Notes under the pieces: model-generated | Databases searched by the model: none | Told to the model about the DNA's origin: nothing | Seen by the model: only the letters and a program-made list of their open reading frames with translations | Origin: Stenotrophomonas sp. SAU14A_NAIMI4_8 | Lineage (GTDB): Bacteria; Pseudomonadota; Gammaproteobacteria; Xanthomonadales; Xanthomonadaceae | NCBI RefSeq assembly: GCF_003086695.1 | Contig: NZ_CP025999.1 | Location: 2,831,680 to 2,895,679 of the forward strand | Length of the DNA stretch: 64,000 bases | Direction: 5' to 3' | Position numbers and translations under genes: made by a program | Part shown: positions 1 through 64,000 of the stretch, piece by piece | How positions within the stretch are numbered: position 1 is the first letter of the stretch | Layout of the letters: the number at the start of each line of letters is the position of its first letter

Positions 1-695
1 ATGACAGCATGCGCATCTTCTACACCGGCTCGTTCTTCGGCCTGCTGACCCCGTTCGCCTTGGTGGCAGGTCTGGTGAGCGTGGCGATGCTGGTGTCGCA
101 CGGCGCAGCCATGCTGGTGATCAAGACCGATGGCCCGGTGGCCGATCGTGCCGCCCGCTACGGCAGCGTGGCGGCGATCATCAGCTTCGTGCTGTTCGCC
201 GCAGCCGGTGCCTGGGTGGCCTTCGGCCTGCCCGGCTACCAGATCACCTCGCAGGTGGTGACCGACGGCCCGACCAACCCGCTGCTGAAGACCGCTGCCA
301 TCGGCACGGCCGCCGGTGGCTGGCTGCGCAACTACAGCAGCATGCCGCTCACGATCGTGTTCCCGGTGCTGGGCCTGCTGGGTGCACTGGCCAGCGCGGC
401 GCTGTTGCGGGCCCGTCGTGGCGGCCTGGCGTTCATCGCCTCGGGCGCGTCGATTGCCGGCATCATCCTCACCGTCGGCTTTGCCATCTTCCCGTTCCTG
501 CTGCCGTCTTCCAGCCAGCCCGGTTCCAGCCTGACCGTCTGGGACAGCTCGTCCAGCCACCTGACGCTGGGCATCATGCTGGTGGCCACGGCGATCTTCC
601 TGCCGATCATCCTGGCCTACACCACCTGGGTGTACCGCGTGCTGAAGGGCAAGACGACCACCGAAGAGATGGACGAGAACCCGAACGCGTATTGA
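1..695 (+). CDS. cydB: Cytochrome bd ubiquinol oxidase subunit II, 3' part
   Basis: The frame is open from the first base, so this is the C-terminal part (about 230 codons) of CydB, an inner-membrane subunit of the bd-type quinol oxidase that reduces oxygen. The visible part has several hydrophobic segments, the family motif LTVWDSSSSHLTLG near the end, and a last membrane helix ending TTWVYRVLKG. Full CydB is about 380 residues, so roughly 150 N-terminal residues lie outside the window. The internal ATG at 9 is not the start. The accessory subunit CydX follows 94 bp downstream, which supports the assignment. cydA is expected just upstream but cannot be seen. Confidence 0.93.
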   Translation, partial: DSMRIFYTGSFFGLLTPFALVAGLVSVAMLVSHGAAMLVIKTDGPVADRAARYGSVAAIISFVLFAAAGAWVAFGLPGYQITSQVVTDGPTNPLLKTAAIGTAAGGWLRNYSSMPLTIVFPVLGLLGALASAALLRARRGGLAFIASGASIAGIILTVGFAIFPFLLPSSSQPGSSLTVWDSSSSHLTLGIMLVATAIFLPIILAYTTWVYRVLKGKTTTEEMDENPNAY

Positions 696-701
696 TTTGA
701 A

Positions 702-767
702 GGTGTGCCGACCAACGGTCGGCACCCACCCACAAGCAAGGTGTGCCGACCCACGGTCGGCACCTAC
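702..767. repeat. Two GTAG/SMAG-type palindromes between cydB and cydX
   Basis: Two hairpin-forming units with arms GTGCCGACC and GGTCGGCAC lie at 705-725 and 743-767. The second ends in CTAC, the reverse of the GTAG tetranucleotide that marks SMAG repeats. They sit inside the presumed cydB-cydX transcript, where such REP-like stems often stabilise upstream mRNA; that role is inferred. Confidence 0.75.
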
Positions 768-789
768 CCCGACAAGAGGAGAAACGAAC

Positions 790-906
790 ATGTGGTATTT
801 CGCCTGGATTCTCGGCACCGGCCTGGCCTCCACCGTGGCCATCCTCAACGGCATGTGGTTCGAATCGCGCGAGCAGAACCGGCTCGAACAGGAAAACCGT
901 CGCTGA
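790..906 (+). CDS. cydX: Cytochrome bd oxidase small subunit CydX
   Basis: A 38-residue protein beginning MWYFAWILGTGLA, the hallmark of CydX/YbgT proteins. It is a single membrane helix followed by a charged tail rich in Glu, Arg and Asn. CydX binds CydA/CydB and is needed for stable, active bd oxidase. The ATG is preceded by AAGAGGAG at 774-781, a strong ribosome binding site. It is too short for many automatic annotations. The frame is open further upstream through the palindromic repeats, but the motif and ribosome binding site fix the start here. Its place directly after cydB is the usual one. Confidence 0.93.
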   Translation: MWYFAWILGTGLASTVAILNGMWFESREQNRLEQENRR

Positions 907-920
907 GTTGTAAAAAAACC

Positions 921-949
921 TTGCCGCCTTGGCCTTCACACGGTATCTT
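921..949 (+). promoter_or_regulatory. Promoter of first tRNA-Pro
   Basis: TTGCCG (921-926), a 17-bp spacer, and TATCTT (944-949), ending 12 bp before the mature tRNA 5' end. The same hexamer and spacing recur before the second tRNA copy, which supports a genuine sigma70 promoter. Confidence 0.7.
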
Positions 950-961
950 AGGCGGCTCCTT

Positions 962-1038
<77 letters not shown>

Positions 1039-1055
1039 CTTTTGTGGTCGCATTG

Positions 1056-1084
1056 AAGCCTGGTGAAGTTGTCCAGGCTTTTTT
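1056..1084 (+). terminator. Terminator after first tRNA-Pro
   Basis: Stem AAGCCTGG (1056-1063) with CCAGGCTT (1073-1080), followed by a run of Ts. It is a Rho-independent terminator 18 bp after the tRNA. Confidence 0.85.
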
Positions 1085-1136
1085 GTTCCCTGAAGTGACA
1101 CTGCCCTGGCAGTGTGAAGGAAACGGCTTTCACCCC

Positions 1137-1165
1137 TTGCCGCCGTCGGGGTGAACAGCTAGAAT
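1137..1165 (+). promoter_or_regulatory. Promoter of second tRNA-Pro
   Basis: TTGCCG (1137-1142), a 17-bp spacer, and TAGAAT (1160-1165), ending 13 bp before the tRNA. It shares the -35 hexamer and spacing with the first copy, so the two tRNAs seem to be separate transcription units. Confidence 0.75.
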
Positions 1166-1178
1166 AGGCGGCTCCCTT

Positions 1179-1255
<77 letters not shown>

Positions 1256-1275
1256 CTTCGGTGGTCAGCAAGAAG

Positions 1276-1306
1276 CCTGGAAGACGACAGTCCTCCGGGT
1301 TTTTTT
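1276..1306 (+). terminator. Terminator after second tRNA-Pro
   Basis: CCTGGA (1276-1281) pairs with TCCGGG (1294-1299, one G-T pair), then seven Ts. It sits in the same place as the terminator of the first copy. Confidence 0.8.
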
Positions 1307-1454
1307 GTATCTGAAATCGGCGCCCCGCCCGCGTGGCGGCCGCAATGCCGCGGCCACGTACAATGGCCCCCTGCTCCCACCTGTCGCACCGGCCTGGTCT
1401 GGTGCCGCCGCTACACGCCCATGATCCCGCGTGCGCCACCTGCAAGGATTCCGC

Positions 1455-2660
1455 ATGACGAACGCCCCCCACGACTCGCCCTCACTGCTGCACGGGCGGC
1501 TGCTCGCCTTCGCCGCCATCCTGCTGGCGGCCGTGAACCTGCGCACCGCTGTCACCTCCATCACCCCGCTGCTGGACGTGCTGGGCCAGCACTTCGGCTT
1601 CGGCACCACCATGACCGGCGTGCTGGGCATGCTGCCGACCGCCTCGTTCGCCCTGTTCGGCGTGGCCACCCCGGCCCTGGCCCGGCGCCTGGGGCTGGAA
1701 CGCACCACCCTGCTGGCCATGACCCTGGCCATGGCCGGCCTGCTGCTGCGCTCCAGCGCCGGCGGTGTCGGCACCCTGCTGCTGGGCTCGGTGATGGCCC
1801 TGGCCGGCATGGGCATCGGCAACGTAGTGGTACCGCCGCTGGTGAAGCGCTACTTCGCCAACAAGGTGGGCACCATGAGCACGCTGTACATCAGCATGCT
1901 GCAGCTGGGCACCATGCTGCCGGCGCTGCTGGCGGTGCCGGTCGCGCAGGCGGCCGGCTGGCGCGTGTCGCTGGGCATGTGGGCGCTGCTGGCCCTGGCC
2001 GCCGCCCTGCCGTGGCTGATGCTGGCCCGCCGCGCGCCGCACGCGCAGCTGGCGGCCAACGATCCCAGCGCCCAGCCGCATGGCAAGGTCTGGCGCACGT
2101 CGCTGGGCTGGAGCATGTCGCTGATGTTCGGCATGACCTCGCTGATGACCTATTCGATGTTCACCTGGCTGCCGCGCATCGTGGTGGAAGCCGGCGCCAC
2201 GCCGGCCTTCGGCGGGGTGATGGTGGCCGTATTCTCGGCGCTGGGGCTGCTGCCGTCGCTGGTCATCCCGTCGCTGGCGGTGCGCCTGCAGAACCCGTTT
2301 CCGCTGGTGCTGATCGGCTTCTTCTCGTTCGTGATCGCCTTTGCCGGCCTGCTGCTGGCGCCGATGAAGGCGCCCCTGCTGTGGGGCGCCCTGCTGGGCG
2401 TGGGCCCGTCCACCTTCCCGCTGGCACTGACCCTGATCAACCTGCGCACGCGCACCGCCACCGGCTCGGCGGCGCTGTCCGGCTTCATGCAGGGCGTGGG
2501 CTACAGCTTCAGCTGCCTGGGGCCGTTCCTGGTCGGCTGGCTGCACACGGTCAGCAACGGCTGGGGCCTGCCGTTCGGCTTCCTGTTCGGTTGTGCCACG
2601 GTGATGCTGTGCGCGTCCTGGGTGGCGTGCAAGCCGCGCCGCCTGGAAGATCTGTGGTGA
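1455..2660 (+). CDS. MFS transporter, CynX/NimT (cyanate permease-like) family
   Basis: A 401-residue inner-membrane protein with about twelve hydrophobic segments. The N-terminal stretch LAAVNLRTAVTSITPLL is typical of the CynX/NimT branch of the major facilitator superfamily, which includes cyanate and 2-nitroimidazole transporters. The substrate cannot be read from sequence. The ATG at 1455 is chosen because CAAGGA lies 7 bp upstream; an in-frame ATG at 1431 lacks a clear site. The gene stands alone between the tRNA pair and the pga operon. Confidence 0.85.
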   Translation: MTNAPHDSPSLLHGRLLAFAAILLAAVNLRTAVTSITPLLDVLGQHFGFGTTMTGVLGMLPTASFALFGVATPALARRLGLERTTLLAMTLAMAGLLLRSSAGGVGTLLLGSVMALAGMGIGNVVVPPLVKRYFANKVGTMSTLYISMLQLGTMLPALLAVPVAQAAGWRVSLGMWALLALAAALPWLMLARRAPHAQLAANDPSAQPHGKVWRTSLGWSMSLMFGMTSLMTYSMFTWLPRIVVEAGATPAFGGVMVAVFSALGLLPSLVIPSLAVRLQNPFPLVLIGFFSFVIAFAGLLLAPMKAPLLWGALLGVGPSTFPLALTLINLRTRTATGSAALSGFMQGVGYSFSCLGPFLVGWLHTVSNGWGLPFGFLFGCATVMLCASWVACKPRRLEDLW

Positions 2661-2997
2661 TCCGATCCACCTTCCCCCGCGCGTCTACACACCGCTTCGG
2701 CGCGAACTGACGTAGCGTGTCCAAAGCTGACGCGGGGCGCGTCCAGGCCCATTGGCCGGGGCGCGCCCACCGTGCCTGCGCACCGCGCCGCTGCGGCGGC
2801 CGGTTCAACGTTATTTCGCAGTCCAAGCCTTTGGCGGAAGGGGCGGTGCGATGGAAATGGCCTGTATCCGGTGGCGGTTGCGTGTAGAGGGAACAGCGAG
2901 GCTCTGGCCTCCTTGGGGCGTGTCGGCTAAAGTTGGCATGTGATGTGCGTCACAATTTTTGCACATCGTCTAAGAATGGATGCTGAAGGGGGAATTC
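2661..2997. other. Intergenic region before pgaA
   Basis: This 337-bp stretch carries no convincing gene; a short open frame at 2752-2943 lacks a ribosome binding site and resembles no known protein. The only clear signals are the Clp/CRP-type palindrome at 2939-2954 and the pgaA ribosome binding site AAGGGGG at 2986-2992. Confidence 0.6.
2939..2954. promoter_or_regulatory. Clp/CRP-type binding site before pgaABCD
   Basis: TGTGATGTGCGTCACA matches the CRP-family consensus TGTGA-N6-TCACA exactly in both half sites. In Xanthomonas and Stenotrophomonas this consensus is bound by Clp, whose DNA binding is inhibited by c-di-GMP. A possible -10, TAAGAA, lies at 2971-2976. If that is correct the site overlaps the -35 region, so activation or repression are both possible. 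Confidence 0.7.
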
Positions 2998-5037
2998 ATG
3001 GTTGTTCACCGACCGCTGGCGCTCTGCGTCGGCCTGGCCTGCGCCGCTCTGGCGTCCGGGGCCCACGCGGCGCCGCCGCCCACCCAGGCCACCCGTGCCG
3101 ATCGGCTGGCTGAAATCAGCCATTACCGTGACCAGGCCCACTGGGTTGATGCGCTGGCCGCCATCGAGCGCGCGCAGCAGGTCGAACCCAACGATGACCT
3201 GCTGTACAAGCTGCAGGTGCTCACCCTGGGCGACATCGGCAATGCGCACCGCGCCTGGCGCCTGTACCAGGCACGGCCGCAGTTGTTCGATGCCGACCAG
3301 AAGGCCCGGCTGGAAGCGAACTACGTGGCCAAGCTGGTGAACTGGAGCCTGGCCTACGGCCAGACCGAAGATTCGCGCCTGGACGAGGCCGAGGATGCGC
3401 TGGCGGAAATGGAACGCTACGTGCAGCGCGACGGCACGCCGCTGGCGCAGGCCCCCCTGCGCATCCGCATGGACCGGCTGATCCTGCTCAATCGCCTGTC
3501 ACGGCACGCACAGGTGCGCGATGAAGCGCGCGCCCTGCAGGCCGAAGGCCATGCCCTGCCCGACTATGTGCTGCCGGCAGTGGGCGATTCGATGATGGCC
3601 ACCCAGCGCCCCGACGAAGCCATTCCGCTGCTGGAAGCGGCGGTGAAGAACGATCCGTCGCGCTTCCAGTCGCGCTCGGAACTGGCCTACGCCTACCTGG
3701 AAACCGAGCAGGCGGAAAAGGCCATTGGCTACCTGCAGGCGTGGCAGAAGGACGAACCGGCCTGGCGCTGGGGCGGCGGCAAGAGCCCGTACGCCAACTG
3801 GGCGCGCTACGAGGCCGACGTGAACCTGGCGATGATCCGCGCCTACAGCGGCGACCTGCCCACCGCGCAGCGCGAACTGGAGGCCCTGGTGGACGTCGGC
3901 CCGGGCAATGGCGGCCTGCAGACTGCACTGGGCAGCGTGTACCAGATGCGCGGCTGGCCGCGGCGTTCGCTGGAACGCCACCAGATGGCCTACACGCTGG
4001 ACCCGCGCGACGTCTCGCCGCGCCTGGGCATGCACGAAGCCTACGTGCAGCTGCAGCGCGACGATCTGGCGCGGCCGCTGCACGACGATCTGCTGGAACG
4101 CTACCCCAACCAGCCCTCGGTGCTGCGCATGGACCGCGACTGGCGCGCCCACCGCGGCTGGCAGCTGCAGGCCACCGTTGAGGGCGGCCGCAGCTCGGGC
4201 GGCGGCGGCACCTCGCCGCTGGGCAACGACGACCTGCATTACGGCATGGAAGTGGCCACGCCCATCCTGGACGACCGCTGGCGGCTGTTCGCCTTCGCCG
4301 ACCGCCGTTCGGTCACCTTCCAGGACCAGAAGATCAACCCGCTGTGGATGGGTGCCGGCGTGCGCTACCGCTTCGGCCGCGCCGACGCCGAAGCCGCCGT
4401 GCTCCGTCCCAACGACAGCATCGGCGACACCGGCCTGCGCGGTGGTTTCGGCTGGCAGTTCAACGACCAGTGGCATGCCGGCGTCACCGCCGCGCGCAAC
4501 GATCCGGAAGCCTCGATGCAGGCCCGCGTCTCGGGCATCACCGCCGACAGCGTGGCCGTGGCCGTGGACTACACGCGCAACGAGCGCACCCACTGGAGCC
4601 TGGGCGGCAGCCAGTTCCGCTACGACGATGGCAACCGCCGCGACACCCTGACCAGCGCCATCGAGCAGCGCCTGCTGACCCGCCCGCGTCTGCTGATCGA
4701 TGGCCTGGGCAGCGTCTACACCAGCCGTGGCAGCCAGGACGACGCACCGTACTTCAACCCCTCGCGCGACCGCTCGGTTGAGATCGGCCTGCGCATCGAC
4801 CAGCAGCTGTGGCGCCACTACGAACGTCACTTCCGCCACCGCCTGACGGTGTCGCTGGGCGACTACTGGCAGGAAGGCTATGGCAGTGCACTGATTCCCA
4901 GCGTGGCCTACCGCCACGAATGGCAGTTCAGCCAGGGGCGCATCCTGGAATACGGGGTGAGCTGGTCGCGGCCGGTCTACGACGGCCAACGTGAACGTCA
5001 TATCGGCTTCGATGCCGCGCTGCGCTGGGGAGAGTGA
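2998..5037 (+). CDS. pgaA: PNAG export porin PgaA
   Basis: A 679-residue outer-membrane protein that exports poly-beta-1,6-N-acetylglucosamine. The start at 2998 gives a clean signal peptide (CVGLACAALASGAHA) and follows AAGGGGG by 5 bp; an in-frame ATG at 2980 has no site. Residues about 30-380 are TPR-like helical repeats, for example ALAAIERAQQVEPNDD. The C-terminal half has alternating aromatic strands of a beta-barrel, as in E. coli PgaA, which is somewhat longer (about 807 residues). It is first in a tight operon with pgaB, pgaC and pgaD. Confidence 0.9.
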   Translation: MVVHRPLALCVGLACAALASGAHAAPPPTQATRADRLAEISHYRDQAHWVDALAAIERAQQVEPNDDLLYKLQVLTLGDIGNAHRAWRLYQARPQLFDADQKARLEANYVAKLVNWSLAYGQTEDSRLDEAEDALAEMERYVQRDGTPLAQAPLRIRMDRLILLNRLSRHAQVRDEARALQAEGHALPDYVLPAVGDSMMATQRPDEAIPLLEAAVKNDPSRFQSRSELAYAYLETEQAEKAIGYLQAWQKDEPAWRWGGGKSPYANWARYEADVNLAMIRAYSGDLPTAQRELEALVDVGPGNGGLQTALGSVYQMRGWPRRSLERHQMAYTLDPRDVSPRLGMHEAYVQLQRDDLARPLHDDLLERYPNQPSVLRMDRDWRAHRGWQLQATVEGGRSSGGGGTSPLGNDDLHYGMEVATPILDDRWRLFAFADRRSVTFQDQKINPLWMGAGVRYRFGRADAEAAVLRPNDSIGDTGLRGGFGWQFNDQWHAGVTAARNDPEASMQARVSGITADSVAVAVDYTRNERTHWSLGGSQFRYDDGNRRDTLTSAIEQRLLTRPRLLIDGLGSVYTSRGSQDDAPYFNPSRDRSVEIGLRIDQQLWRHYERHFRHRLTVSLGDYWQEGYGSALIPSVAYRHEWQFSQGRILEYGVSWSRPVYDGQRERHIGFDAALRWGE

Positions 5038-5038
5038 G

Positions 5039-6937
5039 ATGGAACGGATGCTTCGCTACCTGATGACCACCGTGCTGCTGGGCCTGCTGGCCCTGGCACT
5101 GCCGGCCGGCGCCCAGCAGCCCACCGAGCTGGATGCCAGCGACAACGGCCTGCTGATCCTGAGCTACCACGACATCCGCGATGACGTGCGCGAAAAGGCC
5201 GACGCCGACGCCTACGCGGTCAGCACGCAGAACTTCGCCGCACACCTGGACTGGCTGTCGGCGCATGGCTACCACCCGATCTCGCTGTCGCAGCTGATCA
5301 AGGCCTCGCGCGGGGAAGCCACGCTGCCGCCGCGGCCAGTGCTGCTGACCTTCGATGACGGCCTGCGCAGCGTCTACACGCGCGTGTACCCCCTGCTGCG
5401 TGCCTACAACTACCCGGCGCTGGTGGCGGTGATCACCGATTACGTGGACATGGCACCGGGCCGCACCATCGACTACGGCTACCGCCCGTTCGGCCATGAC
5501 GATTTCCTGACCTGGGCACAGCTGCGCGAGATGCAGTCCAGCGGGCTGATCGAACTGGCCAGCCACACCGACAACCTGCACCACGGCGTGCAGTCCAACC
5601 CGCAGGGCAACCAGACCCCGGCGGTGATCACCCGTGTGTACGACCCGAAGGCGCAGCGCTACGAAACCGCGCAGGAGTACGAACAGCGCCTGCGCGCCGA
5701 CCTGGGCCGCAGCGTGCAGCTGATCAGGAAAGAGCTGGGGGTGACGCCGAAGGCGATCGTCTGGCCGTACGCCGCCTACAACCAGCTGAGCAACGATATT
5801 GCCGAGCAGCTGGGCATGCCGGTGTCGTTCGACCTGGAAGGCCGCAGCACGCCGGTGACCCGCGACCTGCACGGCCTGGCGCGCCTGCTGGTGACCAACA
5901 ACCCGAACACGGCCTCGCTGGCCTTTGAACTGCGCCGCAATGTCGGCCTGGACGGCACCCGCGCGCTGCAGATCGACATGGATGCGGTGTACGACGCCAA
6001 CCCCGCGCAGCAGGCGCGCAACCTGGATGCGCTGATCGAGCGCGTAAAGAAGGTCGGCCCGACCCACGTCTACCTGCAGGCCTTCGCCGATCCGGACGGC
6101 AACAACACCGCTGATGCGCTGTACTTCCCCAACCGCCACCTGCCGATGCGCGCGGACCTGTTCAACCGCGTGGCCTGGCAGCTGAAGACCCGTGCCGGGG
6201 TGAAGGTGTATGCGTGGCTGCCGGTGCTGGGCTACGAACTGCCCGACGCTGCACAGCGCACCGCGCTGGGTATCGCCAGCCCGGAACACGATGGCATGTA
6301 CCGGTTGGACTTCACCAAGCCGCAGGCGCGGCAGATCATCAAGGACATCTACGAAGACCTGGCCATCAATTCGTACTTCGAAGGCCTGCTGTTCCATGAC
6401 GATGCCTACGTGCGCGACACCGAACTGGCGCAGCTGCCGCAGGAAGGCCCCGATGGCGGCCGCACACAGGCACTGATCGACTTCACCCTGGAACTGCGTG
6501 ACAGCGCGCAGCGCTGGCGGCCGAAGCTGGGCACGGTGCGCAACCTGTACGCCCAGCCGGTGCTGGAACCGCAGAGCGCCACCTGGTTCGCCCAGCGTCT
6601 GGACCTGTTCAACAAGGCCTACGACCGCACCGCGCTGATGGCCATGCCGTGGATGGAAGGCAGCCGCCACCCCGAGCGCTGGCTGGACCGCCTGGTCACC
6701 GCCGTGCGCGCGCACGACCCGGACCTGAAGCACACCATGTTCGAACTGCAGACCGTGGATTGGCGCACGCAGACGCCGATCAGCGGCCAGCGCCTGCGCG
6801 CCCAGGTGCGCCGCCTGCAGGCACAGGGTGTACGCCACTTCGCGTGGTACCCGGACGATTTCATTGCCGACAAGCCGTCGACCGTGGACGCGCGCGCCGC
6901 GATGTCTGCGCGCAACTTCCCGTACCCGGAGAAGTGA
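5039..6937 (+). CDS. pgaB: PNAG N-deacetylase PgaB
   Basis: A 632-residue periplasmic enzyme that partially de-N-acetylates PNAG before export. The N-terminal CE4 deacetylase domain shows ILSYHDI (41-47), TFDDG with Asp106/Asp107, and His176 and His181 in ASHTDNLHHGV, matching the E. coli metal-binding set D-H-H. The C-terminal half matches the PgaB glycoside hydrolase-like domain. Unlike E. coli PgaB there is no lipobox: the signal peptide ends ALPAGAQQ without Cys, so it appears soluble or is anchored otherwise. The start lies 1 bp after the pgaA stop; an alternative ATG is at 5048. Confidence 0.92.
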   Translation: MERMLRYLMTTVLLGLLALALPAGAQQPTELDASDNGLLILSYHDIRDDVREKADADAYAVSTQNFAAHLDWLSAHGYHPISLSQLIKASRGEATLPPRPVLLTFDDGLRSVYTRVYPLLRAYNYPALVAVITDYVDMAPGRTIDYGYRPFGHDDFLTWAQLREMQSSGLIELASHTDNLHHGVQSNPQGNQTPAVITRVYDPKAQRYETAQEYEQRLRADLGRSVQLIRKELGVTPKAIVWPYAAYNQLSNDIAEQLGMPVSFDLEGRSTPVTRDLHGLARLLVTNNPNTASLAFELRRNVGLDGTRALQIDMDAVYDANPAQQARNLDALIERVKKVGPTHVYLQAFADPDGNNTADALYFPNRHLPMRADLFNRVAWQLKTRAGVKVYAWLPVLGYELPDAAQRTALGIASPEHDGMYRLDFTKPQARQIIKDIYEDLAINSYFEGLLFHDDAYVRDTELAQLPQEGPDGGRTQALIDFTLELRDSAQRWRPKLGTVRNLYAQPVLEPQSATWFAQRLDLFNKAYDRTALMAMPWMEGSRHPERWLDRLVTAVRAHDPDLKHTMFELQTVDWRTQTPISGQRLRAQVRRLQAQGVRHFAWYPDDFIADKPSTVDARAAMSARNFPYPEK

Positions 6938-6938
6938 C

Positions 6939-8192
6939 ATGGACATGAGCCCCTGGCTGTATGCCCTGTTCCAGTTCGCCTTCTTCTACCCGATGGTGAT
7001 GGCGTTCTTCTGGATGTCCGGTGGCCTGTACTACTTCTTCCGCCGCGAGCGGAAGTCGCGGCCGCGCAACGATCCGCCACCGATGGCCGAATACCCGTTC
7101 GCCACGCTGCTGATTCCCTGCCACAACGAATCGGACAACCTGGACGACACCATCGGCGCGGCGCTGGCCCAGCGCTACCCGGATTTCGAGGTGATCGCCA
7201 TCAACGATGGCAGCCGCGATGACACCGGCGCGCGCCTGGACGCACTGGCCGCACAGCACCCGCGCCTGCGCGTGGTGCACCTGGACCGCAACCTGGGCAA
7301 GGCCAATGCACTGCGCATGGGCGCCCTGGCCGCGCGTTCGGAATACCTGGTGTGCATCGATGGCGATGCGATGCTGGAAGAGTTCGCGATGCACTGGATG
7401 GTCTGGCACCTGACCAGCGGCCCACGCGTGGGCGCGGTGACCGGCAACCCGCGCATCCGCAACCGCTCCACCCTGCTGGGTCGCCTGCAGGTGGCCGAGT
7501 TCTCCTCGATCATCGGCATGATCAAGCGCGCCCAGCGCGTGTACGGGCGCATCTTCACCGTGTCCGGGGTGATCGCCGCGTTCCGCCGTACCGCCCTGCA
7601 CCGCATCGGCTACTGGGCCGACGACATGGTGACCGAGGACATCGACATCAGCTGGCGCCTGCAGCTGGACCACTGGGACATCCGTTACGAGCCCAACGCG
7701 CTGTGCTTCATCCTGATGCCCGAAACCCTGAAGGGTCTGTGGCGGCAGCGCCTGCGCTGGGCCCAGGGTGGCGTGGAGGTGCTGCTGCGGCATGGCACTT
7801 CGCTGTTCAGCTGGCGCAAGCGGCGGATGTGGGGGGTATTGCTGGAGTACATCCTGAGCGTGTTCTGGGCGTACACCATGTTGCTGATCGTGGTGCTGTG
7901 GGCGCTGGGCAAGTTCGTTCCGCTGCCGGCTCCGCTGTACATCGATACGCTGCTGCCGCAATGGCACGGCGTGATCCTGGCGCTGGTCTGTCTGCTGCAG
8001 TTCGCCAGCAGCCTGATCATCGACCGTCGTTACGAAACACACATTGGACGCAACTACTTCTGGGTCATCTGGTACCCGATGGCGTACTGGTTGATCAGCC
8101 TGTTCACCACTCTGGTGGCGTTGCCGAAGACGCTGTTCAAGCGCCGCGGCAAGCGCGCCACCTGGGTCAGCCCTGACCGGGGGATCCGATGA
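6939..8192 (+). CDS. pgaC: PNAG synthase PgaC (family 2 glycosyltransferase)
   Basis: A 417-residue inner-membrane processive GT2 enzyme that polymerises UDP-GlcNAc into PNAG. Key motifs are IPCHNE (59-64), AINDGS (87-92), DGD at 141-143, TED at 232-234, and QRLRW at 270-274, the set expected of an active processive synthase. There is one membrane helix at the N-terminus and several after about residue 285. GGAGAAG lies just before the ATG, which is 1 bp past the pgaB stop. In characterised systems synthesis requires PgaD, encoded next, and responds to c-di-GMP. Confidence 0.94.
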   Translation: MDMSPWLYALFQFAFFYPMVMAFFWMSGGLYYFFRRERKSRPRNDPPPMAEYPFATLLIPCHNESDNLDDTIGAALAQRYPDFEVIAINDGSRDDTGARLDALAAQHPRLRVVHLDRNLGKANALRMGALAARSEYLVCIDGDAMLEEFAMHWMVWHLTSGPRVGAVTGNPRIRNRSTLLGRLQVAEFSSIIGMIKRAQRVYGRIFTVSGVIAAFRRTALHRIGYWADDMVTEDIDISWRLQLDHWDIRYEPNALCFILMPETLKGLWRQRLRWAQGGVEVLLRHGTSLFSWRKRRMWGVLLEYILSVFWAYTMLLIVVLWALGKFVPLPAPLYIDTLLPQWHGVILALVCLLQFASSLIIDRRYETHIGRNYFWVIWYPMAYWLISLFTTLVALPKTLFKRRGKRATWVSPDRGIR

Positions 8193-8680
8193 GCACCGTA
8201 CGTGGCACCACCACCAAGAAACCGTCCAACCGCTTCGATTCGCGGTTGATCCAGAAGCCTCGCCAGCAGCCGCGCCTGCAGCGCACGGCCTGGGGCTTCG
8301 TCACCCTGGCCTTCTGGGGCTTCTACTTCTACCTGTGGGCACCACTGGTCACGCTGATCTCGTGGCTGCTGGGCGGGCAGATGGCGTTCGTGCAGTTGTA
8401 CCAGCACAAGCAGCATCTGGATCCGTTCGTGATGATCGCGCTGCCGATCATCCTGGTGTGCTGCGCGCTGCTGCTGATCGCCTGGGCCGAGTACAACCGC
8501 TACCGTTTCGCCGGCAAGGAGCGGCGCGCGCCGCGGGTGGATTCGAGCCGGGCGGAGATCGCCCATTCGCTGGGCGCCAGCGATGCACTGGCCGATCTGC
8601 TGGTGAATGCCAAGGCGGTGACGCTGCACATGGATGACAACGCACGCCCGGTCGGCCTGACGCGGCAGCCGCTTTTGTAA
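8189..8680 (+). CDS. pgaD: PNAG synthase auxiliary subunit PgaD
   Basis: A 163-residue protein with two hydrophobic segments (about residues 33-60 and 85-108) and a charged C-terminal tail, the usual PgaD plan. PgaD pairs with PgaC, and in E. coli the PgaC-PgaD pair is the c-di-GMP receptor. It overlaps pgaC by four bases (ATGA), implying coupled translation. PgaD is poorly conserved, so position and topology carry most of the call. The stop codon is directly followed by the hairpin module of repeat island A. Confidence 0.85.
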   Translation: MSTVRGTTTKKPSNRFDSRLIQKPRQQPRLQRTAWGFVTLAFWGFYFYLWAPLVTLISWLLGGQMAFVQLYQHKQHLDPFVMIALPIILVCCALLLIAWAEYNRYRFAGKERRAPRVDSSRAEIAHSLGASDALADLLVNAKAVTLHMDDNARPVGLTRQPLL

Positions 8681-8860
8681 GGGGTGTTTTTTTGGCAGGG
8701 CTTGCAGCCCTGCACCTGCTTCAAGCAAGAGCAACGTCAACAGCTGGGTATCCGTGGGTGGCGGGGCGGTGTGGGTGGGCAGGACACGCCGCAAGTACGT
8801 CCGTGTAGGCTCGTAGGCGCCATCCATGGCGCCTGCGGTCCTGCCCACCCACACCGCCCC
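8681..8860 (+). repeat. Stop-abutting 3' module A-left (hairpin, hexamers, long foldback)
   Basis: It begins on the base after the pgaD stop with GGGGTGTT and more Ts, then hairpin GCAGGGC-TTGCA-GCCCTGC at 8695-8713 and hexamer-like CAACGTCAAC at 8732-8741. A perfect 23-bp inverted repeat follows, 8763-8785 with 8838-8860, enclosing 52 bp that hold a GTAG palindrome (8813-8833, stem GGCGCCAT). The same order occurs after proA, xseA and the M48 protease gene. It probably acts as 3' end structure of the pga transcript; that role is inferred. Confidence 0.8.
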
Positions 8861-9455
8861 ACCTCTGACAGATTCTCGCGGCTGCTGGTAGGTGTCGACC
8901 TTGGTCGACACATCTGTCAGGTATCGAATGAATCATCCACGCATGGCGTGGATCTACTGACGGATGCCGAAACAATTCCGGGGTCAGAGCCCGTTGCGCA
9001 GCAACGGGATCCGACCCCGCTGCCGTTCTGACACAGCACGCCGACGGTAGGTGTCGACCTTGGTCGACACAGTAGATCCACGCCATGCGTGGATGAACTT
9101 CCATGAAAATCGAATATTGAATCCAGGGTCGGAGCCCGGTGCGCAGCAACGGGATCCGACCCCTTGCCGTTCCGGCAGCGCTTGCCAACGGTAGGTGTCG
9201 ACCTTGGTCGACACATCTGTCAGGTATCGAATGAATCATCCACGCATGGCGTGGATCTACTGACGGATGCCGAAACAATTCCGGGGTCAGAGCCCGTTGC
9301 CGTTCTGACACAGCACGCCGACGGTAGGTGTCGACCTTGGTCGACACAGTAGATCCACGCCATGCGTGGATGCATTTCCTCGGGGTCAGAGCCCGTTGCG
9401 CAGCAACGGGATCCGACCCCGCTGCCGTTCCGACAGATCGCGGGACACTGTCAGA

Positions 9456-9721
9456 GGCGGGGCGGTGTCGGAATGCGGGGTGTCAGCCGCATGGATGCGG
9501 CTGCCAAGCCTACAGGGGTGAGGGCGCTTTGCTTGCGAAGCACTGCTTCGCAAGCGCCCGAACGCACAGCCGCCAGCGGCTGGGCCGGGCCCCGGAGGGG
9601 GACTTGCGGCGTCCCCGCATTCCAACACCGCCCCGCCATCCCACGGACATCCCGCTTCTGACGTTGACGTTGACGTTGACGTGCAGCAGGTGCAGGGCCG
9701 CAGGCCCTGCCGCAACGCCCC
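9456..9721 (-). repeat. Stop-abutting 3' module A-right (after proA)
   Basis: Read on the minus strand, the proA TAG is directly followed by GGGGCGTTGCG, the hairpin GCAGGGCC-TGC-GGCCCTGC (9692-9710), nearly four CAACGT hexamers (9661-9682), and a 25-bp inverted repeat (9613-9637 with 9456-9480, one mismatch). The loop here is 132 bp rather than 52 bp. It carries a GTAG palindrome (9484-9513) plus an extra perfect hairpin GCTTGCGAAGCA/TGCTTCGCAAGC (9531-9555). Confidence 0.8.
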
Positions 9722-10990
9722 CTACCGGGTCTGCCCTTCGCCGCGCACCACGAACCGTTCCACGGTCAGCGCTTCCAGGCCCATCGGCCCATACGCGTGC
9801 AGGCGCGTGGTGGAAATGCCGATCTCACTCCCCAGCCCCAGCTGGCCACCGTCGGAGAAACGCGAGGACGCGTTGACCATTACCACCGCCGAACGCAGCG
9901 CGTTGACGAAGCGCTCGGCATTGCCGGCGTCTTCGGTCGCAATCACTTCGGTATGGTCGGAGGTATACGTGCGGATGTGGGCGATTGCCGCATCCAGGTC
10001 ATCGACCACGCCCACTGCCAGCACCAGATCGAGGAATTCGGCAGCGAAATCCTCGTCGGTAGCGGCCGTGCTGCCCGGAAGCAACGACTGCGCGCGCGCG
10101 TCGGCACGCAGCTCCACCCCGCGCTCGCCCAGCGCCTGCGCCGCACGCGGCAGGAATGCCTCGGCCACGTCGCGGTGCACCAGCAGCGTTTCCAGCGAAT
10201 TGCAGGCCGCCGGGCGGCTGCACTTGCCATCCACCAGCAGCGCAACGGCCTCGTCCAGATCGGCGCTGGCATCCACGAACAGATGGCAGACACCCTTGTA
10301 GTGCTTGATGACCGGGACCCGCGCGTGCTCGGCAACGAAGCGGATCAGGCCTTCACCGCCACGCGGAATGGCCAGGTCGATCAGCTCGTGCAGCTGCAGC
10401 AGTTCCAGCATGGCCTCGCGGCGCAGATCGGTCAGCACGGTCACCGCCGCCGGCGGCACGCCGTTGGCCTTCAGCGCACCGGCCAGGGCCTGGGCGATGG
10501 CAGTGTTGGAATGGATGGCCTCGGAACCACCGCGCAGGATCACCCCGTTGCCGGCCTTCAGGCACAGCGCGGCGGCCTCTGCGGTCACGTTCGGGCGTGC
10601 CTCGTAGATCATCGCGATCACGCCCAGCGGCACGCGCACCTTCTGCACGCGGATGCCATTGGGGCGCACATCGTCGCGGGTTACCTGCCCGACCGGATCG
10701 GGCAGCGCAGCCACGTCGCGCACCGCTTCGGCCATGCCGAACAACCGCGCCGGGTCCAACGCCAGGCGGTCCAGCATCGCCGTACCCACGCCTTTTTCCC
10801 GCGCTGCTGCCAGATCGCGTGCGTTGCCGGCCAGGATCAGGCCAGCGTTCACTTCCAGAGCCTGAGCCATGGACAGCAGCAGCGCACGGCGCGCCGCAGT
10901 GTCCAGCCCGGCAACCACCGTGGCCGCATCACGGCAGGCCCGCGCCTGCGCTTCGATTTCACTCATGGGGATGTCCTGCAGTTCGTTCAT
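9722..10990 (-). CDS. proA: Gamma-glutamyl phosphate reductase
   Basis: A 422-residue cytoplasmic enzyme for the second step of proline synthesis, the NADPH reduction of glutamyl-5-phosphate to the semialdehyde. It shows the aldehyde-dehydrogenase-like fold, with [10 protein letters not shown], the catalytic Cys in [12 protein letters not shown], and [20 protein letters not shown] near the C-terminus. It overlaps proB by ATGA (10987-10990); a second ATG eight codons later is possible. It is the last gene of the long arg-pro unit. Its TAG stop, in CGGTAG, abuts repeat island A. Confidence 0.97.
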
Positions 10991-12144
10991 GGCAGCACCA
11001 GATCGTCGCGATGCACGACCGTGCCACCGTAGTTGTAGCCGAGCACGGCCTGGATGTCGCGCGTGTGGCGGCCGGCGATGCGGCGCACATCGTCGGCGGC
11101 GTACTGGCTGACCCCGCGCGCCACGCAGACCCGCCCCGCGTCGCTGTTCCAGCACACCTGCACCATGTCACCGCGACGGAACGCGCCGTCGGCGCCGGTA
11201 ATGCCGCCGGGCAACAGCGAGGCGCCCTTCTCGCGCATGGCCTGCGCAGCACCGGCATCGACCAGGATCGCGCCCTCGGCCAGCGGCGCATGCCGCAGCC
11301 AATGCTTGCGCGCCGCTTCACGGCTGCGTGCGGCGTGGATGCGCGTGCCAAACAGCCGATCGCGGGTCAGCGCGCGCACCACGTCACCGCTGCGACCGTT
11401 GAACAGATAGGTTTCAATGCCGAGCCGGCCGGCCTTGGCAGCGGCTTCCAGCTTGGTCCGCATGCCACCGGTACCGGCACGCGAGCCGGCACCGCCGGCC
11501 ATGGCCAGCACGGCATCGCTCAGCTCGGCCACGTCGTGCAGCGGCCGCGCGTCGGCCACCGTGCGCGGGTCGGCGCTGTACAGCCCGTCGATGTCGGTGG
11601 CGATGAACAGCGCATCGGCATCGACCAGCGCGGCCACCGTGGCGGCCAGGTTGTCGTTGTCACCGAGCTTGAGTTCGTCCACCGAAACGGTGTCGTTCTC
11701 GTTCACCACCGGCAATGCACCCAGCCGCAGCAGCTCGTTCAGCGTTGCGCGCGCATTGAGGTAGCGGCGGCGGTTGCGCAGGTCGTCGTGGGTCAGCAGT
11801 ACCTGCGCCACCGGCCGCTCGAAGAAGCGCTGCCACAAACCGATCAGCTGCGCCTGGCCCAGTGCGGCCAGCGCCTGGCGGGCGGCCATGGCGGCGCCGG
11901 GTTCATCCACGCGCGGCAGGATCGCCCGCCCCGCCGCGACAGCGCCGGAGGAGACGATCACTACTTCGCGGCCGGCCAGCACATGGGCCGACACGAACTG
12001 GGCCAGGCCCAGCGCATGGCGCGGCGACAGCCCGCCACCATCGGCGGCCAGCAGACTGCTGCCCACCTTCAGCACCGCACGCCGCCACGGCGGCAGCGCT
12101 TGTTCGGGGAACGGCGAGGCGACGTGGGCGGCGGGGTGTGTCAT
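10987..12144 (-). CDS. proB: Glutamate 5-kinase
   Basis: A 385-residue enzyme for the first, usually proline-inhibited, step of proline synthesis. The amino acid kinase domain (about residues 20-270) begins [10 protein letters not shown] and includes SSGAVAAGR and the substrate loop VNENDTV. A C-terminal PUA domain occupies about 290-375. Length is near the family norm (367 in E. coli). The start lies 10 bp after the YciI-like gene stop and the end overlaps proA, so all are probably co-transcribed. Confidence 0.97.
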
Positions 12145-12154
12145 CAGCGGGGTC

Positions 12155-12415
12155 TCAGCGGGTACGCCATTCGTGCACGGTCAACTGCGAGGCCTGCATC
12201 GTCACCAGCGGATCGGTGGCGACGATGGCCTGGGCCTGCGCCAGGCTGTCCACGTTGCACAGCACGTAGGCGCCGCCGCTGCCATCGGTGAAGCCACCGG
12301 TCAGCTGCAACTGGCCCTGCTCGCGCAGCGCGTCCAGGAAATCCAGGTGCGGCTGCACCGCGGCCTGGGTGAACGTCGGCAGGCGCAGGGCCATGACCAG
12401 GTAGTGGGTGTTCAT
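12155..12415 (-). CDS. YciI family protein
   Basis: An 86-residue protein with the ferredoxin-like YciI fold. It shows MNTHYLVMALRLP at the start, LQLTGGFTDGSGGAYVLCNVDS in the middle, and ATDPLVTMQASQLTVHEWR at the end, the usual spacing of this dehydratase/dehalogenase-like family. Biochemical function is unknown in most members. It overlaps the cupin gene by ATGA (12412-12415) and precedes proB, which suggests a helper role in arginine or proline metabolism, though nothing here proves it. Confidence 0.8.
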   Translation of the reverse strand: MNTHYLVMALRLPTFTQAAVQPHLDFLDALREQGQLQLTGGFTDGSGGAYVLCNVDSLAQAQAIVATDPLVTMQASQLTVHEWRTR

Positions 12416-12771
12416 TGCAGGGGCTCCAGAGGTGCAGGTTCGCGATCACCGTGGCTGTGCGGCGCAGACACCACCAGGAAGCGCACATCGGCGGCCGAGG
12501 CGTTGCGCATCTGGTGCGCCGCGCCGGGCGGCACGTGCAGGCCATCGCCGGCCTGCAGGCAGTGCACTACGCCATCCAGCTCCAGTTGCGCCTCGCCTTC
12601 CAGCACGCGGAAGAACTGCCGCGAGCGCTGGTGGCGGTGCCGGGCTTCAGCGCTGCCCGGCGGCATGCGCTCTTCGATCACGCTCAGGTCCGGCACGTCC
12701 AGCAGGTGCCAGCCATCGCAGCTGCCACCCCAGGTGTAGTGCCGCGCGCTGGCGGTGCTGACCGCGCTCAT
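12412..12771 (-). CDS. Small cupin-domain protein
   Basis: A 119-residue single-domain cupin. Motif 1 is RHRHQRSRQFFRVLEGEAQLEL, with two His and a downstream Glu; motif 2 is GDGLHVPPGAAHQMRNAS. These give a likely metal site of three His and possibly Glu. The start shares one base with the argH stop (TGATG), and the end overlaps yciI, so it is translated with the arginine genes. No substrate can be assigned. Confidence 0.8.
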   Translation of the reverse strand: MSAVSTASARHYTWGGSCDGWHLLDVPDLSVIEERMPPGSAEARHRHQRSRQFFRVLEGEAQLELDGVVHCLQAGDGLHVPPGAAHQMRNASAADVRFLVVSAPHSHGDREPAPLEPLQ

Positions 12772-14066
12772 CAGGCCAGCGCCAGCCAGCGCGCGCGCAG
12801 TTCGTCCAGGCGCAGGTCGGCGGCCGAACCGGGCGACACGCGCGCGGCCAGGCTGCCTTCCGGGGTACGCCCCTGCCCTGCACTGTCGGCGCCGGCAGCG
12901 GCGGCCTTGTAGGCCTCGCGGAACGGCACGCCGGCCACGGCCGCTTCCACCGCAACGTCGGTGGCATACATGCCCGAATCGATGGCTGCGCGCAGCTTGT
13001 CGTCGCGCCACTCCAGGTTGGCCAGCAGCGCCGGCAGCAGTTCCAGCGCGGCCAGGCCGCGACCGAAGCCGTGGAAGATGGCGCCCTTGGACGACTGCAG
13101 GTCGCGGTGGTAGCCCGACGGCAGCGACAGCAGCTGCTCGATCTCGGTACGCGCCGCGGCCACGCTGGCGTGGGTGGCGCGCATCAATTCGATCACGTCC
13201 GGGTTGCGCTTGTTCGGCATGATCGAACTGCCGGTGGTGTACTGCGCCGGCAGTGCGACGAAACCGAATTCGGCACTGGTGAACAGGGAAAGATCCCAGG
13301 CGATGCGACGCAGGTCCAGCGTGGCGCCACCCAGCGCTTCCAGCGCGGCCAGTTCGAACTTGCCACGCGACAGCTGTGCGTAGATCGGCGACACCTGCAT
13401 GCGCGCAAAGCCCAGCGCAGCGGTGGTGTGTTCGCGGTCCAGCGGCAGGTTCACGCCATAGCCGGCGGCGGTGCCCAGCGGGTTGGCATCCACCAGAGCG
13501 TGGGTGTCGCGCGCGCGCACCGCGTTGTCGATGAAGGCTTCGGCCCAACCGGCCCACCACATGCCCGCCGAAGACACCACGGCACGCTGGATGTGGGTGT
13601 AGCCGGGAATCGGCAGGTCCTTCTCGGCCTGCGCGCGGTCCAGCGCCACCTTGGCCACTTCGGCGCTCAGATGGGCCACGCGCTGCAGCTTTTCCTTCAG
13701 CCACAGGCGGGTGGCCACCAGGATCTGGTCATTGCGGCTGCGCCCGGTGTGGATCTTGCGCCCGGCATCGCCCAGGCGTTCGGTCAGGCGCGCTTCGATG
13801 GCCGAATGCCCGTCTTCGTACTGGGTGTCCAGCACGAAACGGCCAGCGCGGAAGTCCTGCGCCAGCAGGTCCAGTTCACGCAGCAGGCCGGCCAGTTCGT
13901 CGGCACTGAGGATGCCGATGTGCTGCAGGCCTTCGGCGTGCGCGGCGCTGGCGGCGATATCGTGCAGGAAGAACTCACGGTCGAGGATCACGTCATCGCC
14001 GGCGAGGAAGGTCTGGATCTGTGCGTCTACCGCGACGCCCGGCTTCTGCCAAAGAAGGTCTGCCAT
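12771..14066 (-). CDS. argH: Argininosuccinate lyase
   Basis: A 431-residue cytoplasmic enzyme of the fumarase/aspartase superfamily that splits argininosuccinate into arginine and fumarate. The superfamily signature [12 protein letters not shown] is intact, as are HTGRSRNDQ and YTHIQRAV. Length is slightly below E. coli ArgH (457). It lies 22 bp after argC and overlaps the cupin gene by one base. Confidence 0.96.
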
Positions 14067-14088
14067 GGGGGGGCTCCGTAATACGTGT

Positions 14089-15042
14089 TCAGTGCGGGAT
14101 CGACGTCAGTTCGTCGATGCCCAGCGCAAGGTTGAGGTTCTGCATGGCCTGGGTGGCCGCACCCTTCAGCAGGTTGTCCAGGGTGGCCACCACCACCACC
14201 CGCTTGCCACCGGGTGCCAGGGTGAAACCACCGACCTGGGCGCCGTGGCGGCCGGCAATGCGGCTGACCCACGGTGCTTCGTCCACCACCTCCACCAGCG
14301 GTTCGCCGGCGTAGGCCTGCTGGAAACGCGCGACGATCTGCTCGCGGGTCTGCACCTGGTTCAACCACAGGTTCGCGGTCAGGGTGATGCCACGGAAGTG
14401 CGGCGCCACGTGCGGCATGAACTCCACGGCCACGCCCAGCTGCACCGACACCTCGCGCTCGTGCACGTGGTTGGTCAGCGCGTACGGCATCAGGTTGTCG
14501 GCCAGCAGCTCGACGTTGTTCTTGTCCGACGGCGTGGTGCCGGCGCCGGAGTAGCCGGACACACCGAAGCACTGCGGCGGGCCGGCCAGCAGGTCCAGCA
14601 GCGGGTGCACGGCCAGCTGCATCGCGGTGGCGTAGCAGCCCGGGTTGCTGATGTGCTTCTGGCCGCTGTAACGGCTGCGGGTGAGCTCGGGCAGGCCGTA
14701 GTACCAGCCGTTGTCGAAGCGGTAATCGGCCGACAGATCGACGATCACCGTGTCAGGCCTGGCGGCGTCCAGCGCGGCCACGAACGGGGCGGCCAGGCCA
14801 TTGGGCAGGGCCAGGATCACCGCATCCACGCCCTTGGCGGCCACGGCATCGGCATCCAGGCTTTCGTACTGCAGGTCGCCCTGCACTTCCGGATGGTGGT
14901 CGGCCAGGCGCTGGCCGGCACGCTCGCGCGAAGACACGAAGGCCAGCTTCAAGCGCGGGTGGGCGGCCACCAGCTTGATCAGCTCGGCGCCGGTATGGCC
15001 ACGGGCACCGACAATGCCCAGGGTGAAAGTCGAATCGTTCAT
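14089..15042 (-). CDS. argC: N-acetyl-gamma-glutamyl-phosphate reductase
   Basis: A 317-residue NADPH enzyme converting N-acetylglutamyl phosphate to the semialdehyde, the third step of arginine synthesis. It has the nucleotide-binding start [11 protein letters not shown] (8-18) and catalytic Cys136 in SNPGCYAT. The ATG at 15042 overlaps the stop of the upstream acetyltransferase gene (ATGA), which fixes the start; earlier in-frame starts would intrude further. Confidence 0.96.
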
Positions 15043-15641
15043 GCGTGTTGGTCCAGGCGGTGCTGCAGGTGGCGCTTCACGCCCTGCCATTCCGCGTCGA
15101 TGATGGAAAAGATGACAGTGTCACGCGGCGTGCCGTCGGCATGCCGCTTGTGGTTGCGCAGCACGCCGTCCTGCTTGGCACCCAGGCGGGCGATGGCGGC
15201 GCGCGAGGCATGGTTGAACCAGCTGGTTTCCAGCACCACGCTGATGCAGCCCATCACCTCGAAGGCGTGCTGCAGCAACAGCAGCTTGGCCTCGGTGTTC
15301 ACCCCGGTGCGCTGCACGCGCGGTGCATACCAGGTGTACCCCAGGCTGAGTCTGGGAACGTCCGCTTCCAGCCCATAGAAGCGGGTGCTGCCGACGATGG
15401 CGCCGGCCGCATCACGGATCACGAACGGCAGCACCTTGCCTTCGGCCTGTGCATCCAGCGCGGCCTGCACGTAGTGCCCTGCCTGCCGCGGCGCAGGCAC
15501 CTGGGTGTACCAGAGCTGGTCCAGGCCGCTGCCTTCCAAAGCCGCGGCCAGGCCAGGCACGTGCGCACGCTGCAACGGTTCCAGCAGTACGTGCTGGCCG
15601 CGCAGGGTGGGAACGCTGTTCCAGGCATCGGCAGGCATCAT
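15039..15641 (-). CDS. GNAT family N-acetyltransferase (RimJ/RimL-like)
   Basis: A 200-residue acetyltransferase-fold protein. [17 protein letters not shown] opens the domain. The strand-helix core [19 protein letters not shown], then [20 protein letters not shown] and [20 protein letters not shown] match the RimJ/RimL branch that modifies protein N-termini or small molecules. It sits between argAB and argC with 3-4 bp junctions. It is not the acetylglutamate synthase, since that activity is in ArgAB, so its presence in the operon is unexplained. Confidence 0.85.
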
Positions 15642-15644
15642 GGC

Positions 15645-16973
15645 TCAGCCCTGCAGGCTCGGCGTGCGCTGGGCGCAGTGGTCGACATAGGTCTTGATGC
15701 GGTCGATGCCATCGGCGCCGAACCAGAACACCTTCCACTGGTCCTGCTTGTAGCAGCCATCGGATTCGGCGTAATAGAAGTGGTTGATCGGGTTGCCATG
15801 GCGCGAGCGCCAGAACAGCTGCGGGGTTTCGTCCAGCATCACGTTCCACACCGCCCGACCCAGGCCCTCGCCCTGCGCATCGTCCAGCACCGCGAACTTG
15901 TCCAGGTACACGCCCTCGGCCTCGTCGGTGAGGATGACCGCGGTGCGGTAGTTCTCGCTCACGTATGCGCGCAGCAGGCGGGTCTTCTGGAAGTAATCGG
16001 GCACCAGGGTGCGGCCGAAGCTGGATTCGATCAGCCCCTTCAGCCGCGGCAGGTCCAGCTCGCTCCATTCGGTGGCGCGCAGCACTTTTTCGCCCTTGCG
16101 CACCAGCGTGCCCGAACCCTTGTGGGTGAACAGTTCCTTGGCCAGGTCGGCCGGACGGGTGATCGACACCGACGATTCCAGCGGCAGGCGATCCAGCAGG
16201 TCCTTGATCTGTTCGATCTTCACCTTCATGCCGCCGTGGATCCACGGCTGCGCGATCAAGTGGTCGTACTCGGTGGACAGGTTGATCGAATCGATCACCG
16301 TGCCCTGCTCGTCCAGCAGGCCGCCGGTGCCGGTCAGGAAAATGATCTTGTAGGGCTGCAGTTCCTGCACCAGCTCGTTGGCGGCGAAGTCGGCGTTGAC
16401 GTTCAGGATTTGCCCACCGGCGGTTTCACCCAGGCTGGTGATGACCGGAATGGAGCCGGCGCGCAGGCTGGCTTCGATCGGCGCCAGGTTCACCTTCTTC
16501 ACTTCGCCCACCAGACCGTAGGTGTCCAGGTCCAGGTACTCGGCTTCGAACACGCCGCCGGTAATGGACGTGGCACGCGCACCGTTCTGCTGCAGCGCTT
16601 CGACCAGGCGCAGGTTGGACTGCTGGAACACCCGGCGCACGATGGCCAGCGCTTCCGGCGAGGTCACGCGCAGGCCGTTGACCGTCTGCTTCTCGATGCC
16701 GGCCGCGGACAGTTCCGCATCCAGCTGCGGGCCGGCGCCGTGCAGCACGATCGGGGTCAGGCCCACTTCCTGCAGGAAGGACAGCGAGGAGGTCAGCGCT
16801 TCAAGGTCGTCGCGCAGCACGGCACCGCCAACCTTCACCACAGCGAAGCGCTTGGCATCCAGCTGCGAAAAGCGCTTGAGGTACTGGCTGATCTCCTTCG
16901 CGCTGGCCATGCTGGAAAGCAGGCGCACGATGGTCTGGCGGGTCTGGCGGTGGGGCTGGAGGGCAGGAGACAT
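15645..16973 (-). CDS. argAB: Bifunctional N-acetylglutamate synthase/kinase
   Basis: A 442-residue fusion. Residues about 30-290 are an amino acid kinase domain ([30 protein letters not shown]), and about 295-442 a NAT/DUF619 acetyltransferase domain ([28 protein letters not shown]). The same architecture in Xanthomonas campestris makes N-acetylglutamate from glutamate and acetyl-CoA and phosphorylates it; it is closer to vertebrate NAGS than to E. coli ArgA. One gene therefore covers steps one and two of arginine synthesis. The start at 16973 follows argE' by 24 bp without a clear ribosome binding site. Confidence 0.93.
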
Positions 16974-16997
16974 TTCGGTTTCGTCGGAAAGGAGGAA

Positions 16998-18086
16998 TCA
17001 GGCGCCGGCGGCGATGATGCGGTGCACGGCGTCGGTATAGCGCTGCAGCTGGTCCAGCGTCACGAACTCATCGGCGGTATGCGCCTGGGCGATGTCGCCC
17101 GGGCCGAACACCAGCGTGGTGTAGCCACCGGCGGAGAACAGCGAGGCTTCGGTCCAGAAATCCACTGCGTTGCCGATCGGCAGGTCCAGCGCATCGGCCA
17201 CGTCGCGCGCCAGCAGGCGGCGGTGCTCGGCTTCGGCAATGTCACCGGCCGGCAGGCTGGGGCCACGGAAGGTTTCGGTGAACACGGCCGCTTCCGGCTC
17301 GGCGAAACCGGCGAAGGTGGCCAGCAGCGCATCGATGTCCATCGACGGGAGCGGGCGGAAACCGAAGCGCACCTCGGCGGCGGGCGCGATCATGTTGGCC
17401 TTGATGCCCCCTTCCACGCGGCCGATGTTGAAGCGCAGGCCGGTCAGGCCGCCGAAGCGCGCCGAGGCCAGCGATTCCACGTGGTCCAGCGCGCGGTTGC
17501 CCCAGCGCATGGCCTGGTGCAGCGCGCTGGCGGCGGCATCCTGCTTGCCCGAGGCATGGCCGGCGCGGCCGGCAAACTGCATCAGCACCGAGCTGATGCC
17601 ACGGTGCGCCAGCACCGCCTCGCTCATGGTCGGTTCGGCCACCAGCACCGCCTCGTAAGGCAGGCCACGGGCCAGGAACGCGGCGATGCAGCGCGGATCG
17701 TTGGCTTCTTCGTCACTGGAGAACAGGAACGCCGCATCGCCATCGCTGGCGTTGGCCGCGGCCACCAGTGCCGCCGCCGCGCCCTTGATATCGCACACGC
17801 CAAGGCCGACCACGCGGTCGTCCAGGCGGCGCATCACGTGCGGATCGGCAGTCCAGTGCGGCGAATCGGGCACGGTATCCAGGTGCACGTTGAACAGGTA
17901 CTTCGGCGTACCGCGCACCGCGTACAGGCTGACCGCACCGGCACCGTGGTCGATCACCTCGACGTTGAAGCCGGGCAGATGGTCGCGCAGGTAATCGAAG
18001 ATGCCGCCGGTGGTGATGGCACGCGGCGGGTTGCGGGTGTCGAAGGACACCAGGGCCTGCAGGTGGTCGAGCGTCTGTTCAAGCAT
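16998..18086 (-). CDS. argE': Acetylcitrulline/acetylornithine deacetylase (M20 family)
   Basis: A 362-residue M20-type metallo-deacylase. Metal ligands lie in FNVHLDTVPDS, GLGVCDIKGA and FSSDEEANDP; a dimerisation domain occupies about 165-270. Because the neighbouring carbamoyltransferase is the acetylornithine-specific type, the likely substrate is N-acetyl-L-citrulline, as shown for the X. campestris homologue, giving citrulline for ArgG. Activity on N-acetylornithine is also plausible. Confidence 0.9.
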   Translation of the reverse strand: MLEQTLDHLQALVSFDTRNPPRAITTGGIFDYLRDHLPGFNVEVIDHGAGAVSLYAVRGTPKYLFNVHLDTVPDSPHWTADPHVMRRLDDRVVGLGVCDIKGAAAALVAAANASDGDAAFLFSSDEEANDPRCIAAFLARGLPYEAVLVAEPTMSEAVLAHRGISSVLMQFAGRAGHASGKQDAAASALHQAMRWGNRALDHVESLASARFGGLTGLRFNIGRVEGGIKANMIAPAAEVRFGFRPLPSMDIDALLATFAGFAEPEAAVFTETFRGPSLPAGDIAEAEHRRLLARDVADALDLPIGNAVDFWTEASLFSAGGYTTLVFGPGDIAQAHTADEFVTLDQLQRYTDAVHRIIAAGA

Positions 18087-18109
18087 GAATCAACAGTTCC
18101 TGTGGAATT

Positions 18110-18133
18110 CCGCCGGGCATGGCCCGGCGCTAC
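18110..18133. repeat. GTAG palindrome between argG and argE'
   Basis: On the minus strand it is GTAGCGCCGGGCC and its mirror ending GGCGG. It lies in the 110-bp argG-argE' gap, together with a second hairpin, GCGCCCTTC with GAAGGGCGC, at about 18156-18176. Such stems inside an operon can adjust relative mRNA stability; this effect is inferred. Confidence 0.7.
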
Positions 18134-18196
18134 CGAATCGCGTCTGGTGCCGCGCGCCCTTCGCAGTGAAGGGCGCACGTGCGCATCGATCGCGGC

Positions 18197-19393
18197 TTAG
18201 CCGCGGTTGACCTGCGCATACAGGGTCGAGCTCATGCCAAAGAGCTTGATGAAGCCTTCGGCCTCTTCCACGCCCCAGTCGGCCGACTGCGCGTAGGTGG
18301 CACCCTTGGTGTTGAGCAGGTGCGGCGACTTCACCGCCACCGCGTCGACGCGGCCGCCACGGGTTTCCAGCACCACTTCGCCGTTCACCTTGGCCTGCGA
18401 GGACTTCAGGAACGCTTCGATGTCGGTCTTCAGCGGGTCGTGGTAGAAGCCTTCGTACACCAGCTCCACCCACTTGCGCGCCACGTCCGGCTTGAAGCGG
18501 TTCTGCTGCTTGGTCAGCACCGCATCTTCCAGCGCGCGGTGCGCGGCCAGCAGCGAAACCAGGCCCGGTGCTTCGAACACGATGCGGCCCTTCAGGCCGA
18601 TCACGGTGTCACCGGTGTAGACGCCACGGCCGACCCCATAGGGGGCGAACAGCTTGTTCAGCTGGGCCAGGATCTGGTCGCCCGGCAGGGCCTTGCCGTT
18701 CAGTTCAACGGCTTCGCCTTCCACGAACTTCAGGGTGACGGTCAGCGCCTGTTCCGGCCACTCGCTGCGCGGCGAGCACCAGCCGCGGGCGCCTTCGCCC
18801 GGTGCTTCCCAACGGTCGATCTCGCCGCCGGACATGGTCACGCCCAGCAGGTTCTCGTTGATGGTGTAGGCCTGCTGCTTGGCGCGCACGCCGAAGCCGC
18901 GCTCTTCCAGGTACTTCTGCTCATAGGCGCGGGTCTGGGTGTGTTCCTTCTGGATCTCGCGGATCGGCGCGATGATCTGGTAGTCACCCAGGGCCTTCAC
19001 GGCCAGGTCGAAGCGGACCTGGTCGTTGCCCATGCCGGTGCAGCCGTGGGCGATGATGTTGGTGCCCAGTTCGGCGGCACGCTTCAGCGCGGCATCTACG
19101 ATCAGGTAACGGTCGGACACCAGCAGCGGGTACTGGCCCTGGTAGCCTTCGCCGGCCCACACGAACGGCTTGACGAAGCCTTCCCAGATGGCCGGGCCAC
19201 CGTTGACGGTCACGTGGCTGGTGACGCCCAGTTCGGCGGCGCGCTTTTCGATGAAATCGCGCTCTTCATCATCCACGCCGCCGGTATCGGCGAACACGGT
19301 GTGCACGTTGTAGCCGCGCTCCTGCAGGTAGGGCACGCAGAAGCTGGTATCCAGGCCGCCGGAGAAGGCGAGAACGACGTCTTTGTTGCTCAT
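18197..19393 (-). CDS. argG: Argininosuccinate synthase
   Basis: A 398-residue cytoplasmic enzyme joining citrulline and aspartate with ATP. The N-terminal PP-loop [13 protein letters not shown] is intact, with [13 protein letters not shown] further on. ATG at 19393 is chosen because the PP-loop then starts at the usual place near residue 7. It lies downstream of argF' with a GTAG palindrome between them. Confidence 0.96.
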
Positions 19394-19410
19394 GGGGAGG
19401 GTATGTCCTG

Positions 19411-19434
19411 GTAGCACCGGGCCGTGCCCGGCGG
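19411..19434. repeat. GTAG palindrome between argF' and argG
   Basis: GTAGCACCGGGCC and its near mirror, with arms CCGGGC/GCCCGG. It is in the same family as the units at 18110-18133, 32765-32788 and 47220-47243. It lies within the arg transcript. Confidence 0.7.
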
Positions 19435-19457
19435 AAATGATTGAATCGGAGAAAAAA

Positions 19458-20468
19458 TCAGCGACCGGCAACCGCGGCCATGATCGCCTTCTGCACGTGC
19501 AGGCGGTTCTCGGCTTCGTTGATGGCGATGCACTGCGGCGAATCCATCACGCCGTCGGTGGCCTTCACGTTGCGGCGCAGCGGCAGGCAGTGGCTGAACA
19601 CACCGTTGTTGGTCAGCGCCATCTTGCGTTCGTCGACGATGAAGTGCTTGTACTGGTCGCGGATCGGCTTTTCCGGCTCCCAGTTGCCGAAGAACGGCAG
19701 CGCGCCCCAGCTCTTGGCGTACACTACGTCGGCACCGGCGTAGGCGCTGTCGATGTCATGGCTGATCTTCAGCGAACCGCCGCTCTCGGCCACGTTCTGC
19801 TCGGCCCAGCCCATGTAGCGGTCGTCCAGGATGTAATCGGCGGTCGGGCACAGCAGGGTCACGTCCATGCCCATGCGGGTGGCGATGGTCAGCGCCGAAT
19901 TGGCCACCGCGGTGTTCAGCGGCTTGGGGTGGTAGGTCCAGGTCAGCACGTACTTCTTGCCACGCAGGTCCTGCGTACCGAAGTGTTCCTGCAGGGCCAT
20001 GATGTGGGCCAGCTCCTGGCACGGGTGGGTGATGGTCTCCATGTTGATGACCGGCACCGGGGAGTACTTGGCGAAGCTGTTGAGGACGATGTCCTGGCGG
20101 TCGTAGGCCCAGTCCACGAACTTGGGGAACGCGCGCACGGCGATGATGTCGCAGTAACGGCCCAGCACCTTGGCCACTTCGGCGATGTGCTCTTCGGTAT
20201 CGCCATCCATCACCGTGCCGAGGTTGAACTCGATCGGCCACGCATCCTTGCCCGGCTGCAGCACCACCGCGTGGGCACCGAGCTGGAAGGCGCCCAGTTC
20301 GAAGCTGGTACGGGTGCGCATGGACGGGTTGAAGAACACCAGCGCGATCGACTTGCCCTTGAGCTGGTCGCCGATCTTGTTGCGCTTGAACAGCTCGGCC
20401 TGGGTCAGCAGGGCGTCAAGCTCGCTGCGGCTCCAGTCCTGGGTGTTCAGGAAGTGCTTGGGGGACAT
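19458..20468 (-). CDS. argF': N-acetylornithine carbamoyltransferase
   Basis: A 336-residue enzyme transferring a carbamoyl group to N-acetylornithine. The carbamoyl-phosphate motif is SMRTRTS (49-55). Glu92, in DTEEHIAE, and Lys302, in RRNVKATD, coincide with the residues that mark the X. campestris enzyme (substrate choice, and a carboxylated lysine). The ordinary ornithine enzyme has HCLPA; here the sequence is HCLPLRR. Two tandem ATGs occur; the second (20468) is 7 bp from AAGG. It is first in the long arg-pro unit. Confidence 0.94.
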
Positions 20469-20576
20469 CATCTTTCCTTGCGTGGCGGCGCCGGGCTGCG
20501 GCGCGGTGGAAGGGAAAACCGGCAAACAGGGTGGTGCGAAATGGTTGCAGATGAAGCTTTCAGGACGCGGAAACGA

Positions 20577-20608
20577 AAAAACCCAGCCGGCGGGCTGGGT
20601 TTTTTTCG
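20577..20608 (-). terminator. Terminator between the periplasmic unknown and argF'
   Basis: ACCCAGCC (20581-20588) pairs with GGCTGGGT (20593-20600), with A and T runs on either side. It is well placed to end the upstream minus-strand gene 110 bp before argF'. An attenuator role for the arg unit cannot be excluded, but no leader peptide rich in Arg was found. Confidence 0.75.
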
Positions 20609-20787
20609 GACGAACAGCAGAAAGCTCCGGTTACCCAGCGGAAATGTGGGGTTCCGGTCGACGGGCACGCGACGTCATGCCAGTGGCCTGGCGGGCGGCG
20701 CTGCTGTCGTGCTGGAAGTCGGTGAGCTTCATGGCCGAACATCTTTGCATGGGCGGGGGGCCTGCGCAAGGGGCAGGCGTCGCAGAA

Positions 20788-21351
20788 TCAGGGCGAAGCG
20801 CCAGCGGTCTGGTCGGCGCCCACCCAGGGGGTGATCGACACCCGGATCTTCAGCCGGTTGCCGGGGTCTTCTGGCAGCCGCGAGCGGTACTTGGTGCCCT
20901 TGTAGACGTAATCCACGTCGTAGGCGATGGGGCGGCGGAATTCACGGCCCACCGGCACGATGCGGCAGTCGCGGGTCAGCATGGGTCCATTGTTGGCCGG
21001 GGCCGGGGCCGGGTTCTCGGCGGCCACCTCGGCGGCGGCCTCCTCGTCGCTGCGCTTGAACATCGAGCGCACCGAGTCCCAGAAGCGGCCGATCCTGCCC
21101 TTGTCCTCCACCGGCTCCTCGCCGGTCACGTTCACCGGGGCCAGGGTCCGGGTGGACACTGGCTCGCAGTGTTCTTCGGTGCGGGTGGCGCGCAGGGTCT
21201 GGAACACCGGCTCGACGTTCAGCACCTGGGCGTAGTCGAACTTCACGTTTTCCACGATCACCACACGGTTGCGCGGCTCGGCCTCCTGGGCCCGGACCAC
21301 GAACGGCGCCGCCGACAGGCAGGCCAGGGTCAGCAACGCGGTGGTTTTCAT
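20788..21351 (-). CDS. Periplasmic protein of unknown function
   Basis: A 187-residue protein whose start at 21351 gives a signal peptide, MKTTALLTLACLSAAPFVVRAQ. After it come short beta-like segments (NRVVIVENVKFDYAQVLNVEP), a Cys in TEEHCEPVSTR, a variable Ala/Pro/Glu-rich middle, and a second Cys in LTRDCRIVPVG before YDVDYVYKGTKYRSRLPEDPG. The two Cys could form a disulfide. The C-terminal stretch resembles small conserved outer-membrane-associated proteins of xanthomonads, but no function is recognised. It is divergent from cysS. Confidence 0.75.
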   Translation of the reverse strand: MKTTALLTLACLSAAPFVVRAQEAEPRNRVVIVENVKFDYAQVLNVEPVFQTLRATRTEEHCEPVSTRTLAPVNVTGEEPVEDKGRIGRFWDSVRSMFKRSDEEAAAEVAAENPAPAPANNGPMLTRDCRIVPVGREFRRPIAYDVDYVYKGTKYRSRLPEDPGNRLKIRVSITPWVGADQTAGASP

Positions 21352-21526
21352 TGGCGACGGAAGGAAGGACACGGCAATAGTGTAGGCAGTGACGACCGCA
21401 AGGGGCTGAACATTACCCGTCCGCGCCGCTCCTGCCCACCCCACCCCACCCGCCAGTGGGCTCCGGCGCCCCCAAAGGGCCCCGACACGTTCTAAAATCA
21501 CAGGCTTGTCCCCCACCCCGATCCCC

Positions 21527-22903
21527 ATGACCCTGCGCCTGCACAACAACCTGACTCGCCAGCTCGAACCGTTCACCCCGATCGATCCGGCCTGTCCGAC
21601 CCTGTATGTGTGCGGCCCCACGGTCTACAACTACGTGCATATCGGCAACGCCCGTGGCCCGGTGGTGTTTGGGGTGCTGGCCGACCTGCTGCGGCGCCGC
21701 TTCGGCGCGCTGCGCTACGCCCGCAACATCACCGACGTGGACGACAAGATCAACACCGCCGCGCGCGAGCAGGGCGTGCCGATCAGCACCATCACCGACA
21801 AGTTCGCCGCCGCCTACCGTGAAGACATGGCCGCGCTGGGCGTGGTGCCGCCGGACATCGAGCCGGAAGTAACCGCGCACATGCCGCAGATCATCACCAT
21901 GATCGAGCAGCTGATCGACAACGGCCATGCCTACGCCGCCGAGGGCCACGTGCTGTTCGCAGTGGCCAGCTTCGATGGCTACGGCAAGCTTTCGCGCCGC
22001 GACCCGGAAGAAATGCTGGCCGGCGCCCGCGTGGAAGTGGCCCCGTACAAGCGCGACGCCGGCGATTTCGTGCTGTGGAAGCCGTCCAGCGACGACCTGC
22101 CCGGCTGGGAATCGCCGTGGGGCCGCGGCCGCCCGGGCTGGCACATCGAATGCTCGGCGATGGCCGCCGCCCACCTGGGCGAGACCATCGACATCCACGC
22201 CGGCGGCGTGGACCTGCAGTTCCCGCACCACGAGAACGAGATCGCGCAGAGCGAATGCGCGCACGGTGGCAAGGTCTTCGCCCGCTTCTGGCTGCACAAC
22301 GGCATGCTCAACTTCGGCGGCGCCAAGATGAGCAAGTCGCTGGGCAACATCGAGCGCGTGCACGACCTGGTACGCCAGCACCCGCCCGAAGCGCTGCGCC
22401 TGGCCCTGCTGTCGGCCCATTACCGGCAGCCGCTGGACTGGTCCGATGCACTCATCGAACAGTCCGCGCGCACCCTGGACCGCCTGTACGGCACCCTGCG
22501 CGACCTGGTGGATGTGGATGCTGCGGCCGTCATTCCGGCGTCGGTGGAAGCCACCCTGGACGATGACCTGAACACCCCACAGGCGCTGGCCGAGGTCGCC
22601 CGCATTGCCGGCGAGGCCCGCCGTGCCACCGACCCGACCGAGCGCGCGCGCCTGAAGAGCGAGCTGCTCGGCGCCGGCCTGGCGCTGGGCCTGCTGCAGG
22701 CCGACCCGGCGCAGTGGTTCGGCACCGCCGCCAGCGAAGGCGACGACGATGCGCGCATCCAGGGCCTGATCGACGAACGTGCCGCGGCCAAGCAGGCCCG
22801 CGATTTCGCCCGCTCCGACGCCATCCGCGACCAGCTGGCCGCCGAGGGCATCGTGCTGGAAGACACCCCGCAGGGCGTGCGCTGGGTGCGCAAGCGCGCC
22901 TGA
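21527..22903 (+). CDS. cysS: Cysteinyl-tRNA synthetase
   Basis: A 458-residue class I synthetase charging tRNA-Cys. The zinc/substrate Cys is in VCGPTVYN, the HIGH-like motif is HIGNARG, and WHIECSAM and [10 protein letters not shown] supply further zinc ligands; AKMSKSLGN is intact. ATG at 21527 is preferred over an upstream in-frame TTG (21506). A possible -10, TAAAAT, lies at 21493-21498. sufE follows 54 bp on. Confidence 0.96.
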
Positions 22904-22957
22904 CCGCCCTGCCCCGTGGCCGGCGCCCCCGGCCACGCCCCCACTGCAGAGACCGTT

Positions 22958-23410
22958 GTGACCGACTCCCCGTTCCCGCTTGAACCCACCGCCGCCGAGG
23001 CGCAGAGCGCCATTGCCGAAGAATTCGCCTTCTTTGGCGACTGGTCCGAACGCTACCAGTACCTGATCGATCTGGGCCGCAAGCTGCCGACCTTCCCGGA
23101 AGAGTGGAAGACCGAAGAGCACCGCCTGCTGGGCTGCCAGTCGATGGTGTGGATCGTGCCGGAAGGCAACGCGCAGTCGCTGCGCTTCCACGCCATCAGC
23201 GATTCGGCCATCGTCTCGGGCCTGATCTTCCTGGCCCTGCGCGTGTACTCGGGCCGCTCGGCCCAGGAAATCCTGGCCACCGAACCCAGCTACATCCAGG
23301 ACATCGGCCTGGCCCGCCACCTCTCGCCCACCCGCAGTAATGGCGTGGCCGCGATGCTGGCCTTCATCCGCGAGACCGCGCAGGCCCAGCTGCAGCGCGA
23401 ACAGCCGTGA
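22958..23410 (+). CDS. sufE: SufE family sulfur acceptor
   Basis: A 150-residue SufE protein. The persulfide-carrying Cys60 lies in EEHRLLGCQSMVW, and the LIFLALRVYSGRSAQEIL helix is typical. SufE takes sulfur from a SufS-type cysteine desulfurase for Fe-S cluster assembly; no suf operon is in the window. GTG at 22958 is taken as the start, since it removes an Ala/Pro-rich extension that would arise from an upstream GTG (22916). It overlaps the following transporter gene by four bases. Confidence 0.9.
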   Translation: MTDSPFPLEPTAAEAQSAIAEEFAFFGDWSERYQYLIDLGRKLPTFPEEWKTEEHRLLGCQSMVWIVPEGNAQSLRFHAISDSAIVSGLIFLALRVYSGRSAQEILATEPSYIQDIGLARHLSPTRSNGVAAMLAFIRETAQAQLQREQP

Positions 23411-24654
23411 ACGCCGCCGCCACTGGAGAGGAAGGCGCGCTGGCCCTGCTGGGCCGGCCCGGCTTTGCCAAGCTGCTGGCCTACCGCATCTTCGCCATGC
23501 TGTCCTACCAGGTGGTGGCCGTCACCGTCGGCTGGCACATCTACGAAGTCACCCGCAATCCGTTCTCGCTGGGCCTGGTCGGCCTGGCCGAGGTGCTGCC
23601 GTTCTTCTGCGTGGCGCCGTTTGCCGGCTACCTGGTGGACCACCTGCCGCGGCGCCGGCTGGGCATGGTTGCCTGCGCCGGGCTGGTGGCCACGGCCATC
23701 GTGCTGACCTGCGTGGCAAAGGGCTGGCTGCCGTTCCACGGGGTCTGGCCGATCTATGCGGCCATCGCCCTGACCGGCATGGTGCGTGCCTTCCTGTCAC
23801 CCATCTACAACGCCCTGTTCGCCCGCGTGCTGGCCCGTGAGCAGTTCGCGCGCGGCGCCGGGCTGGGCAGCGTGGTGTTCCAGTCGGGCATGGTGGTGGG
23901 CCCGGCGCTGGGCGGCATCCTGGTTGGCTGGGGCGGCAAGGGGCTCTCCTACGCGGTGGCCACCGGCTTCGCGCTGGTCGCGCTGGGCTGCCTGGCCACG
24001 CTGAAAGTGAGCGAACCGGTGCATGACGGCCCGGCCGCGCCGATCTTCAAGAGCATCGCCGAAGGTGCGCGCTTCGTGGTCGGCAACCGCATCATGGTCG
24101 GCGCGATGGCGCTGGACATGTTCTCGGTGCTGCTGGGCGGCGTGGTGGCGATGCTGCCGGCCTTCCTGCAGGAGATCCTGCACCATGGCCCGGAAGGGCT
24201 GGGCATCCTGCGCGCGGCGCCGGCGTTGGGTTCGATTGCGGTGGGCCTGTGGCTGGCCCGCCACCCGCTGCAGAAGAACGCCGGGCGCGTGCTGCTGTTC
24301 GCCGTGGCCGGGTTCGGCCTGTGCGTGGTCAGCTTCGGCCTGTCCCAGCACTTCTGGCTGTCGGCGCTGATCCTGCTGTTCTACGGGGCGTTCGATGGCG
24401 TGTCTGTGGTGGTGCGCTCGACCATCCTGCAGCTGGCCACGCCCGAGGAAATGCGCGGGCGGGTGTCTTCCATCAATGGCATCTTCATCAGCTCGTCCAA
24501 CGAACTGGGCGCGTTCTACGCCGGCACGATGGCCAAGCTGCTGGGCCTGGTGCCAGCGGTGGTGCTGGGCGGCTGCGCGGTGCTGGGCGTGGCCGGCATC
24601 ACCGCCTGGAAGAACCCGACGCTGCGGAAGTTGAATCTGCGCGACCTGCAATAA
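23407..24654 (+). CDS. MFS transporter, EntS-like (DHA3) family
   Basis: A 415-residue inner-membrane protein with about twelve hydrophobic segments. The opening LLAYRIFAMLSYQVVAVTVGWHIYEVTRNPFSLGLVGLAEVLP and the loop DHLPRRRLG are characteristic of the EntS/DHA3 group, which includes siderophore and drug exporters. Substrate is unknown. It uses GTG, overlapping the sufE stop (GTGA). It converges on the dksA-like gene with a shared terminator between. Confidence 0.85.
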   Translation: MNAAATGEEGALALLGRPGFAKLLAYRIFAMLSYQVVAVTVGWHIYEVTRNPFSLGLVGLAEVLPFFCVAPFAGYLVDHLPRRRLGMVACAGLVATAIVLTCVAKGWLPFHGVWPIYAAIALTGMVRAFLSPIYNALFARVLAREQFARGAGLGSVVFQSGMVVGPALGGILVGWGGKGLSYAVATGFALVALGCLATLKVSEPVHDGPAAPIFKSIAEGARFVVGNRIMVGAMALDMFSVLLGGVVAMLPAFLQEILHHGPEGLGILRAAPALGSIAVGLWLARHPLQKNAGRVLLFAVAGFGLCVVSFGLSQHFWLSALILLFYGAFDGVSVVVRSTILQLATPEEMRGRVSSINGIFISSSNELGAFYAGTMAKLLGLVPAVVLGGCAVLGVAGITAWKNPTLRKLNLRDLQ

Positions 24655-24673
24655 CGTCCGCGGCGGCGCCCGG

Positions 24674-24695
24674 CAGATCCACGCCATGCGTGGAT
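24674..24695. repeat. SMAG-like palindrome with GCAG
   Basis: GATCCACGCCATGCGTGGAT preceded by GCA rather than GTA, so the diagnostic tetranucleotide is mutated. It lies between two convergent genes. Confidence 0.65.
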
Positions 24696-24725
24696 GCATG
24701 TTTCCGGATCCGGCGACCACCCAAC

Positions 24726-24753
24726 AAAAAACCCGGCCAAGGCCGGGTTTTTC
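24726..24753. terminator. Bidirectional terminator
   Basis: CCCGGCC-AA-GGCCGGG at 24732-24747 with an A run on one side and Ts on the other. It serves both the MFS gene and the dksA-like gene. Confidence 0.85.
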
Positions 24754-24777
24754 GCATGACCCCACAATGCTCTGGAA

Positions 24778-26019
24778 TCAGTCGCCCTGCTGCTTCTGCA
24801 GGTGCTCCCAACGCTCCTGGGCGTCGATGGTGCGCTCGGCGGTCAGGCGCGCTTCCAAGCGCTCCAGGCCGATTTCTTCACCAGTGTCCACGCAGTAGCC
24901 GTAGTCACCTGCTTCAAGGCGCTTGAGGGTGCTGTCGATCTTGCCGATCAGCTTGCGGTAGCGGTCACGGGTACGCAGTTCCAGCGAGTTCTCGGTCTCG
25001 CGGGTCGCACGCTCGGCTTCGTCGCCGATGTCACGCACTTCCTCGCGCAGGTTCTCGATGGTCTGCTTGGACTCTTCCACCAGGTCACCACGCCAGTTCT
25101 GCAGGCGCTGACGGAAGTATTCCTGCTGCAGCGAGCTCATGTATTCCTCTTCCGAGGACGGCTTGTAGCCAGCCGGCAGGATCGGGCGGCCAGTGGCCTC
25201 GTCGGTCTTGTATTCGATGACCTTGTACTTGCTGCGCGGGGCCGGCGCCGCCGAACGGGCGGTCACAGCCACGGCAACCTTGCCGACGGGGCGCGACACG
25301 GTCTTCGGAGCGGTATCAGGATTCACGGCGGATTTCACGGCGGTCTTGGCAGGCGATTTCGAAACGGGCACGGGATTCTTGGATTGCGGGGCCTTCGAAG
25401 CAACCGGGGCGGCGGCCGCAGCCGGCTTGGGGGCCGGAGGGGCAGCAACCACGGGGGCGGTCTTGGCCGGGACAGGCTTGGCCGGAGCAGGCTTTGCGGC
25501 AGGCTTCGGTGCGGACTTCACTACGGGGGCCGGGGCCGGCTTTGCAGCCGGCTTGGCAACATTCTTTGCGGCCTTCTTTACAACGGCAGGTGCGGGCGCC
25601 GGTTTAGCGGCAGCCGCCTTCTTCGCGGCGGGCTTGGCAGCGCCCTTGCTGGCCACCGGCTTCGGTGCCGGCTTGGGCGCGGCCTTCCTGGCAACCGGTT
25701 TGGGCGCCGGCTTGGCGGCAGCCTTCTTCACCGGAGCGGCCTTGGCAGCGGTCTTCTTCGCCACCGGGGCCTTCTTCGCCGCGGCCGCAGGCTTGGCCTT
25801 CACCGGCGCTGCCTTCTTGGCCACGGCGGGTTTGGCGGCCTTGGCCGGGGTCTTCTTTGCGGTGGCCTTCCTGGCCGCCGGTTGCGATGACGCCGCCTTC
25901 GCTGCCGGCTTGCTGGCCGACTTCGGGGCAACGGGCTTGGCCGCCAACTTCTTCACAACAGGCTTGGCGGTTTTCTTGGCGGCCTTGACGGCCTTCTTTG
26001 CAGTTTTTTTAGCAGCCAC
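24778..26019 (-). CDS. dksA: DksA-like RNA polymerase-binding protein with long basic tail
   Basis: A 413-residue protein with two parts. Residues 1 to about 270 are a low-complexity Lys/Ala/Pro tail resembling histone H1 or AlgP. The rest is a DksA coiled-coil and zinc-finger-like domain, which in other bacteria works with ppGpp at RNA polymerase. The finger has C376-x2-T379-x17-T397-x2-A400 instead of four Cys, the pattern recalled for zinc-independent DksA2. The coiled-coil tip reads GDEAERA, keeping one acidic residue as Asp and the other as Glu. GTG start; AAGGAAGAG lies 6 bp before. Tail length may vary by repeat slippage. Confidence 0.85.
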   Translation of the reverse strand: MAAKKTAKKAVKAAKKTAKPVVKKLAAKPVAPKSASKPAAKAASSQPAARKATAKKTPAKAAKPAVAKKAAPVKAKPAAAAKKAPVAKKTAAKAAPVKKAAAKPAPKPVARKAAPKPAPKPVASKGAAKPAAKKAAAAKPAPAPAVVKKAAKNVAKPAAKPAPAPVVKSAPKPAAKPAPAKPVPAKTAPVVAAPPAPKPAAAAAPVASKAPQSKNPVPVSKSPAKTAVKSAVNPDTAPKTVSRPVGKVAVAVTARSAAPAPRSKYKVIEYKTDEATGRPILPAGYKPSSEEEYMSSLQQEYFRQRLQNWRGDLVEESKQTIENLREEVRDIGDEAERATRETENSLELRTRDRYRKLIGKIDSTLKRLEAGDYGYCVDTGEEIGLERLEARLTAERTIDAQERWEHLQKQQGD

Positions 26020-26063
26020 GAAACGCTCTTCCTTGGATTCCCCGGGGCCCGGGAAAGCGGGCC

Positions 26064-26092
26064 TTTATAGCCTACCCGACCGGCAGCAGCAA
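26064..26092 (-). promoter_or_regulatory. Promoter of the dksA-like gene
   Basis: On the minus strand: TTGCTG (26092-26087), 17 bp, TATAAA (26069-26064). This is a near-consensus sigma70 promoter with the start codon about 45 bp downstream of the -10. Confidence 0.75.
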
Positions 26093-26292
26093 CCTTGGGG
26101 GCCTGCTCCATTCAGTCCTGGAGCCAGCGGGCCCAACGTGGCGGTCCGAACAACCTGGCCGCCCTGCGCGGTGCGGAACCTGGCCGGCACCTGCAAGGGT
26201 GCCAGCACCGGTCGCAGGCCATCGGCGACATGCGACCAACGGCCCATCCTGCACAAATGCGGCCTTCATGCCAACTGGCATAAGATGACTGG

Positions 26293-26547
26293 GTGATCTC
26301 GCGCCTGCTCATCGCCCTGCTGCGCTTCTACAAGCGCTTCATCAGCCCCCTGCTGGGGCCGCGCTGCCGTTTCGTGCCCAGTTGTTCTGAATACGCGATG
26401 GAGGCCATCGGCCGCCACGGCCCGCTGCGCGGCAGCTGGCTGGCCGCGCGCCGGCTGGGCCGCTGCCATCCCTTCCATCCCGGCGGCTTCGATCCAGTGC
26501 CCGAGTCTTCCCACGCCCCTTCTTGCCGTTGCACAGGAAAACACTGA
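26293..26547 (+). CDS. yidD: Membrane protein insertion efficiency factor YidD
   Basis: An 84-residue protein with the YidD core [20 protein letters not shown], then CSEYAMEAI and [12 protein letters not shown]. YidD is a small amphipathic inner-membrane-associated protein that helps YidC-dependent insertion. The usual locus is rnpA-yidC; here it sits 1 bp before pyrC instead. GTG start at 26293. Confidence 0.92.
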
Positions 26548-26548
26548 C

Positions 26549-27895
26549 ATGTCCTCCACCCTCATCACCAATGCCCGCATGGTCAACGAAGGCCGCACCT
26601 TCGACGGCGACCTGCGCATCGAGAACGGCCGCATCGCGCAGATCGGCAGCGGGCTGGCCCCGCGCGACGGCGAACAGGTGGTGGACGCGGCGGGGCGCTG
26701 GCTGCTGCCCGGCATGATCGACGACCAGGTGCATTTCCGCGAACCGGGCCTGACCCACAAGGGCGACATCGCCAGCGAATCGGCGGCGGCCGTGGCCGGA
26801 GGCCTGACCAGCTTCATGGACATGCCCAACACCAACCCGCCCACGCTGGATTCGACCATCCTGGAGGCCAAGTACGAACTGGCCCGCGGCCGCGCCTGGG
26901 CCAACTATGGTTTCTACCACGGCGCCAGCAATGACAATCTGGAAGCGATCCGCGCACTGGACCCGAAGAAGGCGCCGGGCGTGAAGGTGTTCATGGGCGC
27001 GTCCACCGGCAACATGCTGGTGGACGACCCGGACACGCTGGATGCGATCTTCCGCGAATGCCCGACCCCGATCATCACGCACTGCGAAGACACGCCGATG
27101 ATCGATGCCAACCTGAAGGCATTCCAGGAAAAGTACGGCGATGCGCTGACCCCGGACATGCACCCGGACATCCGCTCGCGCGAGGCCTGCATCAAATCGA
27201 CCCGCCTGGCCATGTCGCTGGCACGCAAGCACGGCACCCGCCTGCACGTGCTGCACATTTCCACCGCCGACGAACTGGCGCTGTTCGAGAAGGGCCCGCT
27301 GATCCGTGCCGACGGCAGCCGCAAGCAGATCACCGCCGAAACCTGCGTGCACTTCCTGCACTTCGCGCGCCCTGATTACGCGACCAAGGGCAACCTGATC
27401 AAGTGCAACCCGGCCATCAAGGAAGTGTCCGACCGCGAGGCGATCACCGCCGCGCTGGCTGACGATGTGCTGGACGTGCTGGCCACCGACCACGCCCCGC
27501 ATACCTGGGAAGAGAAGCAGAAGCCCTATGCGCAGGCGCCGTCGGGCCTGCCGCTGGTGCAGTACGCCCTGGTGGCCGCGCTGGAGCGCGTGCACGAAGG
27601 CAAGCTGACCCGCGAGCAGGTGGTGCAGAAGTTCGCCCACGCCCCGGCGCAGCTGTTCGACGTGGAAGAGCGCGGCTTCCTGCGCGAAGGCTACTTCGCC
27701 GACCTGGTGCTGGTGGAAGACGTGCCGTTCACCGTCAAGCGCGAGGACGTGCTGTCCAAGTGCGGCTGGTCGCCGTTTGAAGGCACCACCTTCCGCTCGC
27801 GCGTGGCCTCGACCTGGGTGAACGGCCAGCTGGTGTGGGACGGCAGCAGGCTGGTGGGCGAACCGGCCGGCCAGCGCATGACCTACGACCGCTGA
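26549..27895 (+). CDS. pyrC: Dihydroorotase
   Basis: A 448-residue amidohydrolase that closes N-carbamoylaspartate to dihydroorotate in pyrimidine synthesis. It shows DDQVHFREPGLTHKGD, the substrate-binding MPNTNPP, ITHCED and ATDHAPHT near the C-terminal third. The usual metal pair D-x-H-x-H is replaced by D-x-Q-V-H here, a variant recalled from a subgroup including bacteroidal enzymes. It overlaps the M23 peptidase start by one base (TGATG). Confidence 0.92.
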   Translation: MSSTLITNARMVNEGRTFDGDLRIENGRIAQIGSGLAPRDGEQVVDAAGRWLLPGMIDDQVHFREPGLTHKGDIASESAAAVAGGLTSFMDMPNTNPPTLDSTILEAKYELARGRAWANYGFYHGASNDNLEAIRALDPKKAPGVKVFMGASTGNMLVDDPDTLDAIFRECPTPIITHCEDTPMIDANLKAFQEKYGDALTPDMHPDIRSREACIKSTRLAMSLARKHGTRLHVLHISTADELALFEKGPLIRADGSRKQITAETCVHFLHFARPDYATKGNLIKCNPAIKEVSDREAITAALADDVLDVLATDHAPHTWEEKQKPYAQAPSGLPLVQYALVAALERVHEGKLTREQVVQKFAHAPAQLFDVEERGFLREGYFADLVLVEDVPFTVKREDVLSKCGWSPFEGTTFRSRVASTWVNGQLVWDGSRLVGEPAGQRMTYDR

Positions 27896-28743
27896 TGCGT
27901 TCGACACTTCTGTTGGGGGCGCTGCTGTTGGCCGCGCCCCTGCTCAACGCACCGCCGGCACAGGCGCAGGATGGCATCGGCAGCCTGATCGACAGCCGCG
28001 TGGTGTTCCCGCCCAGCGCTTCGCAGGGTGCCATGGTGATCGGCAAGGTGCCGGCTGGCAGCCGCGTGCGCTACGCCGGCCGCGACCTGCGCGTGAGCAA
28101 CTACGGCAGCGTGGTGTTCGGCATCGGCCGCGACGAGAAAGGCCCGCTGCAGGTGCAGGTGCAGCGCCCGGATGGCGGCAGCGAGACGGCCACGATTTCG
28201 GTGACCCCGCGCGACTGGCCGACCGAGCGCGTGAACGGCGTGCCGCCGAAGACGGTCAATCCGCCACCGGCGATTGCCGAGCGCATCAAGCGCGAACAGG
28301 CGCAGGTGACCGCAGCGCGCGCCCGCGATGACAACCGCACCGATTTCACCCAGACCTTCATCTGGCCGGTGCAGGGCCGCATCAGCGGCCGCTTCGGCAA
28401 TGCACGCGTGTACAACGGCCAGCCCGGCGCAGGCCATTCCGGCATGGATATCGCGGTACCCACCGGCACCCCGGTGAAGGCACCGGCCGCCGGCGTGGTC
28501 ACCTTCGCCGGCCCGGATCTGTACCTGACCGGCGGCACGTTGCTGATCGACCATGGCTACGGCATCAGCTCGAACTTCCTGCACCTGTCACGCATCGACG
28601 TGAAGGTGGGCGATCGTGTCGAGCAGGGCCAGGTGATTGCCGCCGTCGGCGCTACCGGCCGCGCCACCGGCCCGCACCTGCACTGGGGCATGAACTGGTT
28701 CGATACCCGCATCGACCCGCTGCTGGTGCTGGAACGCAAATAG
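27895..28743 (+). CDS. M23 (LytM) family metallopeptidase, exported
   Basis: A 282-residue periplasmic protein. A signal peptide ends PPAQAQ near residue 24; a beta-rich domain follows to about 110. The LytM domain has GHSGMDIAVPTGTPVKAP, with the first His and Asp ligands, and GPHLHWGMNW, with the HxH pair. All four catalytic/metal positions are present, so it is probably an active peptidoglycan endopeptidase rather than an EnvC-like activator. The start shares its A with the pyrC stop. Confidence 0.88.
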   Translation: MRSTLLLGALLLAAPLLNAPPAQAQDGIGSLIDSRVVFPPSASQGAMVIGKVPAGSRVRYAGRDLRVSNYGSVVFGIGRDEKGPLQVQVQRPDGGSETATISVTPRDWPTERVNGVPPKTVNPPPAIAERIKREQAQVTAARARDDNRTDFTQTFIWPVQGRISGRFGNARVYNGQPGAGHSGMDIAVPTGTPVKAPAAGVVTFAGPDLYLTGGTLLIDHGYGISSNFLHLSRIDVKVGDRVEQGQVIAAVGATGRATGPHLHWGMNWFDTRIDPLLVLERK

Positions 28744-29170
28744 CGCGCGCGGACCGGGCATTCATCCACGCATGGCGTGGATCTACCGCAATGTGATTTG
28801 GTAGGTGCCGACCTTGGTCGGCACGATCCCGCAGCGCGCGCGGACCGGGCATTCATCCACGCATGGCGTGGATCTACCGCAATGCGCCTTGGTAGGTGCC
28901 GGCCTTGGTCGGCACGATCTCGCAGCGCGCGCGGACCGGGCATTCATCCACGCATGGCGTGGATCTACCGCAATGTGCCTTGGTAGGTGCCGGCCTTGGT
29001 CGGCACGATCCCGCAGCGCGCGCGGACCGGGCATTCATCCACGCATGGCGTGGATCTACTGCAATGCGATTTGGTAGGTGCCGACCTTGGTCGGCACAAT
29101 CCAGCAGCGCGCGCGAACCGGGCATTCATCCACGCATGGCGTGGATCTACCGCCATGCGATTCGGCACGA
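28744..29170. repeat. Tandem array of a 91-bp double-palindrome unit
   Basis: Five head-to-tail copies start at 28744, 28835, 28926, 29017 and 29108, exactly 91 bp apart. Each begins CGCGCGCGG or similar and contains ATCCACGCATGGCGTGGAT ending in CTAC (reverse SMAG), then a GTAGGTGCCGACC palindrome. The fifth is cut short inside the second palindrome. A further GTAG stem lies at 29175-29201. Nothing protein-coding is credible in this 471-bp gap between convergent genes. Confidence 0.9.
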
Positions 29171-29214
29171 TCCCGTAGAGCGTGCGGACCACGGTCCGCA
29201 CCCACCAGCAGCGA

Positions 29215-29919
29215 TCAGCCGCGTGCGGCCCACCACACGCGCAGCAGCGTGCGTACCGGGGTGGCTTCAATCGGCTTGCCTGCGGCCTGCGCGGCCACGC
29301 GGGCGCGGGCCAGGCTGGACCAGATACGGCGCGGGCGCGGGCCTGGCACACGGGTGCCCCACCCCTTAAGCAGATGCTGCGCCCAGCGCTGGCTGGCCGT
29401 GCTGGCGTCCTCGTCCAGCAGGCTGCGCGGCACACCGGCCACGCCAGCGTCCTGCAGGCGCTGGGCCAGGGTCTGCAGCTGCACGGCACGGCCAGCGCCC
29501 TTGCGCGGGGTGTCGTTGAACAGCACGGCCTCCACCGCCGCCACGGCCTCAGCGTACTGGGCCAGCGCGCGCTCGGCGCCGGCGGCGTCCAGCGCGACCG
29601 TGCGTGCCTCGACCAGGTCCGGCAGGGCCTCGGCCAACTGTGCCCACGGCGCGCGCACCGGCTCCAGCAGGCGCCCCAGCGGATGGCGCGAGCGCTGCCC
29701 GGCCCAGCTGCGCAGCTCTTCGCCCCACCACGCCAGCTTGGCGTCGGCCGGCAGCGGGTCGCCACTGGTGTTGAGCATGTCATCGAATTCCTGCAGCAGC
29801 GCGAACCACGCCACGGCCAGGTCACGTTGTGGCTCGGCCACGAACGGTGCGGCCACCGACCATTCCGGCCAGCGGCTGCGCCACTTGTCGAGGAAGCTTT
29901 CCAGCGCGGTACTGCTCAC
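29215..29919 (-). CDS. Squalene/phytoene synthase-like protein
   Basis: A 234-residue, mostly helical protein. AWFALLQEFDDML and KLAWWGEELRSWAGQRSRHPLG resemble the substrate regions of squalene/phytoene synthases, but the clear DxxxD metal motifs are degenerate. It may be a non-catalytic relative such as the NDUFAF6-type assembly factors. GTG at 29919 is chosen because AAGGAA lies just upstream. It follows the phosphatase gene by 11 bp and ends the mtaD-ubiG operon. Confidence 0.6.
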   Translation of the reverse strand: MSSTALESFLDKWRSRWPEWSVAAPFVAEPQRDLAVAWFALLQEFDDMLNTSGDPLPADAKLAWWGEELRSWAGQRSRHPLGRLLEPVRAPWAQLAEALPDLVEARTVALDAAGAERALAQYAEAVAAVEAVLFNDTPRKGAGRAVQLQTLAQRLQDAGVAGVPRSLLDEDASTASQRWAQHLLKGWGTRVPGPRPRRIWSSLARARVAAQAAGKPIEATPVRTLLRVWWAARG

Positions 29920-29930
29920 TACATTGTTCC

Positions 29931-30626
29931 TTACGACTGGACCGGGGCTGCCGGCCGGGTCGGCCACAGACTGGCCAGTTGCAGAAGTTCGGCGTTCTCC
30001 ACCAGCACGTCGGCCTGCCAGGCCAGCGGATCGTCGCTGTGCAGGCGGTAGCCCCACAGCGCCGCCACCGACGGCATGGCTGCCGCACGTGCGGCGAGGA
30101 TGTCGCGCTCGTCGTCGCCCACGTACACGCAGTCTTCGGCGGCAACGCCCATGGCCTGCGCGGCATGCAGCAACGGCAGCGGGTGCGGCTTGCGTTCGGC
30201 CAGCGTATCGCCACCCACCAGCACCGCGCAGCGCTGCTGCCAGCCCTGCTGCGGCAGGACCAGGCGCGCCAGGTATTCCGGCTTGTTGGTGACGATGCCC
30301 CACACCGTGCCCGCCGCATCCAGCGCGGCCAGCATGCCGGCCACGCCGTCGAACAGCACCGCGTGCCGGCCGATCAGCGCCTCATAGCGCTGCAGGAACT
30401 CGGGAATCAATGCGTCGCGCGCGGCGTCGTCCAGATCCGGGAAGGCGGCGCCGACCATGGCGCGCGACCCCTTGGACACCACCGGGCGTAGCTGCGCCGG
30501 GTCTACCGGCGCACGGCCGCGTTCGGCCAGCATCGCATCGCAGGTGGCGACGAAGTCCGGCGCACTGTCCAGCAGCGTGCCGTCCAGGTCGAACAGCACC
30601 GCGCGCGGGAACGACGCGCTGCTCAT
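29931..30626 (-). CDS. mupP: HAD phosphatase: MupP or phosphoglycolate phosphatase
   Basis: A 231-residue HAD-superfamily enzyme. Motif I is [15 protein letters not shown] with the nucleophile Asp, motif [11 protein letters not shown], motif III KPHPLP, and motif [11 protein letters not shown]. Sequence alone fits Gph. The order TRZ/ATZ hydrolase-ubiG-phosphatase is that of Pseudomonas, where this gene is MupP, the N-acetylmuramate-6-phosphate phosphatase of cell wall recycling, so MupP is favoured. It overlaps ubiG by ATGA. Confidence 0.8.
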
Positions 30627-31339
30627 TCCGGCTTGACCGCGTAGGCCAGGTAGTTGATGTCGGTGCGGCTGCTCAGCCGGGCATGGTTGCGCCACGGCTC
30701 GTAGGCCATGCCACTCACATCCACCAGCTGCACATCCGCCTCGCGCAGCCAGCGGGCCAGCTCGGCCGGCTTGATGAATTCCTGGTAGTGGTGGGTGCCC
30801 TTGGGCAGCAGCCGTGCCACGTACTCGGCGCCGACAATGGCCACCGCAAACGCGGCGGCCGTGCGGTTGATGGTGGACAGGAACAGGTGGCCGCCCGGCT
30901 TCAGCAGACGCTTGCAGGCTTCGATGATCGCCCCCGGGTCCGGCACGTGCTCAAGCATTTCCATGCAGGTGACCACATCGAAGCTGCCGGGCTGTTCGGC
31001 GGCCAGGTCCTCGGCGGCCTGCACCCGGTAATCCACCTTCGCGCCACTTTCCAGCGCGTGCAGGCGGGCCACCTTCACCAGTTCCGGGGCCAGGTCGATG
31101 GCCGTCACGTCAGCGCCGGCCTGGGCCAGCGCCTCGCTCAGCAGGCCGCCACCGCAGCCGATGTCCAGCACGCGCGCACCGCGCAGCGGCACGCGGTCGG
31201 TCACGTACTTCAGGCGCACCGGATTGAGCGCGTGCAGCGGCTTCTGCGGGCCGTCAGCGTCCCACCAGCGGTTGGCGAGCGCGGCGAACTTGTCCAGCTC
31301 GGCCTGATCGAAATTGGAGGATGCGTGCGGGGCGTTCAT
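30623..31339 (-). CDS. ubiG: Ubiquinone biosynthesis O-methyltransferase
   Basis: A 238-residue SAM-dependent methyltransferase acting twice in ubiquinone synthesis. [26 protein letters not shown] at the start is diagnostic of UbiG, followed by SAM motif [13 protein letters not shown] and [11 protein letters not shown]. Its membrane-associating loop [11 protein letters not shown] is present. It lies 24 bp after the mtaD gene and overlaps the phosphatase gene. Confidence 0.96.
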
Positions 31340-31363
31340 GGGAAATCCTTGCGGCGCCGTCGG

Positions 31364-32707
31364 TCAGGCGCGGATATGGCGGATGCGCTCGCGCCACTGG
31401 CGCGCATTGGCGATGATGCCGGGCAGGTCCATGCCGACCAGCTCGCGCTGCACCAGCTTGGGCTTGCCGGCAATCCAGACGTCGCTGACCTGCTGGCGGC
31501 CGGTGGCGTACACCAGCTGCGACAGCACGTTGTGCAGCGGCTGGGTTTCCAGCGCGGACAGGTCGACGCAGACCAGGTCGGCCTGCTTGCCGACTTCGAT
31601 CGAACCGATGCGCTCGCCGAAGCCCAGCGCGCGTGCGCCGCCCAGGGTCGAGGCGCGCAGCGTGGTGGCCGCGTCCAGCGCGGTGGCATCGTCGGCCACG
31701 GCCTTGGCCAGGATGGCCGCGGTGCGGTTCTCGCTGAACATGTCCAGGTCGTTGTTGCTGGCACAGCCGTCGGTGCCGATCGCCAGGTTCACCCCGGCGC
31801 GCTGGAGGGCGCAGGCCGGGCAGAAGCCCGACGCCAGCTTCAGGTTCGATTCCGGGCAGTGCACCACGCTGACGCCACGTTCGGCGCACAGGTGGATTTC
31901 GGCATCGGTCAGCTGGGTCATGTGCACCGCGATCAGGCGGTCGTTGACCAGGCCCAGGCGATCCAGCCGCGCCAGCGGACGCTGGCCGTGCAGCTTGATC
32001 GAATCGGTGATTTCCTGCGCGGTTTCATGGGTGTGCAGGTGCACCTGCATGTCCAACTGGTCGGACAGCATGCGCACGCGCTCGAAATTGGCGTCGTTCA
32101 CCGTGTACGGCGCATGCGGCGCGAACGCGGTGCCGATCAGCGGGTCGCTGCGCCACTGGTCGTGCAGTTCACCGGCCTTGGCGAAGTATTCGTCATCGGT
32201 CTTGGCCCAGGCGGTGGGGAAATCGATGATGACCGCACCCACCAGCGCGCGGAAACCGTGCTTCTTGTAGACCGCGGCCTGCACGTCACCGAAGAAATAG
32301 TTTTCGTTGGCACAGGTGGTGCCGCCGCGCAGCATCTCGGCAATGGCCAGGGTGGTGCCGTCGGCCACGAATTCGGGCCCGATCACCGCCGCTTCCACCG
32401 GCCAGATGTGCTGCTGCAGCCAGGTCATCAACGGCAGATCGTCGGCCACGCCACGCAGCAGGGTCATCGGATTGTGCGTGTGCGCGTTCACCAGCCCCGG
32501 CATCAGCGCCGCGTCGGGACGGCTGACCACCTGCGCAGCACGGAAGCGCGCGCGGGCCTCGGCACGCGGCAGGATGGCAACGATTTCGCTGCCACGCACG
32601 GCCACGGCATGGTCTTCCAGCACCACCGCATGCGGCTCGATCGGAACGACATAACCGGCTTCGATGAGCAGGTCGCAGGCTTCGGGGAGGTGCGGGCTAT
32701 CGCTCAT
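31364..32707 (-). CDS. mtaD: TRZ/ATZ family hydrolase (MTA/SAH deaminase type)
   Basis: A 447-residue amidohydrolase. Metal ligands are in GLVNAHTHNPM, HLHTHET, VHMTQLT and GTDGCASNND. This family deaminates 5'-methylthioadenosine and S-adenosylhomocysteine; some members act on other purines, so the substrate is probable rather than certain. Placement before ubiG, an SAH-producing methyltransferase, suits SAH removal. Confidence 0.85.
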   Translation of the reverse strand: MSDSPHLPEACDLLIEAGYVVPIEPHAVVLEDHAVAVRGSEIVAILPRAEARARFRAAQVVSRPDAALMPGLVNAHTHNPMTLLRGVADDLPLMTWLQQHIWPVEAAVIGPEFVADGTTLAIAEMLRGGTTCANENYFFGDVQAAVYKKHGFRALVGAVIIDFPTAWAKTDDEYFAKAGELHDQWRSDPLIGTAFAPHAPYTVNDANFERVRMLSDQLDMQVHLHTHETAQEITDSIKLHGQRPLARLDRLGLVNDRLIAVHMTQLTDAEIHLCAERGVSVVHCPESNLKLASGFCPACALQRAGVNLAIGTDGCASNNDLDMFSENRTAAILAKAVADDATALDAATTLRASTLGGARALGFGERIGSIEVGKQADLVCVDLSALETQPLHNVLSQLVYATGRQQVSDVWIAGKPKLVQRELVGMDLPGIIANARQWRERIRHIRA

Positions 32708-32764
32708 GCGGGCTCACTTGGCTATTGGGGAACGTGATGGCAGGGGCGCGCCTGGCGGGAGGCG

Positions 32765-32865
32765 GTAGCGCCGGGCCGTGCCCGGCGGCTGTCCGCTGCG
32801 GCGCCATGGGCGCCAGCAACGGGTCCGGGCGGTGCCCGGAAAGCCGAGCGCGGGCTCGGCTCTAC
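32765..32865. repeat. Cluster of GTAG palindromes between efp and mtaD
   Basis: Three stems: GTAGCGCCGGGCC with its mirror (32765-32788), TCCGGGC/GCCCGGA (32824-32840), and GCCGAGC/GCTCGGC ending in CTAC (32843-32865). The outer two are inverted with respect to one another. Confidence 0.75.
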
Positions 32866-32886
32866 AGGTAATCCGGCTGCGCCGTA

Positions 32887-33453
32887 TTACTTCACGCGCG
32901 AGGAGTATTCGCCCGAGCGGGTATCAACCTTGATGATTTCATCCTGGTTGACGAACAGCGGCACGCGCACCACGGCACCGGTTTCCAGGGTGGCCGGCTT
33001 GCCGCCGCCGCCCGAGGTGTCACCACGCACGCCCGGATCGGTTTCGGTGATCTTCAGTTCAACGAAGTTCGGCGGCTGCACGAAGATCGGCGCGCCGTTG
33101 AACAGGGTCACGATGCAGGCTTCTTCGCCCTTCAGCCACTTTTCGGCGCCGCCCATGCCGGCCTTGTCGGCCTGCACCTGCTCGAAGGTTTCCGGGTCCA
33201 TGAAGTGCCAGTACTCGCCATCGCTGTACATGTAGTTCATGTCGGTGTCGACAACGTCGGCCACTTCCAGGTCGTCGGTCGCCTTCATGGTCAGTTCCAC
33301 CACGCGGCCCGAACGGATGAAGCGGTACTTCACGCGGGTGAAGGCCTGGCCCTTGCCCGGCTTCACATACTCGGTATCCGTGATGACCGCCGGTTCGTTG
33401 TTGACCAGGATCTTCATCCCGTTCTTGACGTCATTCATGCCCACAGTGGCCAT
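32887..33453 (-). CDS. efp: Elongation factor P
   Basis: A 188-residue translation factor that rescues ribosomes stalled at polyproline. The modification site Lys34 lies in [10 protein letters not shown], matching the Lys (beta-lysylated) class. EpmB, the aminomutase that supplies beta-lysine, is divergently encoded 98 bp away. GAGGAG precedes the ATG at 33453; the open frame continues upstream but without a site. The proline-rich DksA tail and the AmiC linker in this window are the sort of sequence that needs EF-P. Confidence 0.96.
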
Positions 33454-33551
33454 GCTCAAGCTCCTCAAATGGCAAAACCGCCGCGGGTGCGGCGAGCCGG
33501 ATAGAATGGAAAGCCCACCGGAACCCCGGTGGGCAACTGATTTATGCCCCC

Positions 33552-34592
33552 ATGATAACCGCAGGCCCCCTCTCCATGCAGCTTTCCGCCTTCCCCCGGC
33601 CCCAGTCTCCGGGCGCGCCCGCACGCTGGCAGCAGCTCTGGCGGCAGGCACTGCGTGACCCGCAGCAGCTGCTGGCCCAGCTGGGCCTGGACCCGGCGGC
33701 GCTGGGGGTTTCCGAAGCGGCCATGGCGCAGTTCGCGCTGCGCGTGCCGCAGGGGTTCGTCGCCCGCATGCGCCACGGCGATGCCAGCGACCCGCTGCTG
33801 CGCCAGGTGCTGCCGATCGATGCGGAAATGCAGGTGGTCCCCGGGTTCAGCTTCGATGCCGTGGGCGATGGCGCGGCCAGGAAGGCCACCGGGGTCATCC
33901 AGAAGTACCGTGGCCGTGCCCTGCTGGTGGCCACCGGCAGCTGCGCGATCAACTGCCGCTATTGCTTCCGCCGGCACTTCGACTACGGCGCGGAAAACGC
34001 GGCCAAGGGCGGCTGGCAGGAGGCGGTGCAGGCCATTGCCGACGATGCGGACATCGACGAGGTGATCCTGTCCGGCGGCGATCCGCTGTCGCTGGCCACC
34101 CACAAGCTGGTGGAACTGACCGACGCGCTGCGGCGGATTCCGCATGTGCGCCGCCTGCGCATCCACACCCGCCTGCCCATCGTGCTGCCCGAGCGCGTGG
34201 ACGATGAACTGCTGGCCTGGCTGGGCAGCCTGCCCTGGCCGCTGGCGATTGTGGTTCACGCCAACCATGCCAACGAGTTCGATGCCAGCGTCGACGGCGC
34301 CATGGCGCGCCTGCGCGGCACCGGCGCGCAGCTGCTGAACCAGGCCGTGCTGCTGCGCGGGGTGAACGACAGCGTGCAGGCCCTGCAGGACCTGAGCGAA
34401 CGCAGCTTCGCCGCTGGCGTGCTGCCGTACTACCTGCACCAGCTGGACCGGGTGGAAGGCGTGGCCCACTTCGAAGTGGACGATGCGCAGGCCAAGGCGC
34501 TGGTGGCCGGCCTGACCGCGCGGCTGTCCGGTTACCTGGTGCCGAAGCTGGTGCGCGAACTGCCCGGCGACCCAAGCAAGCGCCCGGTGTAA
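33552..34592 (+). CDS. epmB: EF-P lysine 2,3-aminomutase EpmB
   Basis: A 346-residue radical SAM enzyme that converts lysine to (R)-beta-lysine for EF-P modification. The cluster motif is CAINCRYCF (C-x3-C-x2-C), with VILSGGDPL and [11 protein letters not shown] further on. Length suits EpmB rather than the longer catabolic KamA. A possible -10, TAGAAT, lies at 33503-33508. Two start ATGs are possible (33552, 33576). epmA is not in the window. Confidence 0.93.
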
Positions 34593-34598
34593 CCCGGC

Positions 34599-34668
34599 AT
34601 CCACGCATGGCGTGGATCTACTGGTTACGCCTCACGCCCGCCCCGGTAGATCCACGCCATGCGTGGAT
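34599..34668. repeat. Facing pair of SMAG palindromes
   Basis: ATCCACGCATGGCGTGGAT plus CTAC (34599-34621), and GTAG plus ATCCACGCCATGCGTGGAT (34646-34668), arranged tail to tail between the convergent epmB and GGDEF/EAL genes. This is the typical dimeric layout of mobile REP units. Confidence 0.85.
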
Positions 34669-34674
34669 AGGCGT

Positions 34675-36801
34675 TTACAACCCCGATTCGATCATCCGCA
34701 CCACTTCGGTGGCGGTCACCGGGTGGCTCAAGCGGTAGCCCTGGCCCAGGTCGCAGCCGCGCTGGGCCAGCAGCTCGAACTGCGCTTCCTGCTCGATGCC
34801 TTCGGCCACCACGGTGATGCCCAGTGCATGGGCCATGGCGATGATCGCCGTGGTCAGGGCCAGGTCATCCGGGTCGCGCTGCATGTCGGCCACGAAGCTC
34901 TTGTCGATCTTCACCCCGTCCACCGGCACCTGGCGCAGATGGCTGAGACCGGAGAAGCCGGTACCGAAATCGTCCAGCCACACCTTCACGCCGGTGCGGT
35001 GCAGCTTGTCCAGCAACTGCGCGGCAACCATTTCATCGCCGATCACCGCCGTTTCGGTCAGCTCCAGGTGCAGGCGTGATGCCGGCAGGCCGGATTCGTG
35101 CAGGCACTGCGCCACCAGGGCGGGCAGTTCGCCGCCGCGCAGCTGCCGCGGCGACACGTTCACCGATACGAACAGTTCATCGCCGGCCGCCCCGCGTGGC
35201 CACTGCGAGGCCTCCATGCAGGCGGCGCGCAGCACCTTCGGCCCGATGATCTCGATCAGCCCGCTCTGTTCGGCCACTTCAATGAACACCGACGGCGGAA
35301 TGGTGCCCAGCGTGGGGTGCTGCCAGCGCAGCAGCACTTCCACGCCCACCAGGCGGCGGTCGCGCATGCGGAAGATAGGCTGGTAGGCCAGGCGCAGCTC
35401 GCCGCGCTCCCAGGCGCCGCGCAGTTCCTGTTCCATGTGCACGCGGCGTTCGACCGCGTGGTCCATGGCCCGGCTGTAGTAACGGAAGCAGTTCTTGCCG
35501 GCCATCTTGGCCTGGTACATGGCGATGTCGCCGTTCTTCAACAGCGTGGTGGCATCGGCGGCATCGTCGGGGAACAGGGTCACACCGATGGAGGTGCCCA
35601 GGAACAGCTCGCGCCCCTGCACCACCAGCGGCTTGCCCAGCTCGCGCACCAGCACTTCGGCCAGCAGGCGGGCATTGGCCGCCACATCACCGTCGCCGAC
35701 CAGGATCACGAACTCGTCGCCACCGAACCGCGCCAGCAAGGCTTCGTCACCGCCGGCTTCGGCCACCGCGCTGGAAATGCGCTGGGCGAACTGCAGCAGC
35801 GCCTCGTCACCGGCCTCATGGCCCAGGGTGTCGTTCACCCGCTTGAAGTCATCGATGTCGGCAAACAGCAGCCCCAGGCGATGCCCGGACGCGCGCGCCG
35901 CCATCAAGCGGTGGTCCAGCGCTTCGCGGAAGGCCAGCCGATTGGTCAGCCCGGTCAGCGCATCGGTATAGGCCATGTGCCGCACTTCGCGGTCATGGCG
36001 GGCAATCGCATCGCGCATGCGGGCGAAACCACGCACCAGCTCACCCACCTCGTCGTCGCGGGTGTTCTCGGCCAGCGGCGCCTGGTAATCGCCGGCTTCG
36101 ATACGGCGTGCCGCCGCCGCCAGCTCGCGGATCGGCGTAACCAGCGTGCGCTGCACGTACATGATCACCACGACCCCGATCACCACCAGCAGGCCCAGCA
36201 TCAGCAGCAGCCAGCCCAGGTGGCGGCTGCCGACCTGCTGCAGGCGCTGGCCCAGGGTGGCGTTGGCGGCCACTTCGCGCTCATGCACCTCGTCCAGCGC
36301 CATGCCCACACGCACGCCGCCGATGCGCTGCTTGCCCACGGTGATCGGCATGGCGTTGTCCAGCACGGTGGGCGACTGCTGCACCACCAGGGTCTGTGCC
36401 TTCACCGCGCCACGCGCCAGCGGGTCGTCCATTTCGCGACCGAAGCCGGCCACGTCCAGCGAGCCGTCGTGCACCAGGCGCCCGCGCTCGTCGAACACCA
36501 GCACATAGCGCACCACCGGCTGCCGCGCCGTACCGCGCACCAGCGCACCAACCTGGTCCAGGTCGTTGTAATACAGCGGGTTGGCCAATGAATCGGACAG
36601 TTCACGCGCCAGTGCCTCGCCGCGGCTGCGCACGCTGCGATCGAACAGCTCGTGGATCACCCCGCCGCTGAGGCTCTTCACCTCGCTCTGCATCGATGCC
36701 TGGCGCCCCAGCACCACGGCCAGGATCGCGATCACCACCAGCATTGCTCCGCCCATGGCGAGCAGGAATCGGGCCTGCATCCCGGAGCCGAGCCATTTCA
36801 T
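34675..36801 (-). CDS. Membrane GGDEF/EAL c-di-GMP turnover protein
   Basis: A 708-residue inner-membrane protein. Helix about 10-32, periplasmic domain to about 195, helix about 198-220, HAMP, GGDEF domain about 285-440, EAL domain about 450-705. RFGGDEFVIL is intact; the RxxD inhibitory site is absent (AGGD). The EAL domain has EVLLRW, LELTETAVI, DDFGTGFS, KIDKSF and QGYRLSHP, so phosphodiesterase activity is possible too. It overlaps the upstream binding-protein gene by ATGA, suggesting a sensor pair. Confidence 0.92.
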   Translation of the reverse strand: MKWLGSGMQARFLLAMGGAMLVVIAILAVVLGRQASMQSEVKSLSGGVIHELFDRSVRSRGEALARELSDSLANPLYYNDLDQVGALVRGTARQPVVRYVLVFDERGRLVHDGSLDVAGFGREMDDPLARGAVKAQTLVVQQSPTVLDNAMPITVGKQRIGGVRVGMALDEVHEREVAANATLGQRLQQVGSRHLGWLLLMLGLLVVIGVVVIMYVQRTLVTPIRELAAAARRIEAGDYQAPLAENTRDDEVGELVRGFARMRDAIARHDREVRHMAYTDALTGLTNRLAFREALDHRLMAARASGHRLGLLFADIDDFKRVNDTLGHEAGDEALLQFAQRISSAVAEAGGDEALLARFGGDEFVILVGDGDVAANARLLAEVLVRELGKPLVVQGRELFLGTSIGVTLFPDDAADATTLLKNGDIAMYQAKMAGKNCFRYYSRAMDHAVERRVHMEQELRGAWERGELRLAYQPIFRMRDRRLVGVEVLLRWQHPTLGTIPPSVFIEVAEQSGLIEIIGPKVLRAACMEASQWPRGAAGDELFVSVNVSPRQLRGGELPALVAQCLHESGLPASRLHLELTETAVIGDEMVAAQLLDKLHRTGVKVWLDDFGTGFSGLSHLRQVPVDGVKIDKSFVADMQRDPDDLALTTAIIAMAHALGITVVAEGIEQEAQFELLAQRGCDLGQGYRLSHPVTATEVVRMIESGL

Positions 36802-37730
36802 TCAACTTCCATCCGCACGCGCGTCAACCCTTGTTTCAATTCATCCAGCCGCTGCTGCGCATGCGCATCGACGCGGTGGAACCCGGAAGTACCAAAAAAA
36901 CGCTGCAATGCCACCTGCGCACGTGGATCGGAGGCGGCCTGCAGCAGCACCTGCTGCAGGCGCTCGCGCACCCGCGGGTCCAGGTCGCCACGCACCACCT
37001 CCACCGCGCGCGGGTAAGGCTCGGTGCGCAGCAGTACGCGGAAGTCGCGGCGGAACGCTGCCGGCACCCGCGCCTCATCCTCCCAGTCCACGCTGCTGAC
37101 CGCACCGCCGTCGGCCAGCCCCTTGTGCACGAAGGTCGCCACGTTCAGTTCGCTGCGGGCAAACACATAGCCCACCGCGTCCGGGCCGGGCACATCCCAG
37201 TTGCCGGCCAGGATCTGCGGCGTCACCCCGCGCTCAAGCAGGGTCATCACCGGCACCAGGTAGGCGCTGGTGGACGCGGTGTTCTGCAGGGCCAGGCGAT
37301 GCCCGCGCAGGTCTTCCACACGCTGCAGCGCACTGTCGCGGCGCACGAAGAACACCGTGTGGTACTCGCGCACGCCGCTGCGCTCGGTCAGCAGCAGCGG
37401 TTGCGCACCGCTGCGCAGGCCCAGCGCTACCGCGGTCCCGGCCGTTTCCGTGACCCAGTCGACCCGGCCGCGGCGCAGATAGCTGGCCATCTGCTGCGGA
37501 TCGCGCGCCATCAGGATCCGTCCTTCGCGGATGCCCACGTCGTGCATGCGGGCCACCACATAGTCCAGCAACGGTTGCAGCTGTTCGTAATGCGCCTTCG
37601 GGTTGTCGCTGATCCGCCCCAGCACCAGCACCGGGTCGGGCGCCGGCGCAGCATGCGCCATCCCGGCCAGCAGCACCCAGGCCAGGCTCAGCAGTCCCCC
37701 CTGCATTGCCTTCCGCAGACCCGACAGCAC
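36798..37730 (-). CDS. PhnD-like periplasmic binding protein
   Basis: A 310-residue exported protein; the signal peptide ends [11 protein letters not shown]. The phosphonate/phosphite binding protein fold is suggested by [49 protein letters not shown] and [17 protein letters not shown]. No ABC permease or ATPase gene adjoins it. Instead it overlaps the GGDEF/EAL gene, so it may present a ligand to that receptor rather than feed a transporter. Confidence 0.82.
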
Positions 37731-37782
37731 GATTCATCCCCCAGGTAATCGCGACAGACTACCTGAAAAAATGAGAACTTCG

Positions 37783-38553
37783 TCAGCCCTGCGCATCCTT
37801 CGGCTGCGCCAGCCGGGCCATGCGCTGGGCGTCGGCCAGGATGCCGCGCAGCAGGCGCACTTCCTGCTCGCTGGGCTCGGCGCGCAGGAACAGGCGGCGC
37901 AGCTTGCGCATGGCCGATTCGGGCGCCCGCCCCTTGTGGAAATCGATCTCATCCAGGGTCTGCCCCAACTGGCCGAAGAAGCTCTCCAGCTGTTCATGGC
38001 TGGCCGCCTGTTCGCGCAGGCCTTCTTCAGCCTGTACCACCGGCTGCTGGCCCAGCAGGCGCATGCGCGTTTCATAGGCCAGCACCTGCACCGCTGCGGC
38101 CAGGTTGAGCGAACTGAACGCCGGGTCGGACGGAATATGCACGGCGGCGTGGCACAGCTGCAGCTCTTCGTTGGTCAGGCCGGTGCGCTCGCGGCCGAAC
38201 ACCAGCGCCACCTCGGCGCCCTGCCCGGCCTTGTCCACCGCACGGGCGGCGGCATCGACCGGCAGGAACTCTTCCAGCTGCACCCGGCGCGCGCGGGCCG
38301 TGCAGCCCAGCACCAGGGTGCAGTCGGCAACGGCCTCGGCCAGGGTGGACACCACGGGCGCGTCACCCAGCACGTCTTCGGCACCGGCCGAGCGGCGGAA
38401 GGCCTCCTCGTCCAGCGGCTTTTCGGGGGCGACCAGCACCAGCCGGGCCAGGCCCATGGTCTTCAGGGCGCGCGCGGCGGCCCCCATGTTGCCGGGGTGC
38501 TGGGTGCCAACAAGGACGAAACGGATGCGGGTGGCGGCGGGAAACTGGGACAT
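37783..38553 (-). CDS. trmJ: tRNA (cytidine/uridine-32-2'-O)-methyltransferase TrmJ
   Basis: A 256-residue SPOUT-fold enzyme methylating position 32 of several tRNAs. Motifs are [40 protein letters not shown] and [21 protein letters not shown], which together define TrmJ. A helical C-terminal extension follows. ATG at 38553 gives the standard length. It is divergent from suhB. Confidence 0.94.
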
Positions 38554-38673
38554 GAACAGGGAAAAGGTCGAGCTGGACGAAGACCAATGGTAAACTGTGC
38601 GGCCGGCCACTGCGCCGGACCCGCTCTTTTCCCCCGCCAGCCCTTCTCTTCTGCCTTTCCGGGAGCCCACGCC

Positions 38674-39501
38674 ATGCAGAAACCCGCCGTCACCGTCATG
38701 GTCAAGGCCGCCCGCCTCGCCGGCAACGTCCTGTTGCGCAACATCAACAAGCTCGAGGCGCTGAATGTGGTGCAGAAGGGCCGCATGGACTACGCCAGCG
38801 AAGTCGATGCCGATGCGGAAAAGGTGATCGTCAAGGAACTCAAGCGCGCCTACCCCGACTACGGCATCTTCGGTGAAGAAGGTGGCGTGCAGGGCGAGCG
38901 TCGCCAGATGTGGGTCATCGACCCGCTCGACGGCACCAGCAACTACCTGCGCGGCGTGCCGCACTACTGCGTGTCCATCGCCTTGGTGGAGAACGGCGAA
39001 CCGACCGACGCGGTGATCTTCGACCCGCTGCGCAATGAACTGTTCACTGCCAGCCGCGGTGCAGGCGCCGTGCTCAACGACCGCCGCATCCGCGTGGCCG
39101 ACCGCAAGGACCTGGAAGGCACCATGATCCACACCGGCTTCGCGCCGCGTGAGCGCAGCCGCGCCAGCGCACAGCTGAAGGCGTTGGACGCACTGCTGGT
39201 GCATGCCGAAGACGTGCGCCGCACCGGTTCGGCCGCGCTGGACCTGGCCTACGTGGCCTGCGGCCGCGCCGATGCCTACTTCGAAGCCGGCGTGAAGGCC
39301 TGGGACGTGGCCGCTGGCCTGCTGCTGGTGCGCGAAGCCGGCGGCAAGGTGTGCGACTTCAAGGGCGCCACCCTGGGCCGCATGGACAACCGCGGCCCGG
39401 ACACCCACCAGATCGTAGCCGGCAACCTGAAGGTGGCCGAGGCCCTGCAGAAGGTGCTGGTGAACACCGCCTACGCCGCCGAGTTCGACGCGAAGTTCTG
39501 A
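38674..39501 (+). CDS. suhB: Inositol monophosphatase family protein SuhB
   Basis: A 275-residue metal-dependent phosphatase; SuhB also contributes to rRNA transcription and NusA complexes in E. coli. Metal ligands are in [18 protein letters not shown] and [10 protein letters not shown] long in-frame extension upstream (from 37603) is antisense to trmJ and is not used; ATG 38674 follows GGGAG. A possible -10, TAAACT, is at 38591-38596. Confidence 0.94.
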
Positions 39502-39526
39502 GCGTCCACGTAACGCGATTCACTGA

Positions 39527-39553
39527 AACGGCACCTGCGAAGGTGCCGTTTTC
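39527..39553 (+). terminator. Terminator of suhB
   Basis: AACGGCACCT-GCGA-AGGTGCCGTT (39527-39550) followed by TTCG and further Ts. Confidence 0.85.
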
Positions 39554-39892
39554 GTTTGTGTAGGCGGCGATGTGTCATGGATCTACACGCTGCCAGGTAC
39601 GGGCGGCTGTGGCTCTTGACCTTGACGTGGGTCCGCCTTGTAGCGAGCCGAGCACCGCAGGGGAACCAGGGGCGAAGAGGCGCGGGTGTCTGAGCGCAGC
39701 GAGTTCCGCGCCGTCCCCTGGGTCACCGAGGAGCGCAGGGAACCGTCGTGCGCAGCACGGCGGCTCGCGGATGGCGGCGTGTTTCTTTGGTTACTTTCTT
39801 TGCACGAGCAAAGAAAGTGACACCTCTCCGCAGGCGCGGAAATGATCCGCCGGACATGACCCGGCACTACCGACGCATACATTGCCGCAAAC
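39554..39892. repeat. Gene-free interval with conserved intergenic element
   Basis: No credible gene. It contains a strong hairpin, GTTACTTTCTTTGC-ACGA-GCAAAGAAAGTGAC (39790-39821, one G-T pair), preceded by about 200 bp of G-rich sequence. This hairpin type is familiar from intergenic regions of Xanthomonas and Pseudomonas, where it is often mis-called as small proteins ending in FFGYF-like strings. A GTAG palindrome in reverse lies at 39847-39870. Function unknown. Confidence 0.6.
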
Positions 39893-39922
39893 AAAAACGC
39901 CCGGCGCGGGGCCAGGCGTTCC
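39893..39922 (-). terminator. Terminator of htpX
   Basis: On the minus strand ACGCCTGG and CCGGGCGT pair around a GC-rich loop, followed by TTTTTG. It lies 25 bp past the htpX stop. Confidence 0.8.
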
Positions 39923-39945
39923 TGCACTACCTTGAAAGCCGAGGC

Positions 39946-40812
39946 TTACGCCACCGTCGAAGCCCGCAGCGCGGCAATGCGCTCTTCCAGCGGCGGGTGG
40001 CTCATGAACAGCTTCTTGGCGGTCGAGCCGGCAATGCCGAAGGCGGCGATCTGGCTGGGCAGCGTGCTCTGGCCATGGTTCAGCTGCAGGCGTTCCAGCG
40101 CGGCAATCATCTTCTGGCGACCGGCCAGCGATGCACCACCAGCGTCGGCACGGAACTCGCGATGGCGCGAGAACCACATCGAGATCATGGTGGCGAACAG
40201 GCCAAACACCATCTCCAGCACGAACACGATGATGTAGTACGCAAAGCCACGGCCGCCGCCTTCGCGGTTGCCCGACAGCGCGCTGTCGATCACACCACCC
40301 ACCACGCGGGCCAGCACGATCACGAAGGTGTTCAGCACGCCCTGCAGCAGCGCCATGGTGATCATGTCACCGTTGGCCACGTGGGCGATCTCGTGGCCCA
40401 GCACGGCCTCGGCCTCGTCTTCGCTCATGTTGTGCAGCAGACCGGTGGACACCGCCACCAGCGCGTTGTTGCGGTTGGCACCGGTGGCGAACGCATTGAT
40501 TTCCGGGCCGTCATACACGGCCACTTCCGGCATGCCGATGCCGGCGGCCTTGGCCTGGCGTTCAACGGTGGCCAGCAGCCAGCGCTCGGTCGGGTTGCGC
40601 GGCTCGGTGATCACCACCGCGCCGGTGGAGCGCTTGGCCATCCATTTGGACAGCAGCAGCGAAATGAAGGAGCCGCCGAAGCCGAAGATCGCGGCCATCA
40701 CCAGCAGGCCGCTCATCTGGCTGGGATTGACCCCCAGCAGCGACATCACGATGCTGGCCAGGATAAGCACGGCAAAGTTCGTGGCTAGAAAGAGTGCGAT
40801 GCGGGTGAACAT
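39946..40812 (-). CDS. htpX: Membrane metalloprotease HtpX
   Basis: A 288-residue M48B protease that clears misfolded membrane proteins. Two N-terminal helices (5-27, 34-53) precede the zinc motif [13 protein letters not shown]; two more helices follow (about 155-180 and 193-215); the third ligand is in [10 protein letters not shown]. Start [16 protein letters not shown] is the standard one. Divergent from gluQ. Confidence 0.96.
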
Positions 40813-40905
40813 GGGAAATTCCGGCTCGGAAGGGGTCGATATCTGCCAATTTGCGGTGCAGTCAGCTTGAATTCAAGCGCCAACCTGACCGACGATTCAG
40901 CCAGC

Positions 40906-41826
40906 ATGACCTCCCCCATTCCCTGCGGCCGCTTTGCGCCCTCGCCCACCGGCCTGCTGCACCCCGGTTCCCTGCTTGCCGCCTTCGGTAGTTGGCTGCT
41001 CGCGCGCCACGCCGGCGGCCTCTGGCGGCTGCGCATTGAAGACGTGGATCCGCCGCGCACCGTGCCAGGTGCCGCGCAGGCGCAGCTACGCACCCTGGCC
41101 GATTTCGGCCTGGCCCACGATGGCCCGGTGCTCTGGCAGAGCGAGCGCAACGCTGTCTACCAGGCCGCGCTGGATGTGCTGCTGGCCAGCGACCTGGCCT
41201 TCGTCTGCCACTGCAGCCGCAGCGATCTGGCAGCCAGCGGCGGCATCCACCACCGCTGCGTGGCCCGCACGCCGCGACCGGACCCGGCCGTCCGCTTCCG
41301 GGTGCCGCCGGGCAGCGTGGTCCGCTTCATCGACGGCCTGCGCGGCCCGCAGCAGCAGGACGTACACGCCGAGGTTGGCGATTTCGTGCTGCGCCGCGCC
41401 GACGGCTGCTGGGCCTACCAGCTGGCGGTGGTGGTGGACGATGCCGCACAGGGCGTGACCGAGGTGGTGCGCGGCGCCGACCTGCTCGATTCCACCGCCC
41501 GCCAGATCCTGTTGCAGCAGGCCCTGGGCCTGGCCGTGCCGCGCTACTGGCACCTGCCGCTGCTGCTGGATTCACCGGGCCACAAGCTGTCCAAATCGCT
41601 GGCGGCCCTGCCGGTGGACAGCGCGCGGCCGCTGCCAGTGCTGCGCCAGCTGTGGGCACTGCTGGGGCAGCCGCCGGCGGCGCTGGACGACTGCGCAGAC
41701 CTGCACACGCTGCTGCAGGCCGCCCGGCACGCCTTCGATCCGGCGCGCCTGCCACGGCAGGACATCCTGCTGGCCGACGGCGCACTTTCCGCGCCGATGT
41801 TGCAGAATCCCCTTTCCCCCACCTGA
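40906..41826 (+). CDS. gluQ: Glutamyl-Q tRNA(Asp) synthetase
   Basis: A 306-residue truncated relative of GluRS, lacking an anticodon-binding domain, that attaches glutamate to queuosine in tRNA-Asp. RFAPSPTGLLHPGSLLAA is the HIGH-type start; a zinc site is suggested by CHCS plus HHRC; GHKLSKS is the KMSKS equivalent. ATG at 40906 is preferred to the upstream TTG (40867). queG, a queuosine synthesis gene, is also in the window. Confidence 0.93.
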   Translation: MTSPIPCGRFAPSPTGLLHPGSLLAAFGSWLLARHAGGLWRLRIEDVDPPRTVPGAAQAQLRTLADFGLAHDGPVLWQSERNAVYQAALDVLLASDLAFVCHCSRSDLAASGGIHHRCVARTPRPDPAVRFRVPPGSVVRFIDGLRGPQQQDVHAEVGDFVLRRADGCWAYQLAVVVDDAAQGVTEVVRGADLLDSTARQILLQQALGLAVPRYWHLPLLLDSPGHKLSKSLAALPVDSARPLPVLRQLWALLGQPPAALDDCADLHTLLQAARHAFDPARLPRQDILLADGALSAPMLQNPLSPT

Positions 41827-41843
41827 AACCCGGACAGCATTCC

Positions 41844-42584
41844 ATGACATCTCGCGTCGCACTGGTCACCGGCGGAACCGGCGGCATCGGTACCGCCATC
41901 TGCCAACGCCTGGCCGACCAGGGCCACCGGGTCGCCACCAACTACCGTGACGAAGCCAAGGCCCGCGCCTGGCAGCAGGCCATGACCGCGTGCGGCTACA
42001 ACGTGTCGATCTTCCCCGGCGATGTCTCCGACCCGGCCAGCGCCGAGGCCATGGTGCGCGCGGTGGAAGCCGAACTGGGCCCGGTCGAGATCCTGGTCAA
42101 CAACGCCGGCATCACCCGCGACACCACCTTCCATCGCATGCGCGCCGAGCAGTGGCACGATGTGATCAACACCAACCTCAATTCGGTGTTCAACGTCACC
42201 CGCCCGGTGATCGAAGGCATGCGCCGCCGCGGCTGGGGCCGGGTCATCCAGATCAGTTCGATCAACGGCCTGAAGGGCCAGTATGGCCAGGCCAACTACG
42301 CCGCGGCCAAGGCCGGCATGCACGGCTTCACCATCTCGCTGGCACGCGAGAACGCCGGCTTCGGCATCACCGTCAACACCATTTCTCCGGGCTACGTGGC
42401 CACCGACATGGTGATGGCCGTGCCCGAAGAGGTGCGCGCCAAGATCATTGCCGACATTCCCACCGGGCGCCTGGGCAAGCCGGAAGAAATCGCCTATGGC
42501 GTGTCGTTCCTGGTAGCCGACGAGGCGGCCTGGATCACCGGCAGCAACCTGGACATCAACGGCGGCCACCACATGGGCTGGTAA
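41844..42584 (+). CDS. phbB: Acetoacetyl-CoA reductase
   Basis: A 246-residue short-chain dehydrogenase that makes (R)-3-hydroxybutyryl-CoA for polyhydroxybutyrate. TGGTGGIGTAIC is the cofactor loop, NNAGIT the NNAG motif, ISSING with YAAAK the catalytic Ser, Tyr and Lys, and NTISPGYVATDM the PhaB-type C-terminal half. ATG at 41844 lies 17 bp after gluQ. The PHA regulator gene follows, which supports the call over FabG. Confidence 0.9.
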   Translation: MTSRVALVTGGTGGIGTAICQRLADQGHRVATNYRDEAKARAWQQAMTACGYNVSIFPGDVSDPASAEAMVRAVEAELGPVEILVNNAGITRDTTFHRMRAEQWHDVINTNLNSVFNVTRPVIEGMRRRGWGRVIQISSINGLKGQYGQANYAAAKAGMHGFTISLARENAGFGITVNTISPGYVATDMVMAVPEEVRAKIIADIPTGRLGKPEEIAYGVSFLVADEAAWITGSNLDINGGHHMGW

Positions 42585-42767
42585 GCCGCGCAACCCGGGC
42601 GACCGCGCCGCTCCGGAGCGGTCGCTGCGCGCTCATGCTGCGCAGCACGCAAACCCTTGCTGCGCAACATGATCGGCGTGCAAAGCCAAGCCCGGCGGGG
42701 GCTGGGGCGGTTGCCAAGGCTTGTGCACTGCGCCATGCTGCACATCTACTGTGACGAGTACCGCTTC
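42585..42767 (+). promoter_or_regulatory. phbB-phaR gap with candidate PhaR operators
   Basis: The stem GACCGC/GCGGTC around GCTCC/GGAGC (42601-42623) may be a terminator without Ts. Then come a perfect palindrome TGCTGCGCAGCA (42636-42647) and a related TTGCTGCGCAAC (42657-42668). PhaR proteins are known to bind TGC-rich sites and to repress their own genes, so these are candidates only. Confidence 0.4.
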
Positions 42768-43301
42768 ATGGCTGCGACCCGCATCATCAAGAAGTATCCG
42801 AATCGTCGTCTGTACGACACCGAGATTTCCAGCTACATCACCATCGAAGACGTGCGCCAGCTGATCCTGGATGGCGAGGATTTCGAGGTCCGCGACGCCA
42901 AGAGCGGCGACGACCTGACCCGCTCGGTGCTGCTGCAGATCATTGCCGACCAGGAACAGGACGGCGAACCGATGCTGTCCACCCAGCTGCTGAGCCAGCT
43001 GATCCGCTTCTATGGCGATTCGCTGCAGGGCTTCATGGGCAACTACCTGGAACGCAGCATGCAGGTCTTCCTGGACCAGCAGCAGCAGTTCCGCCAGCAG
43101 ATGGGCAACCTGCTGGGGCAGACCCCGTGGGCGATGATGAACCAGCTGACCGAACGCAACCTGGAGCTGTGGCAGGAGTTCCAGCGCAACATGGGCGCCG
43201 GCTTCGGCGGCCCGCGCCCGGGCGGCACCGGTACCGGTACCGGCAGCAAGCCGAACGAGGGCGGTGCCAGCACCGGCACCGGCGGCAAGACCCGGCGCTG
43301 A
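42768..43301 (+). CDS. phaR: Polyhydroxyalkanoate synthesis repressor PhaR
   Basis: A 177-residue regulator. The N-terminal DNA/PHB-binding domain is unmistakable: RIIKKYPNRRLYDTEISSYIT and VRQLILDGEDFEVRDAKSGDDLTRSVL. The middle is Gln-rich, and the tail (about 140-177) is Gly/Thr low-complexity. ATG 42768 starts the conserved domain; an in-frame ATG 11 codons upstream is possible. phaC/phaE synthase genes are not in the window. Confidence 0.92.
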   Translation: MAATRIIKKYPNRRLYDTEISSYITIEDVRQLILDGEDFEVRDAKSGDDLTRSVLLQIIADQEQDGEPMLSTQLLSQLIRFYGDSLQGFMGNYLERSMQVFLDQQQQFRQQMGNLLGQTPWAMMNQLTERNLELWQEFQRNMGAGFGGPRPGGTGTGTGSKPNEGGASTGTGGKTRR

Positions 43302-43312
43302 GTCCGGCCATC

Positions 43313-43361
43313 GGCTGCAACGAAAACGGCGCGCCCCTGGCGCGCCGTTTTTGTTGCAGCC
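43313..43361. terminator. Strong bidirectional terminator
   Basis: A 23-bp inverted repeat (43313-43335 with 43339-43361, one mismatch) with a 3-bp loop. The core is GGCGCGCC, flanked by A and T runs that are themselves paired. It serves phaR and the convergent TraB-family gene. Confidence 0.9.
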
Positions 43362-43375
43362 GTCGTTGCCGCGGC

Positions 43376-43398
43376 ATCCACGCGTGGCGTGGATCTAC
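43376..43398. repeat. SMAG palindrome overlapping the TraB gene stop
   Basis: ATCCACGCGTGGCGTGGAT ending in CTAC. On the minus strand its GTAG supplies the TAG stop of the TraB-family gene (CGGTAG). Confidence 0.85.
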
Positions 43399-44333
43399 CG
43401 CTTGCACCCCGTGCACACGCGCTCGACCTTGTAGCCCTTGGCCTTCAGCTTTTCCACCACGCCATCGCTGCCCAGCAGGTGCAGCCCGCCCACCACCACC
43501 AGGGTGCCACCCTGCCCGGCCTGCAGGTACGGCACCAGCTTGGGCACCCAGGCGTCGTTGCGGCCGGTGTTGATGCGCTGGTAGAGCTGCGGGTACTGCT
43601 GGCGCATCTCCACGGCCATCTTGTTCCACAGCAGGCGCTCATCGCCACGGCGCCAGGCATCGTGCAGCTGGCGCGCCTGCGCATCACCCTTGGCCACCTC
43701 GTCCAGCGCCTCGGCCAGCATCTGCCGCTGTTCGGTGGCGCTCATGCCGTCCAGCATGCTGATCTGGGTATCGATGTCTTCCAGGCCCGCGGTCCTGCGC
43801 CCGGTCTTCTGCGCGCGCTCCATGAAATGGCGGTCCAGGCCCAGCGCCGGGTCCAGGCCCATCTTCTGCATCTGCCCGACCGAAATGGTCAGGCCCACGA
43901 ACCAGGCCTTCATGCCCTGCAACTGCGCCAGCGGCAGATTGTTGCTGGCCGCAAACGCCTGCAGCTTCTGCCAGGTCGCCTCGTCCAGGTCACGCTTGAG
44001 CTCGCTGCCGTCGGTGCGGGTGGCGGCCTGCACCATGCGGCTGGCCAGCTGCGGCGATTGCATGTCTTCCGGTGACAGTTCGAACACCACGCGCTGCGAG
44101 GCGTCGAAGGCCTTCTCGACATCGGCCGACAACGGATAGTCCTGCGCAGTGAGCAGGTGGAACGAGCCGAGCAGGTACAGCCGCGCATCACCGGCGCCGG
44201 TCACCTTCCACAGCAGCGGCACCGGCGGCTTGCTGGCGCCGCTCTCGGCAGGCGCACCGCGCGCGGCCGCCAGGGGCGCAACGGCACAGGCCAGCAACAG
44301 TGCAGCATTTCGCAACAGGGTTCTGATCGACAT
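43395..44333 (-). CDS. TraB/GumN family protein, exported
   Basis: A 312-residue protein with signal peptide ending APLAAARGAPA. The TraB/TIKI-type fold is shown by LYLLGSFHLLTAQDYPLS with the first conserved His, VVFELSPEDM with a Glu, TAGLEDIDTQISML, and VVVGGLHLLGSDGVVEKLKAKGY with the C-terminal His. Members are probable metal-dependent proteases. It starts 2 bp after the DUF1684 gene. The last codons are CTGCAAGCGG-type, then TAG from a repeat. Confidence 0.85.
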   Translation of the reverse strand: MSIRTLLRNAALLLACAVAPLAAARGAPAESGASKPPVPLLWKVTGAGDARLYLLGSFHLLTAQDYPLSADVEKAFDASQRVVFELSPEDMQSPQLASRMVQAATRTDGSELKRDLDEATWQKLQAFAASNNLPLAQLQGMKAWFVGLTISVGQMQKMGLDPALGLDRHFMERAQKTGRRTAGLEDIDTQISMLDGMSATEQRQMLAEALDEVAKGDAQARQLHDAWRRGDERLLWNKMAVEMRQQYPQLYQRINTGRNDAWVPKLVPYLQAGQGGTLVVVGGLHLLGSDGVVEKLKAKGYKVERVCTGCKR

Positions 44334-44335
44334 GG

Positions 44336-45265
44336 TCAGCCCTCTCCCGGGGGCAGGTGGTAGGCCTTCTCGCCCGCATCCACGCGCAGGTCCATCCGGT
44401 TTTCCGGCGGCGACAGCGGACAGGTCGCGAAGGCGGTGAAGGCACAGGGCGGGTTGTAGGCGTGGTTGAAGTCCAGGGTCAGGCTGCCGTCCGCGGCGGG
44501 CGCGGCGGTATCCAGGTAGCGGCCGGCCGGATAGCTGCCATGGCCGCTGGTGCGGTCGGCGAAGATCAGGAACAGCGGCTGGCCCGGTTCACCGATCGCT
44601 TCCAGGCGCCATTGCCGTCCGTCACGCTCGAACTCCACCGCCCCTGCATTGGGCATCTCGGTGGTCAGGCCGGTGATATCGACGATGGGCAGGGTCTTGC
44701 CGGCCGGGTGGGCGATGAACCGCGCCGGTACCTGCCACTGGGTACCGCCCGGCCAGTACTGCAGGCCGGCGAAATCGCGCCGGGCCACCGCATCGGCGTG
44801 CTTCACCCGCAGCGCGTCACGCGGGCCACGGCGGATCAGGCTCAACTGGCCCTTGCCGCCATCGAAGGCCAGCAACGTGGGCTGCGCGTCCTTGTCGGTG
44901 TCCATGCGGATGCGGCCCCGCACCGGCTGACCCTCATGGGTCACGTCGGTGCCGGCTTCGGGGGTGAACCACCATTGGCTGCCTTCGCGGCGTAGCAGGC
45001 CCAGCTTGGCCGGGCCCACCGCCAGGCGGATGCCACTGGTGGCACCGCTGCCGATGAAATGCGACTTGTTCTGCAGCCAGTGCAGGCCCACCAGCGCGGT
45101 CCAGCCATCGGGCCGCACCAGATCCTGGTAGCGCTGCACCCGCCACTGCTGCTGTTGCGCGGCAAAGGCCGGATCTTCGGCCTGAACCGGCGCCGGCGCG
45201 GGGGCCGGACTGCAGGCTGCCAGCGCCAGGGCGACCAGCAGGCCGCCCGCTCCCCAGTAACGCAT
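44336..45265 (-). CDS. DUF1684 family lipoprotein
   Basis: A 309-residue protein with a lipobox, LALAACS, at residues about 14-20, so it is probably lipid-anchored. DUF1684 features are DGWTALVGLHWL near the start, FAGLQYWPG, FADRTSGHGSYPAGRYLD and DFNHAYNPPCAFTAFATCPLSPPEN, the last with two Cys. Biochemical role is unknown. GGAGGGGAGC precedes the ATG. It lies 26 bp after mutL. Confidence 0.85.
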   Translation of the reverse strand: MRYWGAGGLLVALALAACSPAPAPAPVQAEDPAFAAQQQQWRVQRYQDLVRPDGWTALVGLHWLQNKSHFIGSGATSGIRLAVGPAKLGLLRREGSQWWFTPEAGTDVTHEGQPVRGRIRMDTDKDAQPTLLAFDGGKGQLSLIRRGPRDALRVKHADAVARRDFAGLQYWPGGTQWQVPARFIAHPAGKTLPIVDITGLTTEMPNAGAVEFERDGRQWRLEAIGEPGQPLFLIFADRTSGHGSYPAGRYLDTAAPAADGSLTLDFNHAYNPPCAFTAFATCPLSPPENRMDLRVDAGEKAYHLPPGEG

Positions 45266-45291
45266 CGATGCTCCCCTCCAGGTAGCGCGGC

Positions 45292-47193
45292 TCAGCGGCC
45301 GCGCAGGAACCAGCGGTCGATCTCCGCCAGCGAAAAACGGGCCCAGGTCGGCCGGCCGTGGTTGCACTGGCCGGATCGCTCGGTGATCTCCATGTCGCGC
45401 AGCAGCGCGTTCATTTCCGGCACGGTCAGGCGCCGGTTGGCGCGCACCGCGCCGTGGCAGGCCATGGTCGACAGCAGTTCGTCACGCGCACTGGCAATGC
45501 GCCGGCTCTGGCCGTGCTCACGCAGATCGGTCAGCACGTCGCGCAGCAGGCCCTCCGGCTCGGCATTGGCCAGCAGTGCCGGAATGCTGCGCACATGCAG
45601 CGCGCCCGGGCCGGCACGGGTCACTTCAAACCCCAGCGCGGCCAGCGTTTCCGCTTCGGTTTCAGCGGTATCGGCCTCGCGCTCGCCCACGGCCAGGGTA
45701 ATCGGCACCAGCAACGGCTGCGACTGCAGGCCGATGCCGTCGTGCGCATTCTTCAGCCGTTCGTAGCCGATGCGCTCGTGGGCGGCATGCATGTCCACCA
45801 CGATCAGGCCTTCGGCGTTCTCGGCCAGGATGTAGATGCCGTGCAACTGGGCGATGGCGTAGCCCAGCGGCGGCACGCCGGCATCGGCACTGGTTACCGG
45901 CAGGCCGTTCTCGCTGGGCATGGGCGGCAGCGCGCCGCTGCGCTCGCCCGCACCGGGTGCGGCATACAGCGCGGCGTAGGCGGCTGGCGCATCGGCCACC
46001 TGCAGGCCCAGCGGCTGCTGCGGGCGCCAGCCGGAGAAACCACCACCGCCACCGCCCGAACCGGGCGCGGGGCCGCGCACCAGGCCAAAGCCCGACGCCC
46101 CGGCACTGGACAGCACCGGCCCACCCGCGGGGTCTACGGGGTGGGCCGCACCGGCACCGATCTCCTGCGCGGACACGCCGGCGCGGGTATCGGCCAGCGC
46201 GTCTTTCAGCGTGCGGTAGACGAAATCGTGCACCAGCCGCGAATCACGGAAGCGCACCTCGTGCTTGGCCGGATGCACGTTCACGTCCACCCGGGTCGGG
46301 TCCAGTTCCAGGAACAGCACATACGCCGGCTGGCGGCCGTGATACAGCACATCGCCGTAGGCCATCTTCACCGCATGCGCCACGCTGCGGTCGCGCACCG
46401 AACGGCCGTTCACGTACAGATACTGCTGGTCGGCGCTGGCCCGCGAATAATGCGGCTGCGCGATCCAGCCGTGCAGTCGCAGGCCGGCACCGCTGTGGTC
46501 CACGCGCACCGCCTGGGTGGCGAAATCCTCGCCCAGGGTTTCCGCCAACCGCGTATCGGAGTACAGATCACCCGGCTTGTAGCGCCGCGATGCCTTGCCG
46601 TTGTGGGACACGCGCAGCTCGACATCGGGCCGTGCCAGCGCCAGCGAACGCAGCCATTCTTCGATATGGCCCAGTTCGGTGCGCTCGGCGCGCAGGAACT
46701 TGCGTCGTGCCGGCACGTTGTAGAACAGTTCGCGCACTTCCACCGTGGTGCCCGGCGCATGCGCGCGCGGGGTCACTTCACCGATCTTGCCGCCTTCGAT
46801 CTGCAGCGCCGAACCATGTTCGTCATGCGCGCGGCGCGAGGCCAGGGTGAAGCGGCTGACCGAGGCGATGGACGGCAGTGCTTCGCCGCGGAAGCCCAGC
46901 GTGGCCACCGATTCCAGATCGTCCAGATCGGCGATCTTGCTGGTGGCGTGCCGCGATACCGCCAGCGGCAACTGTTCCGGCGCGATGCCGCTGCCGTTGT
47001 CGCGGATGCGGATCAGGCGCACGCCGCCCTCTTCCAGATCGATGTCGACGCGGCTGGCGCCGGCATCGATGGCGTTCTCGACAAGTTCCTTCACGACCGA
47101 CGCAGGGCGTTCGACCACTTCGCCGGCGGCGATCTGGTTGATCAGGATTTCCGGCAACGGCCGGATCGGGCGCGGATGAGCATCAGACTTCAT
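45292..47193 (-). CDS. mutL: DNA mismatch repair protein MutL
   Basis: A 633-residue protein coupling MutS mismatch recognition to repair. The GHKL ATPase domain shows [34 protein letters not shown] and [13 protein letters not shown] variable linker (about 340-440) follows. The C-terminal domain carries DMHA-x2-E-x4-E ([12 protein letters not shown]), the endonuclease signature found in species that lack MutH. ATG 47193 gives the standard start. Confidence 0.97.
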
Positions 47194-47219
47194 CCAGCGA
47201 TGATAACGGAGGCACACGT

Positions 47220-47243
47220 CCGCCGGGCACGGCCCGGCGCTAC
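47220..47243. repeat. GTAG palindrome between amiC and mutL
   Basis: On the minus strand GTAGCGCCGGGCC and its mirror; same family as those in the arg operon. Confidence 0.7.
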
Positions 47244-47262
47244 CGGTCGCGCAAACCGCGGG

Positions 47263-48816
47263 TTACTTGCTGCCGCCGGCCATGGTGGCGGCGGCGTCGA
47301 TCTCGGCCTGGGCGCGGGCGGCGTACAGCGTGCCCGGCGGCGGCTGGCGGCTGAAGAAGGTGTGCACGCCATCCAGCACGGCGCCGGCAACCTTGCGCTG
47401 GTACGCCGGGTCGGTCAGGCGGCGCTCTTCGTCCGGGTTGGAGATGAAGGCCGTTTCCACCAGCATGGCCGGCATGTCCGAGGTACGCAGCACCGCGAAG
47501 TTGGCCCGCTCGATGTTCGGCTTGTGGTTGTTGCCGATCCGCTTCAGGCCGCCCAGCACGTGCCCGGCCGCGTCTTCGGATGCCTTCATGTAGCCACTCT
47601 GGGCCAGGTCCAGCAGCACGTTGGCCAGGGTGCCTTCGGTCTGCTGCAGGCGCACGCCGCCGACAAGGTCGGCCGCGTTTTCCTTGTCTGCCAGCCAGCG
47701 CGCACGCTGCGAGGACGCGCCCTTGGTGGACAGCACGTAGACCGACGAACCGGTGGCCGAGCGGTTCTCCGCCGCGTCGGCGTGAATCGAAATGAAGATG
47801 TCGGCCTTGTTCGCACGCGCCTTCTGCGCACGCATCGGCAGCGGGATGAAGACGTCGCTGTCGCGGGTCAGGAAGGCCTTCAGGCCCGGCGTTGCGTTGA
47901 CCTGGCGCGCCAGTTCACGCGCAACCGCCAGGGTCACGTCCTTTTCGCGCTTGCCGGTCGGGCCGATCGCGCCCGGATCCTGGCCACCGTGCCCCGGGTC
48001 GATCGCCACCACCAGTTGGCGCATACCGGGCTGCATGCGGATACGCGAGGCATCGCTGGGCATGGCCGGGCGCGGCGCCTCGGTGGGAGCTGCAGGCGTC
48101 GGCGCCGGTGCGGCCGGCGTGCTGACCACGGCGCGGGTCGGCTGCCCGGCCAGAATGGCGGCTGGGGAACCGGCAGGCGGTGTACTGGCGGCCACGGTGC
48201 CCGCTGCAGCGACCTGTGCCGGCGTGGTGGTGGGTGCGGGCGCCGGTGCCACCGGAGCCGCCGCACTGGCGCTGGCCTGCTGCTGCACCTGCGCGGTCAG
48301 CAGCGCGGTGGCGCGGGCCGCATCGCCGCGGGTCTGCGCGCTCTGCGCTGCATGCGTGGGCGCCGCCGCCGGGCTGGCAACGGGAGCCTGCGCGGACGGC
48401 GCACTGACAACCGGTGCGGCACCGTCACCCGGCCACTCGATCACCAGCTTGGATTCATTGCCTTCGCGCTGCATCTGCGGGCGGAACGGCGCGACCGATT
48501 CGGCCAGGTCGAAGACCACGCGGAAGGTACCGGGCACCGGCTGGCCGGTACGCACGGCCGTAACCACGCCCTGTGCGGCCGGCATCTTCAGGTTGCGCAC
48601 CGCGCTGGAGTCGGGGAAATCGACCACCAGCCGGTTCGGCGAGGACAGCGACAGGGTCTTGTAGCCGCCACTGCCAACCAGGGCGATCTCGGCACGGGTG
48701 CCGGTCGAACCGGTGTTCAGCACCACCTGGCGAACCTCGCCCGCCCACGCAGCCGCGCTCGTCAGACCCAGTCCGACGGCGGCACAGATGGCGATGAGAC
48801 GGTTCCCCAGGCGCAT
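47263..48816 (-). CDS. amiC: N-acetylmuramoyl-L-alanine amidase with AMIN domain
   Basis: A 517-residue periplasmic amidase splitting daughter-cell peptidoglycan. Signal peptide 1-25; AMIN domain about 27-128; Ala/Pro/Thr-rich linker about 130-262; Amidase_3 domain 268-500 with IDPGHGGQDPGA, ISIHADAA and MLVETAFISN providing zinc ligands. Family members usually have a short linker, so this 130-residue one is long. It takes the amiB place in the tsaE-ami-mutL cluster. Confidence 0.93.
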   Translation of the reverse strand: MRLGNRLIAICAAVGLGLTSAAAWAGEVRQVVLNTGSTGTRAEIALVGSGGYKTLSLSSPNRLVVDFPDSSAVRNLKMPAAQGVVTAVRTGQPVPGTFRVVFDLAESVAPFRPQMQREGNESKLVIEWPGDGAAPVVSAPSAQAPVASPAAAPTHAAQSAQTRGDAARATALLTAQVQQQASASAAAPVAPAPAPTTTPAQVAAAGTVAASTPPAGSPAAILAGQPTRAVVSTPAAPAPTPAAPTEAPRPAMPSDASRIRMQPGMRQLVVAIDPGHGGQDPGAIGPTGKREKDVTLAVARELARQVNATPGLKAFLTRDSDVFIPLPMRAQKARANKADIFISIHADAAENRSATGSSVYVLSTKGASSQRARWLADKENAADLVGGVRLQQTEGTLANVLLDLAQSGYMKASEDAAGHVLGGLKRIGNNHKPNIERANFAVLRTSDMPAMLVETAFISNPDEERRLTDPAYQRKVAGAVLDGVHTFFSRQPPPGTLYAARAQAEIDAAATMAGGSK

Positions 48817-48898
48817 GGCTCAGGATTCAATCACCGCGCTGAACGGAATGCAACACCTTTTTCCTTAATAATCCGTAACCTGCCGATGTTTGTTCTCG

Positions 48899-49381
48899 TC
48901 AGGCGACAGAAATGGCCTGCAAGTCGCCCCCATCGGGAAGCCGATCCAGCCACTCCCGGCCTGCGTCGCTGACGCCGGTGAGACGGACGCGCCGGCCATG
49001 GCCTTCGATTTCCAGCGCCACCACCAGGTCAGTCGGCGGCAGCGCACCAGCGCCGCGCTCGGGCCATTCCACCAGCCACAGCACCGCACTGCCCTCGTCC
49101 AATCCCAGGAAATCCAGCTCGCCGGCCTGGCCGATGCGATACAGGTCCAGGTGCCAGGCCTCGCCACCGCTGGCCAGCGGATAGCGCTCGACCAGGGTGT
49201 AGGTCGGGCTGCGGATGGCCCCCTGCACGCCCAGTGCACGCAGCAGCGCGCGAGCGGTGGTGGATTTGCCCGCCCCCAGGTCGCCACGTAGTTCAACCAC
49301 CGCCTGCGGCGGACGGGTCGCGGCCAGCCACTGGCCCAGCAGGTCGGTGGCCTCGGGATCGGCCAGGAAGAATTCAGTCAT
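48899..49381 (-). CDS. tsaE: tRNA t6A biosynthesis ATPase TsaE
   Basis: A 160-residue P-loop protein of the threonylcarbamoyl-adenosine complex. Walker A is GDLGAGKSTTARALL; SPTYTLVERY, WHLDLYRI and LWLVEWPERG are the family markers. Length is standard. It overlaps nnr by four bases (ATGA). Confidence 0.96.
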   Translation of the reverse strand: MTEFFLADPEATDLLGQWLAATRPPQAVVELRGDLGAGKSTTARALLRALGVQGAIRSPTYTLVERYPLASGGEAWHLDLYRIGQAGELDFLGLDEGSAVLWLVEWPERGAGALPPTDLVVALEIEGHGRRVRLTGVSDAGREWLDRLPDGGDLQAISVA

Positions 49382-50862
49382 CGGGGGTGTTCCGGGTTGG
49401 CCAGCCGCCGCAGGGGCGCCAGCAGATCAGTAGGAAGCAGGCCGCGCGCACCATCGGCCGCCGCGGCATCGCCGGCCAGGGCATGCAGGAGCGCACCGGC
49501 CGCCGCCGCGTCGAAGGCGCACAGCCCCTGCGCGCGCAGGCTGGCAATGATGCCGGTCAGCAGGTCGCCCATGCCACCCACGGCCATGCCGGGGTTGCCC
49601 GCGGCGATCAGGCGCGGCGTCTGCCCCGGCGCAGCAACAATGCTGCCGGCGCCCTTCAGCACCACCACGGCGTGATAACGCTGCGCCAGGGCCTGCGCAC
49701 TGCCGGCACGGTCGACCTGGATGGCCGCGGTAGTGGTCTCCAGCAGGCGGGCTGCCTCGCCGGGGTGCGGGGTCAGGATGGCGTCGGCAATGCTGTGCGG
49801 GTCCTGGGCCAGCAGGTTCAGGGCATCAGCGTCGATCACCAGCGGCTTGCCGCCGGCCGTTACCCGCGCAAACAGCGCGCGCGCCCAGTCGTCCTGGCCC
49901 AGGCCCGGACCGATCGCCACCACGCCGGCCCGGCCCAGCAGCGCCGGCAGCGCGTCACCGTCTTCCAGCGCATGGGCCATGGCTTCGGGCAGGCGGGCCA
50001 GCAACGGGCCCACGTGATCGCGACGGGTGCCGATGCTCAACAAGCCCGCACCCGCGCGCAGGGCGGCTTCGGCGGCCAGGGCGATGGCGCCGCCACTGCC
50101 ATGGTTGCCGCCCACGCACAGGACGTGGCCCGAATCCCCCTTGTGTGTGTTGGCCCGCCGCGGCGGCAGCAGCGCCGCCAGGCGATCAGCCGTCCAACAT
50201 TCAGCGGCCGCTTCCACGCCCTGCCAGGCCGCCTTGGGCAACTGCAGCGCCGCCAGGGCGTGTTCGCCCACATGCTCCAATGCGCTGCCGGTATACAGAC
50301 CGCGGTGCGGCACGATGAACTGCAGCGTCAGCGCGGCATGCACCGCGACACCGGGCACGCTGCCACGGTCGGCGTCCACGCCGCTGGGCACATCCAGTGC
50401 CAGCACCGGTGAGCCCTGCGCGTTCAACGCGTCGATCAGCGCCTTGGCCACGCCTTCCGGCGCACGGTCAAAGCCCAGGCCGAACAGGGCATCGACCCAG
50501 ATATCGGCGTCAGGCAACGTTCCGTTGAACTCGGCCATGGCGCCCCCGACGGACTTGAAATCCGATGCGGCGCGGCGAGCCAGCAGGGTGCCCGGCGGTC
50601 TGCCCGGCTGGGTCAGCACGCTCACCCGGCGCCCGGCCAGCTGCGCATGGCGGGCCAGCACCAAGCCATCGCCGCCATTGTTGCCACTGCCCACCACCAC
50701 GCCCACATGCAGCGCCTGCGGCCAGTGCCGCAACAGGCGCTGCCAGGCGGCCAGCCCGGCCTGGGCCATCAGCTCCCAGCCGCCATCGCCGGCGAGCGCC
50801 GACGCCTGCGCATCGAGCGCACGCGCGGCAGCGGAATCGAACAGATCGGCAAGGTTGGCCAT
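49378..50862 (-). CDS. nnr: Bifunctional NAD(P)H-hydrate repair enzyme
   Basis: A 494-residue two-domain protein: an N-terminal epimerase (about 1-215, VVVGSGNNGGDGLVLARH) and a C-terminal ADP-dependent dehydratase (about 225-490, HKGDSGHVLCVGGNHGSGGA, TPHPGEAARLL, GNPGMAVGGMGDLLTG). It repairs hydrated NADH and NADPH. First gene of the minus-strand nnr-tsaE-amiC-mutL group; divergent from queG with only 23 bp between the start codons. Confidence 0.96.
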   Translation of the reverse strand: MANLADLFDSAAARALDAQASALAGDGGWELMAQAGLAAWQRLLRHWPQALHVGVVVGSGNNGGDGLVLARHAQLAGRRVSVLTQPGRPPGTLLARRAASDFKSVGGAMAEFNGTLPDADIWVDALFGLGFDRAPEGVAKALIDALNAQGSPVLALDVPSGVDADRGSVPGVAVHAALTLQFIVPHRGLYTGSALEHVGEHALAALQLPKAAWQGVEAAAECWTADRLAALLPPRRANTHKGDSGHVLCVGGNHGSGGAIALAAEAALRAGAGLLSIGTRRDHVGPLLARLPEAMAHALEDGDALPALLGRAGVVAIGPGLGQDDWARALFARVTAGGKPLVIDADALNLLAQDPHSIADAILTPHPGEAARLLETTTAAIQVDRAGSAQALAQRYHAVVVLKGAGSIVAAPGQTPRLIAAGNPGMAVGGMGDLLTGIIASLRAQGLCAFDAAAAGALLHALAGDAAAADGARGLLPTDLLAPLRRLANPEHPR

Positions 50863-50870
50863 GCGGAGAT

Positions 50871-50876
50871 TTTATA
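50871..50876 (+). promoter_or_regulatory. -10 box of queG
   Basis: TATACT, one mismatch from consensus, ends only 9 bp before the queG ATG at 50886. The transcript would therefore have almost no leader. No good -35 is seen within the nnr start region. Confidence 0.5.
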
Positions 50877-50885
50877 CTGGTGCGC

Positions 50886-51956
50886 ATGTCCCCTGCCCCT
50901 GCCCCCCTCGATCCGGCCCTGGCCGTGCAGCGCATCCGCGATCTGGCGCGCGCGCACGGCTTCCAGCGCTGCGGCATTGCCGGCATCGAGCTGGGCGAGG
51001 ATGAAGCGCACCTGGCCGATTGGCTGGGCCAGGGCCTGTACGGCACCATGGACTGGATGGCCCGCCACGGCACGCTGCGCGCCCGCCCCGCTGAACTGCT
51101 GCCCGGCACCGTGCGGGTGATTTCGGTGGGCATGGATTACAGCCACAAGGACGACACCGAAGCCTGGGCGACCCTGGCCGACCCCGGCCGCGCCTACGTG
51201 GCGCGCTACGCGCTGGGCCGCGATTACCACAAGCTGATGCGCAACCGGCTGCAGAAGCTGGCCACCCAGATCAACGATGAAGTGGCGCCGCTGGGCTACC
51301 GCGTCTTCGTCGATTCCGCACCGGTGCTGGAACGTGCGCTGGCGCGCAACGCCGGGCTGGGCTGGATCGGCAAGCACACCTGTCTGATCGATCGCCATGG
51401 CGGCTCGTGGTTCTTCATCGGCGAAATCTACATCGACATTCCGCTGCCGATCGACGCAGCGGCCACGGCGCACTGCGGTACCTGCACGCGCTGCATCGAC
51501 GTGTGCCCCACCCAGGCCATCACCGCGCCGCATCGACTGGATGCACGTCGCTGCATTTCCTACCTGACCATCGAGCACGACGGCGCCATTCCCGAAGACA
51601 TGCGGCCGCTGATCGGCAACCGCATCTATGGCTGCGATGACTGCCAGCTGGTCTGCCCCTGGAACAAGTTCGCCAAGCGCACCGACGAAGCCGATTTCCG
51701 CGTGCGCAACAACCTGGATACCGCGCGCCTGGACCAGCTGTTCGCGTGGGACGAAGCGGAGTTCCTGCGCCGTACCGAGGGCAGCCCGATCCGCCGCAGC
51801 GGCCATGAACGCTGGCTGCGCAATATTGCCGTGGCGCTGGGCAATGCGCCGGCATCGGCCGAGGCACTGGCCGCACTGCATACCCGCGCCAACGATCCCT
51901 CGCCCGTGGTGCGCGAGCACGTGCAGTGGGCCCTGGCCCAGCACGGCGCAGCCTGA
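50886..51956 (+). CDS. queG: Epoxyqueuosine reductase QueG
   Basis: A 356-residue cobalamin-dependent iron-sulfur enzyme for the last step of queuosine synthesis in tRNA. Two ferredoxin-like clusters are seen: [12 protein letters not shown] and [21 protein letters not shown] is also typical. A C-terminal HEAT-like segment begins near residue 290. ATG 50886 is fixed by the close divergent gene; the frame continues upstream antisense to nnr but is not used. Confidence 0.95.
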
Positions 51957-52000
51957 CGTGCGATCCTGAGCCCCCGTTCCACCCGCCACGCGCCGCATCC

Positions 52001-53332
52001 ATGCAATCTCGCAACAACGACATCCTCACCCCCAGCCAGCTCAACACGCTGGCCCGCGATCTGCTGGAAGGCAGCTTCCCGGCCATCTGGGTGGAGGCAG
52101 AACTGGGCAGCGTGGCCCGTCCCGCCTCCGGGCACCTGTACTTCACCCTGAAGGATGCACGCGCGCAGCTGCGGGCTGCCATGTTCCGGATGAAGGCGCA
52201 GTACCTGAAGTTCGTGCCACGCGAGGGCATGCGCGTGCTGGTACGCGGCAAGGTGACGCTGTATGACGCGCGCGGTGAGTACCAGATGGTGCTCGACCAT
52301 ATGGAAGAGGCCGGCGAAGGCGCCCTGCGCCGCGCGTTCGAGGAACTGAAGGCACGGCTGCAGGCCGAGGGGCTGTTCGACCCCGCGCGCAAGCGGCCCA
52401 TGCCCGCGCACGTGCAACGCCTGGCGGTGATCACCTCACCCACCGGTGCCGCCGTGCGCGACGTGCTGAGTGTGCTGGCGCGGCGCTTCCCGCTGCTGGA
52501 AGTGGATCTGCTGCCGACCCTGGTACAGGGCGGCAGTGCTGCCGCGCAGATCACCCGGTTGCTGCAGGCCGCCGATGCCAGCGGCCGCTACGATGTGATC
52601 CTGCTGACCCGTGGTGGTGGTTCACTGGAAGACCTGTGGGCCTTCAACGACGAGGCGCTGGCCCGCGCGATCGCTGCCAGCGGCACGCCGGTGGTCTCGG
52701 CCGTCGGCCACGAGACCGACTTCAGCCTCAGCGATTTCGCCGCCGATCTGCGCGCACCCACCCCGTCGGTGGCCGCCGAGCTGCTGGTGCCGGACCAGCG
52801 CGAACTGGCCCTGCGCCTGCGCCGCAGCGCGGCGCGCATGGTGCAGCTGCAGCGGCATACGATGCAGCAGGCGATGCAGCGCGCCGACCGTGCGCTGTTG
52901 CGTCTGAACGCGCAGAGCCCGCAGGCGCGACTGGACCTGCTGCGCCGCCGCCAGGTGGACCTGGGCCGACGCCTGCATGCCGCGTTCAATCAACAGCAGG
53001 AGCGTCGTGCGGCGCGCCTGCGCCATGCCGCGGCCGTGCTGCGCGCGCACCATCCGCAGCGCCAGCTGGACGAGATGCAGCGGCGCCTGCTCGTATTGCG
53101 CGGGCGTCCGCAGGCCGCATTGCAGCGGCTGCTGGAACGCGATGCCCTGCGCCTGCGCGGGCTGGCCCGATCACTTGAGGCGGTCAGTCCGCTGGCCACC
53201 GTGGCGCGTGGCTACAGCATCCTGACCCGTGCTGACGACGGCGCGCTGGTGCGGCAGGTCGACCAGGTGCAGCCGGGCGATGCGCTGCAGGCCCGCGTGG
53301 GCGACGGCGTGATCGACGTACAGGTCAAGTGA
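52001..53332 (+). CDS. xseA: Exodeoxyribonuclease VII large subunit
   Basis: A 443-residue nuclease subunit. The OB-fold domain about 8-105 ([27 protein letters not shown]), the catalytic core about 125-320 ([52 protein letters not shown]), and a coiled-coil tail ending in [13 protein letters not shown] at 52001. xseB is not nearby. The TGA stop is directly followed by the repeat island B module. Confidence 0.96.
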
Positions 53333-53539
53333 GGGGTTGTCCGGCAGGGCTGCGCCCTGCACCCCTGTAGAGTCGAGCCATGCTCGACTGAAGCAACGGC
53401 AACGTCAACGTCAACGTCTAGAGCCTGCATTCCGTGGGATGGCGGGGCGGTGTCGGATTGCGGGGACGCCGCAAGTACGTCCGTGTAGGCTTGGCAGCCG
53501 CATCCATGCGGCTGACACCCCGCAATCCGACACCGCCCC
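53333..53539 (+). repeat. Stop-abutting 3' module B-left (after xseA)
   Basis: It starts on the base after the xseA stop: GGGGTTGTCCG, hairpin GCAGGGC-TGC-GCCCTGC (53344-53360), an inserted GTAG palindrome (53367-53389), four CAACGT/CAACGG hexamers (53394-53417), then a perfect 22-bp inverted repeat (53444-53465 with 53518-53539) around a GTAG palindrome (53485-53514). Same order as the modules after pgaD and proA. Confidence 0.8.
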
Positions 53540-53956
53540 ACCTCTGACAGATTCCCGCGATCTGTCGGAATGGCATGGGGTCGGATCCCGTTGCGTAGCA
53601 ACGGGCTCTGACCCCAGAATTCTTTTGGATATCTGACAGATTCATCCACGCATGGCGTGGATCTACTGTGTCGACCAAGGTCGACACCTACCAGAGCAGA
53701 ACACCGTGTCAAAGGCGGCTGTGGGTAGGTGTCGACCTTGGTCGACACGTCTGTCAGATGTCGAATGATTCATCCACGCATGGCGTGGATCTACTGTGTC
53801 GACCAAGGTCGACACCTACCAGAGCAGAACGCCGTGTCGAAGGCGGCTGTGTGTAGGTGTCGACCTTGGTCGACACGTCTGTCAGATGTCGAATGAATCA
53901 TCCACGCGTGGCGTGGATCTACTGTGTCGACCTTGGTCGACACCTACCAGAGCAGA

Positions 53957-54050
53957 ACACCACCCCGCCATCCCCAGGAAACCCGCCTTTGACGTTGCCG
54001 TTGCCCTGGCTTCCAGCAGGTGCAGGGCTGCAAGCCCTGCCGAACACCCC
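53957..54050 (-). repeat. Stop-abutting 3' module B-right (truncated)
   Basis: Read on the minus strand from the M48 gene TAG: GGGGTGTTCG, hairpin GCAGGGC-TTGCA-GCCCTGC (54022-54040), CAACGG-CAACGT (53990-54004), then GGGGATGGCGGGGTGGTG, which matches the entry to the long foldback of the other modules but stops before any inner stem. Confidence 0.75.
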
Positions 54051-54950
54051 CTACCGGGCCTGCTCGCAGAATTTCTGCCGGTACTCGAGGGCCTTGGGCA
54101 TCAGCGCCTGCAGGTTCTGGATGCGGGTGCCGGGATTGGGATGGGTCGACGAAAACTCCGGCGGCGACTGGCCACCACTGGCCTGCCCCATGCGCTGCCA
54201 CAGCGGAATCGCCTCGCGCGGGTCAAAGCACGCCGCCGCCGCCAGCATCAGCCCCACTTCATCGGCCTGCGTTTCGTGGCTGCGAGCGTACGGCAAGAGA
54301 TAGCCATAGCCCATCGCCGACATCATCATCTGTTGCTGCTGCGCATCCATGCCGCTGGCCGCACCGGCCATCTGCCCGATCTGGGTCAGCTTCTGCTGGG
54401 CCATGCGCTGTGCACCATGGCGCAGCAGCGCATGGGCGATCTCGTGCCCCATCACCACCGCCATGGCATCGGTCGTGCGCGCCACCGGTACCAGCCCGGT
54501 GTACACGGCCATCTTGCCGCCGGGCAGACAGAAGGCGTTGGCCTGGTCACTGGGAATGACGTTCACTTCCCACTCGAAATCGCGGGAGAAGTGCCCCGGC
54601 TGCAACCCGTGTTCCTGCGCCAGCGCGGTTTCCACCACGTCCACCTTGGCGATCAGGCGCTGGGCGATGGCGCGGATATCGCGCGAGATCTGCGCGTTGG
54701 GGTCCAGCGGACGCTCCTGCGCCAGGATCTGCTGGTAGGCCTGCAAGCCCAACGCACGTTCTTCGCTGGCATCCAGGCTGCTGTCGATCAGCACCTTCTC
54801 GCCGGTGTACGGGTCCACGGTGCGGTTGGAAAACCAGTAGTACGCTGCATAGCCGGCAGCCAGCAGCAGTACCCACCAGCGGATGTTGCCGAACAGGCCG
54901 CGCCGTGGCGAGCCCTGTTGCGGCGAGCGGGAGAAGGGATCGTTGCGCAT
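54051..54950 (-). CDS. M48 family membrane metalloprotease
   Basis: A 299-residue protein with one N-terminal membrane helix (about 24-42) and an exported M48 domain. Zinc motif VVMGHEIAHALLRHG; the third ligand is in SHETQADEVGL; NAFCLPGGKMAVYTGL precedes them, as in the BepA/LoiP/YcaL group that acts on outer-membrane or envelope proteins. ATG 54950 omits a charged upstream extension. The TAG stop (CGGTAG) abuts island B. Confidence 0.9.
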   Translation of the reverse strand: MRNDPFSRSPQQGSPRRGLFGNIRWWVLLLAAGYAAYYWFSNRTVDPYTGEKVLIDSSLDASEERALGLQAYQQILAQERPLDPNAQISRDIRAIAQRLIAKVDVVETALAQEHGLQPGHFSRDFEWEVNVIPSDQANAFCLPGGKMAVYTGLVPVARTTDAMAVVMGHEIAHALLRHGAQRMAQQKLTQIGQMAGAASGMDAQQQQMMMSAMGYGYLLPYARSHETQADEVGLMLAAAACFDPREAIPLWQRMGQASGGQSPPEFSSTHPNPGTRIQNLQALMPKALEYRQKFCEQAR

Positions 54951-55036
54951 CGGCAGGTCTTCCGGCGGACCCCGCCGGCCGGCGGGCACGCTGCAATCTT
55001 AGTGCCACGCCGCCTGCGCGGGGTGAAACAGGCGCA

Positions 55037-56914
55037 TCAGATGCCGCGCACCAGGCGGAAGCCGATGCGGGCGTTGGTGGTGTCCGAATCCTGGGATTGC
55101 CGCCACGCCGCACGGGTCTGCTCGGGCGCGTTGGCCCAGTTGCCGCCACGGATCACCCGCGCACGGCAGCCCGGGTTGTACCAAGCCACGCCATCGGACG
55201 GCGCGCGGCGATAGCTGGAATGCCAGCAATCGGCCACCCATTCGCTCAGGTTGCCGCCCATGTCGTGCAGGCCGAAGGCATTGGCCTGGAAGCTACCCAC
55301 CAGCGCCGGCCCCCACCAGCCATCGCCATAGCCCACGAAGGCGTTGTGCCAGTGCCGGCCTGAAGGGGAAACATCCTGGCTGCCGGTGTAGTTGCCACTG
55401 CCGGCAGGCGGCAGCCCAGCATCCCCCCAAGGGTAGCGGCCACTGCCGCCGGCCCGCAGGGCGTACTCGAACTCGGCTTCGCTGGGCAGGCGGTAGGCGC
55501 GGCCGGTCTGCTCGGACAGCCAGCTGGCGTAGTTTTCCGCATCGCGCACGCTCACGTGCATCACCGGCGAATTGCCCATCGCGCGACTGCCATCGTAGTC
55601 CGAGCGCCAGTCCACGCCGCTGCGGCGGATGAAGTTGCCGCTGCGCTCGTCATACACCACCGAGTGGCCGCGACGGGTCGCACGCGGGCGCGCGTTGGTG
55701 GCCTTCACGAAACGCTCGAAATCGGCGACGGTCACTTCAGTGATCGCCATGGCAAAGCCACGTTCAAACCGCACATAGTGTGACGGTCGCTCGGCGTCGC
55801 TGGCGCCCGGCTCGGTGTCACCGGCGCCCATCTGGAAGCCGCCATGCGGCACCACGATCATCTGCGGCCCCCGCCCGCCATCCCGCAGGGGGTCGCTGAA
55901 CACCTGCCCGGGGCGGAAACTGCCGTAGTGGGTGGCCAGGTCGATGCGTTCGCGCAACTGCGCGACCACGGCATCGCCCGGCAAGGCGATGCGCAAGGCC
56001 TCGGCCAGCTTTTCGCGGGCCGGCTTCAGGCCCTGCGGCGTTTCCAGGTCGCGCAGCCCGCCGTCACGCAACTGCACCAGGGTCGCGGCGCGGATCTGCT
56101 CGATGCGCTCGAAGGCATCGGCGATGGTCGGCGACGAATCCCGCACCTTGCTGGCTTCGGCCAGCCAGGCCCCGGCGGAAGCAAAATCACGGCTGCGCGC
56201 GGCGTCTTCGGCACGCCGGATCAGCGCGCTTTCGGCGGCGGCCAGGCCCTGTCGGGCACGGCGGTTGTTGGCATCCAGCGCCAGCGCCTCGCGGAAGGCC
56301 GGAATGGCCCCGTCACCGTCCTCGCCCACCCGGCCGGCGCGCAGATCGTCCTCGCCCGAGCGGTTGTAGGCCACCACACGCTGGGCGGTCTCCACCCGGC
56401 TCTGCAGCGCGCGTACCTTCGGGTCATTGGGTGCCAGGGTCAGCAGCACCAGCGCCTGCCGCCCTGCCTCGGCCAGTGCCTCGCGCTGCTGCAGCGGCCG
56501 CGCCAGCAGGGCGTCGGCCTGCTGCTGCAGGCGCTGCCGAGCACGCTGCAGGCCGGCGCGGGCCGCGCGGTCGTCCGGGGCTTCTTCCTGCACCGCCAGC
56601 CACAGCGGAATGGCCGCCTCGCCGTCCTCGTACAGCCGCCCGTCGCTGAACGCCTGCTCGGCGGCACGGCGCAGCTGCGCCAGCGTTCGCCCCTGCCGAT
56701 CCACCCGTACCGGGGTCCAGCGCTGCACGTCCTCGCTGGCATCCTCGCCGGCAATGGTCACCGTGCCCTTCGCCGCCGCAACAGCCGTGTCGTCCACCTT
56801 GGGCCGCGGCCGTTCCGGTTCGCCGGCCGACGGGCTTGCAGGTGGCGACGGCGTACACGCGGCCAGGGCCAGGCCCAGGGCGGTACACAGCGCAATCGGC
56901 AGGGCAAAACGCAA
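55037..56914 (-). CDS. FGE/SUMF1-domain lipoprotein with helical repeats
   Basis: A 625-residue lipoprotein (lipobox LALAAC near residue 20). Residues about 75-345 are Ala/Arg-rich helical repeats of TPR-like character. The C-terminal third is a formylglycine-generating-enzyme-like domain: IVVPHGGFQMGAGD, ITEVTVADFERFV, YRLPSEAEFEYALRAG, HDMGGNLSEWVADCW and RVIRGGNW. Two Cys (ADCWH, NPGCRAR) lie near the active region, but equivalence with true FGE cysteines is uncertain. No sulfatase gene is nearby, so a binding or modification role is open. Confidence 0.85.
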   Translation of the reverse strand: MRFALPIALCTALGLALAACTPSPPASPSAGEPERPRPKVDDTAVAAAKGTVTIAGEDASEDVQRWTPVRVDRQGRTLAQLRRAAEQAFSDGRLYEDGEAAIPLWLAVQEEAPDDRAARAGLQRARQRLQQQADALLARPLQQREALAEAGRQALVLLTLAPNDPKVRALQSRVETAQRVVAYNRSGEDDLRAGRVGEDGDGAIPAFREALALDANNRRARQGLAAAESALIRRAEDAARSRDFASAGAWLAEASKVRDSSPTIADAFERIEQIRAATLVQLRDGGLRDLETPQGLKPAREKLAEALRIALPGDAVVAQLRERIDLATHYGSFRPGQVFSDPLRDGGRGPQMIVVPHGGFQMGAGDTEPGASDAERPSHYVRFERGFAMAITEVTVADFERFVKATNARPRATRRGHSVVYDERSGNFIRRSGVDWRSDYDGSRAMGNSPVMHVSVRDAENYASWLSEQTGRAYRLPSEAEFEYALRAGGSGRYPWGDAGLPPAGSGNYTGSQDVSPSGRHWHNAFVGYGDGWWGPALVGSFQANAFGLHDMGGNLSEWVADCWHSSYRRAPSDGVAWYNPGCRARVIRGGNWANAPEQTRAAWRQSQDSDTTNARIGFRLVRGI

Positions 56915-56998
56915 ACGGAGGCTCCTTCGGTACGGGTGCGCACCGACGTTAGGCTATTCTCCCCTGCCTGAGCAAACCCGAGTAGCAGGCCCCCACCC

Positions 56999-58075
56999 GT
57001 GGCAATCTGGATCACCACCCCCGCCGAGCTGGACGCCTACCGCCAGCAGCGCCCGGCCCGTATCGGCCTGGACACCGAATTCATCCGCGAACGCACCTTC
57101 TGGCCGCAGCTGGCCCTGGTGCAGATGGCCGTGGGCAACGACATCCTGTTGATCGATCCGCTGATTCCCGGCATGCCCGAAGCGCTGGCGCCGTGGCTGA
57201 CCGATGAATCGATCATCAAGGTCATGCACAGCGCCAGCGAAGACCTGGTGGCCTTCAAGTGGACCTGCGGCGTGCTGCCCCGGCCCTTGTTCGACACCCA
57301 GATCGGCGCGGCGCTGGCCGGTATCGGCGGTGGCATGGGCTACCAGAAGCTGGTGCAGGAAATCACCGGGGTAACCCTGGCCAAGGGTGAAACGCGCTCG
57401 GACTGGATGCGCCGCCCTCTGTCTGAATCGCAGTTGCAGTATGCCGCTGACGATGTCGAGCATCTGTTTGCCCTGCACGATGCGATCGAAGCCAAGCTGC
57501 AGGCGCTGGGCCGCCGCCAGTGGCTGCAGGACGATGCCGAACGCCTGCTGGCCAACGTTGCCAACGATGAAGACCGTTGGCCGCACCTGGGCATGCGCGC
57601 GGCACAGTTCCTCGATGCGGCCGCGCAGCGCCGCCTGCTGCGTCTGCTGCGCTGGCGCGACGTACAGGCCCGCAGCAGCGACCGCCCGCGCAGCTGGATC
57701 CTGGACAACGAACTGGCCGCCACCCTGGCACGCACGCCGCCTGCCGACCTGGCCGCGCTGGGCAAGCTGTTCGAGCAGTTCCCGAAAGCGCCGCGCAAGC
57801 TGACCGCCGCCGTCTGGCAGGCGCTGGAAACGCCGCTGCCCGATGAGGCCGAAGCACCGCTGGCCGTGCAGGCCACCGACGCGGACAAGAAGACCATCAA
57901 GAAGCTGCAGGATGCGGTGGCCGAACGCAGCCGCGAGCTGGGTCTGGCCGATGGCGTGCTGGCCTCGCGCAAGCACCTGGAAAGTTATCTGGAACGTCGC
58001 CAGTGGCCGGCTGCGCTGGCCGGCTGGCGCCAGCAGGAACTGGAAGCCCGCCTGCAGGCCCTGCTGCCTGCATGA
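56999..58075 (+). CDS. rnd: Ribonuclease D
   Basis: A 358-residue DEDD-family 3'-5' exoribonuclease for tRNA end maturation. ExoI is GLDTEFIRE, ExoII HSASEDLVAFK, and ExoIII QYAADDVEHLFAL. HRDC domains follow about 205-358. GTG start at 56999. Together with two tRNA genes, trmJ, queG and gluQ it adds to the tRNA-related genes in the window. Confidence 0.95.
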   Translation: MAIWITTPAELDAYRQQRPARIGLDTEFIRERTFWPQLALVQMAVGNDILLIDPLIPGMPEALAPWLTDESIIKVMHSASEDLVAFKWTCGVLPRPLFDTQIGAALAGIGGGMGYQKLVQEITGVTLAKGETRSDWMRRPLSESQLQYAADDVEHLFALHDAIEAKLQALGRRQWLQDDAERLLANVANDEDRWPHLGMRAAQFLDAAAQRRLLRLLRWRDVQARSSDRPRSWILDNELAATLARTPPADLAALGKLFEQFPKAPRKLTAAVWQALETPLPDEAEAPLAVQATDADKKTIKKLQDAVAERSRELGLADGVLASRKHLESYLERRQWPAALAGWRQQELEARLQALLPA

Positions 58076-58110
58076 CACGCCGCCGCGCCTGACCGGCGCG
58101 GCACACCGCA

Positions 58111-59247
58111 TCACACGTAGCCGGCCGCCTTCAGGCGCGCCCAGCGCTGCGCACCAATCGCCTTGCGCATCGCCGGCAGCGGGTCCACCGCGCCGGTGTT
58201 GTCGGCCACCGCCACCACGAAGTCGTCGGTGGTGTGCAGCACGGCGCGCTGTTCCGGCGCATCCAGCCACGCCGCCACCCGCGTGAGCAAGCGCATTGCC
58301 GAGGTGGTACTGCCACGCAGCTCCATCAACCGGCCATGGCGCTTGCACGCGTCCAGCAGGGCCGGATCGTCGAACCAGCACTCATCCTCGTCGCGCTGGC
58401 CGGCACGCATCTCGTCCGGTGCCCACAGGTAGTAGGCAACGTCCTCACCGCGTTCAAGCACCGCCTGCCGGTAGGACTGGCGCCCCCAGGTGATGAACGG
58501 TGGCCAGGCCGAACTGAAATCGCCATCGGTGAAGCACAGCAGCAGGCAATACAGCGGCTCGTCGCGAGGAATCAGCGGCAACTGCGTGGCGATGGCCTGC
58601 ATCAGCCGGGGCTCCACATCGGCAGCGGCGGCGGCCAAGGTTTCGCCGCGGCGCGGGCGCTGGTACTGCAGCCGCTGGCTGCCGGTGGGTGTGCCGTCCT
58701 CATGCAGATACTGCAGTTCGATGCGGTCCAGGACGCCGGCCTCATCGTAGCTGTAGAAATCCTGGCACCACCAGGTCGGGCGCCCGTCCTCCCAGTTGCG
58801 CACCACCACGCGCAGCAGCACTTCGCCGTCCCAGTGGTAGGCGCTGTCATGGCCGCGATGGCCAACGGTCAGCTCAGTGTTCTGCAGGCGCCCGCGGGGT
58901 TCATGCCACGCGCGGGCCGAGGCAATGCGCCCACCGCGGTAGAAGCTCAGGCTGTGCCGCTGCTCGTTGCCATGCAGCCACACGGTGGTACTCGCCCCGT
59001 TGTCGGCCACAGCAATCACGATGCGGTCCTGCGCGTCGAACCCATGGTGCACGTGCGCATCCGGGTCCGCCTTGGCATCGTCCAGCCAGCGACTGCGGCG
59101 CACGCCATACTTTTCGGCCATGAACGGCGCGTCGTGCGCCATGTCACCGCTGGCCCAACGCCAGCGCACTACCTGCGCCCGGCATTGTTCAATCAGGGTC
59201 TCGGCGGCGCGAGCATCGGCGTACTGCTGGTACAGCGTCTGGATCAT
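58111..59247 (-). CDS. Conserved protein of unknown function
   Basis: A 378-residue soluble-looking protein rich in Trp, Tyr and His, without signal peptide or membrane helix. Beta-like segments repeat (RIVIAVADNGASTTVWLHGNE, SLSFYRGGRIASARAWHEPRG, VLDRIELQYLHEDG), reminiscent of contact or toxin-immunity type proteins, but no domain was recognised. ATG 59247 is chosen since upstream residues resemble translated intergenic sequence. It stands alone between rnd and the TonB receptor. Confidence 0.7.
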   Translation of the reverse strand: MIQTLYQQYADARAAETLIEQCRAQVVRWRWASGDMAHDAPFMAEKYGVRRSRWLDDAKADPDAHVHHGFDAQDRIVIAVADNGASTTVWLHGNEQRHSLSFYRGGRIASARAWHEPRGRLQNTELTVGHRGHDSAYHWDGEVLLRVVVRNWEDGRPTWWCQDFYSYDEAGVLDRIELQYLHEDGTPTGSQRLQYQRPRRGETLAAAAADVEPRLMQAIATQLPLIPRDEPLYCLLLCFTDGDFSSAWPPFITWGRQSYRQAVLERGEDVAYYLWAPDEMRAGQRDEDECWFDDPALLDACKRHGRLMELRGSTTSAMRLLTRVAAWLDAPEQRAVLHTTDDFVVAVADNTGAVDPLPAMRKAIGAQRWARLKAAGYV

Positions 59248-59312
59248 GGTCGAGGTCCGTTCAACACAGCGCGGCAGCCTAGCATGCAGCGGCGGCTTGC
59301 CAGGCCTTCCCA

Positions 59313-59342
59313 ACGAAAAACGGCGCTCCGAAGAGCGCCGTT
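59313..59342. terminator. Terminator of the TonB receptor gene
   Basis: AACGGCGCTC-CGAA-GAGCGCCGTT (59319-59342); on the minus strand it is followed by TTTCGTT. It lies 24 bp past the receptor stop. Confidence 0.85.
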
Positions 59343-59365
59343 CTCGTTAACCGATCAAGCAGGCC

Positions 59366-61696
59366 TTACCAGTTCATGTTCAACGAAACACCCACGGTGC
59401 GCGGTTCGTTGTAGACCGCGGCCATGTAGTTTTCGATCACACCCTTCAGGTTCTTTTCGTTGGTGATGTTGCGCGCGAACAGCGCCACTTCGTAGGCACC
59501 GTAGTTGCCGGAGTAACCCAGCTTCAGGCCACCTTCGAAATCACCCTTGGAGTTGAACTCCTGGCTGTCATACAGCACGAAGCTGGTGTAGCCCTGCTTG
59601 TTCCAGTCGGTGGACACGAACATCGTGCCCGCGTCGCTGACCGGCATGTCGTAACGCGCGGCGAAGTTGATGTTGTACTTCGGCGCGTTCGGCAGCGGGT
59701 TGCCATCGATCTGGGCGAAGGTGTTGGCGCCGACCTTGATGGTCGGGTCGTTCACCGTACACACCACCTGGCCGTTCAGGCCGCAGACCTGCGCATACAC
59801 GCGCTTGTCCTGGATCTCGCTGTGCAGCAGGCTGACACCGGCGCTCAGGGTCAGGTTCGGAACCGGGCGCAGTTCCATGTCCGCTTCGAAGCCGTAGGCC
59901 TTGGCCTTGTCGGCGTTGAACAACACGCCGTTGCCGTCCGAATCGTTGCCGTTGAGCTGGATGTCGTTGACCGTGTAGGTGAACGCGGTGGCATTCAGGC
60001 GCAGGCGGTTGTCCCACAGGCTGCTCTTCACGCCGGCTTCCCAGGACAGGATGGTCTCCGAGTCGGCGGTGGTGAAATCAGCGTTGAACACGGCCGAACG
60101 GCCCTGGATGGTCGGGCCGCGGAAGCCACGTGCAACCTTGGCGTAGACGCTCACGTTCGGGTTGAACTGGTACATCGCGCTGACGTCCCAGCTCGGGGTG
60201 GTGTCGGACATCTTCACATCCGTACGGCCCTTGTAGGTCACCACGCCGGCGGCGGTGTCGGCGGTCTTCAGCAGGCGCGTGTGCTTCTCGTCGCGGGTCT
60301 GGCGCAGGCCGGCGGTCACGCTGAACTTGTCGGTGAAGGCGTAGCTGAGCTGGCCGAAACCGGCCCACGAGGTGTTCTTGTTGCGCAGGCGCACCCAGTT
60401 GTTCGGGTTGCGCGCCGCGCCCTGCAGGAACCAGCCGCGCTGGTAGAAATCGGTGGTATCGCTGCCGTTGAAGTAGAACGCACCGGCCTGCCACTGCAGG
60501 GCGCTGTCATCGTGGCTGGCCAGGCGGAATTCCTGGGTCCACTGGTCCAGGTCACGGATCTGCCCCATCGACTGACCGTAGCCATTGGCCACGCCATTGA
60601 ACGGGAAGTCCGCCGCGGCGCCACCGTCGGTATCGCCACGGCTGTAGCCGGAGGTGGTTTCGTAGGCGGTGATGGAGGTGAAATCGACCGCGCCGAAATC
60701 GTAGATCGCCTTCACCGAACCGCCGTAGGTCTTGTAGGCCTGCGGGTTGTTGTCGGCTTCGTCGTAGGCCACCTTGTCGCGCGGCACGTCGGTCTGGTTC
60801 GAGCCCTTGGTCAGCGCACCGCGCAGGAACAGGGTCGAGGTGCCGTCGTAATCGCGGGCGTGGGCCGAAGCCAGGATCGAGAACTGGTCGCTGGGCTTGA
60901 GCAGCAGCTGCGCACGCACGTTGCGGTCATCGAAGCCGCCCATGGCGTTCTTCTTCGGGCTGACCGTGCCGTCGGCGCTGGGGCCACGGTAGGTGTTGTC
61001 CACGTAATCATCGCGGTGCTGGTACAGCGCCGACACGCGGAACGAGGCGATGTCATTGATCGGGCCACCGAAGCCGCCATCGACCGACACGCTGTTGTAG
61101 GTGGCGTAGCTGGCGCTGACCCGGCCGGTGTACTCATCGGTCGGCTTCAGGGTGTCGAACTTGACGATGCCGGCGGTGGTGTTGCGGCCGAACAGCGAGC
61201 CCTGCGGGCCGCGCAGCACTTCCACCTGGTCCACGTCGTAGACCGGGTTGGACTTCAGCACCACGTGTTCCAGCACCACGTCGTCCTGGATGATCGACAC
61301 CGGCTGCGAGGCACCCAGGTAGAAATCGATGTTGCCCAGGCCGCGGATATAGAAGCGCGGGAAGATGCGGCCAGTGGTGGTTTCCGCATACAGGCTGGGC
61401 ACGCGGCCGGACAGCGCCAGCAGGGTGTCATCGCCGCCAGCGGTGAAATCACGCATGCGCTCGCCCTGCACCACGCCCACCGACACCGGCACTTCCTGCA
61501 GGTTCTGCTCGCGGTGTTCGGCGGTCACGGTGATCGTGTCCAGGCCGGTCGGGGTCGGTGCGCTGTCCTGCGCGGCGGCGCCGAAGCTGGCGGCCAGGGC
61601 CAGGCCGGCACAGGCCAGAGCCAGCGGGTGGCGGCGGAAGGAAAGCGAGGAAGACGACATGCCCGTCGAACGACGGGAAGCGATATGGGAAGGCAT
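59366..61696 (-). CDS. TonB-dependent outer-membrane receptor
   Basis: A 776-residue receptor. Signal peptide ends SFGAAAQDS near residue 43; TonB box-like DTITVTAEHRE; plug domain with VDQVEVLRGPQGSLFGRNTTAG; then a 22-strand-type barrel ending in the aromatic VGVSLNMNW. Ligand is not evident; the EVPVSVGVVQGERM opening is typical of the iron-complex/pesticin-like group of xanthomonad receptors. A second ATG (61660) is possible. A GATAAT box on the minus strand lies at 61776-61771. Confidence 0.92.
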   Translation of the reverse strand: MPSHIASRRSTGMSSSSLSFRRHPLALACAGLALAASFGAAAQDSAPTPTGLDTITVTAEHREQNLQEVPVSVGVVQGERMRDFTAGGDDTLLALSGRVPSLYAETTTGRIFPRFYIRGLGNIDFYLGASQPVSIIQDDVVLEHVVLKSNPVYDVDQVEVLRGPQGSLFGRNTTAGIVKFDTLKPTDEYTGRVSASYATYNSVSVDGGFGGPINDIASFRVSALYQHRDDYVDNTYRGPSADGTVSPKKNAMGGFDDRNVRAQLLLKPSDQFSILASAHARDYDGTSTLFLRGALTKGSNQTDVPRDKVAYDEADNNPQAYKTYGGSVKAIYDFGAVDFTSITAYETTSGYSRGDTDGGAAADFPFNGVANGYGQSMGQIRDLDQWTQEFRLASHDDSALQWQAGAFYFNGSDTTDFYQRGWFLQGAARNPNNWVRLRNKNTSWAGFGQLSYAFTDKFSVTAGLRQTRDEKHTRLLKTADTAAGVVTYKGRTDVKMSDTTPSWDVSAMYQFNPNVSVYAKVARGFRGPTIQGRSAVFNADFTTADSETILSWEAGVKSSLWDNRLRLNATAFTYTVNDIQLNGNDSDGNGVLFNADKAKAYGFEADMELRPVPNLTLSAGVSLLHSEIQDKRVYAQVCGLNGQVVCTVNDPTIKVGANTFAQIDGNPLPNAPKYNINFAARYDMPVSDAGTMFVSTDWNKQGYTSFVLYDSQEFNSKGDFEGGLKLGYSGNYGAYEVALFARNITNEKNLKGVIENYMAAVYNEPRTVGVSLNMNW

Positions 61697-61894
61697 CGAA
61701 AGCTCTTGGGAGACGTCCGGGCGGCCTGCGCAAGCCGGGCGGTAGAGGGGGAACCACTGCGCAAGCGCCCATTATCGCCCGAATTGTTACGATTTCGTTG
61801 CGCATCCCGTCGCAGTCCGCGTCCCGCCCGCTGCGGCAAAGTGCACCGATGGAAGGCGGCAGCCTGCGCCACCGCCTTCCGGCCCCACCTTCCC

Positions 61895-64000
61895 TTACGC
61901 CGTGGCCAGTGTCGGGCGCCGCTGCAGCACGAAACGGCCGGCGGCGTCCTGCAACGCGTGGGCCTGTTCGCTCATGGAACGGGCCGAAGCGGACGCCTCT
62001 TCCACCAGCGCGGCGTTCTGCTGGGTCACGCCATCCATCTGCACGATGCTCTGGTTGACCAGTTCGATGCCCGCCGCCTGTTCCTGGCAGGCATGGGCGA
62101 TCTCGCCCACCAGCCCGCCCAGTTCGGTCACCGAGGCAACCACGTTCTGGATGGTGCGCCCGGCATCGCCGGCCAGTACGTTGCCTTCGGCCACGCGGGC
62201 CACCGATTCTTCGATCAGCCCCTTGATCTCCGCCGCCGCCAGCGTCGAGCGCTGTGCCAGTGCGCGCACCTCGCTGGCGACCACCGCGAAGCCGCGGCCG
62301 TCCTCACCGGCGCGTGCCGCTTCGACGGCGGCATTCAGGGCCAGGATGTTGGTCTGGAAGGCGATGCCATCGATCACCGTGATGATCTCGGCGATGCGCC
62401 GCGAGGCCGCATCGATCTGGCCCATCGTCGCTTCCATCGCGGCCATGGCCGCGCCCCCGCGCCCGGCCACCTGCGCCGCCTCGGTCGCCAGGCGGTCCGC
62501 GCGGCGTGCGTGGTCGGCGTTCTGCCGCACGGCCGAGGTCATTTCCTCGATCGAGGCGGCAGACTCTTCCAGGTTGGCAGCCTGCTGTTCGGTACGGCGG
62601 GACAGATCATCGTTGCCGGCAGCGATTTCCGCAGCGGCCGTGCTGACCGCAGCGGCGGCCTGCTGGATGCGGCCGACGATGCCGGCCAGGGCGCCCACCG
62701 TTGCATTGGCATCCTCGCGCATGCGCGCGAACACCCCCTGCGACTGCCCGTCGATGCGGTGCCGCAGGTCACCTTCGGCCAGGTTGCGCAGCAGGCCCGA
62801 CAGCGCCAGCAGGTTGTCATCGGCAGTAGCCATCACGCTGTTCAGGCCCTGCACCATCTGCTGGAAGTCATTGGCGAAGGCCTGCGCATCGCCGCGCACG
62901 CTGAAATCACCGCTCGCCGCCGCCGCAACCAGGCGCTTGATCTCGCCGTTGATGCCCTGCAGCTTGCCGCGCACGCCGTTCAGCGCCTGCGTGATCGCCG
63001 CCTGTTCGCCGGGCAGTACGTCCATGGTCTGCTGCAGATCGCCTTCGGCGTAGCGCTGGACCAGGGCCACCATGCGCTGCTGGGTCTGCAGGTGCGCCGC
63101 CACCAGCGCGTTGGTGCCGGCCACCATGGCGCGGAACTCACCCTCGAAGGCCTGCTCGTCGATCCGGTGGCTGACCGCGCCCGCCGCATGGCGTTCGCTC
63201 ATGGTGGCCTGCGCCTGCAGGATCTCGCGCAGCTTGGCGCGCATCTGCTGCAACGACCCCAGCAGACGACCGACCTCGTCATCGCGGCTGCTGTCGATTT
63301 CGCGGTCCAGGCGCCCGCTGGCCACATCGCGGGCGACCTGCGCCGCTGCGGCCAGCGGACGACCCAGCAGGCGCCGCACCACCAGCACGATCAGCACGAC
63401 CACGGTGGTCAGCGCCAGCACGGAAATCAGCGCGATGCGCAGCATCAGGCCATTCAGCACCTGTGCCAGCACCGATTCCGGCTCCAGGCCGATCACCAGC
63501 CATTGCCAGGCGCCGTAGCGCTGCGCCGCCGCGAACCAGGCCTGCTCGGCGCCACCATCGGCCGGGCGCAGATGCAGACGCGCCTGCGTGCTGCGGCCAT
63601 CCAGCAGCGCCCGCAAAGCCGGCAGATCCGCCGCGGCAACGCGTTCCTGCAGCAGGCCACCTTCGCCATCGGCGGCGGCCAGCACGCGGCCATGGTCCTT
63701 GCCCTGGCGCGTGTCGACCACGATGAAGCGGCCCTCGCGGCCCAGCGTCGCCTCGCGCAGGCGCGTCTTCAGCGCGGCCAGGCCCTGCGAGTAGTCCTGC
63801 CCGACGAACGCGATGCCAGCCACGCTGCCATCGGCCGCCGGGATCGGCATGTAGTGGGTCATGTAATCGGTGCCGAACAGGTGTGCCGGCCCCGTGTAGC
63901 CCTGCCCCGCGCGCACCCGCGCATAGGCCGGGTTGGCGTGGTCCAGCACGGTGCCCAGCGCGCGTTCGCCCTGCGCGTTGCGCAACGAAGTCGCCACGCG
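61895..64000 (-). CDS. Methyl-accepting chemotaxis protein, N-terminus outside window
   Basis: The frame runs off the window end; about 700 codons are visible. A periplasmic Cache-like sensor part ([27 protein letters not shown]) leads to a membrane helix ([18 protein letters not shown]), HAMP-type segments, and the MA signalling domain with the hairpin tip [37 protein letters not shown]. The tail ends [12 protein letters not shown] without the NWETF-type pentapeptide that binds CheR. No other chemotaxis gene is visible. Confidence 0.92.

Follow-up and report, generated by a model that had tools for sequence, protein, structure and literature searches.

The DNA analysed here, which we call the window, is a stretch of 64,000 nucleotides (G000:C1:2831680-2895679) from a Stenotrophomonas genome of 4.48 Mb. 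It holds four GCAGGGC-N3-8-GCCCTGC palindromes, at 8695, 9692, 53344 and 54022, against 0.05 expected from shuffled sequences, and these mark the outer arms of two non-coding blocks, each lying between two convergent genes. The features of the two regions, with the evidence for each, are as follows.

8189..8680, plus strand: pgaD, with its TAA stop at 8678-8680 and the arm starting on the next base (ORF list; Pfam PgaD, E=1.2e-28; sequence)
8681..8694, plus strand: block 1 left arm, terminal G/T spacer GGGGTGTTTTTTTG (sequence)
8695..8713, plus strand: block 1 left arm, palindrome GCAGGGC-TTGCA-GCCCTGC (pattern search; a hairpin on folding)
8714..8759, plus strand: block 1 left arm, ACCTGC and tract of CAACG-type hexamers (sequence, arm profile)
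8760..8863, plus strand: block 1 left arm, large hairpin with insert GCCGCAAGTACGTCC (folding, core motif)
8864..9456, no strand assigned: block 1 interior, with SMAG-type GTAG REPs and GGGGTC..GACCCC palindromes (sequence; SMAG as described in the parts of PMC2613905 used here)
9457..9637, minus strand: block 1 right arm, inverted large-hairpin region (sequence)
9638..9691, minus strand: block 1 right arm, hexamer tract (CAACGT on the minus strand) and ACCTGC (sequence)
9692..9710, minus strand: block 1 right arm, palindrome reading GCAGGGC-CTGCG-GCCCTGC on the minus strand (pattern search)
9711..9721, minus strand: block 1 right arm, terminal spacer GGGGCGTTGCG (gene-call table)
9722..10990, minus strand: proA, with its TAG stop at 9722-9724 (NCBIfam proA, orthologues)
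52001..53332, plus strand: xseA, with a TGA stop (NCBIfam xseA, E=1.3e-142; gene call)
53333..53343, plus strand: block 2 left arm, terminal spacer GGGGTTGTCCG (sequence)
53344..53360, plus strand: block 2 left arm, palindrome GCAGGGC-TGC-GCCCTGC (pattern search)
53441..53542, plus strand: block 2 left arm, large hairpin with insert GACGCCGCAAGTACGTCC (sequence)
53543..54021, no strand assigned: block 2 interior (REPs, palindromes) and inner right arm, with the large hairpin reduced (sequence)
54022..54040, minus strand: block 2 right arm, palindrome (pattern search)
54041..54050, minus strand: block 2 right arm, terminal spacer GGGGTGTTCG (gene-call table)
54051..54989, minus strand: M48 peptidase gene, with its TAG stop at 54051-54053 (Pfam Peptidase_M48, E=6e-35)

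GGGG lies directly 3' of the stop codon of all four genes (TAA in pgaD, TAG in proA and the M48 gene, TGA in xseA), and all four modules begin on the base next to the stop, exactly as the earlier note on this DNA had described; the CAACGT-type hexamers that it placed downstream of the palindrome are likewise present. Beyond that account, the module copies turn out to be arms of inverted pairs. The region of the left arm of block 1 (8678-8905) folds with a z-score of -7.05, and the core motif of its large hairpin recurs in 36 of the 82 arms of the genome. Next to an inner hairpin, the large hairpin at 8760-8863 and its equivalents hold an insert, GCCGCAAGTACGTCC-TGTAGGCT, that is asymmetric and conserved. 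A search of Rfam at the gathering threshold returned no match at the window arms; a match elsewhere in the window, at 20611-20734 on the minus strand, is the Xanthomonadaceae sRNA Xoo5.

To survey the arms beyond the window we used 55 stretches of this genome, calling genes with a simple codon-score script whose start codons and start distances are approximate. The whole genome contains 86 palindromes, 79 of them oriented by the AC that follows. From 74 of its palindromes we built an arm profile of about 85 nt, and a match was counted as an arm if it started at model position 15 or lower, shorter remnants being dropped. The profile recovered 80 arms in the genome at an E-value of 1e-6 and 82 at 1e-4, of which 49 face a gene 3' end and 33 a gene 5' end. 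In 45 of the 49 gene-end-facing arms the stem lies within 19 nt of the stop codon, and the same holds for 25/26 and 22/22 such arms in genomes of two other species. The stop-to-stem spacer of the 92 stop-abutting arms of the three genomes spans 1-19 nt and is composed of 50% G and 34% T. The earlier note had proposed tabulating distances to stops genome-wide, with varied distances as the sign of a coincidence; those found for gene-end-facing arms are consistently short, also in an orthologue set (86/86 at 3-18 nt; see below). The small numbers within the window aside, nothing favours a coincidence of four copies, and replication in three genomes and in the orthologue set makes it hardly conceivable. 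The note's further point, that random landing of a repeat would not produce a zero offset, is upheld by a control: REPs of six typed SMAG patterns outside the blocks (128 REPs within blocks were excluded) lie 3-335 nt from the stop that they face, and 4/22 lie within 19 nt. The note's GGGG start describes the four window modules but is not an invariant rule, being seen in 14/45 stop-abutting arms genome-wide (against 0/257 other genes), with a GG start in 31/45 against 23/257. Thus, the zero offset is general, whereas the GGGG start is variable among arms.

No arm among the 163 of the three genomes falls inside a called gene. Of the 79 oriented stems, three do (L008, one of L045, and L051), and these are outside the arm counts. 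Among 79 arms we found no same-strand gene ending within the arm; at L053 an opposite-strand gene ends within the inner part of one. In a set of 110 loci, which overlaps the three-genome sets and repeats orthologous loci, 160 arms (10 further arms near locus ends being dropped) comprise 92 at a stop, 64 facing a start, three after a terminator and one (L226) that overlaps a called gene.

The arms facing gene starts make up 66 of the 163 and have a G/T spacer and palindrome identical in kind to those at stops: GGG occurs within 26 nt of the stem in 62 of the 66, and on the arm strand the terminal 11 nt are rich in G and T, just as they are at stops. Since start-facing arms carry identical sequence, the G/T spacer is part of the arm and independent of transcript direction. 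The arms of the three genomes form 56 outward-facing pairs and no inward-facing ones, with 51 arms having no profile-passing partner. Spacing within the outward pairs is 143-1333 nt, delimiting a non-coding block of 0.1-1.3 kb; the pairs of this genome comprise 16 between a stop and a start, 10 between two stops and three between two starts. Taken in arm orientation, the loop of the palindrome is TGC or TTGCA in 125/163 and never GCA or TGCAA. This agreement of asymmetric loops in arm orientation implies that the palindrome belongs to the inverted repeat. Inward of the palindrome follow ACC, CAACG-type hexamers and often the large hairpin, the stem of which varies among copies yet stays mostly complementary, and the space between the arms is occupied by SMAG-type REPs and GGGGTC..GACCCC palindromes (sequences of eight loci included).

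Some local peculiarities accompany these arrangements. At L006, L013, L020, L023 and L041 the start-facing arm lies 23-39 nt from the called start and may overlap the -35 region; at L023, TAGAAT stands immediately ahead of the ATG. At L028 and L014 an arm occurs twice in one direction, 948 and 317 nt apart, and at L014, apparently also at L028, the end of the adjacent gene is duplicated with it, which suggests that blocks seed local duplications.

The earlier note had offered a 3' UTR element tied to stop codons, either a terminator or a stabiliser, as one reading of the module. As an intrinsic terminator it fails: a T-run follows the palindrome in none of the 92 stop-abutting arms, and terminator scans of the window gave no site at the first block and one at the second, within the M48 coding region. 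Nor can the arms be held to have replaced native intrinsic terminators, since arm-free orthologues rarely have one (5/150 arm-free ends by scan, with 2/80 for arm-bearing ends, although such scans may undercount by missing T-runs that pair with upstream A's). A tie to stops is contradicted by the 66/163 arms that face starts with spacer and palindrome alike. A broader version of this idea is that of a hairpin selected in the 3' UTR to stabilise or end the mRNA, or to slow the terminating ribosome, with selection holding the stem 3-19 nt past the stop. It would account for the stem position in all 86 orthologous arm-bearing ends (3-18 nt), and the 163 arms include compensated stems, GCCGGGC/GCCCGGC three times and GCCGGGT/ACCCGGC once; moreover, E. 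coli REPs reportedly lower translation only when less than 16 nt from the stop, according to the sections of PMC12306157 used here. Set against this are the start-facing arms, the missing T-run in 92/92 and the scarcity of terminators in arm-free orthologues (5/150), which leaves no visible replacement by arms. As start-facing arms are identical and no T-run follows the stem in the 92 stop-abutting arms, we regard a 3'-UTR role as an improbable cause of the pattern, although stop-facing arms may have such a role, their stem lying close to the range in which the E. coli REPs reportedly act.

Five gene-end-facing arms in the three genomes lie more than 19 nt from the stop, and in each of them something stands between stop and arm. 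At L024, as also at L208, L230 and L233, it is a hairpin with a T-run (CCCCGCGCAAGCGGGGTTTTTT), the arm beginning a few bases further on; the terminator of L024 is a reading by eye that the consensus scan lacks, perhaps owing to pairing of the T-run with A's that precede the stem. Three tRNA-Arg genes and a terminator intervene on the minus strand of L021 and at L308 of a second species (G043), the terminator of L308 being listed by the consensus scan. On the plus strand of L021 the intervening element is a SMAG-type REP that is also the source of the TAG stop, and at L014 it is a tandem duplicate of the arm including the last codons of the gene. These exceptions follow terminators or other elements; therefore, they fit a rule by which the arm begins at the last functional base and not at the stop as such. 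Insertion targeted to stops is excluded as a general rule by the same far-off arms behind terminators or other repeats, together with the 66/163 arms that face starts. The arms form outward pairs directed toward stops and starts alike, and they begin immediately behind the stop or, where a terminator has been kept, behind that.

For eight gene ends we compared 26-31 genomes each, running the profile over 700 nt downstream; offsets and stop positions were taken from this profile, as the pattern scan behind the 5/150 and 2/80 terminator counts covered the first 48 nt and took some degenerate arms for arm-free ends. The stem lies 3-18 nt past the stop in all 86 orthologous ends with a facing arm. 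Among the 144 ends without a facing arm, the stop position is unchanged in 20/20 for mdoG, 17/17 for RR, 17/18 for tdk, 9/19 for the L047 gene, 8/16 for recO, 4/14 for M48, 2/26 for proA and 1/14 for xseA. The arm-free proteins are longer by 1 to 14 codons in 24/26 for proA, 13/14 for xseA and 10/14 for M48, and the proA stop of the window precedes that of most arm-free orthologues by at least one codon. The arms may thus have shortened these three proteins. In xseA the short arm-bearing proteins end in V-K and the longer ones in T-A-V-K or alike, a pattern that would fit an internal deletion of three codons that left the stop in place. The L047 gene ends in GGG-TGA in 6/7 arm-bearing genomes, as against GGG in 1/19 others. 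In the closer species G043 and G088 the stop position is kept at 12 of 14 ends compared, some of which still have an arm or its remnant (four stop-side and two start-side queries had no match).

These comparisons bear on an alternative that the earlier note also raised, in which the stop is the insertion site of the element or is brought by it. Its terminus would carry a TAG, like that of GTAG REPs, which becomes the stop of the neighbouring gene. TAG is enriched beside arms (15/45 vs 19/258 elsewhere, p about 1e-5), all five arm-bearing proA ends are TAG with 24/26 arm-free ones running longer, and xseA and M48 share the tendency of proA. GTA also stands ahead of the first GGG of 7/62 start-facing arms, and the termini of GTAG REPs often provide the TAG stop codons of their neighbours, as noted in the portions of PMC3733652 that we draw on. 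On the other hand, the stop position is the same without an arm in mdoG, RR and tdk, as it is at 12/14 ends in the closer species, some with arm remnants, and 19 of the 45 stops beside arms are TGA and 11 TAA. As a general rule the proposal is accordingly rejected, because stop positions are kept in arm-free orthologues; it is retained for proA and may hold for xseA and M48. As the explanation of the whole pattern we give it little weight. We also observed that at L065, L066 and L070 the TAG stop of proA is supplied by SMAG-type REPs, the arm being absent.

Two clean empty sites in G043 allow a direct comparison with block-bearing loci of this genome, the stop positions being equal in both. 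At L025, G043 has 55 nt between the stop and a conserved promoter-side flank; here the block is present, the 55 nt are gone and conservation of the flank reaches as far as the G-run. In G043 the two convergent stops of L036 are 10 nt apart, and here the block directly abuts both. What these sites display is loss of the spacer, with no duplication visible, and none of the loci compared revealed an insertion event or a target duplication. On the start side of L025, the GTAG adjoining the G-run is shared by the G043 empty site, which speaks against its supply by the arm. Convergent spacers that lack arms are often short, some measuring 0 and a few more than 100 nt: between recO and RR they are 4 nt (GGGG) in G011 and 9 in G030, between mdoG and tdk 0 in five genomes, and between xseA and the M48 gene 7-81 nt in 10/13, the others being longer. 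The arm-bearing regions at these three loci are mostly 350-1042 nt. Between mdoG and tdk, seven genomes (L345-L374) have a stretch of 820-862 nt, perhaps a gene, where others have a block or nothing.

A single palindrome with both terminal spacers occurs at recO/RR in G086 and at L012, L023 and L048 in G088. We read these forms as a probable collapse between two palindromes, though the opposite order is also possible. They had prompted the idea that the palindrome is a direct target duplication, which is ruled out by the loop orientation, as this identifies inverted repeats.

The arms have a restricted distribution. Copy number is bimodal in 91 genomes of the genus, 43 having 33-92 oriented palindromes and 48 having 0-4. 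Of 247 genomes of the family, 13 belong to this genus and seven of these have the GGGG-palindrome-ACC pattern, which none of the 234 genomes of 53 other genera has. Among the 80 of 120 stretches listed, records with an exact match to a 26-base piece of the arm go under Stenotrophomonas or names long in use for it, mostly S. maltophilia, apart from one odd bin; this (L221) is a contig binned as a Rickettsia endosymbiont with a Stenotrophomonas arm, and is probably mis-binned. A search of plasmids and phages with window positions 8681-8905 gave zero matches. Arms of G043 and G088 stand at genes, and at ends of them, that also bear arms here in 32/42 and 35/39 cases, respectively; in the reverse direction only 20 (G043) and 22 (G088) of 50 arm-bearing loci of this genome were matched, a low figure due in part to the sampling of those genomes by exact palindrome. 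This one-sided sharing indicates that many loci are old and that gain and loss continue.

A distant species with four stems (G031) has blocks at mdoG/tdk and proA/pgaD, loci that are also occupied in the S. maltophilia complex. Its mdoG spacer GTGGTTTGGGATT is identical in G015, G017 and G073, and its mdoG/tdk block is most similar to that of the same locus in G003 (89.9% over 404), blocks at other loci matching it at 82-84% over about 510-530. The best matches of its proA/pgaD block are other loci. Judged by these alignments, lateral transfer into G031 appears supported at mdoG and not at proA, and recombination in flanking genes would be a fair but partial account of how its blocks arrived.

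On balance, we lean towards viewing the module as an outer arm that belongs to a paired inverted repeat block, non-coding and filling gaps between genes, and its zero offset from stops as a boundary effect, the intervening DNA probably having been lost. The blocks would have spread in the ancestor of the S. maltophilia complex, probably as BIME/REP-type repeats acting at the DNA level, and then have descended vertically with gains, losses and some interspecies transfer by recombination in flanking genes; their mobility is accordingly a matter of reconstruction. Neutral spacer between a neighbour and the arm would be removed, while a stop, terminator or promoter would not be removable, so that the arm comes to abut the last functional base because spare intervening DNA is likely lost and not because the stop is recognised. 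We infer this loss of spacer from the two empty sites and from the convergent loci with short arm-free spacers. Collapse between the two palindromes would yield the single-palindrome forms of some species, and the excess of TAG would stem from some genes having had their final bases replaced by the end of an arm. Several points weigh against this boundary effect: a deletion that ends exactly at a stop is without a demonstrated mechanism, most arm-free orthologues of proA, xseA and M48 run further, and the GGG-TGA bias at L047, the one-sided conservation of loci and the overlap at L226 also sit poorly with it.

A more speculative proposition, which we think doubtful, is that the blocks are portable and direction-independent gene boundaries that insulate neighbours, their arms, devoid of a U-tract, having become the 3' edge for about 45 genes and, on the upstream side, the edge for about 30 others, with the ends marking base by base where indispensable DNA stops. 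Should the boundary effect hold, the outer ends of the blocks would be a natural deletion map for dozens of genes, locating the limit of their functional DNA at a stop, terminator or promoter, and a strict stop-abutting pattern, easily taken for a 3'-UTR function, could arise for an element that equally abuts starts. The excess of TAG further suggests that repeats reshape stop-codon usage.

Several known systems resemble the arms or blocks in part. SMAG or GTAG REPs, as treated in the passages of PMC2613905 and PMC3733652 consulted, are likewise small intergenic palindromes of high copy number in the same species complex, and SMAG REPs are present within the blocks. The arms differ from them in the spacer before the stem, the outward pairing and the proximity to stops (45/49 vs 4/22 within 19 nt); in place of a GTAG at the foot of the palindrome they have the 1-19 nt spacer, with GTA in 7/62 start-facing arms. 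The palindrome GCAGGGC..GCCCTGC is absent from the 13 REP classes of Table 2 in PMC3686654, and the arm thus does not fall among the REP classes with a cognate RAYT given in that table. The TIRs of TIRYTs, in the description that PMC3733652 gives, are inverted, partly self-complementary and provided with a G-rich motif in S. maltophilia, like the arms. The difference is one of position: the arm palindrome does not occur in about 1.5 kb flanking the five Y1 transposase genes of this genome, and a link of the arms to these transposases is rejected accordingly. One Y1 transposase gene, at L060 (G000:C1 about 1203886-1204209), has GGGGTCAGA..TCTGACCCC palindromes on both sides, of the kind found in block interiors and not of the arm kind, and is likely the TIRYT of that palindrome family.

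A literature search judged by titles and the opening lines of abstracts retrieved no description of the arm, which may sit in supplements, figures or the FEMS 2010 SMAG paper. E. coli REPs near stops also place a hairpin within 15 nt of the stop, with 446 of 4,072 predicted REPs near stop codons (PMC12306157, there citing earlier work, in the sections used); the arms differ in the regularity of this placement (45/49 facing arms within 19 nt) and in facing starts too. MITEs, like the blocks, are non-coding and bounded by inverted repeats, and the loop orientation and outward pairs (51 arms being partnerless by profile) identify such terminal inverted repeats here; we found neither a target duplication nor a parent transposon for the arms, the transposase search covering the Y1 family. 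BIMEs and REPINs are mosaics of inverted palindromes between genes, as are the blocks, with 56 outward pairs in three genomes and REPs in the intergenic DNA of the eight locus sequences. Unlike these, the blocks have fixed outer arms of about 85 nt, to which a large hairpin is added in many, and they terminate directly against functional sequence.
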